A DNA stretch of 50,370 nucleotides from positions 1-50,370 of the IMG/VR virus record IMGVR_UViG_3300021057_000003; one strand, written 5' to 3'. Positions 1 to 50,370 of the stretch are shown in pieces (the stretch's first letter is position 1; the number at the start of each line of letters is the position of its first letter). A model generated the notes under the pieces. It ran no database searches. It saw only the letters and a program-made list of their open reading frames with translations, and was not told where the DNA came from. The position numbers and the translations under genes were made by a program. The DNA is from a virus.

Positions 1-127
1 TGATCGTTCTGCTTGTGCACGGCTGAGAAGGCGGGCGTGTTCGATACGCGCCCCTTGCGCCTGGTAATACAGTACGCGCTCCTTCTCGGTCTCGATGGGG
101 AGCTTCATCATGTGTTCAACCAATGCA
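1..127. repeat. Left copy of 127-bp terminal duplication (contig circularity)
   Basis: Bases 1-127 are identical to bases 50244-50370. An exact repeat of odd, k-mer-like length at the two ends of a contig is the usual mark of an assembler closing a circular or circularly permuted molecule, so one copy is redundant and the genome is 50,243 bp. A coding sequence reads through the join without a break, which supports circularity over a true terminal repeat. Confidence 0.93.
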
Positions 128-288
128 CGGTCTCGTGTTCGGATGTAGTGATGAAACCCTATGTGTCCTGCTGCGGAGTTGAACCAGTCAGCGATTGATG
201 AGTCCGCCTTGGGATCATCGGAAGCCGCTGGCACTTCGAGCAGTGATAAGAGAAGTCGGCGCAACCATAGTCGAAACCTACTTCTCAT
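1..288 (-). CDS. Hypothetical protein spanning the contig cut (5' part)
   Basis: This frame starts at ATG 288 (MRSRFRLWLRR) and is still open at base 1. Joined through the circle to 50243-50229 it ends in TGA, giving a 100-aa protein. The N-terminus is rich in Arg and Leu; the middle has His-rich segments and the C-terminus is charged and probably helical (RLLSRAQAERSKKAS). I do not recognise the family. It follows the GroES gene and precedes the scaffold gene, so it probably belongs to the packaging/head-assembly region. An annotation made on the linear contig would truncate it at both ends. Confidence 0.7.
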   Translation of the reverse strand, partial: MRSRFRLWLRRLLLSLLEVPAASDDPKADSSIADWFNSAAGHIGFHHYIRTRDRALVEHMMKLPIETEKERVLYYQAQGARIEHARLLSRAQAERS

Positions 289-316
289 GGTGAAAGTGTA
301 GCATGTGCGTTTTGCA

Positions 317-604
317 TCATTTTACGGTGCACAAAATGTACTTCTCTTCAACGATGTACAGCGTCTCTGGTGCGGAGATCTCTTCGAAGTTGTACTTTGA
401 GAAATACACACGGTCTCCCGGCTTCAATTCGATCGGCACGCGCTTCTTGAGGAGCGGCTCGAACGTGCCTGGGCCAACTGCCACGACGATCCCGGTGCCA
501 GGTGCCTTATCGTTCGAGGCTACGATGATTCCTGATGCTCGCTTATTTCCCGCTTCTTCATCAGTAAGAGGACGAATAACTACTCGGTCGTTGTAGGGTT
601 GCAT
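317..604 (-). CDS. groES: GroES-type co-chaperonin
   Basis: A 95-aa protein with the full GroES (Cpn10) plan: N-terminal QPYNDRVVIRPL, then a flexible mobile-loop-like stretch (residues 16-30), GIVVAVGPG, a KPGDRVYFSKYNFEEI strand and the closing VEEKYILC. Its length matches bacterial GroES. GroES caps the GroEL chamber. Phages such as T4 (gp31) and some jumbo phages carry their own versions to fold the capsid protein with host GroEL. It overlaps the previous gene by 25 bp in another frame and lies just upstream of the scaffold and capsid genes in circular order, which fits a capsid-folding role. No GroEL is encoded here. Confidence 0.9.
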   Translation of the reverse strand: MQPYNDRVVIRPLTDEEAGNKRASGIIVASNDKAPGTGIVVAVGPGTFEPLLKKRVPIELKPGDRVYFSKYNFEEISAPETLYIVEEKYILCTVK

Positions 605-888
605 AAAATGAACTGTGATTCGATGCTTATAAACTTCCTTCCTTCGTGCTCGAACTCATCGCCGTCGTGCCGATTGAGGGTCACTTCGGTTCCGGGGGGA
701 ATACCAGAACGGCCAGGTGAGGTGACGACGGCGGAGCGGATGTGATTGGTGAAGGTGTGGTCGATCACCTTGTCCCCCTTCATGAACTCCCGCTCCCACT
801 CCCTCGAAACCCTCAAGATGCCGTTCTCTTCCTCAACGACCTTTCCGGTGAGCTCCGCGATGATGCGGTTTCCGTAGGCGTTAAGCAC
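580..888 (-). CDS. Divergent GroES-fold protein (second co-chaperonin-like)
   Basis: A 102-aa protein starting at GTG 888. The order of elements follows GroES: GNRIIAEL near the start, SAVVTSPG in the middle, IPPGTEVTLNRHDGDEFEHEG, and the closing ISIESQFILC, which aligns with VEEKYILC of the next gene. The usual mobile-loop region is replaced by a longer charged insert (residues about 20-50). The assignment rests on this order of motifs and on tandem position with a clear GroES; overall identity is low. It may be a duplicated partner giving mixed caps, or a different protein of the same fold. Confidence 0.6.
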   Translation of the reverse strand: MLNAYGNRIIAELTGKVVEEENGILRVSREWEREFMKGDKVIDHTFTNHIRSAVVTSPGRSGIPPGTEVTLNRHDGDEFEHEGRKFISIESQFILCNPTTTE

Positions 889-1099
889 GGTGGCGAATGG
901 TGAATCGCGGGTAAAAGCGAATGTTTCGGCCTAACCAATGCTCCGTTCCGCAACAGTCCACAGCAGGACCAACGTTCCACCAAAGTGTTCCCAAGTAGAT
1001 CTTCCACTTGAAGAACCGGAAGCGGACCTCGAAATACTCGCTGCGGGGGGACTTAACGATATGGACCTTGCCCTGGTAGGGGGTGCAGTGACAGTTCAT
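881..1099 (-). CDS. Small basic protein, unknown
   Basis: A 72-aa basic, aromatic-rich protein (FEVRFRFFKWKIYLGTLWWNV). Its ATG overlaps the terL stop as ATGA, and its TAA lies inside the start of the next gene. This tight packing on both sides is the main reason to call it real. I see no known motif; a CDCC-like pair of cysteines in VDCCG is the only distinctive point. It is probably translated by coupling from terL. Confidence 0.55.
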   Translation of the reverse strand: MNCHCTPYQGKVHIVKSPRSEYFEVRFRFFKWKIYLGTLWWNVGPAVDCCGTEHWLGRNIRFYPRFTIRHRA

Positions 1100-2628
1100 G
1101 AATAGAAACTCTTCGTTGCTTTACGCTTTTCTTTTAAACGGTCCTTCTTCACCTTCATACGGAGGCGGAAGAACCTGTCCTCCATCGAGGTGGTCGTTTC
1201 ATAGGGTGTCGGGCCTGAGTTCAAGCCATATCTGAGCGCGTCTGGTGCATGGTCCTCCTGCGTCGTGTCAACGTCCTCCACTTTCGTGTCGTCGTAGATG
1301 AGGGCCGGGAGAGTCCTGATGAGGTTCTTGCAGACGTTGAAGACGGCCACCTTCGCGATCACCTTGCCTTCAGCCTCGTAGGGCTTCAGGTATTCGCGGA
1401 CACGCTGCCAGCCGATGATTCGCTCATTCATTCCGCGTTTCAGCATGAGCTCAGTTGACAGACCTGGCATTTCTACCGGGATGTTCTTGTTCTTTTCCCG
1501 CATCACCTCGCGATACCTGGCCTGCATGATTTCAGCTCCGGAGAGGCCGTTCTCAGCTTCGCCTTTCCGTGCCCAGATAGCCGGGTCAAACACCCAATAG
1601 TCAATGCGCTCGTCGCCCGGTGTGTTCGCGATGATCTCGTCTACGAGCTGCGAGTAGGTGTACTCGGTGACATAGAGCTCGCGGTAGATGAATACGCGCT
1701 CTTCTGGTGAGACAGCGCCCCACAGGACCGCCGAAGGCGCTTTGTATCCATAGTCACCCATGAGGAACCGCTTCCAGTTCTTGGGGATGGCGAAGGGCTC
1801 ACAGACATGGATGTCTTCGCGCCACTCAGCAAAGTACTGCCCCGCAAAGAGATCCCACTCTCCCTCGCGCCAGGCTTTCCCCAGGTCGCCTGAGAGGGAT
1901 TCGAGGTAGTCGCGGTATTCGGCGTTGACAAAGGCGTTGTCCTTGTACGTCGATGGGATGAACCTGGTCTCGTGCTCCAGGCCGATCCGGTGCGGCTGGA
2001 TGTAGCGCTCTTTGACGTAGCTGTGCCCGATGCCGCCTGGGTTGAAGGAGGTGTACATCCTCGGACGCCAGCCGTCCTTCGAGGTACGAAGGGAGCCGCG
2101 GATCTTGGTGACCTTCTCTTTGGTGAGCTGGTTCACCTCCTCGATCGCGATCAAGTCGTATTCGATCCCGATGTACTTGTCGATGTCCTTGTCGTCCTTG
2201 AATCCGCCGAGGAGGACGCGGGAGCCATTCGGGAAGGAGAGGGTGTTACTGGCGCGGTTGTAGTTGTAGTCAACCTTCCCAGCGAAGACCTTAATGATTA
2301 AGTCCTCAAACGATTCCTTCGCGGAGATCCCGGTCTGGCGGAGGAAGAGTGCCTTCAGCCGGGGCATCCGCTGGCAGTCGTCTAAGCCGATCTGGGCCAT
2401 TACGGCGTGCGATTTGCCTGGTCCTCGGGCTCCCCCTACACCGATGTCCACAGGCCCCAGGGCATGGTCTGCCTGGCGGCAGATGGCATGGAAGTTGAGC
2501 TGCCACGGTAAAGGCACGTAGCCACGGGATACGAACCCGGCGATCTGGTCCTTCGGGCAACCCGCTTCTCGGGCTTTGGTGAAGAACTTGGTATATCGCT
2601 CTACTTCTTTGTCGTTTTCCCCTTCCAT
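1096..2628 (-). CDS. terL: Terminase large subunit (packaging ATPase/nuclease)
   Basis: A 510-aa DNA-packaging motor. The N-terminal ATPase has Walker A GGARGPGKS at residues 65-73 and Walker B DLIAIEE at 158-164, followed by the coupling segment SFNPGG near 194-199. The C-terminal RNase H-like nuclease shows acidic residues in MGDYGYKAPS (about 290-299), VFDPAIW (about 347-352) and a late EDHAPDALRYGL. Length and order are typical of complete TerL proteins. It is read toward the GroES genes and is separated from terS by a plus-strand nuclease gene and about 480 bp of non-coding DNA. Confidence 0.95.
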   Translation of the reverse strand: MEGENDKEVERYTKFFTKAREAGCPKDQIAGFVSRGYVPLPWQLNFHAICRQADHALGPVDIGVGGARGPGKSHAVMAQIGLDDCQRMPRLKALFLRQTGISAKESFEDLIIKVFAGKVDYNYNRASNTLSFPNGSRVLLGGFKDDKDIDKYIGIEYDLIAIEEVNQLTKEKVTKIRGSLRTSKDGWRPRMYTSFNPGGIGHSYVKERYIQPHRIGLEHETRFIPSTYKDNAFVNAEYRDYLESLSGDLGKAWREGEWDLFAGQYFAEWREDIHVCEPFAIPKNWKRFLMGDYGYKAPSAVLWGAVSPEERVFIYRELYVTEYTYSQLVDEIIANTPGDERIDYWVFDPAIWARKGEAENGLSGAEIMQARYREVMREKNKNIPVEMPGLSTELMLKRGMNERIIGWQRVREYLKPYEAEGKVIAKVAVFNVCKNLIRTLPALIYDDTKVEDVDTTQEDHAPDALRYGLNSGPTPYETTTSMEDRFFRLRMKVKKDRLKEKRKATKSFYS

Positions 2629-2663
2629 GAAGATGAGTACATGGTAGCATCCCCCGCAAACGG

Positions 2664-2669
2664 TATATT
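2664..2669 (+). promoter_or_regulatory. -10 box TATATT placed 12 nt before ATG 2682
   Basis: TATATT ends 12 nt before the ATG of the plus-strand nuclease gene, and the intervening bases hold no Shine-Dalgarno sequence. The same -10-to-ATG distance recurs at other first genes in this genome (4074, 36830, 50121). No good -35 is visible. Confidence 0.4.
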
Positions 2670-2681
2670 TTCATCTCTAAA

Positions 2682-3056
2682 ATGAACCGAGCTGAAGCCA
2701 TCATGTACGACATACTGCGGAAAGCCTTTCCGGGTGAAGTCGTGCGCGTGCGCTTCCGCCCTGAGTGGATGAAAAATCCACTCACACAGCAGGAACTGGA
2801 GTTGGACTTCTTCTTACCTGCGCGGAACTTGGCAGTAGAAGTTAATGGTCCTGAGCATGAGTTACCTACTCAGAAGATCAGGGATTCAATTAAGGCCAGG
2901 ATCTGCAAGGAACGGGGTATTCAACTCATTTCCACCCCTGCAACGCCTGAGGGTTTGCTCGATGCTTGTACGCGCTTCCAGGTACGTCACAGCTTCTCTT
3001 ACCGTGTGAATCCGTTTAAGAGGCCACATGCGTTTAAGCGCAAACGCGTCTGCTAA
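2682..3056 (+). CDS. PD-(D/E)XK nuclease, Vsr/DUF559-like
   Basis: A 124-aa protein with a compact PD-(D/E)XK core: LDFFLPARNLAVEVNGPEH places D42 and E53 in the pattern of Vsr/DUF559-type nucleases (DF...AIEIDGxxH), followed by a K/R-rich helix and GIQLI. Free-standing enzymes of this type nick DNA and are frequent in phages as repair or homing nucleases. It sits on the opposite strand between terL and terS, splitting two genes that are usually adjacent, which suggests insertion. The last 20 residues are very basic. Substrate unknown. Confidence 0.7.
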   Translation: MNRAEAIMYDILRKAFPGEVVRVRFRPEWMKNPLTQQELELDFFLPARNLAVEVNGPEHELPTQKIRDSIKARICKERGIQLISTPATPEGLLDACTRFQVRHSFSYRVNPFKRPHAFKRKRVC

Positions 3057-3059
3057 ACT

Positions 3060-3537
3060 AGTACACAGCAAAGACCTGAGCTCGCGTTTAGTACCGACGC
3101 GCCAATCGTCTTCCTGAAGTTTGGGGAGAGTAATGGATCAAAAAGACAGCCAACGACAATAGGCCAGGTCGATCTAGCTAAATACCATTGAAATAGAGGG
3201 TTCCGGACGGTACTTCTCTATATCTGTTATTGCGAACATTCCTCAGAATGATTCGTATTCACAACACGGCTATTCCTGGTTGTCAATACATCTATTTCCC
3301 TTCTAAAAAATTTTAAGGGTGTGTGTGCTGGTGTAGGGTACGGGTGATCTACTACCAGTGGGGTTCTTCGAGTCGGGTATACCCCCTTCCTTGATTCATA
3401 TTGAATATTGTTGTGTAGTACAGCACAAACACACCTCTCCTCCCACCCTACCCCACAACTGCACCTACCCCACCCTCAAAGAATGGCTCAGTAGAGCCGT
3501 AGAATCAGGTTGATTCGGTTAATGCATATTGTGCGAA
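3060..3537. other. Non-coding 478 bp beside terS; strand-asymmetric, possible pac region
   Basis: I find no credible gene here. The DNA is richer in A+T than its neighbours. It has a G/T-rich run at about 3318-3347 facing a C/A-rich run at about 3424-3478, the perfect palindrome GGGTATACCC at 3375-3384, and CCCTT...AAGGG around an A/T core near 3298-3319. Pac-type packaging starts often lie in or next to terS, so this is a candidate; position is the only argument. Confidence 0.3.
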
Positions 3538-4008
3538 CTAAGATTCCTCCTCTCCGTATGCCTTCATCATGGCTTTGAGCACTGATTCCTGAATCGGTAG
3601 ACCGCCAGAAGTGTGGTCGATTTGCTGTTTCTCCGTGAAGTCCTTATCAGCCCTGCTAGCAACGAACTCAGCACTCTTGTACTTATAAAACGGCTTACCT
3701 TCGCTATCCAGCTTCCCTTCTACAGCATCTTGCAAGACACCTCTTGCTTTTTCCACTAGATGTTGTGTACTCACGGACTCTAACGGAATCCGTAACCAAG
3801 GATAATCACGGGCTATAAGCTGTTCTGCATACTTCTGAGAGTAGCCAGCTCGCAAAGCAGACTGCAATCCATTGTTGAATGTGGGTGAATCAGGCTTGAA
3901 ATAGTACTCTAAGAAGTTCAAGCGTCGTGGGTCGAGTCGTTGCGCTACATCTCTCGGCTTAGACTTCCGTTTGACAGCTACCTCTTGTGTGTGTTCTATT
4001 GATTCCAT
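3538..4008 (-). CDS. terS: Terminase small subunit
   Basis: A 156-aa protein. Residues 30-60 read LNFLEYYFKPDSPTFNN then ALRAGYSQKYA, the helix-turn-helix-like N-terminal segment common in TerS (a long helix, a gap, then A..AGYS..YA). The C-terminal half is charged and helical and ends in a tail (ESVLKAMMKAYGEEES) suited to contact TerL. TerS recognises the packaging site and loads TerL. A perfect DnaA-type 9-mer (TTATCCACA) lies one base upstream of its ATG, and no Shine-Dalgarno is visible. Confidence 0.8.
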   Translation of the reverse strand: MESIEHTQEVAVKRKSKPRDVAQRLDPRRLNFLEYYFKPDSPTFNNGLQSALRAGYSQKYAEQLIARDYPWLRIPLESVSTQHLVEKARGVLQDAVEGKLDSEGKPFYKYKSAEFVASRADKDFTEKQQIDHTSGGLPIQESVLKAMMKAYGEEES

Positions 4009-4032
4009 GTGTGGATAAGGGCTTGACGTTAA

Positions 4033-4061
4033 GTTATCAAGGCGTATTGTGTAAGTATACT
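4033..4061 (+). promoter_or_regulatory. Promoter for plus-strand cassette
   Basis: TATACT (4056-4061) ends 12 nt before ATG 4074 and has TTATCA 16 nt upstream; an alternative -35, TTGACG, lies further up near 4023. It drives the 4074-5708 cassette, which ends in a strong terminator. The expected transcript start leaves a leader of only a few nucleotides. Confidence 0.5.
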
Positions 4062-4083
4062 AGCAATTAAAACATGCAAGTTT

Positions 4084-4242
4084 ATGATAAAGAACGATAG
4101 GTATTCTCAGTCATTTGGAGAGTACATGCAGAAGGAAGTGAGGAAGCAGAAGTGGATTGATGCAGTCGTGTTGGGGGTTCAATTGGCAGGAGGTTTAGCA
4201 TTAGCGTACATCTTCGTCGTGATGTATCTTTCGGCGTTTTAG
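4084..4242 (+). CDS. Small membrane protein, unknown
   Basis: A 52-aa protein with a charged N-terminal half and one hydrophobic segment (residues about 31-50, VLGVQLAGGLALAYIFVVMYL). No family recognised. An 8-codon ORF (MQVYDKER) begins at 4074 in the start context AAAACATGCA shared by the next genes of this cassette and overlaps this start, so 4074 may be a leader peptide or the ancestral start. The following gene begins one base after this stop. Confidence 0.6.
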   Translation: MIKNDRYSQSFGEYMQKEVRKQKWIDAVVLGVQLAGGLALAYIFVVMYLSAF

Positions 4243-4243
4243 T

Positions 4244-4384
4244 ATGAGCGAACGAGAGAAAGAACTGAGGCTGAGAGAGCATGATCTGTGGGAGAAGCTC
4301 GACACGCTTCATTGTCCCCACGATCTCATAGAGAAGCTCATACAGGTGAGGATAGAACTAGACAGACTTATACATAACAACTAA
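4244..4384 (+). CDS. Small charged helical protein, unknown
   Basis: A 46-aa protein, almost entirely charged helix (SEREKELRLREHDLWEKLD) with one Cys-Pro-His turn. It starts one base after the previous stop, which suggests coupled translation. It resembles no family I know and could be a small coiled-coil adaptor. Confidence 0.55.
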   Translation: MSEREKELRLREHDLWEKLDTLHCPHDLIEKLIQVRIELDRLIHNN

Positions 4385-4388
4385 AAAC

Positions 4389-4541
4389 ATGCAAGATCTA
4401 CATGTAGGACAGGTTGTCCGCTTGAAGGGGGCCGAGGGAACGTTCACCATCTCAGAAATTGACGGGGACATGGTGGCGTTCGTGGGAGATGAACCGGGTG
4501 AGAGCTACGTCGATTTGAAAGACGTGGAGCCTATCAATTAA
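4389..4541 (+). CDS. Small beta-rich protein, unknown
   Basis: A 50-aa acidic protein with alternating hydrophobic strands (GQVVRLKGAEGTFTISEIDGD) resembling a small SH3/KOW-like barrel; this is a visual impression only. Its start lies in the context AAAACATGCA, used also at 4074, 4553 and 4940, with no Shine-Dalgarno. Confidence 0.5.
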   Translation: MQDLHVGQVVRLKGAEGTFTISEIDGDMVAFVGDEPGESYVDLKDVEPIN

Positions 4542-4552
4542 GCACTTAAAAC

Positions 4553-4804
4553 ATGCGAACAACAAGAAAGTTTGAAGTGAAGACGGGGAAGAATAGAGGC
4601 ACATACATCATTTGTACGGATGAGAAGGAGGCTAGAAAGCTTTTGAAGCGCAATGGATGGGGAATACTCGTACGAGACTACAACTATGACTTCTACAAGC
4701 GCCACCAGGCGCAAGGTGAGGAAGTCATCATTACCCACTCATGCTACGCGCCAAGTCTCGCTAAGAAGTGGTGGGAAGCACAGCGCATTCCAGTCATTGT
4801 TTAG
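4553..4804 (+). CDS. Hypothetical protein, basic
   Basis: An 83-aa protein with many Lys, Arg, Trp and Tyr residues (RNGWGILVRDYNYDFYKRH). It begins with the shared context AAAACATGC. The clean frame, the neighbours and the start context support it. No motif recognised. Confidence 0.6.
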   Translation: MRTTRKFEVKTGKNRGTYIICTDEKEARKLLKRNGWGILVRDYNYDFYKRHQAQGEEVIITHSCYAPSLAKKWWEAQRIPVIV

Positions 4805-4939
4805 CGTCTCCCTAGCCCTTGCAATGCGTTTGTAGGGGCACTGGGGCACACTAGTGCCATGGTTCTTTGACAACTGAATACCAAGCGTCCTTATCCCATT
4901 CGTGGGCGGGGTGCTTGTTATCTACATAATCAAAGAAAC

Positions 4940-5398
4940 ATGCAGAAAACAAATGAACGCGAGGCGACTAAGTACTATGAGCTAGTGGCACGGCGAGGAG
5001 ACGAATACATCATGCTTGACGAGACGTTTAAGTACGGTGACGGCTTCCACGGCGCGACTGGTTCGACGTTTAGACTTGTCTCTCGGGAGGAATACGAGGA
5101 ACGAACAAGCCCCGAAGCTATACGAGACTCATATGAGTACATATGGCGCGAGCAAGCTGGTCGTGGTGACACTGAACTAGGCTTGACTGAGTGGCTTGAG
5201 CAAATTGACCCTGATGAGATTTTTGATGACACACAATACGCTGACCTCGTAAGAGAGCGTGCTGGGGTGTCGGAAGAGGATTACCCCATAGTGGAATGTG
5301 TCGGCGGTGGTCGATGCTTCTCAGTTGGCGATGAGTATGACGAGGTTTTTCGCCCCGATTTGCTCGATGTTATCAAGCAAGCAGAAGCGGGAAACTAG
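4940..5398 (+). CDS. Acidic hypothetical protein
   Basis: A 152-aa, strongly acidic protein rich in Asp, Glu and Tyr (for example DPDEIFDDTQYADLVRERAG). Acidic phage early proteins can act as DNA mimics or bind basic host proteins, but no specific family is recognised. The upstream gap 4805-4939 carries a GGCACT...AGTGCC hairpin near 4837-4858 and a TTGACA near 4868 without a convincing -10. The next gene starts one base after this stop. Confidence 0.65.
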   Translation: MQKTNEREATKYYELVARRGDEYIMLDETFKYGDGFHGATGSTFRLVSREEYEERTSPEAIRDSYEYIWREQAGRGDTELGLTEWLEQIDPDEIFDDTQYADLVRERAGVSEEDYPIVECVGGGRCFSVGDEYDEVFRPDLLDVIKQAEAGN

Positions 5399-5399
5399 T

Positions 5400-5708
5400 A
5401 TGAAACTCTACGCCACAGTTAGCTCAGAGCGAGCCACAAAGGGACAGGGAGGGAATGAGTTTTTGGAGATAGTCATTTCCGGCGCTCATCAAACAGAACT
5501 CATCACACTCAAATTGCTTCCAAACGGAAGCGGTTATGAGTTGCAAGGATGGACACATGACAATCACTTCGTGCAAGTCATGATTGAAGAGAACCTAACA
5601 AAAGGTGAAAGGCAAAAAGGCAAAGCATGCGCAAAATGCGGAGCAGGAACAATGCACGATGGAAATTGTGCAGGGTGCTGGGCTCCGCAGGAGTTGTGCA
5701 CATGCTAA
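5400..5708 (+). CDS. Hypothetical protein with C-terminal zinc ribbon
   Basis: A 102-aa protein if read from ATG 5400, directly after the previous stop; a longer upstream frame overlaps the 4940 gene and is less likely. The C-terminus has CAKCG...CAGC...CTC, a probable Zn-binding knuckle, after a beta-rich domain. It is the last gene of the cassette, 17 bp before the terminator. Confidence 0.65.
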   Translation: MKLYATVSSERATKGQGGNEFLEIVISGAHQTELITLKLLPNGSGYELQGWTHDNHFVQVMIEENLTKGERQKGKACAKCGAGTMHDGNCAGCWAPQELCTC

Positions 5709-5725
5709 ACGTCAAAAAGCGAAAG

Positions 5726-5760
5726 ACCGGCTAATTCAAAACGAATTAGCCGGTTTTTTG
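5726..5760 (+). terminator. Strong rho-independent terminator
   Basis: A perfect 12-bp stem, ACCGGCTAATTC (5726-5737) paired with its complement at 5743-5754, with loop AAAAC and a run of T. It closes the plus-strand cassette. Confidence 0.93.
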
Positions 5761-6069
5761 TTGTCCATCCCCACACTATCCACAGTCTCCCAAAATGGAC
5801 GCAACTTTCAAACACCGAGGGAACAGAGCCCCCTGCCCTAACCTGGCCGGTCGCAGAAATATTTCAATACCCCTCCCCCTCTCCTCGCTCCTCGCTCCTC
5901 CCCGACCGAAGCTTGCGAAGGAAGGAGGGAAGAACACTTCCCGAAGGAGGAGGTCACGGCGCAGGAGGTTCGAAATCCGCTGTGGATAGAGGGGAGATGA
6001 GGTGGAATGCGTCCCCATAGACAATTCCCCTCACCTAGACGCCGTACTTATGGGTGTGGACAAGGGAGG
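5761..6069. other. Non-coding, structured 309 bp with paired DnaA-like boxes
   Basis: No credible gene. CTATCCACAG (5776-5785) and its exact complement CTGTGGATAG (5980-5989) form a 10-bp inverted repeat, each arm a one-mismatch DnaA box. Between them lie a C/T-rich tract with repeated CTCGCTC (about 5870-5905), a GGGAAG-AACA-CTTCCC hairpin near 5927-5942 and purine-rich GGAGG repeats. 5990-6069 contains GAGGGGA...TTCCCCTC. This could be a replication or titration site or a leader region. Confidence 0.45.
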
Positions 6070-6098
6070 TTTGCGGCCCGGCTCAGGTGTGCTAGAGT
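6070..6098 (+). promoter_or_regulatory. Promoter of small RNA
   Basis: TTTGCG (6070-6075) and TAGAGT (6093-6098) are separated by exactly 17 nt. The predicted start, about 6105, coincides with the first base of a hairpin, and a terminator follows 80 nt later with no ORF between. Confidence 0.5.
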
Positions 6099-6104
6099 AG
6101 ATGA

Positions 6105-6184
6105 GTTGGAGCCGTTCCAACAATTTTGTTCCCGTAAGGGGACGCTGCATGTTTTCTAAAAAGGGCCCCGCAAGGGCCTTTTTT
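6105..6184 (+). ncRNA. Probable small RNA, about 80 nt
   Basis: Three hairpins in a row: GTTGGA-GCCGT-TCCAAC (6105-6121), GTTCCC-GTAA-GGGGAC (6128-6143) and the terminator GGCCC-CGCAA-GGGCC with A and T tails (6158-6184). It is bounded by a 17-nt-spaced promoter and an intrinsic terminator and has no open frame. The terminator also serves the minus genes converging from 6188. Target unknown; no Rfam family recognised by eye. Confidence 0.5.
6158..6184. terminator. Bidirectional terminator
   Basis: GGCCC (6064+100 to 6168) pairs with GGGCC (6174-6178) around loop CGCAA, with AAAAA before and TTTTTT after, so it can stop transcription from either side. It lies between the small RNA (plus) and the 43-aa gene (minus). 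Confidence 0.85.
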
Positions 6185-6187
6185 AGT

Positions 6188-6319
6188 TTAGTAGGTGCGG
6201 TAGCCGAGCCTCTTCTGCTTCTCAATGAGCCTCGCTCGCCACTCAGGCGTCTGCCACTTCTTCCGAATCATTTCTCCAAACTTCTTCCTACGTGCTGCCT
6301 CTTTAGGTGATATGTTCAT
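6188..6319 (-). CDS. 43-aa basic protein, NUMOD-like
   Basis: A 43-aa, very basic helical peptide: ARRKKFGEMIRKKWQTPEW followed by RARLIEKQKRLGY. This pattern (K/R, then W..PEWR) resembles the small DNA-binding NUMOD repeats attached to homing endonucleases. Its ATG overlaps the upstream stop as ATGA, and its stop abuts the terminator. It may be a free-standing NUMOD-like DNA binder or the remnant of a larger protein. Confidence 0.6.
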   Translation of the reverse strand: MNISPKEAARRKKFGEMIRKKWQTPEWRARLIEKQKRLGYRTY

Positions 6320-6657
6320 GGTCGTTTCTTAGGTCTGCCCCGCTTTCGATATGAAGACGGAGACTCGCATTCCTGGATGGTGCCGGGGGTCGTCATCGAG
6401 ACGATTGCACCGCCCAGATAGCGTCGTTTAAGCTCCTCGATCTCCTCTGCTGCCTTCCCATTGTATTTCTTCAGCTCGGTCATCACGAGCAAGAGCTGTT
6501 CATCCCGAAGTGCAAGCTGGCTCTCAAAGAGATTGCGTTCTCGGAGAACCTTCTTGTTCTCGGTATGCAGTGATTCAATATAGTTTTTGATGTGCTCGTA
6601 GCTCTCTGTCGTCCGGAAAAGGTACTGCTTGCCACCGATCAGGTATCGCCGCGCCAT
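6316..6657 (-). CDS. Coiled-coil protein with C-terminal AT-hook
   Basis: A 113-aa protein with an N-terminal short domain (MARRYLIGGKQYLF), a long charged coiled coil (residues about 20-80) and a basic tail containing RKRGRPKKRP, a match to the AT-hook core RGRP that binds the minor groove of A/T-rich DNA. A similar tail ends the 27706 membrane peptide and occurs in the 16060 HNH protein. Function unknown; it could bridge DNA or oligomerise on it. Confidence 0.65.
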   Translation of the reverse strand: MARRYLIGGKQYLFRTTESYEHIKNYIESLHTENKKVLRERNLFESQLALRDEQLLLVMTELKKYNGKAAEEIEELKRRYLGGAIVSMTTPGTIQECESPSSYRKRGRPKKRP

Positions 6658-6661
6658 GCAA

Positions 6662-7033
6662 TTAGATGTCTGATGTATCTCCTACGGGTGAAAGGTCCCG
6701 TTCTGCGATGACGAGGTTCTCTCGGTCCTCTTCCATCATGGCGTGCAGGATGGCGAGGTAGTTGATTGCGTCTTGTATGCGGCCCTCCATAGGCTCTGAT
6801 TCCACCTGTGGATAGGAGGGAGATGTCTTGATCGCGTTCATGATGGACGCCAGGTGCTTCGAGAGATACACCGCAAGGATCTGGTACTTGGTCATCCCAA
6901 GGCTCTCAGCGCCCTTCTTGAAGTTCGCAAGCGCGTCTTCCTTCCCTGAGTAATCCTTCCCCTTTGCATCGAGGATGCCTCGGCACCCAGCAAAGAGCTT
7001 GTCAATTGCCTCAGTTCGTTTTTCTAGTGTCAT
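6662..7033 (-). CDS. DUF1599/Nmad1-type protein
   Basis: A 123-aa protein matching DUF1599 (nucleotide-modification-associated domain 1): KGKDYSGKEDALANFKKGAE, then YQILAVYLSKHLASI and GRIQDAINYLAILHAMM. This small all-helical family is frequent in phages and has been linked by context to DNA base modification; its exact biochemistry is not settled. No methylase or modification enzyme is recognised nearby, so here it may act on nucleotides alone. It overlaps the next gene by 4 bp. Confidence 0.8.
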   Translation of the reverse strand: MTLEKRTEAIDKLFAGCRGILDAKGKDYSGKEDALANFKKGAESLGMTKYQILAVYLSKHLASIMNAIKTSPSYPQVESEPMEGRIQDAINYLAILHAMMEEDRENLVIAERDLSPVGDTSDI

Positions 7034-7329
7034 GATTGTTTTTTTAATGCTAAGTAAAGTCGGGCCACTGCTTCTTCGGGGGTGGAACAGTAGCCTACTG
7101 AGACATGTTCTTTCCCTCTATATTTCCCTGCTGTCCAACCTTCGTCATCTGTCGTGATGTACTGCAAGGTGAACCACGCCTTCCCACACGCCTCTATGAG
7201 TTCGGAGAGGGTGGGGACGTTGATGTAGTGCGTATAGGTTTGGTTATATGCTGTGAACAGATATTCATAGTCATCTGAAGGCATTGGAAACCCTGCATTT
7301 TCAAGCTCCTTTGCGAGTTCGTATGTCAT
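7030..7329 (-). CDS. Conserved phage hypothetical protein
   Basis: A 99-aa protein with the pattern YELAKELENAGFP...LSELIEACG...WTAGKYRG...STPEEAVARLYLAL, a small conserved protein seen in many phages and prophages without known function. Its ATG follows the upstream TGA by one base and its end overlaps the DUF1599 start (ATGA), so the genes are coupled. Confidence 0.75.
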   Translation of the reverse strand: MTYELAKELENAGFPMPSDDYEYLFTAYNQTYTHYINVPTLSELIEACGKAWFTLQYITTDDEGWTAGKYRGKEHVSVGYCSTPEEAVARLYLALKKQS

Positions 7330-7330
7330 A

Positions 7331-7492
7331 TCAGTAGAGGAGATAACCTACGAATGCCCAGGTGCCGAGAACGCAGATTGCGGCTCCGGTCCCCATCTCA
7401 TAGTAAGAGTTCAAAGTCTTGTGCTTGATGTAGGCCCACTCACATATAGCGATGTACCCCAGCATCCAAAGAACAAATTCAAGATGTTCCAT
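7331..7492 (-). CDS. Small two-helix membrane protein
   Basis: A 53-aa protein with two hydrophobic stretches, HLEFVLWMLGYIAICEWAY (3-21) and TGAAICVLGTWAFVGYLLY (35-53), joined by a basic loop. It fits between the phosphoesterase stop and the 7329 start. Unknown function; possibly an accessory membrane or superinfection protein. Confidence 0.55.
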   Translation of the reverse strand: MEHLEFVLWMLGYIAICEWAYIKHKTLNSYYEMGTGAAICVLGTWAFVGYLLY

Positions 7493-7497
7493 TTCAC

Positions 7498-8703
7498 TTA
7501 TGAATTAACAAATAATGGCCTCTGGTTCACGATGCCGTGCCTGTCGTGGATGAGGAAGTACGCCTGGCTGGGCTCCTCGAATCCGAACTGCATCCCGTAG
7601 GCGCTTGCTCCGACCGTAGATCCGTTTGAGATGTACGGCCTCGCCTGTGCCGCGGGTGTGTACGTGTGGTAGTGGCCGAAGCAGGTGAGGTCTGCCTTGT
7701 ATTGCTTGTCCCACTTCTGGGAGATCGCCTTCCACACAGGGCCGTGGATTCCTCCAAGCCCATCGTTGTATCTCCAGCCAAGGTGTCCGTGATTGAAGCG
7801 GATGGTCTTCGAGTAGATCTGCGCGTACGTGTGGTAGCTGTTATCGAGCTGGAATTTGATCTTCTTGTCGTGCTCGAACATCCCCCGTACTGCGTGGTAC
7901 ATCATCCATTCGAGTGAATGCTCCTGTTCTGATGCCACGTTCACTGGACGCTGTATCTGCATTCGAGAGTGATTCCCGACTGACCCAATGATGTGTATGG
8001 AAAGGTTCGGCTCTTCTGTGCGTAGGAACCTCAGTCCTGCAACGATCATGTCCTGAGCAAACATGGCCGCAGTGATCGGAGGAAAGGCTATCGGTGCGTC
8101 GTGCGCTTCGTTGGTGAAGAAGTCTCCACCAAGCCACAGCACCAGATTGTTGATGTCCGTCTCTGCTCTGTCTACCCGGATGAACTTCAAGACGAGCTGA
8201 AAGAATCGGGTGACTCGTGCCCGAGAGATCTCCGGGTTGTGCTTATTGAGATAGTTGACCTTGTGGTCTTCGATGATCTCTTCGCAGTGGACATCTGAGA
8301 GGAGTGCGACTGCGGTGCCCTCCCCTCTCGACCCTTGTTTTAAGGGTTCAATTCTGATTGGCTTTGGCTTATACGCTGCGATTGCTAATGCGTTTTCGAC
8401 CTCTGCTTCTTTCTCCCGAAGGGCATCGAGGAGATCCCCCTCCCTGCGCTTCATGTCCTTTACCCTTTCGCCCTGCTCCCGCAGTTTTCCATGGAGTGCA
8501 TAGTCTTTTTCTTCTTCAGCGAAGACGAGCCCCTTTCGTCCTGGTGGCACAGGCTTCAGGTAGCCGGACATTCCGCGCGATCGCAATCTGCCGTAGATTG
8601 CTGCGTCTGTGACGTTGAACTTTTGCGCGAGCTCCAGTGCGGTGTACTTTCCTTTGTTCTTCCTAATGAACTCTATTGATTTCTCTCCGTTGTGTCCCTT
8701 CAT
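7498..8703 (-). CDS. Calcineurin-like metallophosphoesterase with N-terminal HTH
   Basis: A 401-aa protein. Residues 1-45 look like a helix-turn-helix (TALELAQKFNVTDAAIYGRL). A coiled linker (60-105) leads to a metallophosphoesterase with all motifs: SDVH 136-139, GGD 192-194, GNH 243-245, HGH 305-307 and GHYH 343-346. The family uses two metals to cut phosphodiesters or phosphomonoesters. The HTH fusion suggests a DNA-targeted enzyme. It has its own upstream gap with no Shine-Dalgarno before ATG 8703. Nuclease, DNA end-processing or nucleotide-signal hydrolase roles are all possible. Confidence 0.85.
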   Translation of the reverse strand: MKGHNGEKSIEFIRKNKGKYTALELAQKFNVTDAAIYGRLRSRGMSGYLKPVPPGRKGLVFAEEEKDYALHGKLREQGERVKDMKRREGDLLDALREKEAEVENALAIAAYKPKPIRIEPLKQGSRGEGTAVALLSDVHCEEIIEDHKVNYLNKHNPEISRARVTRFFQLVLKFIRVDRAETDINNLVLWLGGDFFTNEAHDAPIAFPPITAAMFAQDMIVAGLRFLRTEEPNLSIHIIGSVGNHSRMQIQRPVNVASEQEHSLEWMMYHAVRGMFEHDKKIKFQLDNSYHTYAQIYSKTIRFNHGHLGWRYNDGLGGIHGPVWKAISQKWDKQYKADLTCFGHYHTYTPAAQARPYISNGSTVGASAYGMQFGFEEPSQAYFLIHDRHGIVNQRPLFVNS

Positions 8704-8740
8704 AACGTCGCTTATCTAATAATCTTAGATTAAGAGTACA

Positions 8741-8769
8741 TGAAGAAAGCCCCGTGCAGTGACGGGGCT
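8741..8769 (-). terminator. Rho-independent terminator after DUF932 gene
   Basis: AGCCCCGT pairs with ACGGGGCT (8748-8755 with 8762-8769), and on the minus strand it is followed by TTTCTTC. It lies 14 bp downstream of the DUF932 gene. Confidence 0.85.
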
Positions 8770-8782
8770 GTGTATAACTCGG

Positions 8783-9496
8783 TCAGGCCATCTCGACCAC
8801 GTTGTCCATGATCGTGTGGAGCCTGGTCGTCGTGCTCGGATCTTCTGCCACACGGCCTGCGAGTGCGAAGGTTGCGGCGTTGAAGAGACGCCACACCGAC
8901 TTGTGCCCCCAGTCGTGCATGGGGTTGTGCCACTGCCGCATGACATCGGGGATGCGCTGGAGGTTGATGATGTCCTTGCGGTACATCTCCATCACGGCGT
9001 GGTCCGCCAGCGCGTCCGAGAGCTCCTTGCCCTGGTACGTGAGGAGCTTCGCGTTCTGCGTCGCACGTTGCTCCGCCAGGGGTTCCACGAGTTCGGAAAT
9101 GAGTGCCGGAAGTTCATGCTTCACCTTCAGGGTGTGCTTGCGCTTCACCACCTGGTCGGCGACGAAGGCGAGGTTGTCACAGACGAACACGCGGGAGCCG
9201 AAGGCCAGGCCGATGGGCATGGACTTGTCGTGGCTGTTGCGGAGGCCCACCATGTCGGTGTAGTCGCCGTACGGAGACTTCAGCGTGAGGACGCCGAAGT
9301 ACCGTGCGCCGTCGCGGGTAACGCCGTGGTGCTCTTCCACCACTTCATGCCCGTAGAAGGACAGCATGTGCTTCACGATGTCCACGATCCTCGCGTGCGG
9401 AATCGGAACATGAGAAGCCGTAGCTTCAGGAGTGGGAAGCATTGCGAGTGCTTCATACTCCACTGGCTCTGCGCCAGCGTGCAAAATAAGGGACAT
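8783..9496 (-). CDS. DUF932-like phage/plasmid protein
   Basis: A 237-aa protein with DUF932 hallmarks: MVGLRNSHDKSMPIGLAFGS, VFVCDNLAFVADQVVKRKHT and a C-terminal helical part. DUF932 proteins are widespread on phages and plasmids and have no settled function. It is a single-gene unit with a clear Shine-Dalgarno (AAAGGAG, 7 nt before ATG 9496) and its own terminator, so it looks like a mobile single-gene cassette with SD-type translation, unlike the first genes of the late operon. Confidence 0.75.
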   Translation of the reverse strand: MSLILHAGAEPVEYEALAMLPTPEATASHVPIPHARIVDIVKHMLSFYGHEVVEEHHGVTRDGARYFGVLTLKSPYGDYTDMVGLRNSHDKSMPIGLAFGSRVFVCDNLAFVADQVVKRKHTLKVKHELPALISELVEPLAEQRATQNAKLLTYQGKELSDALADHAVMEMYRKDIINLQRIPDVMRQWHNPMHDWGHKSVWRLFNAATFALAGRVAEDPSTTTRLHTIMDNVVEMA

Positions 9497-9554
9497 GGCA
9501 CGCTCCTTTCAAATGAACAAAGTGCCACTACAAGTAAACCATGCCGGATGTGTA

Positions 9555-9992
9555 TTAACTAATCAGGTCAGGGTTCTCGTAGATGTTGCCTAAAACCTCG
9601 TATTGGGAGTCACTCATGCCAAATCCCATCATGAGATCACCAGCAGCATTGACTATGTTGTAGTCGCACCCTTCTGTGTCCCACTGCACCAGTCCTGTTG
9701 CTTGCAGTCTGTCTGCGCCATAGTTTCTTCGCGCTGTTCGTTGTATTTGTTCGTCCTCGTAGTTGAGTCGTGTGTCACAACGAACAACATCCCCCTCGTA
9801 AATCTCCTTCCCGTTCTTGTCCTTGAGGCCGGTGTATTGCATTACCTCGTACTCTGCGTGTAGGTCGCAGTCGCCGTTCTCATCAACGAACGGATAAGGG
9901 AAGCCCTCGTATGAAGCATCATCTAAACTGAACTCACTACCCATCTTCTTTTTCTTCTTGTCCCACGCCCTAAACTTAATTTCCCGTTTCAT
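9555..9992 (-). CDS. YopX-family protein
   Basis: A 145-aa protein if read from ATG 9992. It starts MKREIKFRAWDKKKKKM and contains VMQYTGLKDKNGKEIYEGDVV and YEVLGNIYENPDL, the classic YopX signature. The family is common in phages of many hosts and its role is unknown. A longer frame upstream reads across the terminator at 10014-10043 and is unlikely. Confidence 0.9.
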   Translation of the reverse strand: MKREIKFRAWDKKKKKMGSEFSLDDASYEGFPYPFVDENGDCDLHAEYEVMQYTGLKDKNGKEIYEGDVVRCDTRLNYEDEQIQRTARRNYGADRLQATGLVQWDTEGCDYNIVNAAGDLMMGFGMSDSQYEVLGNIYENPDLIS

Positions 9993-10013
9993 ATACACCC
10001 ACCCTACACCACA

Positions 10014-10043
10014 CACAAAAAAATGCACACCCGAAGATGTGCA
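10014..10043 (-). terminator. Terminator with TTCG loop
   Basis: On the minus strand TGCACATC-TTCG-GGTGTGCA (one G-U pair) is followed by seven T. The G-U pair exists only in the minus-strand RNA, which gives the direction. It ends the 10078 to 14750 transcript. Confidence 0.9.
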
Positions 10044-10077
10044 TAAGTCCAGATGCCCGAAGGCCGCTGGTTCTGGG

Positions 10078-10338
10078 TCAGTCCTGGTTAGCGATGAACT
10101 CTTCCGCCCTCTCGGCCACCTTGGCAAGCGAGAGGAGGTCGGAGTGGCCGTAGCTGTCACCATCGTCTTTCCAGTTCCCTTCGCGATCCTTGTAGGACCG
10201 GGAGAAGGTCGTGTTGTAGTGCGGCTTGTCAGTGCCGTTCTTCCAGACGCTGGCTTTCACCAGGCCGATGCGGAACGTCGCAACCGGGAGCGTCTTCTGC
10301 TCATGTGCCGGTGCCGGTGCCGGGGGTGCTTTTGCCAT
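10078..10338 (-). CDS. Conserved phage/plasmid hypothetical protein
   Basis: An 86-aa protein from ATG 10338 with SD AAGGAG 7 nt upstream; a longer frame to 10395 lacks such a site. After an Ala/Pro-rich start it reads VATFRIGLVKASVWKN...YNTTFSRSYKDREGNWKDD...HSDLLSLAKVAERAEEFI, a conserved small protein I know from phages and plasmids near replication genes, without known function. The strand pattern then helix would suit a small nucleic-acid binder. Confidence 0.75.
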   Translation of the reverse strand: MAKAPPAPAPAHEQKTLPVATFRIGLVKASVWKNGTDKPHYNTTFSRSYKDREGNWKDDGDSYGHSDLLSLAKVAERAEEFIANQD

Positions 10339-10409
10339 GGTGGTCTCCTTGGGTGATGGCAACTTCACTAAAGCATGGCAATCGTGCTCATGCAAAGCTC
10401 ACCTGGGGA

Positions 10410-10925
10410 TTACTTGATCTTCCGCGGCTGGTGCACTTCATCTGCCGCGAGGAAGCGGTCGATCTTGCCGTCACGGTAGACCGGGAAGACGATCCTGCCT
10501 GCGTGCGTGGACTTCGGCGGGGCGACACCGATGCCCCATGCCTTCGCATCTGCCGGCTCGATCCCGCACGCGTCGAGGAGCTCGTGCTCGGTGAGGAGCT
10601 TCGCCTGGTATGCGATCGGGTCGAAACCCTCCTTCTTCTCGGGCTTCGAGTCCAGGCTGAACTCCTTGCGGAGCGCTGCGGCCGCTTCGCCCATCTTTAC
10701 CTGCTTCACATGCGCGTAGAGGCCGGTGCAGTCACCGCCTTCCTTCTCACCGAAGCAGAAGAACTTCCCCTTCTCCGGTGTGATGGCGAGGGATCGGTGA
10801 TCCCCCTTTCCACACGGGCATTTGCACCGCTGGGTGCCTCCGTTCCCTTCGGGCTTGAGCTCCAATCCGAGGAGCTTCACCACTTCAAGGATCGGAACGT
10901 TTTCTCTGATCTGTTGAAAGTCCAC
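10410..10925 (-). CDS. CHC2 zinc-finger primase fragment (DnaG-type N-terminus)
   Basis: A 171-aa protein from GTG 10925 with a strong SD (AGGAGG). Residues 34-66 form a CHC2 finger as in DnaG primase (CPCGKGDH, FFCFGEKEGGDC; ligands about C36/38, H43, C57, C66). The rest (AWGIGVAPPKSTHAGRIVFPVYRDGKI) resembles the start of the primase RNA-polymerase core, but the protein ends before the catalytic Toprim residues. It is either a partner subunit, a DNA-binding regulator, or a truncated primase; no gene for the missing half follows. Confidence 0.8.
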   Translation of the reverse strand: MDFQQIRENVPILEVVKLLGLELKPEGNGGTQRCKCPCGKGDHRSLAITPEKGKFFCFGEKEGGDCTGLYAHVKQVKMGEAAAALRKEFSLDSKPEKKEGFDPIAYQAKLLTEHELLDACGIEPADAKAWGIGVAPPKSTHAGRIVFPVYRDGKIDRFLAADEVHQPRKIK

Positions 10926-10968
10926 GGCAACCTCCTATAAAAGAACTGTGCCGTGTACACACTAACAT

Positions 10969-11922
10969 CTAGCTTATGTACTTGAAAGGCTTGTACCCTG
11001 AGCGTTCCCACTCCACATTCAGAAGATTGAAGATCTCCTTCGGTGGATGGAAGATCTGTCCGAAGGCAGGAATGACATACGTGATGATGTAATCGCACTT
11101 GCCTTCGGGGTTTGTTGGCGAGGTAAATTCCTCTTTCACGTATCGTAGGAATTTCTGCCTGCGGGCTTCTGTAGTAGTGATGAATACGAACCTGGCCCGG
11201 CAATCCACCTTGAACATCTCCTTGTAGAGTTTTCCGCCGATGAGGAAGCGAGCTGCCCGGATCTTTGGGAAGTAGGCGTCGTGCCCCTCGGTCGCACGGT
11301 CGATTTCAAAGAAGTTCAAGTACCCTTTGTCAGTCTCAAGGTAGTTGATGCCGTCCGGGGTATATGCCCTTCCATCGAGCTCCATCTTCAAGGGATTTTC
11401 AAAGAGGTTCTTGAAGACGGGATGCTTCTGTCTCCTGGGCTCGGGCCAGCCAGCTTCCGCAAGGATCTGGATCTGCGATTTGAAGGGGACCGCTTCCTTC
11501 TGCGCCCAGTACTCAAAAGCTTCAGACACACAGCCGGAAAAGACCTGGTGCTTATGGTCTCCACGCATCGTGGGTGCGTAGGGGGAGAGCTTGTCTTCCT
11601 GCTTCAGGACCTCAAGTGCCTTGTCCGTGAGCTCGTGGACCAGTTCGTTCCAGCGGGGGTCGATCGTATGGAACTGCTTTGCAGGCCGGGAGAGGTAGCC
11701 TGCGCGTGCAAGCTGCGTGAGACGGTCGGTCGTTGAGCAGCGGTCGCGGTGGATGTGCTCGGTGAGCTTGTGGAGGTAGCTCGTCGTTGCCCTGCCCCCG
11801 TGGCAGTACATGAAGTAGAACCAGATCAAGTCCCGAGGCGTAAGCACAACATCATAGCCCCGCTCCTTCTGAGGAACGTTCCTTAGTTTCCGTCCTAAGG
11901 TGTCATGTGTCCGTACTTCCAT
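10969..11922 (-). CDS. Replication-relaxation family protein (Replic_Relax)
   Basis: A 317-aa protein. The N-terminal winged-helix part (LTPRDLIWFYFMYCHGGRATTSYLHKL...RLTQLARAGYLSRP) and a C-terminal PD-(D/E)XK-like part (YTPDGINYLETDKGYLNFFEIDRATEG) follow the Replic_Relax (PF13814) plan found on plasmids and integrative elements, where the family is tied to replication or mobilisation and has been proposed as a relaxase-like factor. It sits directly downstream of two VirD4-like ATPases and has its own promoter whose start should coincide with the ATG. Confidence 0.8.
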   Translation of the reverse strand: MEVRTHDTLGRKLRNVPQKERGYDVVLTPRDLIWFYFMYCHGGRATTSYLHKLTEHIHRDRCSTTDRLTQLARAGYLSRPAKQFHTIDPRWNELVHELTDKALEVLKQEDKLSPYAPTMRGDHKHQVFSGCVSEAFEYWAQKEAVPFKSQIQILAEAGWPEPRRQKHPVFKNLFENPLKMELDGRAYTPDGINYLETDKGYLNFFEIDRATEGHDAYFPKIRAARFLIGGKLYKEMFKVDCRARFVFITTTEARRQKFLRYVKEEFTSPTNPEGKCDYIITYVIPAFGQIFHPPKEIFNLLNVEWERSGYKPFKYIS

Positions 11923-11929
11923 CTGGGCT

Positions 11930-11958
11930 TAGATACCCAGAAATACTAGCACGGTCAA
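11930..11958 (-). promoter_or_regulatory. Leaderless-type promoter of the Replic_Relax gene
   Basis: On the minus strand TTGACC, 17 nt, TATCTA, 7 nt, ATG. Five of six -35 bases and four of six -10 bases match. A start 7-8 nt after the -10 falls on the A of ATG 11922, and no Shine-Dalgarno exists, so the mRNA would be leaderless. Confidence 0.65.
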
Positions 11959-11972
11959 TGTGCGGAATGACG

Positions 11973-13613
11973 CTAATCGTCGTTCCGTGAGTCGTCGTGC
12001 TCCGGGATGATGCGCTCCACTTTATCTGCGGCGAATCGCTCTCTGTTTTCTCGGAGCAACGCTTTGAGGTCATCGCGCTTCGGGAGCCGGTCAAGCGAGC
12101 CGTACTCTACATCAATCACCGCGCTTTGCCCGCCCTTCAGGTGGGTGAAAAACTCAAGTTTCCTGAGGCCCATAAGCGCTTCAGGCTCAGTGTGCATGTC
12201 GTCCGCAAGCGCACGCGCATCCTTCGCAGAAATACCGCAGACAGCCTTAATCGAAGTGTTGGAAATGACGGAGTGTTCAACAGTCTTGGGAATCTGCCCT
12301 AACGATTGAAACGCCAAGGTGAGCCCGAGCTTGTACTTCCGCCCTGTCTCCAAGATGTTCGAGGTTTGCTCAGACATGACGGGCGCGGCCTCGTCTATGT
12401 ACAAGAAGACGGGCAGGTAGTCTCCGCCCGGATCGCGCTCCTGGATCGCTTGGAAGATGAGCGCGGTGATGAAGCGCGTAAAGAAAGCCGACCCCTCGTC
12501 CTTTAGGAAGCTGCGGGCAGTGTTGATAAGCACCACAGAGCCGTTGTCCAGAATCTCCCGCATGTTCAGCTTGGTTCTGGGAGCTGAGAACATCCTTTCA
12601 AGGGCGGTGTTTGAAAGAATCGAATAGATCCGCCTCCTGATCTGCTCACGGGTTTCCTTGAAGCCGCTCCCCATGTATTCGTTCTTGAAAAACTCCTGGG
12701 CGGTGCGTGAGAGCTTCCCAATATGCGGAGCGTGGACCTTGAATTTATCGTCGGTGAGAAGGTCGAGGAGCGTATGGATGGTCGCGTCTTCGATCACCAG
12801 GCAGAGCCGAATGAGCATTTCAAGCGGAAGTCTCTGCTTTGCAGTGACGCTGGAATCCATTGACTCCAGGACAAACAAGAGGAGTTCGACAACCGAGTTG
12901 AAGTTCTTTTCGCGTTCGTAGGCGGTGTCTCCACCAGTATTGAAGTCAAACAGGGATAGTGCGATGGGATGGTCTACATCGGTAGGATCAATGACAACTG
13001 CACGTTCACGAGGGAAGCGGACGCGAAGGATCTTGTGGATCAAGTCCCCTTGCGAATCGAATACCACCAGCGTGCAGGGCTTGCGGAGGTCTTCTGCAAT
13101 CCACGAAGAGAGAAGCTGTGTCTTCCCGACCCCAGTTCCGCCAAGTACCAGCGTGTGTTCAAGCCTGAGTGCGTCGGGTATCTCGAATTTCGGGGGCTCA
13201 GGTGGTGGTTCGGGTTCCGGCTCAGGAGGTAGCACAGGAAGTGGGGGAGGCTCCTGATTCTTCTCAAAGTACGTGATGTACTGAAACCAGCCAGAAAGAA
13301 TAAGCGCTCCAGCGGACGCACCAAACGCAAGCCATATGAGTGTTGCGTAGAACCAAGATTCCGGTGGTTTGAACTTCTCGAATGCAAGCAATGTCGAGGC
13401 GAAGATAAGTGCTGAAAGTCCGGCAAGGATATACGTCTCAAGCGAGTATGAAACTGTAGGGGGTAAGTCGTGTGGTGTTCGAGGATTGAGGAGATTAAGC
13501 TTGATGATGCGTGTCCGTTCTACCGCGACTGCTTGTCGAGCCTTGAAGAGTTTGTAGCCGTGCCAGAAAGCAAATGCTGAAGGAACAATGAGGAGTGCAA
13601 ACAAGTACAGCAC
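11973..13613 (-). CDS. VirD4/TraG-like type IV coupling ATPase
   Basis: A 546-aa membrane ATPase. Three predicted membrane segments (about 1-22, 61-78, 87-110) and a Pro/Glu linker (121-141) precede a RecA-like motor with Walker A GGTGVGKT (158-165), Walker B VFLYIDEA (403-409) and a TraM-recognition-like tail (LAFQSLGQIPKTVEHSVISNTS). This is the layout of conjugative coupling proteins that bring DNA-protein complexes to a type IV channel. No relaxase of a known MOB family and no channel genes are present. It lies 9 bp after a second such ATPase and just before Replic_Relax. Confidence 0.85.
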   Translation of the reverse strand: MLYLFALLIVPSAFAFWHGYKLFKARQAVAVERTRIIKLNLLNPRTPHDLPPTVSYSLETYILAGLSALIFASTLLAFEKFKPPESWFYATLIWLAFGASAGALILSGWFQYITYFEKNQEPPPLPVLPPEPEPEPPPEPPKFEIPDALRLEHTLVLGGTGVGKTQLLSSWIAEDLRKPCTLVVFDSQGDLIHKILRVRFPRERAVVIDPTDVDHPIALSLFDFNTGGDTAYEREKNFNSVVELLLFVLESMDSSVTAKQRLPLEMLIRLCLVIEDATIHTLLDLLTDDKFKVHAPHIGKLSRTAQEFFKNEYMGSGFKETREQIRRRIYSILSNTALERMFSAPRTKLNMREILDNGSVVLINTARSFLKDEGSAFFTRFITALIFQAIQERDPGGDYLPVFLYIDEAAPVMSEQTSNILETGRKYKLGLTLAFQSLGQIPKTVEHSVISNTSIKAVCGISAKDARALADDMHTEPEALMGLRKLEFFTHLKGGQSAVIDVEYGSLDRLPKRDDLKALLRENRERFAADKVERIIPEHDDSRNDD

Positions 13614-13622
13614 CGAAGGCTC

Positions 13623-14750
13623 CTATACCAACTGTGATTTGCACCGGCGAATGATCTTCTGCGCCTGGTGCGTGGGAAGGTAGTTGTGCCGAGGCATGAG
13701 CATCTGCTGGCGCTTGCCGTGGATCAGGGTGTACGCCTGGTGATCGGGGAGGTCTTCAAGCTGCGGATCAGTGTTTTCTTGCGTGAGAAGGAGTTTCGGC
13801 GCAAGCCTCTCCGAGTCTTCCAAGCTGGTCCTGAATGCAACGAGCCTCATGCTCGACAGTATGGTGTCCCGCTCGTCCTCGTGCAACTGGGAAAGGAACT
13901 GCACCGCAATCGTTGTGGTGAGGTGGGGACAGCGGACGAGAAGATCCCGAAGCAAGGCAGAGGGGAAGGCGTGGGCATGGTCGATGTAGACCATGGAGCG
14001 GAGTCCGCCTACTCCGGCCGCAATGAGGGAGGTGAGAACGAGCGACCCGAGCAACTTCGTGCCGCGCAACCCCAATTCACCCTCGTTCAAGGACACAAGG
14101 ACAATCTTGTCCTTGAAGACCAATTTGTTTGTCTTTTTGTCAAGGACATCACGGATCACCGGGTCGATGAAGATTGCAAGCAATCGGGACAAAATGCTTT
14201 CAGTCTTCTCGTCGCGCTTCTTATCCTTTTCGAAGATCTCCCATTCCTCAAGGACAATGCTGTCCGATACGTGCACGAGCATTTGCTTCCGATACTCATC
14301 ATCCAAGAGGAGTGTTCGGAGATTCTTGAGGGAGCCGTATCCAGCCTCAAGGATAGAAGCGACACCGATCGTGGCGTAGCGGTCAATGCGTGTGGTTTCG
14401 ACGGCTGAGGGCCAGACCCCTTTGAACATCTCCACGATGAGGGAAGTGACGAGTGCTCGCTCGGAAGTGCGGACTCCCGCTAGGGGGTTGAAGGCAAAGG
14501 GAAAGAGCGAAGGCTTGAAGAGGATGACATCCTTCTGCCGTTCCGGGGGAATGTAGTCCAGGATGACATCAATGGCGTGCCCTTTAGGGTCAATGAATAC
14601 GCCGCTTTTGCCTTTATAGATCTGGTCTAAGAAGAGCCTGATGAGCGCTTCTGATTTCCCTGTGCCAGGCACGCCAAGGAACAGTTGATTAACCCACTTC
14701 GTGAGAAGCGGGCGATATGGCGCTTTAGGGGAGTAGTAGAAGCCCAGCAT
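13623..14750 (-). CDS. HerA/VirD4-like ATPase without membrane anchor
   Basis: A 375-aa P-loop ATPase. Walker A is GVPGTGKS (26-33), VFIDPKGHA follows at 51-59, and Walker B is MVYIDHAH (253-260), with His in place of the usual Glu after the Asp, which may lower or change ATP hydrolysis. It has a helical insert (about 100-200) and ends like VirD4 proteins (VAFRTSLEDSERLAPKLL). With no membrane helices it could be a soluble pump or pair with the next gene's membrane ATPase. The start codon lies 4 bp from a long stem-loop region (14754-15016) and has no Shine-Dalgarno. Confidence 0.8.
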   Translation of the reverse strand: MLGFYYSPKAPYRPLLTKWVNQLFLGVPGTGKSEALIRLFLDQIYKGKSGVFIDPKGHAIDVILDYIPPERQKDVILFKPSLFPFAFNPLAGVRTSERALVTSLIVEMFKGVWPSAVETTRIDRYATIGVASILEAGYGSLKNLRTLLLDDEYRKQMLVHVSDSIVLEEWEIFEKDKKRDEKTESILSRLLAIFIDPVIRDVLDKKTNKLVFKDKIVLVSLNEGELGLRGTKLLGSLVLTSLIAAGVGGLRSMVYIDHAHAFPSALLRDLLVRCPHLTTTIAVQFLSQLHEDERDTILSSMRLVAFRTSLEDSERLAPKLLLTQENTDPQLEDLPDHQAYTLIHGKRQQMLMPRHNYLPTHQAQKIIRRCKSQLV

Positions 14751-14753
14751 AGA

Positions 14754-15016
14754 GCATGTACCGTAACCTCGGTCCCCTCAAGGTGCCTGGGGACCAGGGC
14801 TTGCAGGCCCGATTAGGGTACATGCGCTGTGCTCGTTCCATGTGGAACGTGAAGAACGGTCCGTATGTATTCTACCGTGAGGAACGGGGGAATGGAGGAA
14901 CTGCCCACCGAACAGCGCCCGAGCGGAGCGCGTGGCCTTCCTACCATGAGCCCGTCCGCGGGTGAGAGTGATCTCCAGATCCGGTGGGAGGAAGGCCACG
15001 CGAGTAGCGGGCGCTG
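14754..15016. other. Long inverted-repeat element: leader RNA, oriT or single-strand origin candidate
   Basis: No ORF. Two major units. Unit 1: 9-bp stem GCATGTACC (14754-14762) with 14817-14825, enclosing GGTCCCC/GGGGACC (14771-14777/14789-14795) and GGGC/GCCC (14797-14800/14807-14810), a three-way junction. Unit 2: 9-bp stem CAGCGCCCG (14913-14921) with 15008-15016, then a perfect 14-bp stem CGCGTGGCCTTCCT (14929-14942) with 14989-15002, capped by two small hairpins. CGTTCC-ATGT-GGAACG (14834-14849) lies between. It directly precedes the two DNA-pump genes, where a plasmid would have its oriT. Confidence 0.6.
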
Positions 15017-15102
15017 TGAGGTGGAACCTGCTAGCCACGAATAGTGGTAGAGAAGCACCCATACCTATAGGGATGGGATATGGGCACGTAAAAAGCCTCC
15101 GA

Positions 15103-15540
15103 TTAGGAGGTTGCTTCTGTCTTCTTGCCTTTCTTCGTCTCAGCGAAGGGAAGGTAGGTTCCTCGTTCACCGGACATGATCTTCTGCTCTTTCTTCAGAG
15201 CATTCAGCGTGTTGCCGATTGAACCTTCAAGGGACTTGTCACCCTTTGCTCCCATGTTTTCGAGGAGCTGAGTGCGGCTGATCCCGCTAGGGTTCTGTGT
15301 GATGAGGTCGAGTACCTGTTGCTTGATGCCGGTCTTCCGTGGGCCACGGGTTTGTTTCTTCCCACGAGTAGTGGGGAGCTTGCCCTGAAGAGCGTTCACA
15401 TACGCTTCGATGGCGACGAGCTGCTTCCTGATTCCTTCTTCCTCTTCGTCCAAGGCACGTCTGCGAGGTTCCAGGTCTTCGAGCATCTTCTGTAGACGCT
15501 GTTGCTCCTGCTCCATTTGCTTCGATAGTTCCAATCTCAT
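15103..15540 (-). CDS. Coiled-coil protein with C-terminal winged helix
   Basis: About 145 aa from ATG 15540; CCAGGAG abuts this ATG, so the in-frame TTG at 15534, six bases from the SD, is the likelier start. Residues 1-70 are a charged coiled coil (MEQEQQRLQKMLEDLEPRRRALDEEEEG begins it, read in two parts), followed by a basic linker and a winged-helix domain (VLDLITQNPSGISRTQLLENMG...SIGNTLNALKKEQKI). Such proteins dimerise and bind DNA. It is a candidate regulator or DNA-binding partner of the downstream ATPases. Its stop codon overlaps a weak terminator-like hairpin (about 15093-15115). Confidence 0.65.
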   Translation of the reverse strand: MRLELSKQMEQEQQRLQKMLEDLEPRRRALDEEEEGIRKQLVAIEAYVNALQGKLPTTRGKKQTRGPRKTGIKQQVLDLITQNPSGISRTQLLENMGAKGDKSLEGSIGNTLNALKKEQKIMSGERGTYLPFAETKKGKKTEATS

Positions 15541-15586
15541 CTCCTGGTGGTGGAGCGGGGAGTATATGTGACTTCTGAGGCTCTGT

Positions 15587-15770
15587 ACATGGGGCAAGGA
15601 TTTGACGAGGATGGTCGTAAACACGGGACGTTGCAATAACGTTTGCCGCGCCACCTACTCGTATAGTCACCTTGCATTTACAGCCCAACGACCGTAAGGC
15701 GTTTCTTGTTTAAAGTGGAGACACCGGCTCCATTACTGTGCTATTTGCGTTCCTTTTACGCCACCCATGT
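15587..15770 (-). ncRNA. tRNA-shaped RNA A (184 nt)
   Basis: On the minus strand: ACATGGG (15770-15764) pairs perfectly with CCCATGT (15593-15587) as a 7-bp acceptor-like stem, followed by TG and a D-arm-like GCGT-AAAAGGA-ACGC. An extended anticodon-side arm (ACAG...CTGT enclosing a TGGAG-CCGGTGT-CTCCA hairpin and another) follows. Then GCAAGG/CCTTGC (15675-15670/15599-15594) is placed where a T stem belongs, next to an internal loop TGACTAT/CAAAT and an inner stem ACGAG/CTCGT. RNA B at 29237 has the same architecture and identical internal-loop sequences. No valid anticodon or normal T-loop, so it is not an ordinary tRNA. Confidence 0.6.
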
Positions 15771-16029
15771 ACACAGCCCCCGAAGGGGTGTGAGCAAAGT
15801 TCAAATCAACAATTTCTCCCCTTGCGGGGCGAGGCCGAAGCCCATTACCACTCTTGAGGAGTGGTGCTCGCAAATCGCGGGAGTTGGTCCTGGACTGAAT
15901 GTCCCTCCAACCATTTGCGAGCACCCATCCCCGAAAGGATCGGTGCAAAATTCTGTCTAGGAACTTCGCGCACGCGCGCCACCACCTTCAATGACGAAGG
16001 GGCGCGGGTACAGGATGCGCGCCTGTACC
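15771..16029. other. Tandem hairpin array between tRNA-shaped RNA A and HNH gene
   Basis: No ORF. Seven successive stems: CACA-g-CCCC/GGGG-TGTG (15772-15792), CCCC/GGGG (15818-15829), ACCACTC/GAGTGGT (15847-15865), a perfect 13-bp stem GGTGCTCGCAAAT (15863-15875) with 15913-15925 enclosing GTTGG/CCAAC and GGAC/GTCC, ATCC/GGAT (15927-15940), CGCGCC..CCTTC/GAAGG-GGCGCG (15975-16006) and GGTACAGG/CCTGTACC (16007-16029). It may be one large structured RNA with the tRNA-shaped unit at its 3' end on the minus strand, or DNA recognition sites. Confidence 0.5.
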
Positions 16030-16059
16030 TCCGTTCCCTCACCATTGGATGATGTGCTC

Positions 16060-16527
16060 CTACAAATGGTTGACCTTTGGTTTACCTATAGGTCTGCCGC
16101 GTTTGCGGAGCATGTACTCCTGTTGCTTGCGATTCTTGCAAGTCCGACACACACGCCACGCCCTGCGGCCGCGGACTCGAATCTTCAGGTTGTCCCCGGA
16201 AAGGGGGTGTCCTGCATCACAGTGGGTAGCTCGCGCATACTTGGCTGATGGTGCCTCACCGCGCAATGTGTTCGTTTCTTGTGAAACAGGCTCCAAGTGG
16301 AGAGGATTAACACAGATTGGGTTCCTACAGAGATGGTCGATGACCTTCCCGAAGGGAATCCGTGTGTCAGTGAAGAACTCGTAGGAGACTCTGTGCGCTG
16401 GTTTTGAGGTTCCGTTGAAATGGAACTCACCATAACCATTACCCTTCTGACTTCCTGTCCAAATCCAACATGAATCTGTCTGGTCGATTCGCGTGACGAA
16501 TCTGTCTATATCCTTTCCTTGAAGCAC
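16060..16527 (-). CDS. HNH endonuclease (HNH_3 type)
   Basis: A 155-aa protein from GTG 16527. DSCWIWTGSQKGNGYGEFHFNG, RVSYEFF and IDHLCRNPICVNPLHLEPVS form the HNH core (catalytic His in DHLC, Asn in CVNPLHL). A second Cys/His zinc knuckle (THCDAGH, RVCRTCK) and an AT-hook-like RKRGRP tail follow. Enzymes of this kind are mostly mobile homing nucleases. It is followed on its strand by the hairpin array and tRNA-shaped RNA A. No intron is apparent. Confidence 0.9.
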   Translation of the reverse strand: MLQGKDIDRFVTRIDQTDSCWIWTGSQKGNGYGEFHFNGTSKPAHRVSYEFFTDTRIPFGKVIDHLCRNPICVNPLHLEPVSQETNTLRGEAPSAKYARATHCDAGHPLSGDNLKIRVRGRRAWRVCRTCKNRKQQEYMLRKRGRPIGKPKVNHL

Positions 16528-16577
16528 TCATACCAGACTACCAAATTCCCTGTGAATTTCAACTGAGGGGGTGTGGA

Positions 16578-16748
16578 TTACTTTTTCCCTATGAGGGGGA
16601 GGACGATGGCATTCAGTACCACAGCACCGATGAGCCAGGCAAGCGACCACCATGACCATGAGTAGAACGCCATGCCGATGCCTCCCGCCAAGATGATGAG
16701 GCCAACCACCATTTTGGTCATCGTGGAGTCTGTTTCTTTGTCTGTCAT
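16578..16748 (-). CDS. Small two-helix membrane protein
   Basis: A 56-aa protein from ATG 16748, with SD GGAG 6 nt upstream; a TTG in frame 12 bases earlier is less likely. It has two hydrophobic helices (MVVGLIILAGGIGMAFYSW, LAWLIGAVVLNAIVLPLIG) after a polar start. Possibly a holin-like or exclusion protein; it is not near the lysis genes. A DnaA-like 9-mer overlaps its stop codon. Confidence 0.6.
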   Translation of the reverse strand: MTDKETDSTMTKMVVGLIILAGGIGMAFYSWSWWSLAWLIGAVVLNAIVLPLIGKK

Positions 16749-16758
16749 GGAATGCTCC

Positions 16759-16784
16759 AAAAAAGAGGGAGCACTTGGCTCCCT
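16759..16784 (-). terminator. Terminator after excisionase
   Basis: AGGGAGC pairs with GCTCCCT (16766-16772 with 16778-16784), followed on the minus strand by CTTTTTT. It ends the integrase/excisionase transcript. Confidence 0.9.
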
Positions 16785-16796
16785 GTTGGAATGACC

Positions 16797-16991
16797 CTAT
16801 CGGGGTCGCAAATCTAGAAGGCGCTGAATGTAGTCGTCTATCTCCTGCTCATCCCAGTAGGACATTCCGTTAGGGCCGTTGGGCTTTCCTGGTTCAGGTA
16901 GCTTTCCGGCCTTCACCCGTCGCTCCAAGGTAGCTTTGGCGATTCCGAGCTTTAAACAAACTTGCCTTTTATTTAACAGTCTGCGTGTCAT
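16797..16991 (-). CDS. AlpA-like excisionase/DNA-binding protein
   Basis: A 64-aa protein from ATG 16991, overlapping the integrase 3' end by 23 bp. LLNKRQVCLKLGIAKATLERRVKAGKLPEP and MSYWDEQEIDDYI form the MerR-like winged HTH of AlpA/Xis proteins, which bend attachment-site DNA and set the direction of recombination. The longer frame to 17051 lies wholly within the integrase and is less likely. Confidence 0.85.
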   Translation of the reverse strand: MTRRLLNKRQVCLKLGIAKATLERRVKAGKLPEPGKPNGPNGMSYWDEQEIDDYIQRLLDLRPR

Positions 16992-18090
16992 GCGCGATCT
17001 CCGAAGAGTCGTGCACGACGCCTTGGTAGGCGGGATTGCCACCGAAGGCACTGACGATTTTCAGGATGAATGCGCTGTAAGTCAACAATGCTTCTCGGAC
17101 TTCATCCTCATATTCGTAGCGGTTGTATGTGCGTGCGATAGGGGTGAGCGTGCCTTGGACATGGTTCAAAATCTTCTCGGTGATGTGGATGGGCACCTTG
17201 AGCCTGGCGAGGTTCGTTGAGAACGTGCGCCGGAGGTCGTGGAGCCTCCAGTTCTTCACGCCACAGAGGGCATCGAGCTTCTTCTTCTCCTCGCTCCAGC
17301 ACGGCTCTCCCAAGACGGGAAGGTGCTGTTTCATGAGCGGGGTGATCGGAAGGGTGTGGCTACGGTTGTTCTTCGTTTCCTCGAAGTGAAGGTGGGTTGT
17401 CCCTGTGCCGTACTTCGCAATCTCATTCCGACGGGCTCCAGAGAGCATGAGTACCCTGACCAGGTGGCCGTAGGGCTTGTAGTCGGTGGCGTTCCAGATG
17501 GCAACCAGCTCCTCGTCTGTGAGGACGCGTTCACGGGACTTCAGCTTGTTCGGCATGTCCACCCTGGAGAGGGGATTGACGGTCAAGATGTCCTCTTTGA
17601 CGCACCACATGAAGAAGGTGCGGAGAACCTGTTGCGCCACGTTCTGCGCCGTGTCCTTCCCTGCCAAGTCTTTCAGCTTCTCGGTTACGTCCTTGCGGGT
17701 GATGTGATCGACGCGCTTCGTGAATCCGAAGAAGTTGAGGTAGGTTTTGTAGAGGCGGAGGCTCGTTGCCTTCATTTTGTGCTTCCGAGCCTCCAGGAAC
17801 GCGTCTACGGCCTCTGGATACGGTTTTGGCGTACCAGTCGGTTTCGTGCTGGAAGACCCCGCAAAAACGATTTTTGCTCGAATGCGAGCGTCTTTGAGGG
17901 TGAGGTCGGGGTAGCGCCCGAGGGTGGTGAGCCTCCGCTCCTTCCCCGTGACCACAATGAAGGTCTTTGCGCCCCCTTGCGAGAGGCGAATGCCGAATCC
18001 ACGGAGCGTGGTGTCAAAAATGGTGAGCTGGCCCTTCTCTGGAGCCTTCAAACGCTGAATGAGCAGGTCGGTTAGTTGCGCTTTAGCCAC
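16969..18090 (-). CDS. int: Tyrosine recombinase integrase, P4 type
   Basis: A 373-aa protein from GTG 18090 (SD AAAGGAAG). The DUF4102-like arm-binding domain (residues 1-75, LTDLLIQRLKAPEKG, RLTTLGRYPDLTLKDAR) is followed by a SAM-like core-binding domain (85-170) and the catalytic domain: R220 in SGARRNE, H284 and R287 in LHDLRRTF, H310 in KILNHVQG, Y322 in ARTYNRY. All catalytic residues are present. It would insert the phage into a host attachment site; attP was not identified. Confidence 0.95.
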   Translation of the reverse strand: MAKAQLTDLLIQRLKAPEKGQLTIFDTTLRGFGIRLSQGGAKTFIVVTGKERRLTTLGRYPDLTLKDARIRAKIVFAGSSSTKPTGTPKPYPEAVDAFLEARKHKMKATSLRLYKTYLNFFGFTKRVDHITRKDVTEKLKDLAGKDTAQNVAQQVLRTFFMWCVKEDILTVNPLSRVDMPNKLKSRERVLTDEELVAIWNATDYKPYGHLVRVLMLSGARRNEIAKYGTGTTHLHFEETKNNRSHTLPITPLMKQHLPVLGEPCWSEEKKKLDALCGVKNWRLHDLRRTFSTNLARLKVPIHITEKILNHVQGTLTPIARTYNRYEYEDEVREALLTYSAFILKIVSAFGGNPAYQGVVHDSSEIAHDTQTVK

Positions 18091-18214
18091 TTTTGAGCTT
18101 CCTTTTTCCCGTGGATAGGGGTGATGTGGAATGGTCTACCGCCTACCCCCGAAATGTCAATTTCTTTTTTGAAATCAACGACTTACGATGCGGAATGAGG
18201 TGGTTTGAGGAGGT

Positions 18215-18243
18215 ATTTCACTACTGTTTGTGTATCGTGTCAA
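18215..18243 (-). promoter_or_regulatory. Integrase promoter
   Basis: Perfect -35 TTGACA (18243-18238), 17-nt spacer, -10 TGAAAT (18220-18215), 125 bp upstream of int. The long leader contains ATTTC-TTTTTT-GAAAT (about 18160-18175) and a second TTGACA near 18150. The region 18091-18281 has no gene and may hold attP. Confidence 0.55.
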
Positions 18244-18281
18244 GTCCTGAATGTTCTTGTGGATCAACCACTTAGGGATGG

Positions 18282-18992
18282 CTAGTCTCTTTTGAGCTTC
18301 TCCCGTACCCATTCGCGATTGATGTGGAAGGTCTGAGCCTCCTCGGTTTCAGCGTCCACGGCGTCCAGAACTTCCTCAATCGTCCTCGCTCGTTCCTCTT
18401 GTGCGTGGCGCGAGAGGGCGGCGAGGAAGTCTTTGTCGTATCGCTTTGCCAGCTCTGTGATTTCAGGATGTGGCTTCTGGCACAAGCAACATTCAAAGTG
18501 CTTGATCTTCTGTCCACATGCGGGAGATTTGTTGTTCCAACAGTGTGAGTGATCGAGCTGGTTGTACGGCACCTTCTCTACGCTCTCGGAGGGGCCAGCC
18601 TGAGCAAGTTCTTCACCTAGTTTGTTGGCTAGCTTTTCATTTACGTCCCATGCGCTCTCTCTGTTCTCAGGCTGGCAGGTGATGCCCTTTCCGCCGTTGT
18701 AGAGTTCTTGCATTGCTTCAGGCGTGAAGTCCCGCATAGGTTCGAGTACTTCTAATACTCTGTTCTCAGTGGGGAAGCCGGAATGTGTGTTGTTTGATGG
18801 TGGAGGGTTTTGTAGTGGCTCGATGTTCTCAGTGGGGGCGGGGGAGTCTTCGATTCTGCCTACAGCGTGCCATGTGATCTTGCCAGTGCCTCCACAAACT
18901 CCGCACGTTCCATCGGCGCAAGGTTTGATGTCAGGGTTCTTCTGGCGGCACTGTGGACAGCTTTCGACTAGGTCCTTTGATGTGGTATTCAT
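18282..18992 (-). CDS. Zinc-ribbon protein with helical C-terminus
   Basis: A 236-aa protein. The N-terminus has CPQC...CGVCGGTG (residues 12-36), a zinc ribbon of DnaJ-like spacing. A low-complexity Pro/Asn/Glu part follows, then a second Cys/His cluster (CW...CGQKIKHFECCLCQKPH, about 150-175) and a charged helical end (EERARTIEEVLDAVDAETEEAQ). Family not recognised. It is the last of the train of small genes before the integrase. Confidence 0.65.
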   Translation of the reverse strand: MNTTSKDLVESCPQCRQKNPDIKPCADGTCGVCGGTGKITWHAVGRIEDSPAPTENIEPLQNPPPSNNTHSGFPTENRVLEVLEPMRDFTPEAMQELYNGGKGITCQPENRESAWDVNEKLANKLGEELAQAGPSESVEKVPYNQLDHSHCWNNKSPACGQKIKHFECCLCQKPHPEITELAKRYDKDFLAALSRHAQEERARTIEEVLDAVDAETEEAQTFHINREWVREKLKRD

Positions 18993-19190
18993 TTTTCTTT
19001 GATGTTATTGTTAATGAGGAAGCAGTGGCTCAAAAGGTTTCTGACCGGCACACGGCACTACTAGAGGTAGTAGGTTCTGTCATGGGGTTCCTCTCCCTTA
19101 TCAGATGCAGGGTGACTTTACAGGGCAATATAAATTCAGAGGTCTGTGAGCACACGTCGGCTCCCTGGCAATTCCCTGCCCGCTTCCTTC
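18993..19190. other. 198-bp gap, short SD-led ORF only
   Basis: On the minus strand GAGAGG precedes a 17-codon ORF (MTEPTTSSSAVCRSETF) at about 19082-19032, possibly a leader peptide. CTAC-TAGAG-GTAG is a small hairpin. I see nothing else convincing; it is probably the leader of the 18282 gene. Confidence 0.3.
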
Positions 19191-19221
19191 ACTCCCGACT
19201 TAGTTTCGGGAGTTTTCTTTT
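19191..19221 (+). terminator. Plus-strand terminator overlapping the 19200 stop
   Basis: ACTCCCGA (19191-19198) pairs with TCGGGAGT (19206-19213), then TTTCTTTT. The T tract is on the plus strand only. It overlaps the 3' end of the minus gene at 19200 and may guard against antisense transcription. Confidence 0.7.
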
Positions 19222-19607
19222 GCTCCTTTGATGAGGTTGATAACGTCCTCTAGTGCTTGGTTGTAGCTCTTTCTCTCGCCAACTGTCATAAAGGGGGAGT
19301 TCGATGTTCTCCTGCCGTATGACTTGGTGATGATGTATCGCTTTCCCTCCACCTCCTTCACGAGACGGTCACGTTCTCTTTCTTCGGGAGTTCTTGAATC
19401 ACAGTCGTCCACGCTCTCTCTGTTCTCTGTGGGGGCGGGGCGACAGTCTCCGTGGCTTTCAGTCTTTCCACACCATGTGCAGAAAGGTTCCTCAGTGGGG
19501 GCGGGGCAATCGCAGGAGTTCCATTGGGGTGTGTAGCGCGGGTTTGCGCCGATACCGTGGTCAATGACTCGCTGTGTGCCGTTCGCGCAGTTTGGTTTAT
19601 GTTGCAT
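19200..19607 (-). CDS. Zinc-ribbon protein with LVKEVEG module
   Basis: A 135-aa protein. The N-terminal half is Cys-rich (CDCPAPTEEPFCTWCGKTESHGDC). The C-terminal half, DRLVKEVEGKRYI...SYNQALEDVINLIKGA, is shared with the 19597 gene (DRLVKEVEGKRKL...YNQALDDVISLIKG) and more weakly with 21100. It starts inside the end of the 19597 gene, with AAAGGAG just before its ATG. Unknown function; likely a duplicated early-gene family. Confidence 0.65.
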   Translation of the reverse strand: MQHKPNCANGTQRVIDHGIGANPRYTPQWNSCDCPAPTEEPFCTWCGKTESHGDCRPAPTENRESVDDCDSRTPEERERDRLVKEVEGKRYIITKSYGRRTSNSPFMTVGERKSYNQALEDVINLIKGAKENSRN

Positions 19608-19851
19608 CTCCTTTGATTAAACTGATAACGTCATCTAATGCTTGGTTGTAGGTGGCGTGTTCCTCGGGATAGCGTCCCAGCACAGTCAGTTTCCGCTTCC
19701 CCTCCACCTCCTTCACAAGACGGTCACTTTCTGCGGTGAGGAGGTCTATGATGAAGTTTTTGATGTCATGACAGTGACATTGGCTCCCGTCAGGTGAATA
19801 CGTCGCATTGGCGAACTTGCGGTCAAACTCCGCCTCCCAGTTTCTATTCAT
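19597..19851 (-). CDS. LVKEVEG-module paralogue
   Basis: An 84-aa protein. HCHDIKNFIIDLLTAESDRLVKEVEGKR is followed by YNQALDDVISLIKG, nearly the same C-terminal module as the 19200 gene but without its zinc ribbon. Its ATG overlaps the upstream stop (ATGAATAG). Unknown function. Confidence 0.65.
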   Translation of the reverse strand: MNRNWEAEFDRKFANATYSPDGSQCHCHDIKNFIIDLLTAESDRLVKEVEGKRKLTVLGRYPEEHATYNQALDDVISLIKGDAT

Positions 19852-19978
19852 AGATTTCAGGTGCGCGGATAATGTTCTTCAAGTCGTCAATCACTTGCTC
19901 CAGCGTTTCGTTCTGCTCACACGCCTGGATTGCTCTCTGGTAGGCGTTGTTCTTAGCGTCTCTGATGTCATCATTCAT
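19844..19978 (-). CDS. Small helical protein, unknown
   Basis: A 44-aa protein from ATG 19978 (MNDDIRDAKNNAYQRAIQAC). The start at 19978 overlaps the upstream zinc-ribbon stop by 8 bp; the longer frame to 20032 runs inside that gene. Its AYQRAI...QVIDDLKNII is a weak echo of the YNQAL.DVI.LIKG module. Confidence 0.5.
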   Translation of the reverse strand: MNDDIRDAKNNAYQRAIQACEQNETLEQVIDDLKNIIRAPEIYE

Positions 19979-20114
19979 GTTCTTGGGGTTGATTAAGTTC
20001 TTCGTGTAATCCGTTGCAGGATGGGTTGCCACAGTAGCTACAGCATTTGCAGAAAACGTCAGTTTCTCCGCATCCTGGGCATACTCCCTCCCACTCTCCT
20101 TTCTCTGTGGACAT
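19971..20114 (-). CDS. 47-aa Cys-rich zinc-binding protein
   Basis: A 47-aa protein with nine Cys: CPGCG, CKCCSYCG and NPSCNG, enough for two zinc sites. Very small Cys-rich proteins like this are common in phage early regions. Overlaps on both sides fit the train of coupled genes here. Confidence 0.6.
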   Translation of the reverse strand: MSTEKGEWEGVCPGCGETDVFCKCCSYCGNPSCNGLHEELNQPQEHE

Positions 20115-20118
20115 GGTG

Positions 20119-20361
20119 TTATGGGACTATCTCATCCAAGTATTCTTGATCTTGAAATGAGCTGTGAATAATCATGGGTTTTGCGTACTGTCCGTCGCTG
20201 TATCCTGTGGCGACTTTTGGCTTGCATGGGCAGTCGATACCACCTAGCTCTCGTTCATTACCTTCGTGCTGGGCTGAGTGTGGTTTGATGTCCGTTTCAG
20301 GGAGAACGTGGACATTCACGCCATCATCAATCGTTAGCCACTTTCCTTTATAGCGTTCCAT
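20119..20361 (-). CDS. Conserved phage hypothetical protein
   Basis: An 80-aa protein with HSAQHEGN...GIDCPCKPKV...PMIIHSSFQDQE. The pattern H..........C.C.P.......IIH.S is a small phage family without known function. It lies 5 bp after the zinc-ribbon gene in genome order and 4 bp from the next stop. Confidence 0.7.
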   Translation of the reverse strand: MERYKGKWLTIDDGVNVHVLPETDIKPHSAQHEGNERELGGIDCPCKPKVATGYSDGQYAKPMIIHSSFQDQEYLDEIVP

Positions 20362-20364
20362 GAT

Positions 20365-20709
20365 CTAGTTGTTATCTGATACCTCTACGTCGCTGTTAGA
20401 TTCTGAAGGGGTGGCGAGGGCTTCGAGTACAAGTTCTTTTACGTGGAAACCTCCTTCGATTACTCCCCGTGCATAGTCACCCCATTTTTCCTTGTCACCT
20501 GATAGCGCCACTATGTGTTGCGTTGCGTCCGCGACCTTCGCTTTCTCCTCCTTCCTCGCTTCCTCACTTATCTTGGTGAGGGTGGTGCGGAGCCAGTTAA
20601 TGATGCCGAGCGGGTGCGGATAGGTGTCAGGCGTCCAGTTGTCTTTTGATGTTGGAACGCTGAATGTCTCGCGGAACTCCTCTACTGCGCTTTCGATGTG
20701 TTGGTTCAT
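20365..20709 (-). CDS. Hypothetical helical protein
   Basis: A 114-aa, mostly helical protein (IINWLRTTLTKISEEARKEEKAKV) with an acidic C-terminus. No family recognised. It overlaps the small membrane-peptide gene upstream by 4 bp. Confidence 0.6.
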   Translation of the reverse strand: MNQHIESAVEEFRETFSVPTSKDNWTPDTYPHPLGIINWLRTTLTKISEEARKEEKAKVADATQHIVALSGDKEKWGDYARGVIEGGFHVKELVLEALATPSESNSDVEVSDNN

Positions 20710-20801
20710 GACTTGTCGCTTAAGTCTTCTAATGCCTTTGCGATGCGGCTCAGCGGGAAATACAGAATCCAGGCTGAAACCACGAGTCCGAGGTACGTCA
20801 T
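20706..20801 (-). CDS. 31-aa membrane peptide
   Basis: A 31-aa ORF from ATG 20801 with an N-terminal hydrophobic segment (YLGLVVSAWILYFPL) and a charged tail. AAGGAGG lies just upstream; both ends overlap neighbours as ATGA, which makes translation plausible. Function unknown. Confidence 0.5.
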   Translation of the reverse strand: MTYLGLVVSAWILYFPLSRIAKALEDLSDKS

Positions 20802-21103
20802 ACCTCCTTACTTGCTGACGGGGGTAAGGGGGACTGTGCTTTGCCTTTGATGTCGTAGTAGCGACTTTTCCATACGCCGATAATGCGGAGTAAGTGGCTT
20901 TCTCTCGCTCTGTTCATCGGACTTTCCTCTTGGGAGGAGCGTTCTTCGAGGTACTGCTTCCACCGTGCGCGCGTCTCCTTCGGGTAGGTTTCCGTGAAGT
21001 GGCTGAATACCATCCCCGTCTTCTCACGGAACTCTGCAAGTGAAATTCCCTTTGTCTGCGCTCGAAGCCAGAGGTCGAGATTTTCTTTTGATGTCTTGCT
21101 CAT
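20798..21103 (-). CDS. Hypothetical basic protein
   Basis: A 101-aa basic protein (WLRAQTKGISLAEFREKTG, RARWKQYLEERSSQEE). The start may form a helix-turn-helix-like pair. No family recognised. It is coupled to both neighbours by 4-bp overlaps. Confidence 0.55.
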   Translation of the reverse strand: MSKTSKENLDLWLRAQTKGISLAEFREKTGMVFSHFTETYPKETRARWKQYLEERSSQEESPMNRARESHLLRIIGVWKSRYYDIKGKAQSPLPPSASKEV

Positions 21104-21438
21104 TCTCCGTTTATCTTAGCTCGAATAATCTTCTGTACGTCTGAGAGGGCTTTGCGGTAGCCAGCCTCGTAGAATTGCACCTTTTCTGTTTTACCGCCGT
21201 AAAGTTCAGTGTTAGTAATCATCCCCTCCACCTCCCTCACGAGGTCTTCGGTCTGTATGAGGCTGTAGTCGGTTCCCCAGAGTTCATTGAATAGGTGAAC
21301 GTCTGCGATGAGGTCTGCGAGTGAGGACAGCATCTCCTTGTTCGCTTCTTGCCAGTTGGCGTAGGACTTCTTGAGGATGAATTGCATGGCCTCCTTTTTC
21401 TTTGCGTCGCCCTCCCATGTCTCTTGATGCTGGGTCAT
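21100..21438 (-). CDS. Helical protein with LVREVEG module
   Basis: A 112-aa protein. Its C-terminal EDLVREVEGMI...YEAGYRKALSDVQKIIRAK repeats the module of the 19200 and 19597 genes (LV+EVEG, then Y..AL.DV..+I+). The N-terminal 50 residues are a separate helical part. Suggests a small paralogous family in this train of genes. Confidence 0.6.
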   Translation of the reverse strand: MTQHQETWEGDAKKKEAMQFILKKSYANWQEANKEMLSSLADLIADVHLFNELWGTDYSLIQTEDLVREVEGMITNTELYGGKTEKVQFYEAGYRKALSDVQKIIRAKINGE

Positions 21439-21683
21439 GAGTGCTTGCGTGAGGCGAGTAGTGATTCGAGTGTTTTGCGGAGGCTTTCGACCTTACGTTC
21501 CGCGCCCTTCAGTTCTGCATCGACGTCCCCGTAGGCATTACGGCCTGTCTCCTTCTTGGACTGCCACCAGCCGAGAGACCTTTCCTCTTTTGCTTGTTCC
21601 CTTGTGATTTTCATGATGAGCTCGTACTCCGTTACGGGAGCCTTTGTAACGCTGTCACTTTTTGCGATGGTGAGTGAGTTCAT
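21435..21683 (-). CDS. Coiled-coil hypothetical protein
   Basis: An 82-aa protein with charged heptad-like sequence (ELKGAERKVESLRKTLESLL) at its end.No family recognised. It overlaps both neighbours by 4 bp. Confidence 0.55.
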   Translation of the reverse strand: MNSLTIAKSDSVTKAPVTEYELIMKITREQAKEERSLGWWQSKKETGRNAYGDVDAELKGAERKVESLRKTLESLLASRKHS

Positions 21684-21871
21684 TTTGTTTTCTTAGGTTT
21701 CTTGGTAATGGGGAGGGAGTAGGTGATGGTGCAGGGGACGAGTGGAAGATTTGCTGTGTGAGAGTCTTCCTTTAGTAGTGCGATTTCCCATTTGGTTGTG
21801 ATTGCGTGGAGGAATCTACCCTTTGATGAGAGAAGCGCCCACGCCTTCACCTTCCTCTCTGTGGTCTTCAT
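21680..21871 (-). CDS. Hypothetical protein
   Basis: A 63-aa protein from ATG 21871, which overlaps the upstream stop as ATGA; the longer frame to 21925 lies inside that gene. It is beta-rich (KAWALLSSKGRFLHAITTKWEIALL) with a basic tail KKPKKTK. Phage homologues with a KAWA.....G....A are familiar but uncharacterised. Confidence 0.6.
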   Translation of the reverse strand: MKTTERKVKAWALLSSKGRFLHAITTKWEIALLKEDSHTANLPLVPCTITYSLPITKKPKKTK

Positions 21872-22080
21872 AAGCCGAGAGAGATCTTCGCCATGTCTAT
21901 CCCGACCTTTAGCAACTCGAACCACAGAACGAGAAGTATCAATGCGATTGGAGAGAAGAGGACTATGCCGACGACTGCCTCAGTTGTGGATGCCTCCGCT
22001 TCGTCGGTGTATTCTTCCTCAGGTTCAAAGCGGCCTGTTGATTGGGACCTTCGTAATCTGAAGGATTCATTAGTTGCCAT
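21868..22080 (-). CDS. Membrane protein, one or two helices
   Basis: A 70-aa protein. A polar, acidic N-terminus (FEPEEEYTDEAEASTTEA) is followed by VVGIVLFSPIALILLVLWFELL, a strong membrane helix, and a short tail. Unknown function. Confidence 0.6.
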   Translation of the reverse strand: MATNESFRLRRSQSTGRFEPEEEYTDEAEASTTEAVVGIVLFSPIALILLVLWFELLKVGIDMAKISLGL

Positions 22081-22081
22081 A

Positions 22082-22342
22082 TCACTTAATTTTTATGGAC
22101 CACCAGACGAAGCGTGTGTAGCTGCGGATCATCGGGTCCTTCTTCTTAGCGAGTAATGCGTGGAGGTCACTGTCCGTCCACTTCAGTGTGTTTGCGGCCA
22201 ATGCGATCCTGGCTGCAAGCTTCTTCCTCTCTTCACCGATGCAGGTTGTGGCAGACACGATGTCTGCGATGAGCTGTTCCCGGTTGCTTCTTACTTGTAA
22301 TGGTTGTTCTTTTTCGACCCGTTCAAATGTGATCTTCTTCAT
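22082..22342 (-). CDS. Hypothetical helical protein
   Basis: An 86-aa protein, mainly helical and basic (REQLIADIVSATTCIGEERKKLAARIALAANTL). No family recognised. It probably opens the 19200-22342 train; an A/T-rich gap with a DnaA-like 9-mer (22386-22394) lies upstream. Confidence 0.55.
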   Translation of the reverse strand: MKKITFERVEKEQPLQVRSNREQLIADIVSATTCIGEERKKLAARIALAANTLKWTDSDLHALLAKKKDPMIRSYTRFVWWSIKIK

Positions 22343-22395
22343 GAGATCATCTTCTCATCTGAAGAGTTCATGAGGAAGAGGGAGAGGTGGATAAC

Positions 22396-22578
22396 TTAGT
22401 CGATGCGATGAATAGAAAGCACTGCCATTTGCTTCCCCTGTCTTTCACCCTCCTCTTTCGCATACTTCAACGCGGCGTGTACGGTCGTTCTCATTGATTC
22501 CCAAAAGGATCGGTGGACCCAGACCACCTTCTTAAACTTCTGGTTTTCTTCCATGATGACGACTTCGTAAGTCTTCAT
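22396..22578 (-). CDS. Hypothetical protein
   Basis: A 60-aa protein (YEVVIMEENQKFKKVVWVHRSFWESMRTTVHAALKYAKEEGERQG): a beta-beta-helix arrangement like small dsRNA-binding or hammerhead folds, but no family is recognised. A near-perfect DnaA box begins directly after its stop. Confidence 0.5.
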   Translation of the reverse strand: MKTYEVVIMEENQKFKKVVWVHRSFWESMRTTVHAALKYAKEEGERQGKQMAVLSIHRID

Positions 22579-22653
22579 GTTTTCTTGTTCTTATTGATAT
22601 ACCTACACCCTACTCCTCCTGTAGATTCTGTAAATATGGGAGTGTGGATAGTG

Positions 22654-23160
22654 CTAGAGCTTGCGCACACCCATCTTCTTGTTTGCAATAAACTCAGCGG
22701 TTTCAGCCTGCATGACTGTTTTTGTTCCATAGAGATCGTGGAGCTCCTTGTGGCACGGCCAGCAGAGACCGATTACGTGGGCGTCAGTTTCACGACCAAG
22801 AAAACCGTAGTGCGTGTGATGAACGGTCGGGCGATCTATGTTGCCGCAAGCTGCACACCGCTTCCCGTGTTCACGCCAGTAGATCTCGGTCCTAAGTTTC
22901 CATTGAGGTGACTTGATATAGTCCTTGTATTTCCAAGAAACGAAACCCTTCTTGTTGACCCACTGCCCTTTGGCATTGAAGCCCGGCGTTCGTTTCTTCT
23001 TCTGGTTGCGCGGCTCGAATTTCGCCAGGAACTTATCTGCTCTCTGTTCTAAGCTCCTACTTCTATCTCTCTTTCTTTTAGTATCTTCATCTATCTCAAT
23101 CCACATACTGTTGATGATGCTTTCTTCGACACTCTCTGGTTCTGCCCCCCCTCCCCCCAT
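22654..23160 (-). CDS. HNH endonuclease
   Basis: Up to 168 aa from ATG 23160; the in-frame ATG 23106 (MWIEIDED) is an alternative, since the first 18 residues come from a G-rich hairpin. After a basic linker, CAACGN...VHHTHYGFLGRETDAHVIGLCWPCHKELHDLYG forms a zinc-braced HNH site (His pair in VHHTHY, final His in CHKELH). This type includes phage nicking enzymes that assist packaging and homing nucleases. The structured region 23190-23470 lies directly upstream. Confidence 0.88.
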   Translation of the reverse strand: MGGGGAEPESVEESIINSMWIEIDEDTKRKRDRSRSLEQRADKFLAKFEPRNQKKKRTPGFNAKGQWVNKKGFVSWKYKDYIKSPQWKLRTEIYWREHGKRCAACGNIDRPTVHHTHYGFLGRETDAHVIGLCWPCHKELHDLYGTKTVMQAETAEFIANKKMGVRKL

Positions 23161-23189
23161 GATGGAGGGGATAGAGAGAAGATAAACAG

Positions 23190-23470
23190 TGAGTTCGAAG
23201 GAAGCGATGCTTTCCCCGAGAAATCTCTTCCAGGCCGAGATTTCAGGCCACTGGCCCAGGAACTATTAATTAGAGTCTGCGTTCCCAGCTTGCGTCTGCC
23301 CCACAGACAAAAGCACGCGGTTAGGCGTGCTTTCTTGAATCCTCTGTTCACCAACCCATGGAAAGTTGAATGACATCCCGTGAGCTGGGTCAGTGAACAG
23401 AAAATTCAGTTGTGATGATTTTGATGTCATTCACCAGTAATCATCTCACACACTCTTCATTCATTTATTC
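23190..23470. other. Structured non-coding region with kissing hairpins
   Basis: No ORF. GAAATCTC/GAGATTTC (23220-23227/23237-23244), GTCTG/CAGAC (23294-23308) and AAAGCACGC/GCGTGCTTT (23310-23318/23325-23333) are followed by two larger hairpins. Hairpin 1 is TCTGTTCAC/GTGAACAGA (23343-23351/23393-23401) extended by ACCCA/TGGGT. Hairpin 2 is GATGATT/AATCATC (23414-23420/23439-23445). The loop of 1 (TGAATGACATC, 23367-23377) is an 11-nt perfect complement of the loop of 2 (23423-23433). This allows a long kissing interaction or a pseudoknot. Confidence 0.55.
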
Positions 23471-23495
23471 TTCAGACTGTGGATAGTGGGGAGAT

Positions 23496-23521
23496 AAAGA
23501 AAGGCCCCCGGAGTGGGAGCC
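23496..23521 (-). terminator. Terminator after 23527 gene
   Basis: On the minus strand GGCTCCC-ACTCC-GGGGGCC (one U-G pair) is followed by TTTCTTT. The G-U pair exists only in this orientation. Confidence 0.85.
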
Positions 23522-23526
23522 TGTGG

Positions 23527-23727
23527 CTACTGCGTGAAAACCGTGTAGCCGGGGAAGGTCGGTTGGATCTGCTGCACCTGGGCGATGCACTGGTCCACGA
23601 CCGGGATGGCAGAGGGATGGAGCGAAGGCCGAAGCTGCTCCAGGTAGGCGATGTACAGGCGTCGATCGAGCTCTTGCGAGAGGTCGAACACCAGCATTCC
23701 TACGTCGTCCTGAAGGACGGTCCTCAT
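23527..23727 (-). CDS. Hypothetical protein
   Basis: A 66-aa protein (SQELDRRLYIAYLEQLRPSLHPSAIP). Its ATG overlaps the stop of the secreted-protein gene by 4 bp, so the two form a unit with its own terminator. Family unknown. Confidence 0.6.
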   Translation of the reverse strand: MRTVLQDDVGMLVFDLSQELDRRLYIAYLEQLRPSLHPSAIPVVDQCIAQVQQIQPTFPGYTVFTQ

Positions 23728-24059
23728 GCTGACACCTTGGCCTTCTGCCAGATGATCGTCTGCTCCTTGGTGTCCTTGTTGACCCTAAGGAGCTTTTCAG
23801 CCTTGCCCTCGTGGTAGATGAGGGCGTAGTAGATCTCGCCCGGCTCGTTCCAGTCCACGCCGACGATGCAGCGATGCACCGTGTAGTTGCGGTTGGCTGT
23901 CTCCGCGAACTTGCCGTCCTTGGTGAGGTGGCAGGTGCCTTCGTAGACTACGGACTTCCCCTGAAGGAGTGTCCGCAGTTCGTTTGCGCGCGCCTGGGAG
24001 GCGGCGAAGAGAAACAGGGCGACGCACACAACGGTGATGCCCTGAAGAATCTTCAGCAT
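23724..24059 (-). CDS. Exported protein, unknown
   Basis: A 111-aa protein from ATG 24059, with SD AAGGAG 7 nt upstream. Residues 1-25 are a signal peptide (LQGITVVCVALFLFAASQARA) with an AxA cleavage site. The mature part has two Cys (GTCH, HRCIVG) able to form a disulfide and a beta-rich pattern. It could alter the cell surface or inhibit a periplasmic enzyme. The SD and composition resemble the 8783 and 10078 genes rather than the late genes. Confidence 0.7.
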   Translation of the reverse strand: MLKILQGITVVCVALFLFAASQARANELRTLLQGKSVVYEGTCHLTKDGKFAETANRNYTVHRCIVGVDWNEPGEIYYALIYHEGKAEKLLRVNKDTKEQTIIWQKAKVSA

Positions 24060-24220
24060 GACAGTCTCCTTGAAGTGGGGAACGTGGGGTATCCAGCTCG
24101 GTTCCTCGTCTGGATGCATGGCTTGCCGCCGGTTTATCGAAGGTCGGCCTGAAACCGGACAAAGTGCCTGTAGCCCGTCTATCGAGCGCTACGCCTGGCC
24201 GGGAGCCAGGCACCCATCGC
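24060..24220. other. 161-bp structured leader
   Basis: Upstream of the exported-protein gene on the minus strand. ATCCAG/CTGGAT (about 24090-24117), CCGGTTT/AAACCGG (about 24131-24160) and GCCTGG-CCGGGAG-CCAGGC (about 24193-24211) within GAGCG/CGCTC form three stable hairpins before the SD. It may be a regulatory leader; no riboswitch class is recognised. Confidence 0.4.
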
Positions 24221-24460
24221 TCAGGCTGCCAGCCCGAGTTGTTCCCTGTACCTCTTGCGAAGTGCTTCGAGGCAGAACGAGTGGTACGGCATACGGATGC
24301 CGCCTTCCATCTGATGAACAAGCTCAGAAGGAAGAATTGACTTCGCGCACTTGTGGCACACGTACATATATCCTCCTGAGGTAAGTTGGCGAGCGTGGTG
24401 TCGAGCTATACAGAGGGACCCGTATGTGTCGTGCCGGACACGATCACGCTCGTATTTCAT
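24221..24460 (-). CDS. Small zinc-finger-like protein
   Basis: A 79-aa protein with VCHKCAKSIL...YHSFCLEAL, a C..C..H..C arrangement suited to one zinc, within a basic, Arg/His-rich chain. Such proteins are common early phage DNA binders. No family recognised. Confidence 0.6.
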   Translation of the reverse strand: MKYERDRVRHDTYGSLCIARHHARQLTSGGYMYVCHKCAKSILPSELVHQMEGGIRMPYHSFCLEALRKRYREQLGLAA

Positions 24461-24473
24461 AATACACCTTCAC

Positions 24474-24818
24474 CTAACTTTCATTTTTCTGCATGTGTAT
24501 AAGTTCCTCTTCGCTAGGGAATGGAGTAGATACGCCGAATTTATTAGACACAAAGAAGTTCACTGCGTCATATACCTGTGCGACCTGATGAGACTTCAGT
24601 TGTTTAGTTGACGAGGTGAGGAACATGTGTTCCTGAAAGATCTTCCAGATGTGGTGGAGAAATTCCTCAGTGATCGGGACTTCCCATTCCTGGAGTGATT
24701 GCACGAAAAGCTTCTGATCCACACCCGCTGCCTGGAGCTCCGCAGCGAGCTCTCTGAAGTATTTGAAAAGTGCCCTGTGCTGGGCTTCTGATCGTGGCTT
24801 AGTCGTCTCCATATACAA
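24474..24818 (-). CDS. NinB/Orf-like phage protein
   Basis: A 114-aa protein. PRSEAQHRALFKYFRELAAELQ recalls the RS.DQNR.LW segment of NinB (lambda Orf), and the later LKSHQVAQVYDAVNFFVSNKFGV recalls its C-terminal helix. The similarity is weak, but position just after ninG supports a recombination-mediator role (loading of recombinase on SSB-coated DNA). It may instead be an uncharacterised phage family with the same R..Q.R pattern. Confidence 0.5.
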   Translation of the reverse strand: MYMETTKPRSEAQHRALFKYFRELAAELQAAGVDQKLFVQSLQEWEVPITEEFLHHIWKIFQEHMFLTSSTKQLKSHQVAQVYDAVNFFVSNKFGVSTPFPSEEELIHMQKNES

Positions 24819-25314
24819 GATCGGGCCTTAGCTTTCTCACCAGTTCCACAAGCTGCCAGGTTTCCATCTTCTCCCCTCGGTGCCGCTCGTTCTCTTCATC
24901 AATCCACTGGAGATGTCCTTTGCCGTACCTGCGCTCAAGCTCCTTGCCGAAGGCGTGCCCTACCGGACCATCACTCAAATAATTACATCGTGGGCACTGC
25001 AAACTTAGGTTGGATTTTTCTAGCTTAAAGAAGCCGTGACATACGGACCACGCCTTGTAGTGGCCGCAGTGGCCTTCTTGCCAGGAGTCGAGAATGGCAG
25101 GACATGAGACGCACTTCCCTCCGTACTTCTCGAAGTCTGTTCGCCGTACGAGCTGTGAGATCGCCTTCCATGCTCGCTTCTGTGCAGGGGTGTTGCCGTG
25201 ACTTCCAAGGGGGAGCGCCATGAACCAGGCCGGGGGCGTGTACGCCTGTTTGAGTTTTCGGACCTTCTTCTGCGGTGTCCGTCTGCGCTTGATGTAGCTA
25301 GTCCTCTTCTTCAT
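24799..25314 (-). CDS. ninG: NinG-like recombination protein
   Basis: A 171-aa protein. After a very basic N-terminus, the zinc/HNH-type core reads KCVSCPAIL...GHCGHYK...LSLQCPRCNYLSDGPV, the order of conserved Cys/His in NinG (lambda Rap), a structure-specific nuclease that cuts branched DNA such as Holliday junctions. Length is close to lambda NinG. It overlaps both neighbours, as in the nin regions of lambdoid phages. Confidence 0.82.
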   Translation of the reverse strand: MKKRTSYIKRRRTPQKKVRKLKQAYTPPAWFMALPLGSHGNTPAQKRAWKAISQLVRRTDFEKYGGKCVSCPAILDSWQEGHCGHYKAWSVCHGFFKLEKSNLSLQCPRCNYLSDGPVGHAFGKELERRYGKGHLQWIDEENERHRGEKMETWQLVELVRKLRPDLVYGDD

Positions 25315-25513
25315 CTACATAAATACCATCGTCGTAGCCGATGGCGTCGGTTAGCTGTCCGACCTGGCCCTGCTTCCACTCATCGCTCACGTATGCGTCT
25401 TCAGCATCCTTCTTCTTTGCTTTGCGGATAGCTTCAGCAGCATTCTTTGCCATGACATAGGAACGGACTATGTAGAGTTTTCGCCCTGATGAGGCCCGTT
25501 TCTTCATAATCAA
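25298..25513 (-). CDS. Hypothetical protein
   Basis: A 71-aa protein with a basic first half (KLYIVRSYVMAKNAAEAIRKAKKKDAED) and an acidic end (YVDEEED). The strand-helix start resembles the small YVV.A.....A...A family of phage proteins. It begins the minus transcript; the A/T-rich gap 25514-25565 holds promoters for both directions. Confidence 0.6.
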   Translation of the reverse strand: MIMKKRASSGRKLYIVRSYVMAKNAAEAIRKAKKKDAEDAYVSDEWKQGQVGQLTDAIGYDDGIYVDEEED

Positions 25514-25565
25514 CTAATAATACAGCATGTGTATAACCTATTTTGTAATGCACACCTGAGGCGGT

Positions 25566-25862
25566 ATGCTTAATGAATACCAGATTAATGAACTTCTAAT
25601 GAGCACACCTGGGTATTGGGAAGGACAGGAGAATGTCGTCGCAGACTTTCAAACCACGCTTGAACACTGGTTCAACGGTGATGTGAGCTGGGATGAGGTC
25701 GAAGAGGAGCTTCAGCGGCTCTTAGAGGATGATGATGTCCACCAGCGTACCTATGCGAAGTGCTGCAACATGTGGGATGAGGCGCAGACACGAGATGAGT
25801 TCTGGCAGGAGGAGGAGCGGCAGAAGTGGAGGGATTTAGATAAAGATCAGGGAGCGTATTAA
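25566..25862 (+). CDS. Acidic hypothetical protein
   Basis: A 98-aa acidic helical protein (VSWDEVEEELQRLLEDDDVHQR). No family known. It opens the plus-strand recombination cassette; GAGGCGG just upstream may serve as SD and TGTAAT (about 25544-25549) as -10. Confidence 0.6.
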   Translation: MLNEYQINELLMSTPGYWEGQENVVADFQTTLEHWFNGDVSWDEVEEELQRLLEDDDVHQRTYAKCCNMWDEAQTRDEFWQEEERQKWRDLDKDQGAY

Positions 25863-25864
25863 AT

Positions 25865-26035
25865 ATGGAGTTAATGGACAGGGTACAAACCCCGTGGGGA
25901 CCGGGTACAGTGATCGGCTTCGATCACAAGTATCTGCTCGTGCTCATGGATGAGGTCTTTGTCCAGGATGAGCACGGCGTATTTCATTATCAGAAGCTTG
26001 GCGTGAGGAGGGATGAAGTAACAAAACTACCTTAA
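25865..26035 (+). CDS. Small beta-rich protein
   Basis: A 56-aa protein (DRVQTPWGPGTVIGFDHKYLLVLMDEVF). The pattern D.V.TP.G.GTV....... resembles the small Tudor/SH3-like barrels found in UvrD and phage proteins. It lies between coupled genes: 2 bp after one stop and 2 bp before the next start. Confidence 0.6.
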   Translation: MELMDRVQTPWGPGTVIGFDHKYLLVLMDEVFVQDEHGVFHYQKLGVRRDEVTKLP

Positions 26036-26037
26036 GA

Positions 26038-26886
26038 ATGGAAATAAAACAGGAGGGGAATGATTGGTTCGCCAAGAAGAGCAAGAAAGCAAAGCGCTGG
26101 GAGCGGGTGACTGACATCATTAAGTTTGACGGTGATCTCTGTTCGGTGATGGGCCGGGCGGGCATGACCGACTTCCATGCGTACCTGGGTCGGGATGGCG
26201 ACCGTTGGCTGGAGATGTATGGGGTTACGTCCCTCCTCAACTACTGGGGAGAGAAGGAGAACCTAATTCAGTGGGCTGTGACGCAGGCTATTGAGTGCAT
26301 TCAGAGCCATCCGTTGCTGACGAATCCACTGGTGAGGCCAGAGTACGTTGTGGAGTTGTTACCTCTTGTCCTCGAAGAAGCTCGGAAAGCCCACCTCACG
26401 AACCTCAAGACCGCTGGCGACCACGGCACGAAGATGCACTCCGCGGTAGAGGAGTGGATTGAGATCCGCCTGGCAGGGACGATCATGGATGCGACCGAGC
26501 ACCACCAGCTTCAGGATTTCATCCATTGGGCTGAGCCAGTGACGTTTCTTGCGTCCGAGAAACCCCTCTACTCTCGCCGTTTGTGGGTAGCGGGGACCAC
26601 GGACTTCATCTGCGAGATTGAAGGGAAGAAGTTCATCGGAGACTTGAAGACCTCTCGCTACGCATCCTTCAAGCACTTCCTCCAGTGCGGAGCTTATGCA
26701 CTTATGTATGAGGAGATGGGCTTGGGGAAGATTGATGGCATCGTCATAGCACACATGCCGCGAGATGGTGGATTCAACGTCCTTATGGACATCGAGGTTG
26801 AGAAATACAAGCGAGGCTTTGAGATGATCGTGGAGCTCGCTCGGATGGACAAGGATAAGAGTTACTCGCTAGGTTTTGGCAAATAA
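26038..26886 (+). CDS. PD-(D/E)XK exonuclease, RecB/Cas4-like
   Basis: A 282-aa protein. YGVTSLLNYWGEKENLIQWA (about 61-80), then TKMHSAVEEW (H134), then TTDFICEIEGKKFIGDLKTS with D189, D202 and K204, and Q216 in LQCGAYALMYEEMG: the H, D, (D/E)XK and Q order of RecB-family nucleases. Phage members resect DNA ends for recombination. The following ssDNA-binding gene fits such a pathway; no annealase was recognised. Confidence 0.85.
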   Translation: MEIKQEGNDWFAKKSKKAKRWERVTDIIKFDGDLCSVMGRAGMTDFHAYLGRDGDRWLEMYGVTSLLNYWGEKENLIQWAVTQAIECIQSHPLLTNPLVRPEYVVELLPLVLEEARKAHLTNLKTAGDHGTKMHSAVEEWIEIRLAGTIMDATEHHQLQDFIHWAEPVTFLASEKPLYSRRLWVAGTTDFICEIEGKKFIGDLKTSRYASFKHFLQCGAYALMYEEMGLGKIDGIVIAHMPRDGGFNVLMDIEVEKYKRGFEMIVELARMDKDKSYSLGFGK

Positions 26887-26890
26887 AAAA

Positions 26891-27049
26891 ATGAACATAG
26901 ACATCAGTTTGGCGAACGGGTGGATGGGAGGATACTTCCCTCTCATTGAAGGTGCGATTGTGAGAACAGAAGAAGGCTGTTGGTGCGCGGGAGTGGGCTT
27001 CTGCGGCTTCTCACTTGTTATCGGAATCCACACTCACGACTTCGATTAG
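26891..27049 (+). CDS. Small Cys/Gly-rich protein
   Basis: A 52-aa protein (GWMGGYFPLIEGAIV...GCWCAGVGFCGFSLVIG). It starts 5 bp after the nuclease stop in an A-rich context. No family recognised. Confidence 0.5.
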   Translation: MNIDISLANGWMGGYFPLIEGAIVRTEEGCWCAGVGFCGFSLVIGIHTHDFD

Positions 27050-27100
27050 TACGCGACCGCAAGTGTCGTTAAACTACGGTTAATAAATAGCACAAGTAAA

Positions 27101-27703
27101 ATGATTAAGGCACCAAGTATGCAAAGTGAAGCAAAGGAGTTAGTACCAGCAGGAAACCACATTGCACGACTTTTTAAGATCGTGAACATTGGGACAGTCG
27201 AGACACCATTTAAAGATGAAGAGACCGGAGAGCCGAAGGTGCAGCCTAAGGTACGGCTGTATTTCGAGCTTCCGCTCAAAACACGCACATACAAGCAGGA
27301 TGGGGAAGAGGTGACGACACCTCATGTCATTGGGAAGAAGTACACCCTCTCCCTTTTCAAAGGAAAGCAGGTTGCAAAGCTTCGCACCGTTGCTGAGGCC
27401 ATGATTGGCACAGCCCTCACGGATCAGGAAGCGGAGAACTTTGACGTTGAAAGTCTTCTTGGCCTTCCGTGTATGGTCCAGGTGACGCACGAGAAGCTGA
27501 AGGACGGCACTGAGTACGCGACGATCGCGAACGTGGCGTCAGTTCCTGAGGGAATGGAAGCTCCAGGCCAGGTGAATGCGTCAGTCGTGATTGATGTGAA
27601 CACCGCAAGTCAGGAGGAAATCGGAGCCCTCAATGAGTTCATCCGAGCTGAGATCGAGAGTTCGGCAGAGTACAAGCAGCGATTTAGCAGCGTAGAACTC
27701 TAG
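27101..27703 (+). CDS. Phage single-stranded-DNA-binding protein
   Basis: A 200-aa protein following the layout of phage OB-fold ssDNA-binding proteins: PAGNHIARLFKIVNIGTVET, KVRLYFELPLKT, YTLSLFKGKQVAKLRTVAEAMIG, LLGLPCMVQVTHEKLKDGTEYATIANVASVP. The C-terminus is acidic-rich but lacks a clear bacterial-type tip. It sits after the RecB-like nuclease and is probably the replication/recombination SSB. Confidence 0.75.
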   Translation: MIKAPSMQSEAKELVPAGNHIARLFKIVNIGTVETPFKDEETGEPKVQPKVRLYFELPLKTRTYKQDGEEVTTPHVIGKKYTLSLFKGKQVAKLRTVAEAMIGTALTDQEAENFDVESLLGLPCMVQVTHEKLKDGTEYATIANVASVPEGMEAPGQVNASVVIDVNTASQEEIGALNEFIRAEIESSAEYKQRFSSVEL

Positions 27704-27705
27704 GT

Positions 27706-27837
27706 ATGCTATTGATAGGTTGGACCGTGTTGGTACTCGCTTTTTGGAATGTCTGGTTGACGATTGAGCTGATAACCTGGACTGGAGAGCAAGATAATCC
27801 ACCAAAAAAGAAGCGTGGTCGTCCACGGAAGAAGTAG
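27706..27837 (+). CDS. 43-aa membrane peptide with AT-hook tail
   Basis: MLLIGWTVLVLAFWNVWLTI is a membrane helix; the tail is PPKKKRGRPRKK, an AT-hook core. A short anchor with a DNA-binding tail could tether A/T-rich DNA to the membrane. It starts 2 bp after the SSB stop. Confidence 0.6.
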   Translation: MLLIGWTVLVLAFWNVWLTIELITWTGEQDNPPKKKRGRPRKK

Positions 27838-27838
27838 T

Positions 27839-27982
27839 ATGGAATACGCCGTCTACGATGGGGTAAAGAACAGAGGAGAGTTCGTTGCGCAGATGAAACA
27901 TAAAGGGTGGAAGATTGTTCAGTACAAGAAGACAAGTAAAGGATGGGCGTTTGTAGTTGAGCGTCCAACCGGAGCGGAATGA
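27839..27982 (+). CDS. 47-aa basic protein
   Basis: A 47-aa protein (FVAQMKHKGWKIVQYKKTSKGWAFVVER), two strands and a helix with many Lys. It starts one base after the previous stop and ends at the terminator. No family recognised. Confidence 0.55.
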   Translation: MEYAVYDGVKNRGEFVAQMKHKGWKIVQYKKTSKGWAFVVERPTGAE

Positions 27983-27983
27983 A

Positions 27984-28009
27984 AAAAGCCCCCAGACTCG
28001 GGGGCTTTT
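27984..28009. terminator. Bidirectional terminator
   Basis: AAAAGCCCCC (27984-27993) pairs with GGGGGCTTTT (28000-28009) around AGACTC. It separates the plus-strand cassette from the convergent SLT gene and can act on both. Confidence 0.93.
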
Positions 28010-28010
28010 C

Positions 28011-28451
28011 TTACTGCCAGCATTTGCGGCTCGCGTTCCAAGGATTCTTTCCGCTCTCGTCGTAGAGCTTCCTGGCGAAAGCGATGTTCACCTTAGGGTC
28101 ATACAAGTCCAGTCCGACAATCCGAGCACTGTGGCTCGGGACATGAATTTGATATATCCCATGGTCATTCGTCGGGCCTTGTGCGGTCGGAATAAGTCCT
28201 GATTCGCACCTGGCCACCCTGAGCATCGTTTCTGGCTCTTCAGGGAAGGTTTCGCGGATCATCTCCGTGATCTGTGCTTCGTTGTAAATCAGCTTTATCT
28301 GAATCACCTCCCCCAAATTTGGTTGTTCTACGGCTGCATACACGAATTGTGTTTGAAATGTATGCGGGTACGCCGCGAAGTGTGTGTCTATGAGCAATCC
28401 TCCCAAAATGCCTAAGATGAGTCCTGCACCAATTACTTGGCGTCGTATCAC
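28011..28451 (-). CDS. Membrane-anchored lytic transglycosylase (SLT-like)
   Basis: A 146-aa protein from GTG 28451. A membrane segment (6-24, VIGAGLILGILGGLLIDTH) is followed by an SLT/lysozyme-like domain: LRVARCESGL with the catalytic Glu (E83), NDHGIYQIHVPSH, DPKVNIAFARKLY and NPWNASRKCW. It cleaves peptidoglycan glycan strands, for DNA entry or lysis. Patescibacteria carry similar short anchored SLT proteins, one reason for the host guess. Its stop is 2 bp from the terminator. Confidence 0.82.
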   Translation of the reverse strand: MIRRQVIGAGLILGILGGLLIDTHFAAYPHTFQTQFVYAAVEQPNLGEVIQIKLIYNEAQITEMIRETFPEEPETMLRVARCESGLIPTAQGPTNDHGIYQIHVPSHSARIVGLDLYDPKVNIAFARKLYDESGKNPWNASRKCWQ

Positions 28452-28529
28452 AAAGGTTTGGTCTTATCTGCCTAACATCCGAATTAACGAATGGGTGTGA
28501 TGCTGTCACCACCTTAGTCAGTATACCGT

Positions 28530-29165
28530 CTAGTTGATCTGACTTGCTTGGTTATCCACACACTTCCAGTAGTAGTTATAGGCGCTCGGTATGCGGCCCT
28601 TAACGCAGGAAAGTATATTGCTGGCTCCAACAGGACTGCCAGAAACGGCGATTGCCGCATCGGCATAGGTTGTGAAACGGTTAAGCTCTTCACCAGTTCT
28701 GGTGAGTTGAATAATGTTCTTGACGGTTTTCCGCCTTCCTTTGCGAGCGCGCCTAGTGTTTTCAGAAACAGTCAGCCACCTCATGTTGTCTGCTGAGTAA
28801 TGGCCCAATGGGTCTATTCTGTCGATGCTTGGCGCTAGGTAACGTGGTCGTCCAGCCTTGTCCCAAGCTTCAAACAATGTCGCCAATTCCGAATTGTCGA
28901 ACAACTTGAGGAACTCGTCTCTCGTTATTCTTAATTCGACATCGACATATGGTGGTATCTGTTTCCTGGTACTGATGGACTTCCATCGTGATTGAAGCAG
29001 CATCTCCTTTGTACAAACTGCTTCGAGTCGTGAGCGCGAGGAAATTCTCCTTCGATCAGTGGTGCACTGGATACAGCGTGAAAAAAGACCGCTGGGAGTG
29101 CGCTTATCTTTATAAAAATCATCTTGGGCTTTCTCTACGCCACATCCTCCGCATTTCTTTAACAT
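28530..29165 (-). CDS. HNH endonuclease with N-terminal zinc knuckle
   Basis: A 211-aa protein. CGGCGVEKAQDDFYKDKRTPSGLFSRCIQC is the zinc-ribbon start typical of phage HNH proteins. The core is SIDRIDPLGHYSADNMRWLTVSENTRRAR (His/Asp and Asn of the HNH site). The C-terminal TTYADAAIAVSGSPVGASNILSCVKG is a NUMOD1-like DNA-binding module. It has a consensus promoter with the start predicted at the ATG. The tRNA-shaped RNA B lies 72 bp upstream on the same strand. Confidence 0.88.
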   Translation of the reverse strand: MLKKCGGCGVEKAQDDFYKDKRTPSGLFSRCIQCTTDRRRISSRSRLEAVCTKEMLLQSRWKSISTRKQIPPYVDVELRITRDEFLKLFDNSELATLFEAWDKAGRPRYLAPSIDRIDPLGHYSADNMRWLTVSENTRRARKGRRKTVKNIIQLTRTGEELNRFTTYADAAIAVSGSPVGASNILSCVKGRIPSAYNYYWKCVDNQASQIN

Positions 29166-29173
29166 ACCTATAC

Positions 29174-29202
29174 ATTATAAGATAACGATATGTAGTATGC
29201 AA
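29174..29202 (-). promoter_or_regulatory. Leaderless promoter of HNH gene
   Basis: TTGCAT, exactly 17 nt, TATAAT (6/6), 8 nt, ATG 29165. The expected start lies at or within two bases of the ATG; there is no SD. Just upstream, CACCC-ACAG-GGGTG (about 29210-29225) forms a hairpin. Confidence 0.8.
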
Positions 29203-29236
29203 ATAGTCACCCCTGTGGGTGGATGATTGGCTCGAT

Positions 29237-29381
29237 TGAGAGGGCAAGGATTTGACGAGCCAGGATTGGACCTGAATCTACTCGTATAGTCACCTTGCAT
29301 GAATCTCTACGCTAGCGGGTTTGGCACCACCGCACCCCAAGAGACTTTTCAGTGAGCGTCTACCTATTCCGCCACCTCTCA
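29237..29381 (-). ncRNA. tRNA-shaped RNA B (145 nt)
   Basis: On the minus strand TGAGAGG (29381-29375) pairs with CCTCTCA (29243-29237). It continues TG, then GCG-GAATAGGTAGA-CGC, a textbook class II tRNA D-arm. The anticodon-side arm is AGTCTCT/AGAGATT enclosing 31 nt, followed by five nt as in a variable loop. Then GCAAGG/CCTTGC (29299... to 29244), internal loop TGACTAT/CAAAT and inner stem ACGAG/CTCGT with CAGG/CCTG at the tip. The 23-base block 29278-29300 and 18-base block 29242-29259 are identical in RNA A. No CCA or usable anticodon is evident. Confidence 0.6.
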
Positions 29382-29403
29382 GTTGAAACAATCATCTATG
29401 GTG

Positions 29404-29446
29404 AGAAAAGGGTCACGCCCACAATCTTGAAAAAGAGGCACGACCC
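29404..29446 (-). terminator. Probable late/lysis operon terminator
   Basis: On the minus strand GGGTCGTGCC pairs with GGCGTGACCC over 10 bp, including two G-U pairs that form only in this orientation, followed by CTTTTCTC. It lies after the holin and before RNA B. The loop is long (about 17 nt). Confidence 0.55.
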
Positions 29447-29513
29447 CACTCTACTCCTCACCTTCACTATTTTCTCATGTGGGAGTTATTCCACAAGTCT
29501 TGACTGTGGATAA

Positions 29514-29699
29514 CTATGCTTGCTTGGTATTGAGGTACTTGGAGATTTCACCAAGGATCAGAGACGCTACTCCTACCACGGCTGGTGAGAGGTCAAACAT
29601 TCCGAGATTTGCTGCGGTGAAGTCCACTGCTACTACGACGACTGCTGCTCCGAGACGCCAGAAGAATGACTTGAGGCGCTTCATTAGTTGTTCACTCAT
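29514..29699 (-). CDS. Holin-like membrane protein
   Basis: A 61-aa protein from ATG 29699 (MSEQLMKRLKSFFWRLG). Two hydrophobic segments (LGAAVVVVAVDFTAANLGMF, PAVVGVASLILGEISKYL) and a basic start give a small two-helix holin-like protein. The longer frame to 29774 is unlikely. It follows the endolysin candidate. A 20-aa hydrophobic ORF overlaps its start as ATGA. A perfect DnaA box follows its stop. Confidence 0.65.
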   Translation of the reverse strand: MSEQLMKRLKSFFWRLGAAVVVVAVDFTAANLGMFDLSPAVVGVASLILGEISKYLNTKQA

Positions 29700-29758
29700 A
29701 CGACGAAAAACATTATTTGAAATAAGATTCCCGTCGCTATGACTGCTGCGTCCGACAT
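29696..29758 (-). CDS. 20-aa hydrophobic peptide overlapping holin start
   Basis: ATG 29758 opens a 20-codon ORF (begins MSDAAVIATG, ends QIMFFVV) whose TGA overlaps the holin ATG by 4 bp. The whole peptide is a membrane helix. It could couple or tune holin translation, or be a mini-holin partner. No clear SD. Confidence 0.4.
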   Translation of the reverse strand: MSDAAVIATGILFQIMFFVV

Positions 29759-29779
29759 GTACTAATGGTAGCACGCAGG

Positions 29780-30949
29780 TTAGCGCACTCTTTTGTACAT
29801 GTGGATAGTGAGTCCATGCCCCAAGTGGAAGTAGTTGTACCAGGTCATCGGGTCGTAGTTGATTTCGAATCGTCCTGTCTTGCTGTTATTTGATGCGATG
29901 ACGTTTCCATTGAGGAATATGCCGGTGTGCCCTGTCTTTTTCCCTACGGTGGGAGAGACGATGATTGCCTCAGGCTCGGGTTCCCAGATTTCTACGTACC
30001 CGTTCTTTGGGTCCTTGAGCCAGTCATTCCACTTGATGGTGGAGAGCATGTGCGGCACCTCCGGGTACACCTGGCGCAGCAAGGTCGTCACCGTGTCCAC
30101 ACACGCAAGGCTGTCTGGTGCGCTGTCCAGAGGGCTTGCATCCTTTCCGAGCTGTGCATAGCAGAGGTCGAGGAGGTTTTTCTTGTTGGTGAGCATGTTG
30201 ACGATTGATTGAAGTAGGGTGATGTGTTTCTTCTGGTACTTAGGGTCCTTGCGGTTGATCCAGATGCGTTTGGCGCGACGTATCACATGCTCTGGATGAA
30301 GGATCTTCCGGGAATGATCGTAGGTGTCAAAGACGTACATATGCCCATCTTGGTCGATCTTGTAGAGGAGGCACCAATGGGCACTGCCTCCGCGGTCTGA
30401 GACGTACAGGTTGTCAACCTTTCTCCACGCCTTCACCGACACTGCGATCGGTGAGGTTTGGAGCGCCTCCCGAAGGACCTGTCTCCAGTTCTCAGGCCGG
30501 TTAGTCCAGAGCCACTCGTGCATGAAGTCGTGTGTGTAGGCCCAGTTGAGACCCTTAGCCTTCATGGAGCCGGTGATCGGCGTTTCCATGAGCTCCTTTG
30601 CGGAATTGGGAAACGGAAAGACAGCCTGGTCTACGAGTCCGTGCTCGCGGATTGCTTCGTAGACTGTGTGGGGATTTGCCCCGGAGCCAGGCTTCAGTCC
30701 TGCCAGGCGGAAGGTAAAGGCGTCTGAGTAGTTCGGCTCTTCGCCGTAGAGGCGCTTGTAGAGGGTTTCAATCTGATTGAGTCCACCAAAGACGGCGCAT
30801 CCAGCGCTCTCAAATTTTTCTGCCTGGGGTTCGTACTTGGGGAGATATTGCTCCCAGTTGCCATCTGATTGGTATGGGATCTTCGGGACTTTAGACTGAC
30901 CAAAGACGTACTCCCCTACTTCTACTACCTTGTCGAGAAGTCCATACAT
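29780..30949 (-). CDS. Two-domain cysteine-peptidase endolysin candidate
   Basis: A 389-aa protein with SD AGGAGG. Domain 1 (about 20-240) looks papain-like (C1/C39 type): SAGCAVFGGLNQ (C51), GGSAHWCLLYKI (H191) and VFDTYD (D208). Domain 2 (about 255-389) looks like an NlpC/P60 or CHAP amidase: SLACVDTVTTLL (C283) and KKTGHTGIFLNG (H341). Either half could cut peptide bonds of the cell wall. It lies between holin candidates, so endolysin is the best guess; the first domain could instead process proteins. Confidence 0.7.
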   Translation of the reverse strand: MYGLLDKVVEVGEYVFGQSKVPKIPYQSDGNWEQYLPKYEPQAEKFESAGCAVFGGLNQIETLYKRLYGEEPNYSDAFTFRLAGLKPGSGANPHTVYEAIREHGLVDQAVFPFPNSAKELMETPITGSMKAKGLNWAYTHDFMHEWLWTNRPENWRQVLREALQTSPIAVSVKAWRKVDNLYVSDRGGSAHWCLLYKIDQDGHMYVFDTYDHSRKILHPEHVIRRAKRIWINRKDPKYQKKHITLLQSIVNMLTNKKNLLDLCYAQLGKDASPLDSAPDSLACVDTVTTLLRQVYPEVPHMLSTIKWNDWLKDPKNGYVEIWEPEPEAIIVSPTVGKKTGHTGIFLNGNVIASNNSKTGRFEINYDPMTWYNYFHLGHGLTIHMYKRVR

Positions 30950-30955
30950 ACCCTC

Positions 30956-31213
30956 CTATTTCTTAAAGACTGAGTAAACGACGAGGGCGACGGCTGCGAG
31001 TATGTAAAAGATTCCGCCCTTCCCCCACTTGATGAAACGGTTGATGGAGTTTGCCGTCTGAAGGAAGTCAATGACAGGGCTCACGGTCTCGATGTGCGAG
31101 TCAAGGGTTGCCTGGATCTTGTTGATCTTCCCATTGACAACACGCTCTACAACTGGTGGAACTGTCGCTTCTACTGCTTCTTTTATTGCTCTTGTAATCT
31201 CATCTTTGGTCAC
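30956..31213 (-). CDS. Membrane protein, XhlA/holin-like
   Basis: An 85-aa protein from GTG 31213. An amphipathic, charged N-terminal two-thirds (IKEAVEATVPPVVERVVNGKINK) is followed by one C-terminal membrane helix (GIFYILAAVALVVYSVFKK), the layout of XhlA-type lysis accessories. It is 6 bp upstream of the endolysin candidate. Confidence 0.65.
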   Translation of the reverse strand: MTKDEITRAIKEAVEATVPPVVERVVNGKINKIQATLDSHIETVSPVIDFLQTANSINRFIKWGKGGIFYILAAVALVVYSVFKK

Positions 31214-31246
31214 GTTACCTATAAGTTTATCATGCGTAATAGCACG

Positions 31247-32062
31247 TTATTCGAAGATGATTACGTTGTTCAGCGCAGTTCCAGCGGGGGCATCGGGGGC
31301 ATCCCACGGGAGACCTGATCCGCTGTTGTATAGGTCGGTGATTTCTGCGCTGGTGAGTTTCTTGTTCCAGATGCCGACTTCATCAATGAGGCCATCAACG
31401 TACTCGCTCTGTTGGCTATTGGCTCCAATCTCGAACTGACGAGAAGAGTTGAAGGTGGAGGTTCCGAGGCCGGTGACGGTGCCGATACTGGAGCCGTTCA
31501 CAAAGAACTCCACAGAGCCAGCAGCCGCGTCGTAGACCATGGCGATGTGATACCAGGTGGCTGTGGTGAAGGCATGGTTGCGGTAGTTATTGGTCGAAGC
31601 AGAGCCGTCTGCCGAATGATTCATTCCCAAAGACAGTACGTTGCCGGAATCGCGCGCAATGCCAAATCGGTATGCTCGTTGGTTCGAGGTGCTTGACCAC
31701 TTGGAGATAACGGGGTCCATCGTGAATGCCCCAGAAGGCAGGCTCTCAGGATTGGTCCAGGCAGCAATAGACATGTTTCCCGTGATGTCGAGTCCGGTCT
31801 GCGAGGCATCAAGGATTGAGAGGTATTCGGAGGTGTCCTGTTCATGATCGCTTGCGTTCCCCTGCTTCCCTGTTCCGAAGAGGACGGTGTTGTTGTCGGT
31901 GAGGTGGTTCGTGGAGTCGGAGTCATTGCGCGTACCTGAGGTCTCTTCAAGTCTCCAGTACGAGACGAGGTTCACCGGCAGGTTCGGATCGTCCTTTACA
32001 TCAGTCGCAGCAAAGGAGGCGAATGGACAAAGGAGTGTGAGAAGGAGAAGAAGCTTTTTCAT
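31247..32062 (-). CDS. Exported LamG/concanavalin-like lectin protein
   Basis: A 271-aa protein. A signal peptide (MKKLLLLLTLLCPFASFA) is followed by one LamG-like jelly roll: LVSYWRLEETSGT, SIAAWTNPESLPSG, WYHIAMVYDAAAGSVEFFVNGSSIG and DGLIDEVGIWNKKLTSAEITDLYNSG. Such domains bind sugars. A signal peptide on a phage structural-operon protein is unusual; it may decorate the infected cell surface, or the leader may be a membrane tether. It overlaps the next gene by 4 bp. Confidence 0.8.
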   Translation of the reverse strand: MKKLLLLLTLLCPFASFAATDVKDDPNLPVNLVSYWRLEETSGTRNDSDSTNHLTDNNTVLFGTGKQGNASDHEQDTSEYLSILDASQTGLDITGNMSIAAWTNPESLPSGAFTMDPVISKWSSTSNQRAYRFGIARDSGNVLSLGMNHSADGSASTNNYRNHAFTTATWYHIAMVYDAAAGSVEFFVNGSSIGTVTGLGTSTFNSSRQFEIGANSQQSEYVDGLIDEVGIWNKKLTSAEITDLYNSGSGLPWDAPDAPAGTALNNVIIFE

Positions 32063-32433
32063 GTTGAAGTGGCGGTCTTAATGACAAAGGTGTTCTCTTC
32101 TGCGTACGCACCGACACCGATCGAGACAGTCTTTCCGGGGTAGGTCACGATGATCTTGTATCCCTCCCCCGCTGGGCCGCTCTGCGTATCTACCGAGACA
32201 TTGCGCGGGATCTTTGTGGTGAGGGTTCCGTCTACAGGAACACCATTCACCACTTGGACATATCGTCCTTTCGACTGTTGTTCCGCCATGAGCTCTTCGA
32301 TGCGGGCTCTGTCTGAGGCTGACAGTTCGGCGGTAGGCTGGGCTGCGCCTTCAAGGCCGTACTGTTCGAGGGAAATCACTGCCGTCCCCGCCACAATGAG
32401 TGCTATGCCGATGTAGTAGAGAAACTCCCGCAT
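32059..32433 (-). CDS. Single-pass membrane protein, unknown
   Basis: A 124-aa protein. An N-terminal membrane helix (FLYYIGIALIVAGTAVISL), a short coil (ASDRARIEELMAEQQSKG) and a beta-rich C-terminal domain. It is coupled to the LamG gene and to the fibre gene, so the three may form one surface unit. Confidence 0.6.
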   Translation of the reverse strand: MREFLYYIGIALIVAGTAVISLEQYGLEGAAQPTAELSASDRARIEELMAEQQSKGRYVQVVNGVPVDGTLTTKIPRNVSVDTQSGPAGEGYKIIVTYPGKTVSIGVGAYAEENTFVIKTATST

Positions 32434-32436
32434 ACA

Positions 32437-34038
32437 TCAGTCAGCAGTTAGGCTTTTAGAGACGGTGCAGCTAATCGAGGTCGGGCTTGAGGCAGCGGTT
32501 CCGACCCGGGCATAGCGGGGCTCCCCAGCCGTGAATGTGTTGTTCGACGAAAGTGTGTGAGTGGGGACCGGGTTCTGTGCAGACACCGCCTTCGAAGTTG
32601 TTGCATTTGTGAAGTTGGTTCCGTCACCAAAGTCCACGTTGACGGTGCCGGTGTCCGTAAAGCACTTCACGGCATTCCAGGTCTCAGCGACGAATGCGGG
32701 GCCAAGCGGAATGGTGGTCGTTCCGGTCCATGCTGTTGAGGTTGAATAGGTGAAGGAGGGATAGAAGTTGCCGTTGCCGTATACCTTCTTCGCTGAAGCG
32801 CCAAAGCACACGAGCTGGTCTGAGGTCGTGTCGATTGCACACTCTCCAGTTGCATCGACGGTAGGTGCTGCTCCGTTCGGTATCTCAAGCGAGGTTGCAT
32901 TTCCGAGGTCCCACACACCTGATCCGGTGAGAAGGCCAGCAAGAGCCGTGAAGGCGGAGTGATAGAGGCTCGTTACAGTAAGGCCAGTCGTTGAGGCTTG
33001 GGATGTGGACGCGAAGGTGAAGAAGCTATTTCCAGAGACGGTGAGGGCTGTTGAAGATGCGTAGGCAAGCGTAGATGAGGCAGTGAGACGAAGCCCTGAA
33101 CCTTGTATCGTTCCTGTGAAATTCGGGGTGGCAGAGAAGACGACATTCCCCGTGCCGGTCTCGTCTGAGACGTAGGAAGCTATGTTCGCTGAGGTCCATG
33201 CCCCAGCGTCAACTGACGCGACATTGGTTGTGTAGGTGAAGAAGCCATGATCGCCGTTCGCCATTTCTGCGGCCGTAATGTCCGTGCCGAGTGAAGCCTG
33301 GAGGAGACCGCCTGTGTTTATGATCCCGGTCCCGGTAATGTCTGAGATGTAGTCCGCTCCGACTCCGAGGAGTGCAGTCTGGAAGGATGTAGAAGAGGTC
33401 CCCGTCGTAAACGTGAGTGCAGTACCAAGTGAAAGTGCATCTCCCGTGAGGACGATCTCGGTTCCATCTGCCGAGAGGTTCGTGTCGTCACTGATGTCGA
33501 TCGTTCCGCGCATGATGTCCTGTCCGCTTAGGGTGATGTAGTCGGGCGTCCCTGAGAGCGTCACCGCTGCGTGCGAAAGGCTGTACGCTGAGTCGTGCTC
33601 TTTCAGCCGTGTTGTAGTGGCGATCGCATAGCCTGAATCGAGCGAAAGAATTGCTGCACCGCCGATGAGCGCACGGGTGTTGCTGAGAGAGAGTCCGGTT
33701 GCGGTCGTCGTGAGTGTGCCGGTGGCGATTGATCCTATGGTCGATACACCCGTGGCGTAAACCACCTCACCAGCGACAAGCGGGGTGGTAGTGCTGATGC
33801 CGCCTGATCCTGAAGCATCTGTTCCGCATGAAAAGATCCCTGACCCGTCAGTGTCGACGGTGTTGCAGTTCGTGAGGGAAGGAATGCGAAGTCCCCAGAG
33901 GTCGCTTGCAGGGCGAAGCTTTGAGCTTGCCACGTACCAAAGACTTGAGCCTCCTCCACTGCCTTCGTTCTCCTGGTTGAAATAGAAGCCTCCCACCACA
34001 AGGGCAACTCCAGCTAAGAATGCAAAGATATTTTTCAT
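32437..34038 (-). CDS. Membrane-anchored fibre-like repeat protein
   Basis: A 533-aa protein. An N-terminal helix (MKNIFAFLAGVALVVGGFYF) is followed by a long Ser/Thr/Gly-rich beta-repeat part (GEVVYATGVSTIGSIATGTL, SNTRALIGGAAILSLDSG) and a distinct C-terminal head (about 440-533, WNAVKCFTDTGTVNVDFG). Such fibres are typical of metagenomic CPR phages and CPR surface proteins. A tail fibre would normally lack a membrane helix, so either the helix is a trimer-start segment or the protein is displayed by the cell. Confidence 0.65.
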   Translation of the reverse strand: MKNIFAFLAGVALVVGGFYFNQENEGSGGGSSLWYVASSKLRPASDLWGLRIPSLTNCNTVDTDGSGIFSCGTDASGSGGISTTTPLVAGEVVYATGVSTIGSIATGTLTTTATGLSLSNTRALIGGAAILSLDSGYAIATTTRLKEHDSAYSLSHAAVTLSGTPDYITLSGQDIMRGTIDISDDTNLSADGTEIVLTGDALSLGTALTFTTGTSSTSFQTALLGVGADYISDITGTGIINTGGLLQASLGTDITAAEMANGDHGFFTYTTNVASVDAGAWTSANIASYVSDETGTGNVVFSATPNFTGTIQGSGLRLTASSTLAYASSTALTVSGNSFFTFASTSQASTTGLTVTSLYHSAFTALAGLLTGSGVWDLGNATSLEIPNGAAPTVDATGECAIDTTSDQLVCFGASAKKVYGNGNFYPSFTYSTSTAWTGTTTIPLGPAFVAETWNAVKCFTDTGTVNVDFGDGTNFTNATTSKAVSAQNPVPTHTLSSNNTFTAGEPRYARVGTAASSPTSISCTVSKSLTAD

Positions 34039-34039
34039 A

Positions 34040-34936
34040 CTACATCGTGTAGACGGTTAGCTCTGCGACCATTGAAGCCGTATCCGATCCAAGGTAGATC
34101 GTCTTGCGGCTCAGTTCCAGGCCGTCTTGTGAGCGGAACTCGCCATTGCCTACCGTGCCGTAAAGGGATGAGTCTCCCCCTGCGGGCATCTTCCCGGAAG
34201 TGAATGAGTAATAGAGTTTGCCTGCGGGATCGCGCATCTTCATGGTGAAGGACACGGTGTTCGCGGGGAAGGTGTAGCTGTATTCGGTGTTCGTTGCGGT
34301 GAGTGCGACGTTTGCGACTAGGGCAGTGGTAGCCAGGCGCATTCCCCCTCCTCCGAGTCCACCTGAGGACATCTTGCGTACCTGCATGTCATCGAGCTTC
34401 ATCGTGCTCGGCACATTGAGCTTGATGCTGTTTGTCGCGTCGATGAGCTTGGAGACGAGTGATTCAAGCTGTGCAGGACTGTTCTTCGCTACCTGCTCTT
34501 CTAGGTCGATGATTGACGTGGTGAGCTGCTCGATTGAACCGACGACAGGCGAGAGGTCCGTTGAAGGCGCTTCCACCTTCAGGTTCTTGATAGCGGTAGT
34601 GCAGTTCTTCGTCTCTGAGAGAAGCTGGGTGATTTTGCCGACAACTGCGGTGTTGCTTGCCTGGAAATCCGCGGCGGATACCTGGCTCTTCACCGCGTCC
34701 TTGAGATCTGAGACAACAGAGGAAAGAGACCGTACCTGGTCGGCTTGAAGCTTTGAGATTTCCTTGACGCCAGAGAGTGCGGTCGCCGTTTCCTTGAGGG
34801 ACTTCGCCGCACCGTCAAGAAGCTTCGAGGACTCTCCGAGGTCGATCTTTACCGCAGAACTCTTCGAGGCTAGCGTGTCGAGCTTGGCACCGAGATACTG
34901 TGCAACCTCTTTAAATAGCTGGTGTTGGTTGTTCAT
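34040..34936 (-). CDS. Coiled-coil fibre/needle protein
   Basis: A 298-aa protein. Residues 1-185 are a long coiled coil of heptad-like repeats (LSSVVSDLKDAVKSQVSAAD). Residues 195-298 form a beta-rich domain (NTEYSYTFPANTVSFTMKMRD). It overlaps the end of the portal gene by 25 bp. The shape suits a tail needle, stem or fibre adaptor. Confidence 0.65.
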   Translation of the reverse strand: MNNQHQLFKEVAQYLGAKLDTLASKSSAVKIDLGESSKLLDGAAKSLKETATALSGVKEISKLQADQVRSLSSVVSDLKDAVKSQVSAADFQASNTAVVGKITQLLSETKNCTTAIKNLKVEAPSTDLSPVVGSIEQLTTSIIDLEEQVAKNSPAQLESLVSKLIDATNSIKLNVPSTMKLDDMQVRKMSSGGLGGGGMRLATTALVANVALTATNTEYSYTFPANTVSFTMKMRDPAGKLYYSFTSGKMPAGGDSSLYGTVGNGEFRSQDGLELSRKTIYLGSDTASMVAELTVYTM

Positions 34937-36830
34937 CTCCTTGTGGCTGATCTTCTAATCCCAAAAGGCTCGCTCCTTGCGGCTTCGGGGGCGCTGGCTC
35001 CTTGTAGTCGGAGGCAGCTTCGTTGTAGAGCTCGATGAACTCCTTGAAGAGCTTTGGCTTGTTGGATGCGACGTACTCTGGGAAGAATGCTGCGCCAGTC
35101 TGCATCTTCTCAGTGAAGACTGCGCGGCGTTCTGAGACTTCCTGGTTCGCAAGCGATTCAGGAACCACGTTCACGTCGAGGTCCCATTCATCGAGGTAGT
35201 CGGACTTGAACGCGACGAGCTTGTAGTTCACGCCGTTCTCTGCCATCGCGTCTTCCCGCGCTTCGATCTCAGGGACGGACAACATCTCGCTCTCCTTGCC
35301 TGCGATCTGGATGCCGAGGGTTCCAATTGAGCCGTCTGCGAGCTCGGTGTCAGGCACGTTGTAGATCTTGGGTTCCATGGCTTCAATGCCTTCAGGGCCG
35401 ATGATCTTCTCGTACTTCGGCCTCATGTAGTTCATGAGGATGTTGATGATGCGGAGCCTGGTCTTCTGCACCCAGAGGTCTTCAAGGAACATGAAGAAGA
35501 TGCCCTTGAGCTTTCGGGCGTTCTCATTCGCTACGAGGATTTCCCGCGCGGTGACTCCCCTCCCCTGGATGCCTGATTGGTTCGCATCAAGCGATGCCAG
35601 GTCTCCCATGCGAGAGACGTACTGGAGCATCGCGATCTCGCCTGAGGTCACGCCATTGAAAGGCATCGGCTTTACGGCGTTTACGTCTGGCACGTAGATT
35701 TTGTTGTCCTGGTTCACGAGCTCTGTCTCGATGTCGAGGAGGTCTTTGTTCGCGAGGCCCACGAGCATCGGAGGGGTGAGGCTGCGGAACATCTTGTCCA
35801 AGATCGTGTTGAGGAGGGTGTTGTCGATGTCCTGGATGCCTTCGATCGTTGATGGGAAGGACTTTCCGTAGAAGAACTGGCCGTTCACGAAGGGTTCGAA
35901 GATGGTCTTCGAGAAGGGGTACATCTTTCGCTTCTTGCCCCAGACCAAGGGTGCGAGGAGAAGCGGTACGCCGTTCACCCAGATTTCGTAGCGGTCCTCG
36001 AACTTGTTGTAGAAGCGGATGACTTCGTAGTCGTCCTTGTCCTCGACTCGCTTGCCCCAGCTTTCAAGGAAATAGGTCTGCTCGGTTGAATCGAATCGCT
36101 TGATTGTGTCTTTGTCGTGGACGTGCTTGAAGTTCTTGTACTTACCAAACTCCATCTCCAGGGCTTCACGATCGTAGTGCTTTACCCATGCGAGTTTCGG
36201 CTGGTCCTGGATGTCGAAAATATTGAAATCCCAGATGTACATCTCCTGCAAGGGGACGATGAGATCGACCGGGCGGTCATCCACGATCTCTTCGCGCTCT
36301 TCGAACTTGATGTCTCCGGTAACGGTGTCGTATGAGCTGATGAATTTGCGCTTGTATTTCGTCTTCAGGTAGCCGTCACACTTGATGACCGTACCCTTTC
36401 CTGCGGCCTCCCATGCCTCGAAGAACATGGTGAGCTGCGGGTTCTCCATCATCCGTGAGTGGCGTACGAGCTGGCGGGTAGCTTCTGCCCTGGCAGCAGA
36501 AAAGAGGCCCCGCTTATTGACAGCCTCGAACTTCAGTTGTGGAACGGTGAGGGCAACGCCTGCGATGAGCGCCTTCATCTTGTTGCGGGTCACCGGGTTG
36601 AAGAGGTTCGATTGCCAGTCTTCCTTCCCTTGCGCTTCCCGTGAAGGTGTGTTCCCGTTGAGGCGTAGATCCGAGTCGTTGATGTACTGGACGAGGGTTC
36701 TATCACCATCCTCTCCGTTGAAGTGAGGGTAGGTCTCACCCCGACGTTCAATCATCGTCTCGATGTCTTTATAGACCGATGTTCGAATCTCCTGTTCTTT
36801 GTTTGTTAGTCTATAAGATTTTAAGGCCAT
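34911..36830 (-). CDS. Portal protein
   Basis: A 639-aa protein with portal-type segments: LFNPVTRNKMKALIAGV, a clip/wing part (IPLQEMYIWDFNIFDIQDQPKLAWVKHYDREALEM), GIQDIDNTLLNTILDKMFRSLTPPMLVG (the stem helix region) and GIQGRGVTAREILVANENARK, typical of P22-like portals. It forms the dodecameric DNA gate. It lies after, not before, the ejection-type genes on this strand, and has a -10 box 12 nt from its ATG, so it may start a separate transcript. Confidence 0.88.
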   Translation of the reverse strand: MALKSYRLTNKEQEIRTSVYKDIETMIERRGETYPHFNGEDGDRTLVQYINDSDLRLNGNTPSREAQGKEDWQSNLFNPVTRNKMKALIAGVALTVPQLKFEAVNKRGLFSAARAEATRQLVRHSRMMENPQLTMFFEAWEAAGKGTVIKCDGYLKTKYKRKFISSYDTVTGDIKFEEREEIVDDRPVDLIVPLQEMYIWDFNIFDIQDQPKLAWVKHYDREALEMEFGKYKNFKHVHDKDTIKRFDSTEQTYFLESWGKRVEDKDDYEVIRFYNKFEDRYEIWVNGVPLLLAPLVWGKKRKMYPFSKTIFEPFVNGQFFYGKSFPSTIEGIQDIDNTLLNTILDKMFRSLTPPMLVGLANKDLLDIETELVNQDNKIYVPDVNAVKPMPFNGVTSGEIAMLQYVSRMGDLASLDANQSGIQGRGVTAREILVANENARKLKGIFFMFLEDLWVQKTRLRIINILMNYMRPKYEKIIGPEGIEAMEPKIYNVPDTELADGSIGTLGIQIAGKESEMLSVPEIEAREDAMAENGVNYKLVAFKSDYLDEWDLDVNVVPESLANQEVSERRAVFTEKMQTGAAFFPEYVASNKPKLFKEFIELYNEAASDYKEPAPPKPQGASLLGLEDQPQGDEQPTPAI

Positions 36831-36842
36831 ATTGGTGCGCTA

Positions 36843-36848
36843 ATTATA
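36843..36848 (-). promoter_or_regulatory. -10 TATAAT, 12 nt before portal ATG
   Basis: TATAAT followed by 12 nt and ATG 36830, with no Shine-Dalgarno between. The -35 region is poor. The leader would be about 5 nt. Confidence 0.5.
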
Positions 36849-36902
36849 ACTTACCCCCTGTGCTTCATTTACTCCTAATGAAATATATGGTTAGATTCTG
36901 GG

Positions 36903-37046
36903 ATGACAACACAAACCAAAGGAGAGATAGTCGAAGGACTTATGTACTTCATCGGCCTGGTAGCGGCATATATGCTCATATTTGCTCTGCCGATGTGGCT
37001 GGTTGAGGGGTATCAGTTCCTTTCTTCATATATTCAAACACTTTAA
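36903..37046 (+). CDS. 47-aa membrane peptide on the opposite strand
   Basis: ATG 36903, 47 aa, with one strong membrane helix (MYFIGLVAAYMLIFALPMWLV). It lies in the gap upstream of portal and overlaps the 3' end of the 1161-aa gene by 71 bp on the other strand. TTTACT-17-TTAGAT lies just upstream. The hydrophobic pattern is unlikely to be a shadow of the opposite gene throughout, but it stands alone on this strand. Confidence 0.45.
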   Translation: MTTQTKGEIVEGLMYFIGLVAAYMLIFALPMWLVEGYQFLSSYIQTL

Positions 37047-40000
37047 TCGCCTGCTCTTCTGCGGCTTCAGAGGACTGCCCTGACTGCTTCAGGCGGTCTT
37101 TGATCTTGGACATGATGAGTTGATCCGTTGCGTACTGCGTACGAACCTGTTCGCGCACCCTATCAACGACTGAATCCACGAGCTTCTCCTTCGCTCGGTC
37201 GGGCATGGCCTGGTAGCTCTCCTGCTTCATGATGTCTGCAAGGACGTTGTAGATAAGCTGGCCTGAAGCGATCTTGATGTCGCGATACTGTTCGTCCGTG
37301 ACTTCGAATCCGAATGCGGTCTGTGCAGGGAAACTGATGCTCTTGTCGATCGCCTTGAGCTCCTCGCGCACCATATCGACGGTGACAGGCGATGGGACAA
37401 CGGGCGAGATGAAACGGACAATGCCGGAACCTGGTCGCATCAAGTCTTTCCCAAAGACATCCACCTTGGAATCAAGCTTCTCTGAAAGCCAAGGGAGCTT
37501 CGCCATGTATGCGTCCTTGACGGAGTTGACTTCACGGAAGACGGGATCGGTTGCGCGGGCGACGGACGCAACACCTGAAGGAATGGTGGCACCAGTGACG
37601 AAGTTTTGGAGCCACTTCTCGGCCTTCGTAGGGTCCTGAGTCGCCTCGAAAAAATCCTGCATTCCAGCGACGAATGACTTGTCTAGGAAGTTCGCAGACA
37701 TGATGAAGAACACATGTGACATGCGTTCAGCGGTGCCCATCTCGTCCTCATTCTTGATGGATTGCCCGACTGCCGCCGCTGCGGTGAACCACTCAGCGAA
37801 CGGGGAGAAGCGGGCATAGGGATACCACTTGTCTCCGATCTGTACCGAGTAGGCTTGCTTCCCGCTTGCGAAGAAGTCGTCTCGCTCCACAGGATTCTTG
37901 GGTGCTGCAAGGGTGATTCGGTCTTCAAGGGCGTATTGAACGAGTCCGAGTGTCGCTACCGTTCCAAGTGTCATCTTCGCCAGAGCATCAGCGCGAGTGC
38001 CAGGCAAGCTCAGTTGTTTTCGAACACTGGGAAGAACAGGTGCGACAGGCGAGAACTCGATAGCCCGGTTGATGAGGTTCGCGAGCGTGTGGAAAAACGG
38101 GACGATGAACTTGACCGCGGGAAGGTCGTGGCGGATCGAGTCGAGCTTCGCGAGGATTGGATGGAGGTCATCCTGGAAGAGCGTCTCGTTAGCAGCCTCG
38201 TGCGCCTGCTTGATGAGATCTGGACTTGGGTTTGAGACTGACTCGCCCATGAAGCGGGCATATTCATCTGTACCCGGCTTCAAGCCTTTCTGAATCGCAA
38301 GTCGTCCTACTGCGACGTACATCTCTCCCCAATGTGCAGGCTGGCGGAGCACGGTGTCTTGCACGCCCAGAAGGCGGAACGGCATTCGGATTACTTTGCC
38401 GGTCTTGTCGAGGGCCTTGTCGAACCAGGTGTCCTTCCCTGGCCTTCCTTTGATTGCTGGTCCACGAGGGTTGAAGTCTTTGACCTGCTTGGCTTTTTGG
38501 GCGAAGTTCTCATCACTCAGTGCTTTAAGCGCATTGCGCGGGGCCATCTTCCATCCCATCCACTGTCCGATAGCTTCGTTCTTGATGTCAGCTAAGAACC
38601 GCTCGCGCCGTTGGCCGGTGATCTTCGCATCAACCGAATCAATGATTGCGGCGATGGGACGAAGCGCAAAGCGATTGAACAACATTGCGGCCGATGTAGC
38701 CGTGTTGACCACGAATGTCGGTATTGCTGTGAGCTTGATAGCGGTAGCAAACTCCACTGCCATCTCCAAGGCCGTCGCCTGGCGCATACTGCGAAGGAGA
38801 TCCGCGACCTCGTCAGCATCGTCGCCTATTGTTTCGAGCTTCTTGAGGGCATACTCCTTGAGTTCATCAGCTACTTCCTTGTTCGCCAACCACTTGCTAA
38901 AGAGTTGTTCTTCCTGAGTGATCTTGTCCATTGAGAGCTGGAAGGCTCGGAGGGAGCGTCCTGCCTCCGCCGCTGCTCCTCGTTCGACGGCACGAAGCCG
39001 GGCGAGCTTGACCTTCTCCTTGCCTGCCTGTTCGGCCAGCTCCAGGTATTCCGGAGTGCCTTCGTCGAGGGTGCTTAGGGCTGCTCTGTAGCTCTCATAC
39101 GTCTCACGTACGTTTGCCGTGATGCCACGGATTGCTAACTGCTCCTCCTCGTTGAACGCTCGCCCCAACTTGAAGCCGAGTACTTGGTCCTCGGTGAACC
39201 CAAGCTCACGAGCCTTTGCCTTCGCGGCTTCGTCACCCACTACGCCGCGAGTTCGATCACGGAGTTCATCAATGCCACCAGGGTTTATCTCCGGTGTCTC
39301 TTCGATGTACCTTTGTTCGGTCTTAGGAAGCTGTGCGATTTCGTCGGGTGTAAGTGCAGTGGGAGACGGAAGCGCATCAGCTTTCAGCACCGACTCAAAC
39401 GCCTTCCGCGCCTGGGCGTGATTGGAAATAAAGGTTGTTCGGTCAACTTCACGAGCCACTTCAGCAACCCGCTTGGGATTCGCGTCGAGGTGGATCTGCG
39501 ATTCATTTGCGGAGGAAGCCGGAATCGCTTTGAGTTCATCCTTCAGCGCAGTCAATTCATCAGGAGTGAGCCGTGTGAAGACCTTCTCGCCGTCCTTAGT
39601 GATGTATGAAATGACTGAATCAGCGGCCTCGCTTGCTGCCGGTGTTCTGGTAAAAAGCTCATGCTTGCGCGTTGCGGCAGTGAAGGTCTGGATGATCTCT
39701 TTGTCATCGGTGGACTTAGCAAGCTTGGGTGCTACCTCCGAAATCACGATGTCTGAGAGCCCTGCTGACTTGAGTACCTTGGTTACGTCCTCTGTGGTAT
39801 TTGCGCGCTTGAGAGAACGGACGATCCCTTTGAGACCGCCTCCGCCTGGCATGGCATCAAGTACGCCGAGTGCCACAGTGAGAGTACCTGCTGTCTTTTC
39901 TGAAAGTCCGCCGAGGTTGAGCGCTTCGAGGAGCTCCTTATCTTCGGAGGTTGCATCAAAGGGTTTGTCTGTTCCGAAGATCGCTTTGCCCAACTTCTCA

Positions 40001-40461
40001 TTCCCGAGAAATGTTTTTGGATCAATCGTCCGAGAATCGGCTGTGCCCAGCTTTTCAGCTATGAATCCACCAGTCGCTGCGTACCCGCGCGCGGTGCCTT
40101 GGCCGACTACCTTCGCGACCTGGGGTACTGCCTTAGCAGCCGAAGTGAGAACAGAGGCTGTATTTTCCGTGGTCTCCTGAGGTGTGGTCTGTGCGGTGCT
40201 GAAGTCCGGTTGTGCCTGCTGGGTGATCTTGAGAGACAGTGGTTCAAGGGGTTTCTTGGGAACAGCAAGGAGCGCTTGCTTCATCGTGTCGTACGGTGTA
40301 CGAGGGAGAACAAGAGCTTTCGCAACCACTGGAGCTGGAGCGGCCTGCTTAGCCTCCTTCAGTCGCTGGTAGGCAGCAGTAAAACCACCTGCGGGAGTGG
40401 TAGTGTTTACGCTGTCTCCTCCAGATTTTTTCTTCTTGTACGCATCGAGGAATGCTCCCAT
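36976..40461 (-). CDS. Large internal virion/ejection-type protein
   Basis: A 1161-aa protein, mostly helical. The N-terminus has two copies of a short motif (GAFLDAYKKKK, GGFTAAYQRLK) and Pro/Ala-rich linkers. The middle has hydrophobic helices (LTAIPTFVVNTATSAAMLFN, VKFIVPFFHTLANLINRAIE) of a kind seen in large polyvalent/internal proteins of podoviruses (LPD38-like, from memory). Such proteins leave the capsid first and form a trans-envelope channel. No tape-measure gene exists, which supports this role. Confidence 0.65.
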   Translation of the reverse strand: MGAFLDAYKKKKSGGDSVNTTTPAGGFTAAYQRLKEAKQAAPAPVVAKALVLPRTPYDTMKQALLAVPKKPLEPLSLKITQQAQPDFSTAQTTPQETTENTASVLTSAAKAVPQVAKVVGQGTARGYAATGGFIAEKLGTADSRTIDPKTFLGNEKLGKAIFGTDKPFDATSEDKELLEALNLGGLSEKTAGTLTVALGVLDAMPGGGGLKGIVRSLKRANTTEDVTKVLKSAGLSDIVISEVAPKLAKSTDDKEIIQTFTAATRKHELFTRTPAASEAADSVISYITKDGEKVFTRLTPDELTALKDELKAIPASSANESQIHLDANPKRVAEVAREVDRTTFISNHAQARKAFESVLKADALPSPTALTPDEIAQLPKTEQRYIEETPEINPGGIDELRDRTRGVVGDEAAKAKARELGFTEDQVLGFKLGRAFNEEEQLAIRGITANVRETYESYRAALSTLDEGTPEYLELAEQAGKEKVKLARLRAVERGAAAEAGRSLRAFQLSMDKITQEEQLFSKWLANKEVADELKEYALKKLETIGDDADEVADLLRSMRQATALEMAVEFATAIKLTAIPTFVVNTATSAAMLFNRFALRPIAAIIDSVDAKITGQRRERFLADIKNEAIGQWMGWKMAPRNALKALSDENFAQKAKQVKDFNPRGPAIKGRPGKDTWFDKALDKTGKVIRMPFRLLGVQDTVLRQPAHWGEMYVAVGRLAIQKGLKPGTDEYARFMGESVSNPSPDLIKQAHEAANETLFQDDLHPILAKLDSIRHDLPAVKFIVPFFHTLANLINRAIEFSPVAPVLPSVRKQLSLPGTRADALAKMTLGTVATLGLVQYALEDRITLAAPKNPVERDDFFASGKQAYSVQIGDKWYPYARFSPFAEWFTAAAAVGQSIKNEDEMGTAERMSHVFFIMSANFLDKSFVAGMQDFFEATQDPTKAEKWLQNFVTGATIPSGVASVARATDPVFREVNSVKDAYMAKLPWLSEKLDSKVDVFGKDLMRPGSGIVRFISPVVPSPVTVDMVREELKAIDKSISFPAQTAFGFEVTDEQYRDIKIASGQLIYNVLADIMKQESYQAMPDRAKEKLVDSVVDRVREQVRTQYATDQLIMSKIKDRLKQSGQSSEAAEEQAIKVFEYMKKGTDTPQPATSAEQI

Positions 40462-40463
40462 GC

Positions 40464-41489
40464 TTAGGAAGGATTTTGCTCAAGAGCCTTTTTAATTGCT
40501 TCGTCTATAAGGGCGTCACTGCTGTCGGTGGTGTCGGTCTTCATCTGGTCCTTGATGTACTGCGGAACGGAAGGATCATTTGGGTTCACCCAGATGTTCG
40601 GAGGGAACTGTTTGAAGAACTCAGTCGCTCCGTAATTGTTTCGAAGCCATTCGTCGTACATAGCTTCGTAGGTTCCGGAGTTCGTGTAGCCGTCATCTCC
40701 TCGTTCCGTGTTCAAGATACTCGTCACTTCTCCGAGTTCCTCGCGGGTGACCTTCCCTCCCCCTGTATCAATACTGCCTCCACCACCTCCATCTGGCGTA
40801 GCAAAAATCACCTTCGCGACCTGGTTGCCGTCCTTGTCGGTCGTGACCGCAACGAGCCCTTTGCTCGTGCTGAAGATCTGAGCGTCCTTCACCTTGTCCT
40901 GGAGTGCGGTTGCAGCAAGTCCCATCGCGTCCTCCAGTGAGCCTGCCTTCTGTATGAGCTTTACCTGATCTGCGGTTGCGCCTTCTTCGAGGGCTTTGAG
41001 TGCGAGCTCGGTAATGCTCTGTTTGTCCTTCTCGATGGATTCGTTCTGAGACTTCACTGCTGCCATCGCATCGTCATGGAGACGGTCGCTGGATTTGTCA
41101 AAGATGGTGTTGACGCTTGAGATGAGGCTCGTGAATGTGCCTGCGCCGACTGAGCCCTTCGGAACCACTCCTCCGAGGTAGTCGAGTGCTGAGGAGTTGC
41201 GTTGTGCGCGACCGAGTTCGATCGCCTTATTGAGTGCAGCGGAGAAGCGGGTGATGTCCGTTGGCTTCTGTTGCGGGAGCGCCGTGTCGGTCGTGGTCTT
41301 GAGAGCTGGAAGTTGCGTGGAAGTCTCCTGGCCGAAGCGCTTTGTGTTTGCGACGGATTCCTCTGATGCCTGGAGGGCTCCTGACTGGAGCTTCTTCACG
41401 ATTGAGGAGTCAGCGACTGCTTTCAAGCCGGTGTCTGTTTTCTCGAAGTACGCCTTTCCTTTTGGTGTGTTGTAGTAAACGAAGCTCAT
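40464..41489 (-). CDS. Internal virion-type protein, unknown
   Basis: A 341-aa protein with a helical middle (LALKALEEGATADQVKLIQKAGSLEDAMG), a Gly-rich hinge (about 235-245) and an acidic C-terminal domain (TYEAMYDEWLRNNYGATEFFKQFPP). It is packed between two other candidates for ejection proteins with 1-2 bp gaps. No family recognised. Confidence 0.6.
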   Translation of the reverse strand: MSFVYYNTPKGKAYFEKTDTGLKAVADSSIVKKLQSGALQASEESVANTKRFGQETSTQLPALKTTTDTALPQQKPTDITRFSAALNKAIELGRAQRNSSALDYLGGVVPKGSVGAGTFTSLISSVNTIFDKSSDRLHDDAMAAVKSQNESIEKDKQSITELALKALEEGATADQVKLIQKAGSLEDAMGLAATALQDKVKDAQIFSTSKGLVAVTTDKDGNQVAKVIFATPDGGGGGSIDTGGGKVTREELGEVTSILNTERGDDGYTNSGTYEAMYDEWLRNNYGATEFFKQFPPNIWVNPNDPSVPQYIKDQMKTDTTDSSDALIDEAIKKALEQNPS

Positions 41490-41490
41490 A

Positions 41491-42567
41491 CTAGAAGAGA
41501 AGATTTTTTACGCCGCTGATAGTGTCCTCCATACGATCCTGCTCCAATGTGCCAACAACGTCCCCGAGGCCGCTCAAGCCTTCAAGGGCTGGAAGGTTCC
41601 CGGTTCCAAGGAGTTCCTCACCCCTGCGGAAGAGGTCGATTTTTCCTGAGCGTGCGACTTCAGTGAGGCGCTGGATCTCGTCGGTGGTGTCGCGCTCTTC
41701 ACGTACGAGGCCGGTCTGAATGTCCTCGATCTGCGAGCCAAAGCGCCTGCGGGTTGATTCGCGGAGGTCTCCGGTCGTCTCTTCGAGAAGGCGCTCTTTC
41801 TCCACACGGCGAGAGGACGAGCCAAGGCCAGAGGCAGCAAGGTCCTGGCGGGTGTCGGTGAGGGTCTCGGTGTACGCGCGCTCAATCTCCTTGAGGTCGG
41901 ACATCTCTTCAAGGGTCAGGAGGTTCTTCTTCGTTGCGACATCCATTCGAAGGTCTTCGAGACGCTTCCGTGCCTGCTTCTCCTTGAACTCCTTCTCCTT
42001 GGTGATCTCTACGAAGCCGCGCTGGAGCTCGTCTTTCGCGAGCCTGAGCTTCTGTTTGAAAATGGGATTCGCGTACTGGGAGGCGACTTCGAAGGCTTTG
42101 GTGAGCTTTTCAGCCTGGACAGAGTTGTTCTCTGCGATGGTGCGGAAGATGTTGAGGACGGCTTCCTGTTCGTCGGGAGGGAGGTCCTTGAACTCAGCGG
42201 AGCCGGTGAGCTTCGACTCGTCAAAAACACCAGGCTTTGCCTCGTTTTTTGGCTTCTCCTCTTTCTTTTCTTTCTTTTCCACCTTCTCGTCTATCGGCCC
42301 CTTCATCGCTGCCTTCACGCGGTCGATGGTCTGCTGAGGAGTCTCGTAGCCTGTGGAGGTCTTTGTTTTCAGCGTCGATTTGGAAGAGGACTTGGAAGAA
42401 GAGGAAGAAGAGTTCTTAGAGGAGGACGAGGAGCTGTTCTTAGATGAAGATGAACCTCTCGTCATTGACTTAGCTTTGTCAAGTGCCTTCTTAGCACTAG
42501 ACATTGCCTTGTCAGACTTGCTTGACTTGGACTTTGAGCTCTTCTTTTTCTTTTTCTTTTTCGCCAT
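41491..42567 (-). CDS. Internal virion protein with Lys/Ser-rich tail
   Basis: A 358-aa protein. Residues 1-75 are almost only Lys and Ser (MAKKKKKKKSSKSKSSKSDK, SSSSKNSSSSSSK), histone-tail-like and probably DNA-binding. The rest is a long coiled coil (about 150-300, RLEDLRMDVATKKNLLTLEE). A basic tail on a capsid-interior protein would bind packaged DNA and be ejected with it. TATAAT lies 11 nt before its ATG. Confidence 0.65.
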   Translation of the reverse strand: MAKKKKKKKSSKSKSSKSDKAMSSAKKALDKAKSMTRGSSSSKNSSSSSSKNSSSSSSKSSSKSTLKTKTSTGYETPQQTIDRVKAAMKGPIDEKVEKKEKKEEKPKNEAKPGVFDESKLTGSAEFKDLPPDEQEAVLNIFRTIAENNSVQAEKLTKAFEVASQYANPIFKQKLRLAKDELQRGFVEITKEKEFKEKQARKRLEDLRMDVATKKNLLTLEEMSDLKEIERAYTETLTDTRQDLAASGLGSSSRRVEKERLLEETTGDLRESTRRRFGSQIEDIQTGLVREERDTTDEIQRLTEVARSGKIDLFRRGEELLGTGNLPALEGLSGLGDVVGTLEQDRMEDTISGVKNLLF

Positions 42568-42578
42568 GATGTTGTGTA

Positions 42579-42584
42579 ATTATA
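42579..42584 (-). promoter_or_regulatory. -10 TATAAT, 11 nt before ATG 42567
   Basis: Perfect TATAAT with 11 nt to the ATG and no Shine-Dalgarno, the same arrangement as at the portal gene. No good -35. Confidence 0.45.
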
Positions 42585-42586
42585 AA

Positions 42587-43948
42587 CTACAGCTTGCGCG
42601 GGGTTATGAGTAAGGCATCTATCACTCCGTTGCTGTCATTGGTGGTGTAGGCTTCCAGAGCGATTGCGAAGGCCATATCGCCCGCTCCAGCCTTCGCGGC
42701 GATACCAGCCTCAGAGTAGGTGCAGAGGAAGTCACCTACTGCGATGTCGGTGGTGCCATTCACCTTGAGGGAGGTCGTTTTTCCTTCGATCAAAATTCTT
42801 GTATCGGTGAAATTCAAAGTTGCCTCAAGAACAACTCCTACGACTAAGTCGTCTCCGACCGTTGTGGTAGTCGTAAAGCCACCTGCTGGATTGGCTGGAT
42901 CTATAATTACGACGTGTCCGACGACAGAAGTTGCACCAGTATTGTTAAAGAGAGACAGCACTCGGCGTGCTGTTGAAAGATCGTGGTGTGGGTCGTGCCA
43001 AATGGTATTTGGGGTGTCGCCGATACTAACTGTGTCACCTATCTCAGACGCAATAACGGTGTTGTTTTTTCCGGTGATGTCTATTCCGTCACCCCCGTTG
43101 CCAGTCGCGTAACAAGATAACAATCTGTTGAAATTTCCATCTATGTCGAAACCTTCGACGCCATTGTCAGATGCTTCACAGTTTATGAATACCACACGGG
43201 TGTTTGTTGCTGAAGTCTGAGAAAATCCATCTAGAGTATTCTCGTTTGCGACACAAGAGATGAACGACAGGCGATGAGAGTTTGTTACACGGATGTGGAA
43301 ACCATTGCCGGTATTGTTAGTGGCCGTACAGGACAAGAGAGTAATCCGCAGCACGGAGGCTGCGGAATCACCACTGAAATCAAAACCGTCACCGTCATTT
43401 CCATCGCAGAGCACATTATGAACAAAGCCGTGCTCCGACCTCTCGATAAAAATACCGTCGTCGTCATTTGACGTAACGCGAATATTCTCAATACGGAAGT
43501 ACTTCGCGTAATCAAGTCTGATGGCTTCTACTGTTGAGTTTTGAATGGTTAGGTTTGATATGGAAAAGTTGAGAATCTCCGCTCCCGCCGTACCCATATA
43601 CCGTATGCCAACGGGGTTGGTTCCGAAGTCAAGGATTGTCTGGTCACGGCCCTCACCTACGATAGAGATTTTTGAAGCGCCAACAATGCTCTCAGTGAGG
43701 TTGTAAGTTCCAGCCTGAAGAAAGAGGATGCCGCCGCCCGCGCTCTTCAAAGTGCCAATCGCAGCGTTGATGTTTTCGCCTGGTTTTACTGTTGCGGTAC
43801 GGCCAGCAAAGTTTGATGTTCTGAGGGTACCCCCCTGAAGAATGGTGTTTTCGGAAGAAATACTTTTGTTGATGTCACTGAAAAAGAGCGGCTCAGAGAC
43901 GTTCTCGGTGACGGGTGTATTCGGATCGTAATCACGTTCAACTGACAT
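42587..43948 (-). CDS. Right-handed beta-helix tailspike
   Basis: A 453-aa protein. After an N-terminal stem (1-70), residues about 75-320 carry parallel beta-helix rungs: ISNLTIQNSTVEAIRLDYAK, GIFIERSEHGFVHNV, GFDFSGDSAASVLRI, and repeated N.G.GF/GI turns. A C-terminal beta-domain (about 320-453) follows. Phage spikes with this fold bind and often cut host polysaccharide. No catalytic residues can be assigned by eye. It overlaps the stopper gene by 11 bp. Confidence 0.82.
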   Translation of the reverse strand: MSVERDYDPNTPVTENVSEPLFFSDINKSISSENTILQGGTLRTSNFAGRTATVKPGENINAAIGTLKSAGGGILFLQAGTYNLTESIVGASKISIVGEGRDQTILDFGTNPVGIRYMGTAGAEILNFSISNLTIQNSTVEAIRLDYAKYFRIENIRVTSNDDDGIFIERSEHGFVHNVLCDGNDGDGFDFSGDSAASVLRITLLSCTATNNTGNGFHIRVTNSHRLSFISCVANENTLDGFSQTSATNTRVVFINCEASDNGVEGFDIDGNFNRLLSCYATGNGGDGIDITGKNNTVIASEIGDTVSIGDTPNTIWHDPHHDLSTARRVLSLFNNTGATSVVGHVVIIDPANPAGGFTTTTTVGDDLVVGVVLEATLNFTDTRILIEGKTTSLKVNGTTDIAVGDFLCTYSEAGIAAKAGAGDMAFAIALEAYTTNDSNGVIDALLITPRKL

Positions 43949-45407
43949 AACTCCGAAGCACCTGGACGTTAGGTATCTCGACCTCTTTTAAGATTCCGCG
44001 GGCTCCAGACACTGATCCTGCGACAGAGATCTGGAAGCTGTTACCTCTCAAGGGAGAGTTCGCTTTCATTTCGCTCACCGGACGGTTCACCACTCCCATG
44101 TCGATGGCGGTGCCATCGCACGAGACCGTGACCTTTGCTCCATCCATGTTCGAGGAGTTCACGATGATCTGGTCTGCGAGCTCTTTGACCTGGTTGTAGT
44201 TGAAGTCCTCCTCCTCGTAGGTGACTTCGAAGAAGATGGGCTTGCTGCTGTAGTCGGTGTACGTTGCTGCTTTGTCGTAGTGGAGTACGGTTCCATCATC
44301 CGTTCCTGCGACGACCACGTTCTTTCCCCCGGTGACGTAGGAAGAGAAGACGGTGATCTCGTTCGGGTAGCTGCGGACACTCCACTGATCGAGGACGCGG
44401 TTCCAGCGGACCACTACGTTGTTGTACGTGCGGCCGTCAACGGTCACGTCTCCGATGGACCACCAGAATGCACGCGCATTGCCCCAGCCTCCGATGTTCG
44501 CTTCGGAAGCCTGCGGGATGGCGTCGATCCACTTCTTGATGTTGCGTACGCGGTCGTGAGAGATGGGGATTGGGCGTTCGCCGTTCGTGATGTAGAAGCC
44601 GCGGGCTTGTTCTGATGAGGCGCTGAAGAAAGCACAGAGTCCTCCCGCATTCACGATGGATTCGTGAGACGGGGTTCCGATCTGGATGAGAGTCTCAGGG
44701 AAAGCAGAGTCGAATGACCACCGCTTCATTGCTCGCTCTTTGAAGATGAGAAGGTAGCCAGGTACTTTCCCAAGGCCGGTGATTCCCCCTCCTCCGTCCT
44801 CAGGCTCGATGTCCACGTAGCCGTTTCCCGAGGTCCAGGACACTGCCCCTGATACCGGGGTGGAGCTGTAGTAGAGGCGGTCTGGTTGTGCGGTGTCTCC
44901 TGCGACGTAGACACGATCGAGCCATTCAAGGCCGATGTTCACGGTGTTCGATGAAGGAATGTTCGCGAGGTCGAATGCACCGCCTGTGGTAATGACCGTT
45001 GCGCCGTCATAGCTTGCCTCTGCGTCTGCGCCATTCAGCATCAGTACAGAGTCGAGGAACGACACGAAGCGCATCTTCTTCGAGGCGGTGAGGCCAGTGC
45101 GGATCGTTCCGGTGCCGACCTTGTCGACGACTGACGTTGCTCCACCTGAGGCGTTCACAGTGGCAAGAAGGGCGTGATTGCTGCCGTCTGCGTCTCGGAA
45201 ATCATGGAGGCCCAAGATCCGCATTCCTGCGACGAGCTGGGAGCCCACGATGTCTGTGCCGAGCCTGGTTACCGCGCTACCGATCTCCTCGTCAAAATCC
45301 ACATTCAGGCCAAGAGCCACCACGTTTTTAGGCATGAGGTTCTTATTGACGCCAGTCACCATCCCGCCGCTTACGTCTTTATAGAATTGTGGATTGGTAT
45401 TTGCCAT
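43938..45407 (-). CDS. Beta-propeller tail stopper (P22 gp10-like)
   Basis: A 489-aa protein. Repeated strands with W and Y (SVLMLNGADAEASYDGATVI, DRVYVAGDTAQPDRLYYSST, ARAFWWSIGDVTVDG) give the look of a seven-bladed propeller as in P22 gp10, the packaged-DNA stabilisation protein that closes the portal. It lies between adaptor and spike, the expected position. Confidence 0.7.
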   Translation of the reverse strand: MANTNPQFYKDVSGGMVTGVNKNLMPKNVVALGLNVDFDEEIGSAVTRLGTDIVGSQLVAGMRILGLHDFRDADGSNHALLATVNASGGATSVVDKVGTGTIRTGLTASKKMRFVSFLDSVLMLNGADAEASYDGATVITTGGAFDLANIPSSNTVNIGLEWLDRVYVAGDTAQPDRLYYSSTPVSGAVSWTSGNGYVDIEPEDGGGGITGLGKVPGYLLIFKERAMKRWSFDSAFPETLIQIGTPSHESIVNAGGLCAFFSASSEQARGFYITNGERPIPISHDRVRNIKKWIDAIPQASEANIGGWGNARAFWWSIGDVTVDGRTYNNVVVRWNRVLDQWSVRSYPNEITVFSSYVTGGKNVVVAGTDDGTVLHYDKAATYTDYSSKPIFFEVTYEEEDFNYNQVKELADQIIVNSSNMDGAKVTVSCDGTAIDMGVVNRPVSEMKANSPLRGNSFQISVAGSVSGARGILKEVEIPNVQVLRSYVS

Positions 45408-45409
45408 GC

Positions 45410-46813
45410 CTAGTAGCTGATGCGATTGACCTTGGGCTTCATCTTGTGTACGTGCGTGCTCCTCGATGTCCTGATCGCGTCATTGAGTTTTTCTTTAAAC
45501 ATAACGTAGTGGCCGTCATTGAGGTCAAGGTTGCCGTTGTTCTTCACGCGCATCTTCATTCGCCACTTGAGGTAGTCCTGCATCATGTCGTAGCGGGGAG
45601 CGTCGAGGGTGTCTCCGTCTGAGTCCACTTCGGTCACTTCCTTCTCAAAGTCAATCCAAATATTCCAGTTGTGGCAGTCCTCATCAGGAACAGGAGAAAG
45701 TCTCAGTTCGTCACGACTAGTCGTGTATTTGGTTGGTGTTCCAAGGATGGGGTTTTGATAGATCCGCGTGTTTGCTGGGATGTTCACTGTGATAGAACCA
45801 GAACCCGATGCTGGAATGCCAGTGAACTGAAGGTTTGGAACATCAATGCCGGTGTATGTGCAGGTGTACTTCGTACCCGCTACGAAGAACGTAAGGGTCC
45901 CTGAGCTCGTAAAATCGGAACCTGTCCCGAAGAGCCAGAAGAGCGAAGTTGCTCCAATAGAGGCAGCACTAACGAGATCGGTCGCTTGGCCTTCAAACGT
46001 CGCCTCGAAATCTCGCGGATCTACGTACTCCAGATTTGAACCCGTACCAATACGGACGTTTAGCAGTGAGCTGTGCGAGCTTGTGTCGTTCGAATTTGAG
46101 GGAAGGTCGTATGCGAATTCCCCTGCGGAAATCGGAAGATCGAGCGTCGATTCATTCAGGATGTAGTGAGAAAAATGAACCTGCTTGCCTTGCACGAACC
46201 TAAGTCCGTCATTGAGGAAGTCGTAGCAGTCGGTTCGTGAAAGCAGATTGCCAAGCGTGATGCCAAGCTCCCTGCACGCCTGCTCGATCATGTGCCCCAC
46301 GGTATTCGAAGCCCATCCTCCGTAGAGGAGTGCATCTGAGTAGCCGCCGAAGGTTGCAGCAGCAGCGTTCTTGAACCTGGCGAAGTAGTAGCCGGAAGTC
46401 TGAGAGGTGGTGGTGTAGACCTGGATCTTCTGGTCTGCCTGGATGTCCACAGTTGCAAGGACAGTCTTTGAGCCGGAAGCGGTCGTCGCGTGATTGATCT
46501 CTATCTGGTTGAACTCGATGCGGTACACCTTCGTCCCTGCTGCGTGCGCGAAGCTGGTATTCGCTGCGAGGGTGATCGTGGTCCCAGAGGGTACGGTCGC
46601 CGCGTGCGTCTTGATGATCTCGGAGGTCTCCTGGCCGAGCTCTCCAATGAGGAGGTATTGGTCTACCGCAAAGCCGTTGATGTCCTTCACGGTGAGCGTG
46701 CTGGAAGCCGCTGCAACATCTGCCGAAAGGAAAGTAACCTCAAGCCCCGCCTCAACTAAGGGGGTGAGGTCTATCGCGAGCTGCCTGTTCTTATGAGTTA
46801 AGACAGGAGGCAT
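45410..46813 (-). CDS. Head-tail adaptor with N-terminal beta domains
   Basis: A 467-aa protein. The N-terminal half is beta-rich (ASSTLTVKDINGFAVDQYLLIGEL) with an insert. The segment TVGHMIEQACRELG, TDCYDFLNDGLRFVQGK and the end DAPRYDMMQDYLKWRMKMRVKN recall short-tail adaptor proteins (P22 gp4-type, helical ring under the portal). It is much longer than gp4, so extra domains are fused. Two bases separate it from the stopper gene. Confidence 0.6.
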   Translation of the reverse strand: MPPVLTHKNRQLAIDLTPLVEAGLEVTFLSADVAAASSTLTVKDINGFAVDQYLLIGELGQETSEIIKTHAATVPSGTTITLAANTSFAHAAGTKVYRIEFNQIEINHATTASGSKTVLATVDIQADQKIQVYTTTSQTSGYYFARFKNAAAATFGGYSDALLYGGWASNTVGHMIEQACRELGITLGNLLSRTDCYDFLNDGLRFVQGKQVHFSHYILNESTLDLPISAGEFAYDLPSNSNDTSSHSSLLNVRIGTGSNLEYVDPRDFEATFEGQATDLVSAASIGATSLFWLFGTGSDFTSSGTLTFFVAGTKYTCTYTGIDVPNLQFTGIPASGSGSITVNIPANTRIYQNPILGTPTKYTTSRDELRLSPVPDEDCHNWNIWIDFEKEVTEVDSDGDTLDAPRYDMMQDYLKWRMKMRVKNNGNLDLNDGHYVMFKEKLNDAIRTSRSTHVHKMKPKVNRISY

Positions 46814-46816
46814 GTA

Positions 46817-47221
46817 CTAGCGGATTCTGAGCTCGTAAACAATGACCGAGGTTGATGCGGTTGCCGTGCAGCGGATTGCCCCAGAGTACGGATTCTTCTC
46901 GAGGTGGTACTCGTAAGACTCTCCTGTTGATGTGGAGAGCTTGAAGCTTGTGCCTCCTGTTGCAGTGGTTGATGCGCCTGCATCCCCGTTCCCATTGCAG
47001 TAGACAGCGGCCTGAGAGCCATCTCGCTGGATGAGCGCATAGCTTCGGCTTGAAGACGCAAGTACCTGGACGTTGGTGTCAGGTCCCACCGTGACGATTG
47101 CGGCGGTCTGCGCCCTCACTGCTCCGAGGGTGTAGGTGCCGGTCGCCTGCGCGAGGAATGCGTACCCGAGGACGATTGCAAGTAATACTCCGACTGCTCC
47201 TAGTTTTTGTATTGATGTCAT
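46817..47221 (-). CDS. Membrane-anchored or exported protein, unknown
   Basis: A 134-aa protein. Hydrophobic residues 7-26 (GAVGVLLAIVLGYAFLAQA) form a signal peptide or anchor. The beta-rich remainder (IVTVGPDTNVQVLASSSRSYALIQ) has two Cys. A membrane leader inside a head operon is unusual. The 65-bp gap upstream has a TTCCTGA/TCAGGAA hairpin with a GNRA-type GCGA loop on the minus strand. Confidence 0.6.
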   Translation of the reverse strand: MTSIQKLGAVGVLLAIVLGYAFLAQATGTYTLGAVRAQTAAIVTVGPDTNVQVLASSSRSYALIQRDGSQAAVYCNGNGDAGASTTATGGTSFKLSTSTGESYEYHLEKNPYSGAIRCTATASTSVIVYELRIR

Positions 47222-47286
47222 GTTGTTTCTTATTTAATCCAGCCCCATCCCCGTTCCTGATCGCTCAGGAAAGGAGGAGAGCGAGA

Positions 47287-47778
47287 TTACTCAACCGCGA
47301 TGTACTGTGCAGTTCCTGATGCTGATCCAGACGTTGGCCATGTGTATGTGGCTCCGGTGAGGTTCAGAACCTTGAGCATGATGTACCCCGCTGTTGACGA
47401 AGGAGTTGCACCAATGACGGACAATCCTCCAACAACGTCCCCTGCGGTCGTGGTTGAAAGCTGGACGAGCACACGATCTCCAGAGTCAACGCCCGAGAGG
47501 GCTGCGACAGTGGTGATGTTTGCGTTCGCCTGGCATTCCACAAGCGCTGAGGTTGTTGCGGTGATGGTCGCTGCGGTCGGACGGATGTAGCACGTTCCTG
47601 AGTTGACCTCAGTGAGCGTGGTTCCAGAAGTTCCGATTGCGAGCGTGCCAGTCACCACAGCGTCAGCGTCGAGGGTGTCGTAGTTCGTGGTGCCTGCCTC
47701 GTTTCCGCCGAAAGATCCGGCGAAGAGAGCAAGGACAACTCCGAGTGCGACGAGTCCGAGTGATTTGATAATTTCCAT
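47287..47778 (-). CDS. Membrane-anchored or exported beta protein, unknown
   Basis: A 163-aa protein. Residues 1-25 (SLGLVALGVVLALFAGSFGG) form a signal/anchor. The rest is Thr/Ser-rich beta sequence (TITATTSALVECQANANITTVAALSGV, YIMLKVLNLTGATYTWPT). The pattern resembles exported proteins of CPR-type elements. It may be a capsid-surface or host-surface protein. Confidence 0.6.
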   Translation of the reverse strand: MEIIKSLGLVALGVVLALFAGSFGGNEAGTTNYDTLDADAVVTGTLAIGTSGTTLTEVNSGTCYIRPTAATITATTSALVECQANANITTVAALSGVDSGDRVLVQLSTTTAGDVVGGLSVIGATPSSTAGYIMLKVLNLTGATYTWPTSGSASGTAQYIAVE

Positions 47779-47788
47779 GTGTTGAGAG

Positions 47789-48139
47789 TTACTTCTTCTT
47801 TTTCGGCTTGACTGGTTTCTCGGGAGTCGCTTGCGCGATCGCTTCCCTCAGGTCCGCGTCTGAAGCCTGGTTAGTAACCGCGACCCCGAGCGAAGTTGCC
47901 TTCAGGACGAGATCGTTGTGGGGCATTGCCTCAAGTGGGAGTTCACCGCCTGCCTTGAGGTGCTGTTCATCTTTCGCCTTGAGCTCTTGGAAAGCTTCGA
48001 GCGTAAGCGCCCCGCGTCGAACATATTCAGCAGGAATCATGAGCTGGTAGCGAGCATGGAGCTCGGCATCATTCCAAGAGATGCCATGAGCCTTTGCCCG
48101 TCCTTGCTGCACTAATGCTGCCCAATCTGGTCTATTCAT
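47789..48139 (-). CDS. Hypothetical head-region protein with HeH-like end
   Basis: A 116-aa protein. The N-terminal part is helical (AKAHGISWNDAELHARYQLM). The C-terminal LPLEAMPHNDLVLKATSLGVAV...DADLREAIAQA looks like a HeH/SAP-type small helical domain, then a Lys tail (PVKPKKKK). It follows the capsid gene, where head-completion or adaptor genes often lie. Confidence 0.6.
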   Translation of the reverse strand: MNRPDWAALVQQGRAKAHGISWNDAELHARYQLMIPAEYVRRGALTLEAFQELKAKDEQHLKAGGELPLEAMPHNDLVLKATSLGVAVTNQASDADLREAIAQATPEKPVKPKKKK

Positions 48140-48141
48140 GC

Positions 48142-49119
48142 TTAGTTGTTATCTCCTTGTGAAGCGCGGATGTAAGCGGGGAAGCCGAGTCCGAGCGCGT
48201 AGTAGAAGTCAACTGAGTAGTCCCAGTTCTTATTCACATAGACCTGCTCTGGAGCGTCAAGGCTTGGTCGTTCTGCGAAGAGTGCTTTGAGGGAATCCTT
48301 GACTTTTGAGCTGTCGTACATGAACCAGTAGTTTGAGCGTGATGCTCCCTGGCCGGTCGATTCGAGTCTCTCCCAGACTTTGATCGTCACCTTGCCGCGA
48401 AGTGGGTTCGTGTCGTTGTTTCCTGTTCCAGACATCTGGTTCGAAAGAACGATGCGCTCTGCGAGATCCTCATTCGTTGGTGTAACGAGAAGGGTGTCGA
48501 GGCGGATTGGTCGAACGATGCTGTTTGGGTCCTGGTACACCATCGCTGTCTTGCGTGCAGTGACAATTGCGTCTCGTGAGAGCGCTGGGTTCACGGTGCC
48601 TGCTGAATCAGAAATGATGTTCGAGAACGTAGTGCTGTTCAGGTTGTTTGAGTGCGATGCAGAGAAGAGCGCGAGGCCGTCTGTGCCTGTTGCGGTCGCT
48701 GTTGCTCCGTATACGTCGAGGTAGCTGGTGCTGTATCCGTGGAGGAGTACGTCAGCCATTGACTGGTCAACCTTGTCGAATGCGTCCTGTGCGACTGACT
48801 TCACAACGCTTTCGATGCTGTCGTGCATGTCGAACATACGCATGTCTTTGGTAATTGAGACGAGACCTCCGTAACGCTTCTGCGTGTAGGTGATGGTGTC
48901 GCCCTGGACCGAGGTGATCGCTGGGAGATCTGAGCCTTCAGCAACCTTCTCGATGCCTGCCATGCCATGAAGGACGAGGTGATCGTGTGTTCGGCGTGAA
49001 GTGTCCTTCACATCGAAGATCTCAGGTCCTTTCATCTCAGCGATGGCGTTCTTTGAGGTCTCATTGAAGATCGACTGTAGATCGTCAGTGAGTGCTGAGA
49101 AATCTGATACTTGAATCAT
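48142..49119 (-). CDS. Major capsid protein, HK97 fold
   Basis: A 325-aa protein. YTQKRYGGLVSITKDMRMFDMHD and LFSASHSNNLNS are typical of the Mu gpT-like/HK97 branch, with an N-terminal arm (1-50), P-domain spine helix (about 65-150) and A-domain (RLDTLLVTPTNEDLAERIV). It is followed and preceded by head genes, with scaffold and a decoration-like protein upstream. Confidence 0.9.
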   Translation of the reverse strand: MIQVSDFSALTDDLQSIFNETSKNAIAEMKGPEIFDVKDTSRRTHDHLVLHGMAGIEKVAEGSDLPAITSVQGDTITYTQKRYGGLVSITKDMRMFDMHDSIESVVKSVAQDAFDKVDQSMADVLLHGYSTSYLDVYGATATATGTDGLALFSASHSNNLNSTTFSNIISDSAGTVNPALSRDAIVTARKTAMVYQDPNSIVRPIRLDTLLVTPTNEDLAERIVLSNQMSGTGNNDTNPLRGKVTIKVWERLESTGQGASRSNYWFMYDSSKVKDSLKALFAERPSLDAPEQVYVNKNWDYSVDFYYALGLGFPAYIRASQGDNN

Positions 49120-49143
49120 AGATTCTTGCTTCTAATTGGTTAA

Positions 49144-49557
49144 TTAAGAGTTCATTACTCCACGAGTGAAGTGTCCACGAACCTTTGTGGATGTTCCGAC
49201 TGTTCCTGGGATTGATTCGATGTAGAAGATGTCATCGGTTGATGCATCTGGGTCGATGGTGCCTGCACCTGCGAGGTCAGCTTCAGTTCCTACGTCTGTC
49301 TGTGCTGCTGCTGCGTCTACGTCAGCTTCGAAGGTAACGCCGTCTGTGCGCCACGCTTGTACTTGCTGTCCGTCTGCGGTTGTGGTTACGGTTTCTGCTG
49401 CTACATAGCGAACATCTACGTTGCCTCCTGCTGATGCAGTGGTGAAGTAGCCTGATCCGTTGTCTACGAGTGCATCACCTTTGGTGACGGTGGTCGCGTT
49501 TGCAACTCCGACTGAACAGAGCTTGTGTCGATGACCGAATTTGGGTACGAATGCCAT
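49144..49557 (-). CDS. Capsid decoration/cement-type protein
   Basis: A 137-aa beta-rich protein with many Ala, Thr and Asp (VTKGDALVDNGSGYFTTASAG, VQAWRTDGVTFEADVDAAAA, FYIESIPGTV). Composition and position between scaffold and capsid genes are those of phage head decoration proteins. Confidence 0.65.
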   Translation of the reverse strand: MAFVPKFGHRHKLCSVGVANATTVTKGDALVDNGSGYFTTASAGGNVDVRYVAAETVTTTADGQQVQAWRTDGVTFEADVDAAAAQTDVGTEADLAGAGTIDPDASTDDIFYIESIPGTVGTSTKVRGHFTRGVMNS

Positions 49558-49578
49558 TTTGAATGTTTAGGTTACTAA

Positions 49579-50121
49579 CTACGAGTACCATTCATTCATG
49601 CTTTTGGACGGCTTGATGATGCGGTCAGGCTTTGGTGTGGACTCTCTGGGAGCCACGCCTCCTGCACCGGCAATTGAAGCGACTTCGGCCTCGGCTTCCT
49701 TGGTGTCTACCTTGGGAGCGGGCTGGCGAAGTTTCCACACAGCATGAGCGTCGAAGAGGTCTTCGATGATGTCTTCGTCCGAGTTCTTGCCGCGTGAGGC
49801 CACTTTGCCGTAGATTGGTGCGAGGTTGTCCCAGTTCTCCAGGATCTCCTTCGCCGCAGGGTCTGAACGCTCTGCGAGTCGGCGTTTTGCCTTAGCTTCA
49901 TTAGCTCGTTCGAAGTCAGACCTTCGGACGACATCTTCTGGTACTTCCCGCTTGACTTCCTCCTTGGGCTTCTTGCGTGTAGCAATAGCTCTGAATTTCT
50001 TCGCTTCTGCGAGTACTTGTTCTGGGGGAAGGGCGTCTAACGGGTCGGTGTCCTCGGTCTCCTCCGATTCCACCTCCTCGATTTCTTCAGGTTGAGTTTC
50101 CTGTATTTCGTCTTTGAACAT
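49579..50121 (-). CDS. Scaffolding protein
   Basis: A 180-aa acidic-to-basic helical protein: a Glu-rich start (EIQETQPEEIEEVESEETED), a helical middle (LPPEQVLAEAKKFRAIATRK, RSDFERANEAKAKRRLAERS) and a basic C-terminal tip (KPDRIIKPSKSMNEWYS). This is the layout of phage scaffolds that hold capsid subunits by a basic C-terminus and leave or are cut later. It is the first gene of the head operon. Confidence 0.75.
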   Translation of the reverse strand: MFKDEIQETQPEEIEEVESEETEDTDPLDALPPEQVLAEAKKFRAIATRKKPKEEVKREVPEDVVRRSDFERANEAKAKRRLAERSDPAAKEILENWDNLAPIYGKVASRGKNSDEDIIEDLFDAHAVWKLRQPAPKVDTKEAEAEVASIAGAGGVAPRESTPKPDRIIKPSKSMNEWYS

Positions 50122-50133
50122 AGCGACGTGGCT

Positions 50134-50139
50134 AGTATT
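50134..50139 (-). promoter_or_regulatory. -10-like AATACT, 12 nt before scaffold ATG
   Basis: AATACT ends 12 nt before ATG 50121, the spacing also seen at 2682, 4074 and 36830. No SD; -35 not convincing. Confidence 0.35.
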
Positions 50140-50178
50140 AAAACTCCTTAGGGTGGAGAAACCCCTGCCTCAAAGGAA

Positions 50179-50237
50179 GCAAGTTGAGCCTATAGCGTGA
50201 GGCGGACGGGAGAGACCCCAGTACAGGCTCAACTTGC
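50179..50237. terminator. 13-bp inverted repeat before scaffold, possible terminator
   Basis: GCAAGTTGAGCCT (50179-50191) pairs perfectly with 50225-50237 across a 33-nt loop. On the minus strand it is followed by TTCCTTT. The right arm overlaps the last codons of the gene that crosses the contig cut, so it probably ends the terL-GroES transcript before the head operon. Confidence 0.55.
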
Positions 50238-50370
50238 CTTCTTTGATCGTTCTGCTTGTGCACGGCTGAGAAGGCGGGCGTGTTCGATACGCGCCCCTTG
50301 CGCCTGGTAATACAGTACGCGCTCCTTCTCGGTCTCGATGGGGAGCTTCATCATGTGTTCAACCAATGCA
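50229..50370 (-). CDS. Hypothetical protein spanning the contig cut (3' part)
   Basis: This is the C-terminal part (with stop TGA 50231-50229) of the 100-aa protein that starts at 288. Bases 50244-50370 repeat 1-127. The end reads RAQAERSKKAS. See the entry at 1-288. Confidence 0.7.
   Translation of the reverse strand, partial: ALVEHMMKLPIETEKERVLYYQAQGARIEHARLLSRAQAERSKKAS
50244..50370. repeat. Right copy of 127-bp terminal duplication
   Basis: Identical to bases 1-127; redundant copy left by assembly of a circular sequence. Confidence 0.93.

What the first reader, a model, noticed from the sequence alone, without database searches (positions are those of the whole stretch)
10410..14750. 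Conjugation-type DNA-handling module inside a phage genome
Two VirD4/HerA-like ATPases (one with three membrane helices and a Pro/Glu linker, one soluble), a Replic_Relax protein and a CHC2 primase fragment form one minus-strand block next to a long inverted-repeat element. On plasmids and integrative elements such genes move single-stranded DNA between cells. No MOB relaxase or channel genes are present. This phage may be mobilisable by a host type IV system, or use the pumps for its own replication, segregation or entry.
Basis: partly seen in the sequence, partly recalled or inferred. Interest (0 to 1): 0.82.

Follow-up and report, generated by a model that had tools for sequence, protein, structure and literature searches.

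The report
DNA-transfer gene cassette in temperate phages
This phage, like several otherwise unrelated phages, carries next to its integrase a set of genes that plasmids use to nick their DNA and hand it to another cell, so it may be able to spread by conjugation (or use the same machine to copy or pump its DNA) as well as by making virus particles.

Summary
The block is real and accurately located. From 14750 down to 10410 on the minus strand lie a short soluble ATPase (ATP2), a longer ATPase with three N-terminal hydrophobic segments (ATP1), a Replic_Relax protein (RR) and a CHC2 zinc-finger protein. Pfam Replic_Relax is the family of the MOBC relaxases: CloDF13-type MobC matches it at 4e-22 and shares RR's invariant H, PD and E residues. 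RR is predicted as a winged helix plus a PD-(D/E)XK-type nuclease. ATP1 is closest in structure to the conjugative coupling protein TrwB (Z 28), ahead of HerA (23) and FtsK (17). MOBC plasmids have the same gene order, coupling protein then MobC. The cassette (integrase, ATP1, RR, CHC2) recurs in five other phage records with three or more types of packaging genes, one a prophage in a tRNA-Arg gene. A nested double inverted repeat (14905-15024) recurs as a candidate nick or binding site. Best reading: a MOBC-type relaxase/coupling-protein cassette of temperate phages, possibly for conjugative mobilisation. Transfer is untested, and carriers are not enriched for type IV channels. Similar gene pairs are already reported in Bacillus phages.

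The parts
13623..14750 (-). ATP2: 375-aa soluble T4CP/HerA-superfamily ATPase, own subfamily of about 400-aa proteins; Walker A intact, Walker B Asp-His
   Evidence: phrog_5156 2.8e-22; separate clade of 37, grouping with L016/L059 proteins with support 1.0; 33 of 37 have DE, the window DH
11973..13613 (-). ATP1: 546-aa coupling-protein-like ATPase, three N-terminal hydrophobic segments and a Pro/Glu linker
   Evidence: PF02534, PF10412, TraG-D_C; AF2 pLDDT 83; best PDB match TrwB Z 28, 343 aligned; profile match to MOBC-plasmid T4CPs, prob 96.6, E 5e-10
10969..11922 (-). RR: Replic_Relax protein, MOBC-relaxase family; winged helix plus PD-(D/E)XK-like domain, invariant H125, D190, E206
   Evidence: PF13814; invariant residues in 51 sequences shared with MobC; AF2 pLDDT 88.5; Foldseek
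10410..10925 (-). CHC2 zinc-finger protein (DnaG zinc-binding domain; too short for the primase TOPRIM core)
   Evidence: PF01807 4.7e-8, TIGR01391 7e-10 over 4-103; orthologues downstream of RR in the other cassettes
14905..15024 (.). nested double inverted repeat (outer 14905-14921/15008-15024, inner 14929-14946/14985-15002): candidate nick or binding site
   Evidence: one per record in G002, LSUCC0112 prophage end, G010, L095; none in 1.25 Mb shuffled
14746..14833 (.). second inverted repeat overlapping the ATP2 start codon
   Evidence: 21-nt arms, 86% complementary; RNA fold z -5.2
15103..15654 (-). 183-aa coiled-coil protein between the repeat and the integrase; role unknown
   Evidence: only coiled-coil-type Pfam hits
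16969..18090 (-). tyrosine integrase, neighbour of the cassette in the phage records that have it
   Evidence: PF00589, PF13356, phrog_1 2e-38; orthologues in G002, G008, G010, G011, G012, beside the cassette or at the other prophage end, which adjoins it on circularisation

Best explanation
The block is a MOBC-type relaxase plus coupling-protein cassette carried beside the integrase of temperate phages. RR (relaxase-like, winged helix plus nuclease) would bind a site on the excised, circular prophage, most likely the nested inverted repeat at 14905-15024, and nick one strand. ATP1, a membrane-anchored TrwB-like ring, would take over the nicked DNA and pump it, assisted by ATP2. CHC2 may help start the complementary strand. 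The likeliest outcome is conjugative mobilisation through a type IV channel supplied by another element, as for plasmid CloDF13 (MobB plus MobC, no channel of its own). Shown by computation: gene identities, predicted folds, family membership, conserved cassette, conserved repeat. Inferred: nicking, binding to the repeat, pumping, and transfer between cells.
For: RR and CloDF13-type MobC both match PF13814 above its cut-off. H, PD and E are shared by RR and 4 MobC proteins under three alignment methods. RR model: winged helix (MarR Z about 10) followed by an alpha-beta-beta-beta-alpha-beta domain with the PD and E where that fold has them; weak Foldseek hits to FokI, EcoO109I and the nickase Nt.BspD6I. 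ATP1: TrwB top structural match; profile match to the T4CPs beside MobC. MOBC plasmids have T4CP immediately upstream of MobC, as ATP1-RR here; MobB of CloDF13 also has three N-terminal membrane helices (PMC7431656). The ATPase-RR pair recurs in plasmids, integrative elements and phages. Six phage records with three or more types of TerL/structural genes have integrase-ATP1-RR-CHC2. LSUCC0112 prophage: 38-bp att repeat in tRNA-Arg, cassette at the end next to att, nested repeat between. The few mobilizable plasmids with their own VirD4 also carry MobC (PMC5704250).
Against: No VirB4 in the virus records searched; VirB4 not enriched in carriers (2 of 8 genomes; 41 of 149 in one carrier's family). 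Direct RR-MobC profile comparison is weak (score 24.2, P 0.014; 1 of 100 column-shuffled controls scored higher). Predicted membrane segments are absent from ATP1 of several sister cassettes (L084, L095, L098; none N-terminal in L059). The repeat in G002 lies about 10 kb from the integrase, and none was found in G011 or G012. No experiment.
Confidence: 0.45

Rival explanations
1. Replication and maintenance module: RR nicks or initiates replication of the circular prophage or infecting genome, CHC2 helps priming, and the ATPases separate or resolve DNA at the membrane. No transfer between cells.
For: Bacillus Tyroviruses, Kirov and pumilus phages carry Replic_Relax, most with an ATPase beside it, and their authors propose plasmid-prophage maintenance (PMC9703825, PMC9658697, PMC10454425). 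Microcystis phage Mwe-JY31 has ParA, ATPase, RR-like and Rep_3 genes together; D6E has a partition gene beside its ATPase. CHC2 is constant in phage cassettes. No other replication initiator was recognised in the window.
Against: No ParA/ParM or Rep gene found in the proteins scanned; an integrase is present and the nearest relative is integrated in tRNA-Arg. A membrane-anchored TrwB-like ring is an odd replication part. CHC2 lacks the catalytic core.
Confidence: 0.33
2. Channel-independent DNA donation, as proposed for ICEth1 of Thermus (TdtA HerA-like ATPase plus NurA nuclease): the ATPase exports prophage DNA without a type IV system.
For: ATPase plus nuclease pair on an integrative element without channel genes; ICEth1 precedent (PMC5365140); most carriers lack VirB4.
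Against: ATP1 is nearer TrwB than HerA or TdpA; the nuclease is of a different family from NurA; several ATP1 relatives show no membrane segment.
Confidence: 0.1
3. Defence or exclusion system of the prophage: HerA-type ATPase plus nuclease, like SIR2-HerA or DUF4297-HerA.
For: PADLOC mad8 E 1.8e-13 for ATP1; HerA defence complexes among structural matches.
Against: Best matches are T4CPs; RR has no PADLOC match and is a MOBC family protein; the cassette sits with integrase and CHC2 and also occurs on plasmids.
Confidence: 0.07

Closest known systems
CloDF13-type MOBC mobilization region (MobB coupling protein + MobC relaxase)
   Same: T4CP gene immediately upstream of a PF13814 protein; no channel genes; three hydrophobic segments in the coupling protein; shared H, PD, E, (D/E)R residues
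   Different: on a temperate phage with integrase; an extra short ATPase and a CHC2 gene; RR is longer and distant in sequence; oriT and transfer not shown
Bacillus Tyroviruses (gp17 type IV secretion protein + gp18 replication-relaxation), phages Novomoskovsk/Bolokhovo, Bacillus phage G
   Same: T4CP/FtsK-like ATPase with Replic_Relax in a phage; the window RR model matches phage G gp146 over its length and ATP1 matches gp156
   Different: Tyroviruses carry ParM and Xer genes and are thought to have a plasmid prophage stage; here an integrative phage with CHC2 and a nested repeat, proteobacterial relatives, very low identity
Sulfitobacter and Methylomagnum plasmids (NZ_CP081110, NZ_AP019788)
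   Same: ATP1 at 36-37% identity plus Replic_Relax, the latter plasmid also a CHC2 gene
   Different: no phage genes annotated in the parts read; typed 'non-mobilizable' by MOB-suite
ICEth1 of Thermus (TdtA + NurA)
   Same: ATPase-nuclease pair on a tRNA-integrated element that donates DNA (PMC5365140)
   Different: HerA-type ATPase, NurA nuclease, not a phage

Membership tests
MOBC relaxase (PF13814; CloDF13 MobC, pAD1 TraX) | match to PF13814 above the gathering score | tested here: met
   35.9 bits vs 25.3; MobC itself 79.6
MOBC relaxase (PF13814; CloDF13 MobC, pAD1 TraX) | restriction-endonuclease-like fold with N-terminal winged helix | tested here: met
   model pLDDT 88.5, element order as expected; winged helix Z about 10; nuclease part supported only by weak Foldseek E-values
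MOBC relaxase (PF13814; CloDF13 MobC, pAD1 TraX) | conserved active-site type residues | tested here: met
   H125, P189-D190, E206 align with all four MobC; catalytic residues of TraX not checked, paper not held
MOBC relaxase (PF13814; CloDF13 MobC, pAD1 TraX) | nicks its oriT | not testable with these tools
   needs biochemistry
Type IV coupling protein (VirD4/TrwB) | RecA-like motor nearest to TrwB/VirD4, with Walker A and B | tested here: met
   TrwB Z 28.0, 3.2 A, 343 residues; VirB4 27.7 (a tie), HerA 23.0, FtsK 17.4; KT and DE motifs
Type IV coupling protein (VirD4/TrwB) | N-terminal transmembrane domain | tested here: met
   three segments in the window protein, low-confidence helices in the model; not found in several sister cassettes
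Type IV coupling protein (VirD4/TrwB) | works with a T4SS channel | not testable with these tools
   no VirB4 in the five virus records searched; not enriched in host genomes
HerA translocase | N-terminal beta-barrel HAS domain | tested here: not met
   residues 1-140 of the ATP1 model are helical or coil, no strands (low confidence there)
Integrative mobilizable element (T4CP-bearing type) | integrase, relaxase and functional oriT, no channel | tested here: inconclusive
   integrase and relaxase-family gene present; nested repeat only a candidate oriT
Phage-plasmid (plasmid prophage) | partition and plasmid replication genes | tested here: inconclusive
   none among the proteins scanned, but not every small ORF was scanned
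HerA-type defence system | defence effector partner beside the ATPase | tested here: inconclusive
   only the ATPases match PADLOC; RR has no match

The most novel reading that the evidence does not exclude
A group of integrative temperate phages of Proteobacteria carries its own MOBC relaxase, coupling-protein pair and transfer origin, and so has two routes of horizontal spread: virions, and conjugation of the excised prophage. The two-ATPase arrangement would be a new form of coupling complex.
Probability: 0.3. Interest if true: 0.85.

Novelty: new variant of a known kind. Interest (0 to 1): 0.62.

Why it matters
Phages and conjugative elements are usually treated as separate kinds of mobile DNA. 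In a survey of P1-like phage-plasmids, relaxase genes or oriT were absent from all but two (PMC10879196). Here a relaxase-family gene and a coupling-protein-like ATPase sit with the integrase in six phage records with three or more types of packaging genes. If the cassette works in transfer, temperate phages could move without lysis, between cells that lack the phage receptor. If it works in replication or segregation, it would give a first function to a gene pair that is annotated only as 'replication-relaxation' and 'type IV secretion' in many phages. Either way the question becomes directly testable, with a named candidate site and candidate active-site residues.

Tried and rejected
Single-protein scans of IMG/VR with ATP1 and ATP2 found no relatives; an alignment query did. 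tblastn with RR found no phage. phmmer of the ATPases against PDB sequences gave nothing useful. Defence reading: rejected as best because the hits are to the ATPase fold only. Packaging ATPase: rejected; a separate TerL is at 1096-2628, and STIV B204 scores lower than TrwB. A DNA profile of the repeat half-sites finds L016, L015, L098, L059 and L095 but not the window copy: symmetry is conserved better than sequence. RR against MobC by hhalign alone is not significant beyond doubt. Rfam and tRNA scans of the window were empty. CloDF13's own record lacks intact mobB/mobC reading frames, so a 94% identical plasmid was used. No NCBIfam model fits RR. A promoter/terminator scan of the region showed no more promoter-like sites than shuffles.

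Full report
WHAT WAS CHECKED. The window is a 50,370-base IMG/VR virus record. It has a large terminase, a major head protein, portal, internal virion protein and a tyrosine integrase. Among the nearest terminases are those of Pelagibacter podophages such as HTVC103P, at about 33% identity. The four genes of the finding lie at the stated places on the minus strand, with gaps of 9, 50 and 43 nt.

GENE IDENTITIES. CHC2 zinc finger: PF01807 E 4.7e-8. RR: PF13814 E 1.1e-8. ATP1: PF02534 2.7e-8, PF10412, PF01935, TraG-D_C. ATP2: no useful Pfam hit, but phrog_5156 2.8e-22, the same family as ATP1 (5e-32). A tree of 124 ATPases splits into a long form (87, median 709 aa) and a short form (37, median 404 aa), so ATP1 and ATP2 are two old subfamilies. 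In both, the window protein groups with those of LSUCC0112 (L016) and a Lysobacterales genome (L059). In the window ATP2 alone the Walker B pair is Asp-His; 33 of 37 short forms have Asp-Glu.

RR IS IN THE MOBC RELAXASE FAMILY. Replic_Relax is not just a replication label. A MobC protein of the CloDF13 type, annotated as 'MobC family replication-relaxation protein' on a plasmid typed MOBC, matches PF13814 at 4e-22. A survey of streptococcal IMEs lists PF13814 as the MobC relaxase superfamily (PMC5357655). MOBC relaxases are described as related to PD-(D/E)XK restriction endonucleases, and TraX of pAD1 has an N-terminal winged helix (PMC12857230). In 51 relatives of RR, H125, D190 and E206 never vary. 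In joint alignments by three methods these columns, and P189, hold H, D, E and P in all four MobC proteins too. The structure model (pLDDT 88.5, pTM 0.86) has a winged helix at about 26-111 (MarR-type matches, Z about 10) and then the strand-helix order of a PD-(D/E)XK domain. Foldseek lists FokI, SdaI, EcoO109I, BstEII and the nickase Nt.BspD6I, but with weak E-values (3e-3 to 0.3). Among viral models the best full-length matches are gp146 of Bacillus phage G (1e-7) and a Bacillus phage JL protein. Caveat: the direct profile comparison with MobC is weak (score 24.2, P 0.014; one of 100 column-shuffled controls scored higher), so the case rests on the Pfam model, the residues and the fold together.

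ATP1 IS COUPLING-PROTEIN-LIKE. In the PDB the best match of the ATP1 model is TrwB (Foldseek 1e-13; Z 28.0, 3.2 A over 343 residues). VirB4 is practically tied in Z (27.7), followed by the Legionella coupling complex (26.7), HerA (23.0) and FtsK (17.4). The profile also matches the coupling proteins encoded beside MobC (prob 96.6, E 5e-10). Three N-terminal hydrophobic segments parallel the three-helix membrane domain of MobB of CloDF13 (PMC7431656). Several sister cassettes lack such segments in ATP1, so membrane anchoring is not a constant feature. In MOBC plasmids the T4CP gene lies directly upstream of mobC, as ATP1 lies upstream of RR.

THE CASSETTE IN OTHER ELEMENTS. An ATP1 alignment found 125 relatives in genome contigs (80 kept) and 7 in viral contigs, mostly Alpha- and Gammaproteobacteria. 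RR homologues lie in 55 of the loci compared, and three arrangements appear. (i) Phage type: ATP2, often a small gene, ATP1, RR, CHC2, with an integrase upstream where the locus extends that far (window, L016, L059, L084, L095; without a recognised ATP2 in L098-L101). (ii) Rhodobacterales elements: up to four small genes, ATP1 of about 691 aa, RR, often with ATP2 and a serine recombinase or an integrase nearby. (iii) ATP2, small gene, ATP1 of about 900 aa, RR not detected. Two plasmids carry the pair as well. Six phage records have integrase, ATP1, RR and the CHC2 gene: the window and G002 share structural genes (TerL 53%, head protein 56%), G008 has a different TerL, portal and head set, and G010, G011 and G012 a third type of TerL (phrog_38). 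The cassette is therefore kept, or exchanged, across different phage bodies. The LSUCC0112 prophage lies between 38-bp direct repeats, one inside tRNA-Arg (186618 and 223324 on its contig); its integrase is at one end and ATP2 at the other, with the nested repeat between ATP2 and the att repeat.

THE REPEAT ELEMENT. Window 14905-15024 has an outer pair (17 nt) and an inner pair (18 nt) of inverted arms. It is the strongest-folding 150-nt stretch in the window after G+C correction, z -6.0 as single-stranded DNA. Nested pairs occur once each in G002, the LSUCC0112 prophage end, G010 and L095, and never in 1.25 Mb of shuffled sequence. Looser matches are in L059 and L084. Inner arms stay complementary within a copy (17/18, 19/19, 18/22, 21/22, 20/21) while copies differ from each other (8 to 15 identical positions). 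Its position varies: in G002 it is about 10 kb from the integrase end, and G011 and G012 have none. It is a candidate relaxase site or oriT, not a proven one; a replication origin or regulator site is also possible.

MECHANISM. By established knowledge of MOBC systems, RR would nick one strand of the circular excised prophage, and ATP1 would couple the nicked DNA to a channel. CloDF13 does this with a borrowed T4SS. No VirB4 was found in five of the virus records. VirB4 occurs in 2 of 8 carrier genomes and in 41 of 149 genomes of one carrier's family; four further carriers in that set (G022, G072, G106, G143) are not among the 41. Carriers are thus not enriched for channels. That leaves mobilisation possible but unsupported by association, and keeps the replication/maintenance rival close. 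Bacillus phage authors favour the maintenance view for the same pair (PMC9703825, PMC9658697); the Tyroviruses carry a ParM gene, of a kind not found here.

VERDICT. Observation confirmed; interpretation partly supported, with the relaxase gap filled. New variant of a known kind: a MOBC relaxase and coupling-protein cassette, with a second ATPase and a nested repeat, in integrative phages. The step of greatest interest, transfer between cells, is inferred.

Noticed in passing
window 9555-10163: YopX-family protein next to the cassette; relatives occur in G010, G011 and G012 phages too.
   Followed up: partly
window 16060-16527; L016 10357-10926: HNH endonuclease genes near the cassette (in L016, HNH plus AP2 between RR and CHC2), possibly homing endonucleases.
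   Followed up: no
window 5551-5800 and 23301-23450: Next most strongly folding stretches of the window after the repeat element; not explained.
   Followed up: no
window 26038-27703: An exonuclease (phrog_298) and a phrog_862 protein, a plus-strand pair amid minus-strand genes; NinG-like, endonuclease VII-like and HNH genes nearby.
   Followed up: no
window 31247-32062: Concanavalin A-like lectin domain protein in the structural region, possible host recognition.
   Followed up: no
L018/L097 (G009, 34 kb): IMG/VR record that matches Phaeobacter marinintestinus, with the module, integrase and a DNA methylase but no terminase match: perhaps a non-phage integrative element called viral.
   Followed up: partly
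L009 4058-4158; L050 4556-4677: Nested inverted repeats also on the Methylomagnum plasmid beside its Replic_Relax gene and in a Rhodobacterales element.
   Followed up: no
G072:C1: One genome of the surveyed family holds three full-length ATP1 copies, suggesting repeated integration of such elements.
   Followed up: no
L041, L045, L072, L082 and others: ATP1 forms of about 900 aa with ATP2 and a small gene upstream but no detected RR: a third arrangement without a known nuclease partner.
   Followed up: no

What the first reader, a model, noticed from the sequence alone, without database searches (positions are those of the whole stretch)
15587..15770. Pair of tRNA-shaped RNAs with an identical internal-loop motif and no anticodon (copy A; copy B at 29237-29381)
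Two unlinked intergenic loci, both read on the minus strand, fold into the same plan. A perfect 7-bp acceptor stem has unrelated sequence in the two copies but is fully paired in each. TG and a D-arm (GCG...CGC) follow, then an extended anticodon-side arm, and a 6-bp stem GCAAGG/CCTTGC where the T stem belongs. Instead of a T-loop there is an internal loop (TGACTAT/CAAAT), a second stem ACGAG/CTCGT and a variable tip. The 23-base and 18-base blocks around the loop are identical while the rest has diverged with pairing kept. If everything between GGT and TCAAATCC is removed, a canonical T-loop (TTCAAAT) results, so this could be a tRNA whose T-loop was opened by an insertion, or a tRNA mimic. 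Both copies neighbour an HNH gene. I know of no described RNA family with this layout.
Basis: partly seen in the sequence, partly recalled or inferred. Interest (0 to 1): 0.88.

Follow-up and report, generated by a model that had tools for sequence, protein, structure and literature searches.

The report
Phage tRNA-like RNA, opened T-loop
Many unrelated bacterial viruses carry a previously undescribed RNA gene that looks like a transfer RNA without an anticodon, with a folded domain pushed into one of its loops and inner parts that change completely between close relatives; it is a real, widespread RNA family whose job is still unknown.

Summary
Both copies fold as described, and a third, diverged copy lies at 19019-19186 (+). 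They belong to a family with no Rfam match. DNA patterns and a covariance model found about 90-120 relatives, almost all in unrelated IMG/VR phage contigs, one in a GenBank phage.

Anatomy: a 7-bp acceptor stem (93-97% paired versus 41-51% shuffled at positions 1-6, all pair types); TG; a D-arm 18/19 identical to E. coli tRNA-Leu; an H-type pseudoknot instead of an anticodon arm, ending 2 nt before the T stem; a 6-bp T stem; and a T-loop split between U54 and nucleotide 55 by a covarying hairpin or pseudoknot domain. Five relatives sit in phage tRNA clusters; one starts directly after a tRNA's CCA.

In four comparisons of phages with homologous flanks, the frame is kept but the inner domains are unrelated. 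No neighbour gene is conserved.

It is not a tRNA (no anticodon, no encoded NCCA, closing stem often extended), not tmRNA, and not T4 species 1 RNA. I read it as a stable trans-acting tRNA mimic. Its function is inferred only: probably a handle for tRNA-handling host factors carrying fast-changing effector domains.

The parts
15587..15770 (-). Copy A, whole tRNA-like RNA (acceptor to acceptor)
15764..15770 (-). Copy A acceptor 5' strand ACATGGG; pairs continue 3 bp outward to 15773
15747..15763 (-). Copy A TG + D-arm (GCG..CGC, loop with GG); a diverged D-arm
15676..15746 (-). Copy A middle domain in place of the anticodon arm; here a hairpin TTACGGTC/GGCTGTAA ends 2 nt before the T stem
15594..15675 (-). 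Copy A T-arm: GCAAGG, TGACTAT, inner stem ACGAG..CTCGT with the insertion, CAAAT, CCTTGC
   Evidence: R1 57.6 bits
15587..15593 (-). Copy A acceptor 3' strand CCCATGT; pairs continue to 15584; no CCA
29237..29381 (-). Copy B, whole tRNA-like RNA
29375..29381 (-). Copy B acceptor 5' strand TGAGAGG (pairs 29237-29243 CCTCTCA)
29356..29374 (-). Copy B TG + D-arm TGGCGGAATAGGTAGACGC, the family consensus and 18/19 identical to E. coli tRNA-Leu
29299..29355 (-). Copy B middle domain: pseudoknot S1 29350-29355/29327-29332 (TCACTG/CGGTGG, with one G-U), S2 29340-29346/29302-29308 (AGTCTCT/AGAGATT), then CAT
29244..29298 (-). Copy B T-arm with T-loop insertion (inner stem 29281-29285/29255-29259)
   Evidence: R1 57.8 bits
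19019..19186 (+). Copy C, third diverged member: acceptor GAAGCAG (19019-19025)/CCGCTTC (19180-19186), one mismatch; T-arm 19107-19179 with TGACTTT/CAATT; D-arm weak
   Evidence: R1 27.5 bits, E 1e-4 to 9e-6
19192..19221 (+). Terminator-like hairpin CTCCCGA..TCGGGAG followed by TTTTCTTTT, just after copy C
   Evidence: read; no scan run
16060..16527 (-). HNH_3 endonuclease gene, 5' of copy A (neighbour, not part of the RNA)
   Evidence: PF13392
28530..29165 (-). Endonuclease VII/HNH-type gene, 3' of copy B (neighbour, not part of the RNA)
   Evidence: PHROG 1035

Best explanation
SHOWN: this is a new family of phage-encoded structured RNA genes whose frame is tRNA-derived. The frame is an acceptor stem, U8-G9, a tRNA-Leu-like D-arm and a T-arm. 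An H-type pseudoknot stands in place of the anticodon arm, and a hairpin or pseudoknot domain is inserted in the T-loop between U54 and nucleotide 55. The two inner domains are nearly unrelated in sequence across the family and are replaced even between phages with homologous flanks, while the frame is kept. INFERRED: the RNA is a stable trans-acting tRNA mimic, cotranscribed with phage tRNAs where these exist; in those copies its 5' end is made by tRNA processing (RNase P). The kept elbow (D-loop GG plus the split T-loop) lets it be held by host tRNA-handling machinery: RNase P, the ribosome, tRNA-modifying enzymes or tRNA-targeting defence nucleases. The fast-changing pseudoknot domains act as the effector or evasion surfaces. 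The most likely use is as a decoy or inhibitor in the phage-host conflict.
For: Compensatory pairing in the acceptor, T stem and inner stem of 90 independently anchored elements. H-type pseudoknot in the middle domain (p 4e-7) with S2 ending 2-3 nt before the T stem (p 1e-9 and 1e-8). D-arm 18/19 identical to E. coli leuV. Five elements in phage tRNA clusters on the same strand, one starting directly after a tRNA-Glu CCA. No conserved neighbour gene, hence trans action. Inner domains unrelated between phages with 83-99% identical flanks.
Against: No transcript, binding partner or phenotype is known. The closing stem is extended by 5 or more pairs in 33 of 90 elements, which does not suit a free tRNA-like 3' end or simple RNase P processing. 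Replacement of inner domains could also come from recombination without conflict. Most elements are not near tRNAs.
Confidence: 0.4

Rival explanations
1. A ribosome- or translation-directed RNA that works like a small tmRNA or a tRNA mimic: the top half of a tRNA binds EF-Tu or the ribosome, and the pseudoknot in the anticodon position imitates or blocks a decoding helix.
For: Layout recalls tmRNA: tRNA-like domain with pseudoknots in place of the anticodon arm. tRNA-Leu-like D-arm; location in tRNA clusters.
Against: No encoded NCCA in any of 90 elements, and none in L094 although its tRNAs encode it. Middle domains as short as 24 nt leave no room for a tag frame. A domain in the T-loop would stand in the way on the ribosome. 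tmRNA is not recognised by ARAGORN or Rfam.
Confidence: 0.2
2. A mobile or recombination-driven cassette: the conserved D-arm and T-arm are anchors through which inner cassettes are exchanged, perhaps driven by neighbouring HNH homing endonucleases; any RNA role is secondary.
For: Inner domains replaced precisely from the end of the D-arm; HNH genes beside copies A and B and several relatives; up to three copies per phage.
Against: Pairing is conserved in every helix, including inside the replaced domains, which an RNA-neutral cassette would not need. No HNH gene near most copies. No inserted ORF.
Confidence: 0.12
3. A tRNA whose T-loop (and anticodon arm) are interrupted by introns that are removed, leaving a working tRNA.
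For: Reading across the insertion gives a canonical T-loop, TTCAAAT. Archaeal T-loop introns are known (general knowledge).
Against: No anticodon arm is left in the middle domain in general; acceptor extended in a third of elements and no NCCA; in 34 of 90 the joined loop would carry G at position 55; RtcB in 3/54 and T4-type ligase above cut-off in 2/54 carriers. The insertion is itself a covarying domain.
Confidence: 0.06
4. A cis-acting element (leader, attenuator or riboswitch) of the next gene.
For: Mostly codirectional with neighbours (44/65 upstream, 47/63 downstream).
Against: 505 neighbouring ORFs fall into 484 clusters, so no gene family follows it; copies inside tRNA arrays; copy C is followed by its own terminator-like hairpin and neighbours genes on the other strand.
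Confidence: 0.08
5. A DNA-level element such as a phage attachment site or a hairpin recognised as single-stranded DNA.
For: A tyrosine integrase lies within about 1.2 kb of copy A and next to L033, L106 and L090. The closing stem is often long.
Against: No integrase next to most copies; several copies per genome; intact copies in bacterial-genome contigs, where an attP would be split; acceptor sequence varies freely; copies embedded in tRNA clusters.
Confidence: 0.05

Closest known systems
tRNA-Leu (class II tRNA)
   Same: D-arm TGGCGGAATAGGTAGACGC is 18/19 identical to E. coli leuV; U8, acceptor plus T-stem stack, T-loop letters on both sides of the insertion
   Different: No anticodon arm, T-loop split by a 17-85 nt insertion, 6-bp T stem, often extended acceptor, no encoded CCA
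tmRNA (ssrA)
   Same: Upper half of a tRNA with pseudoknots in place of the anticodon arm
   Different: About 104-330 nt (median 171), has a D stem, T-loop opened, no tag frame needed, not recognised by ARAGORN or Rfam
T4 species 1 RNA (rnaC) and species 2 RNA (rnaD)
   Same: Stable small RNAs of unknown role in a phage tRNA cluster; rnaC has a tRNA-like 3' half
   Different: rnaC has an intact canonical T-arm CCGGGTTCGAATCCCGG and gives no match to model R1
GOLLD, ROOL and HEARO RNAs (from general knowledge)
   Same: Structured phage or mobile-element RNAs, some near tRNAs or HNH genes
   Different: Those are larger and have Rfam models; this family reaches no Rfam gathering score

Membership tests
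tRNA | 7-bp acceptor stem and D-arm of tRNA type | tested here: met
tRNA | Anticodon arm with 7-nt loop | tested here: not met
   Middle domain is an H-type pseudoknot; only L160 has a 7-nt anticodon-like loop
tRNA | Uninterrupted 7-nt T-loop | tested here: not met
   Insertion of 17-85 nt between U54 and nucleotide 55
tRNA | Recognised by tRNA gene finders and the Rfam tRNA model | tested here: not met
tRNA | 3' CCA and aminoacylation | not testable with these tools
   No NCCA encoded in 90 elements; addition and charging need experiments
tmRNA | Recognised by ARAGORN or the Rfam tmRNA models | tested here: not met
tmRNA | Tag reading frame | tested here: inconclusive
   Middle domains of 24-50 nt in many members leave little room; frames were not searched one by one
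tmRNA | Pseudoknot(s) in place of the anticodon arm | tested here: met
T4 species 1 RNA (rnaC) | Canonical T-arm | tested here: not met
T4 species 1 RNA (rnaC) | Gene inside a phage tRNA cluster | tested here: met
   In five relatives, not in the window, which has no tRNA gene
tRNA with T-loop intron | Splicing to a mature tRNA | not testable with these tools
   Indirect evidence against: no anticodon arm, RNA ligases rare

The most novel reading that the evidence does not exclude
A widespread new class of phage RNA in which a constant tRNA-derived frame carries two exchangeable pseudoknot domains, one at the anticodon position and one projecting from the elbow. The domains are swapped like cartridges under an arms race, so that the RNA is seized by tRNA-handling or tRNA-targeting host factors and disables or distracts them.
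Probability: 0.33. Interest if true: 0.93.

Novelty: new variant of a known kind. Interest (0 to 1): 0.8.

Why it matters
It adds a structured RNA family, found across many unrelated phages, to the short list of tRNA-like non-coding RNAs, with a layout that none of the models searched here covers: opened T-loop, pseudoknot for anticodon arm, kept elbow. The contrast between a constant frame and replaced inner domains points to strong, rapidly changing selection, most easily explained by phage-host conflict over tRNA biology. It also makes testable the old question of why phages keep stable non-tRNA RNAs in their tRNA clusters (T4 species 1 and 2 RNAs).

Tried and rejected
Universal pairing between the middle domain and the T-loop insertion: own versus swapped energies do not differ. 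Cis-regulation through a shared neighbour gene: none shared. Stop-codon recoding with suppressor function: no consistent coding gain under TAG or TGA readthrough; the CTA-like hairpin of L160 is a single, palindromic case. Phage-borne splicing or repair ligases: rare. Known Rfam family: none. Literature: no description found, but most subscription papers are not held. Relatives of the window's own phage for an empty-site test: none found. GenBank relatives of L003 and L023 to name a host: none. Plasmids: no match. A scan for more phages with the flank shared by L004 and L144 found only L004.

Full report
WHAT WAS CLAIMED AND WHAT IS THERE. The window is a 50,370-base IMG/VR virus record with phage structural genes. 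Copies A (15587-15770, -) and B (29237-29381, -) have exactly the described layout. Neither ARAGORN nor Rfam 15 recognises them. Folding of the single sequences is only mildly better than shuffles, so the case rests on comparison.

A THIRD COPY. A covariance model of the T-arm (R1) finds a third, diverged copy on the other strand with its T-arm at 19107-19179. Its acceptor is GAAGCAG/CCGCTTC with one mismatch, and a terminator-like hairpin follows.

IT IS A FAMILY. The two-block pattern TGACTATACGAG-N-CTCGTCAAATCC hits 34 other IMG/VR contigs and a near-identical one hits six prokaryote genome contigs, all MAGs or bins. Relaxed T-arm and D-arm patterns raise the total to about 90-120 elements. 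A GenBank phage, MW202647 (Podoviridae sp. isolate ctMEh928, Manatee Spring), has one. Some phages carry two or three copies.

SELECTION ON STRUCTURE. I re-selected 90 elements using only sequence anchors in the D-arm and T-loop, never the acceptor. Acceptor positions 1-6 are 93-97% paired against 41-51% when partners are shuffled, with GC, CG, AT and TA all present; 76 of 90 have seven perfect pairs. The T stem (GCAAGG, GCAGGG, GCGAGG, GTAGGG and others) and the inner stem (CGAG/CTCG, CAGG/CCTG, CTAG/CTAG, CTCG/CGAG, CTCT/AGAG and others) change on both sides. The T-loop is opened between U54 and nucleotide 55: the 3' half is TCAAAT in 56 elements and GCAAAT in 34. Both counts are shaped by the patterns used to find them. 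The insertion can be minimal (CGAG-TGCAAT-CTCG in L163). In L068, L076 and L144 it is an H-type pseudoknot with 5 of 13 pairs doubly changed among three sequences.

WHAT REPLACES THE ANTICODON ARM. The middle domain (24-221 nt, median 56) holds a helix whose 3' strand ends 2-3 nt before the T stem. Own versus swapped scores differ most at that register (p 1e-9 and 1e-8) and not at 0, 1 or 6 nt. The loop of that helix pairs with the sequence upstream, giving an H-type pseudoknot (own 11.7, swapped 9.5, p 4e-7; 31 of 67 with an S1 of 5 bp or more). Clear cases are L012, L017, L151, L161, L163, L166 and L171. Copy B fits it; copy A shows a hairpin at that place instead. In four elements the middle domain contains a canonical T-arm motif GGTTCRANNCC (0.01 expected). 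No general pairing between the middle domain and the insertion was found.

ORIGIN OF THE FRAME. The commonest D-arm, TGGCGGAATAGGTAGACGC (63 of 90), differs at one of 19 positions from E. coli leuV. The frame is therefore tRNA-Leu-like. The acceptor is free to vary as long as it pairs; the D-arm and T stem are far more constrained, partly because the searches were anchored there.

WHERE IT SITS. Five elements lie in phage tRNA clusters on the same strand: L020, L024 and L025 are 15-33 nt upstream of a tRNA, L049 is in a 33-tRNA array, and L094 begins directly after the CCA of a tRNA-Glu. The element in L094 ends without CCA although that phage's tRNAs encode it. Elsewhere the neighbours differ from phage to phage: 505 neighbouring ORFs form 484 clusters, which argues for a trans-acting RNA. 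HNH genes and integrases recur but are not general. Flanks continue the closing stem by 5 or more pairs in 33 of 90 elements (1.7 expected), so many copies do not end like a tRNA with a free 3' end.

INNER DOMAINS ARE REPLACED. Among 87 elements the middle domains share no detectable sequence except in one pair, and insertions only in three small clusters. Phages G001 and G002, about 97-99% identical in the upstream flanks, carry the same frame at two loci with unrelated inner domains; identity stops at the end of the D-arm. Two more pairs with 83-91% identical upstream flanks show the same.

WHAT IT IS NOT. It is not a tRNA (no anticodon arm, split T-loop), not a recognisable tmRNA, not T4 species 1 RNA (whose T-arm is canonical), and not in Rfam. 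A spliced tRNA is unlikely: RtcB is in 3 of 54 carriers and T4-type RNA ligase is above cut-off in 2 of 54, though many records are fragments and hosts may supply enzymes.

HOW IT PROBABLY WORKS. Shown: a conserved tRNA acceptor and elbow frame with two exchangeable structured domains. Inferred: the frame is a handle for factors that grip tRNAs, and the variable domains are what selection keeps changing. A decoy or inhibitor in phage-host conflict fits best, but no target, transcript or phenotype is known. Identity as a tRNA-derived structured RNA family I hold at about 0.95, and the decoy mechanism at about 0.3; the single confidence of 0.4 covers both.

Noticed in passing
L160, element about 180-290 (-): Shortest middle domain (24 nt) forms ATGG-GTCTAGA-CCAT, a 7-nt loop with U33 and a CTA 'anticodon' (amber); palindromic, may be chance.
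   Followed up: partly
L046, T-arm 4348-4410 (+); G030:19196-20317: An RtcB RNA ligase gene starts right at the 3' end of this element; RtcB is present in only 3 of 54 carriers.
   Followed up: partly
L144 (G001:3500-7600): A direct repeat of at least 1,352 identical nt with a 2,749-nt period, each copy holding the same element; true duplication or assembly artefact not decided.
   Followed up: partly
L004 and L144 flanks: The non-coding regions around the element are mosaics of near-identical and unrelated blocks, as if more RNAs or cassettes lie there.
   Followed up: no
L173 (T4 70908-71171): T4 species 1 and species 2 RNAs have no Rfam match at gathering threshold; species 1 folds strongly (z -4.6) with a canonical T-arm.
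   Followed up: partly
L004, L013, L059, L107 middle domains: A complete canonical T-arm motif (GGTTCRANNCC) lies inside the middle domain of four elements, 0.01 expected.
   Followed up: partly
L079, element near 1897-2071 (+): The T-loop insertion contains a tandem second copy of GTGACTATACGAGT, perhaps a trace of how insertions are exchanged.
   Followed up: no
window 11973-13613 (-): ATPase related to T4SS coupling proteins/HerA (Pfam) and to phage packaging proteins (PHROGs) in a phage that also has a tyrosine integrase at 16969-18090.
   Followed up: no
L071, upstream of the T-arm at 608-666 (-): A long run of GGTCGA/GGTCGT-type hexamer repeats precedes the element.
   Followed up: no
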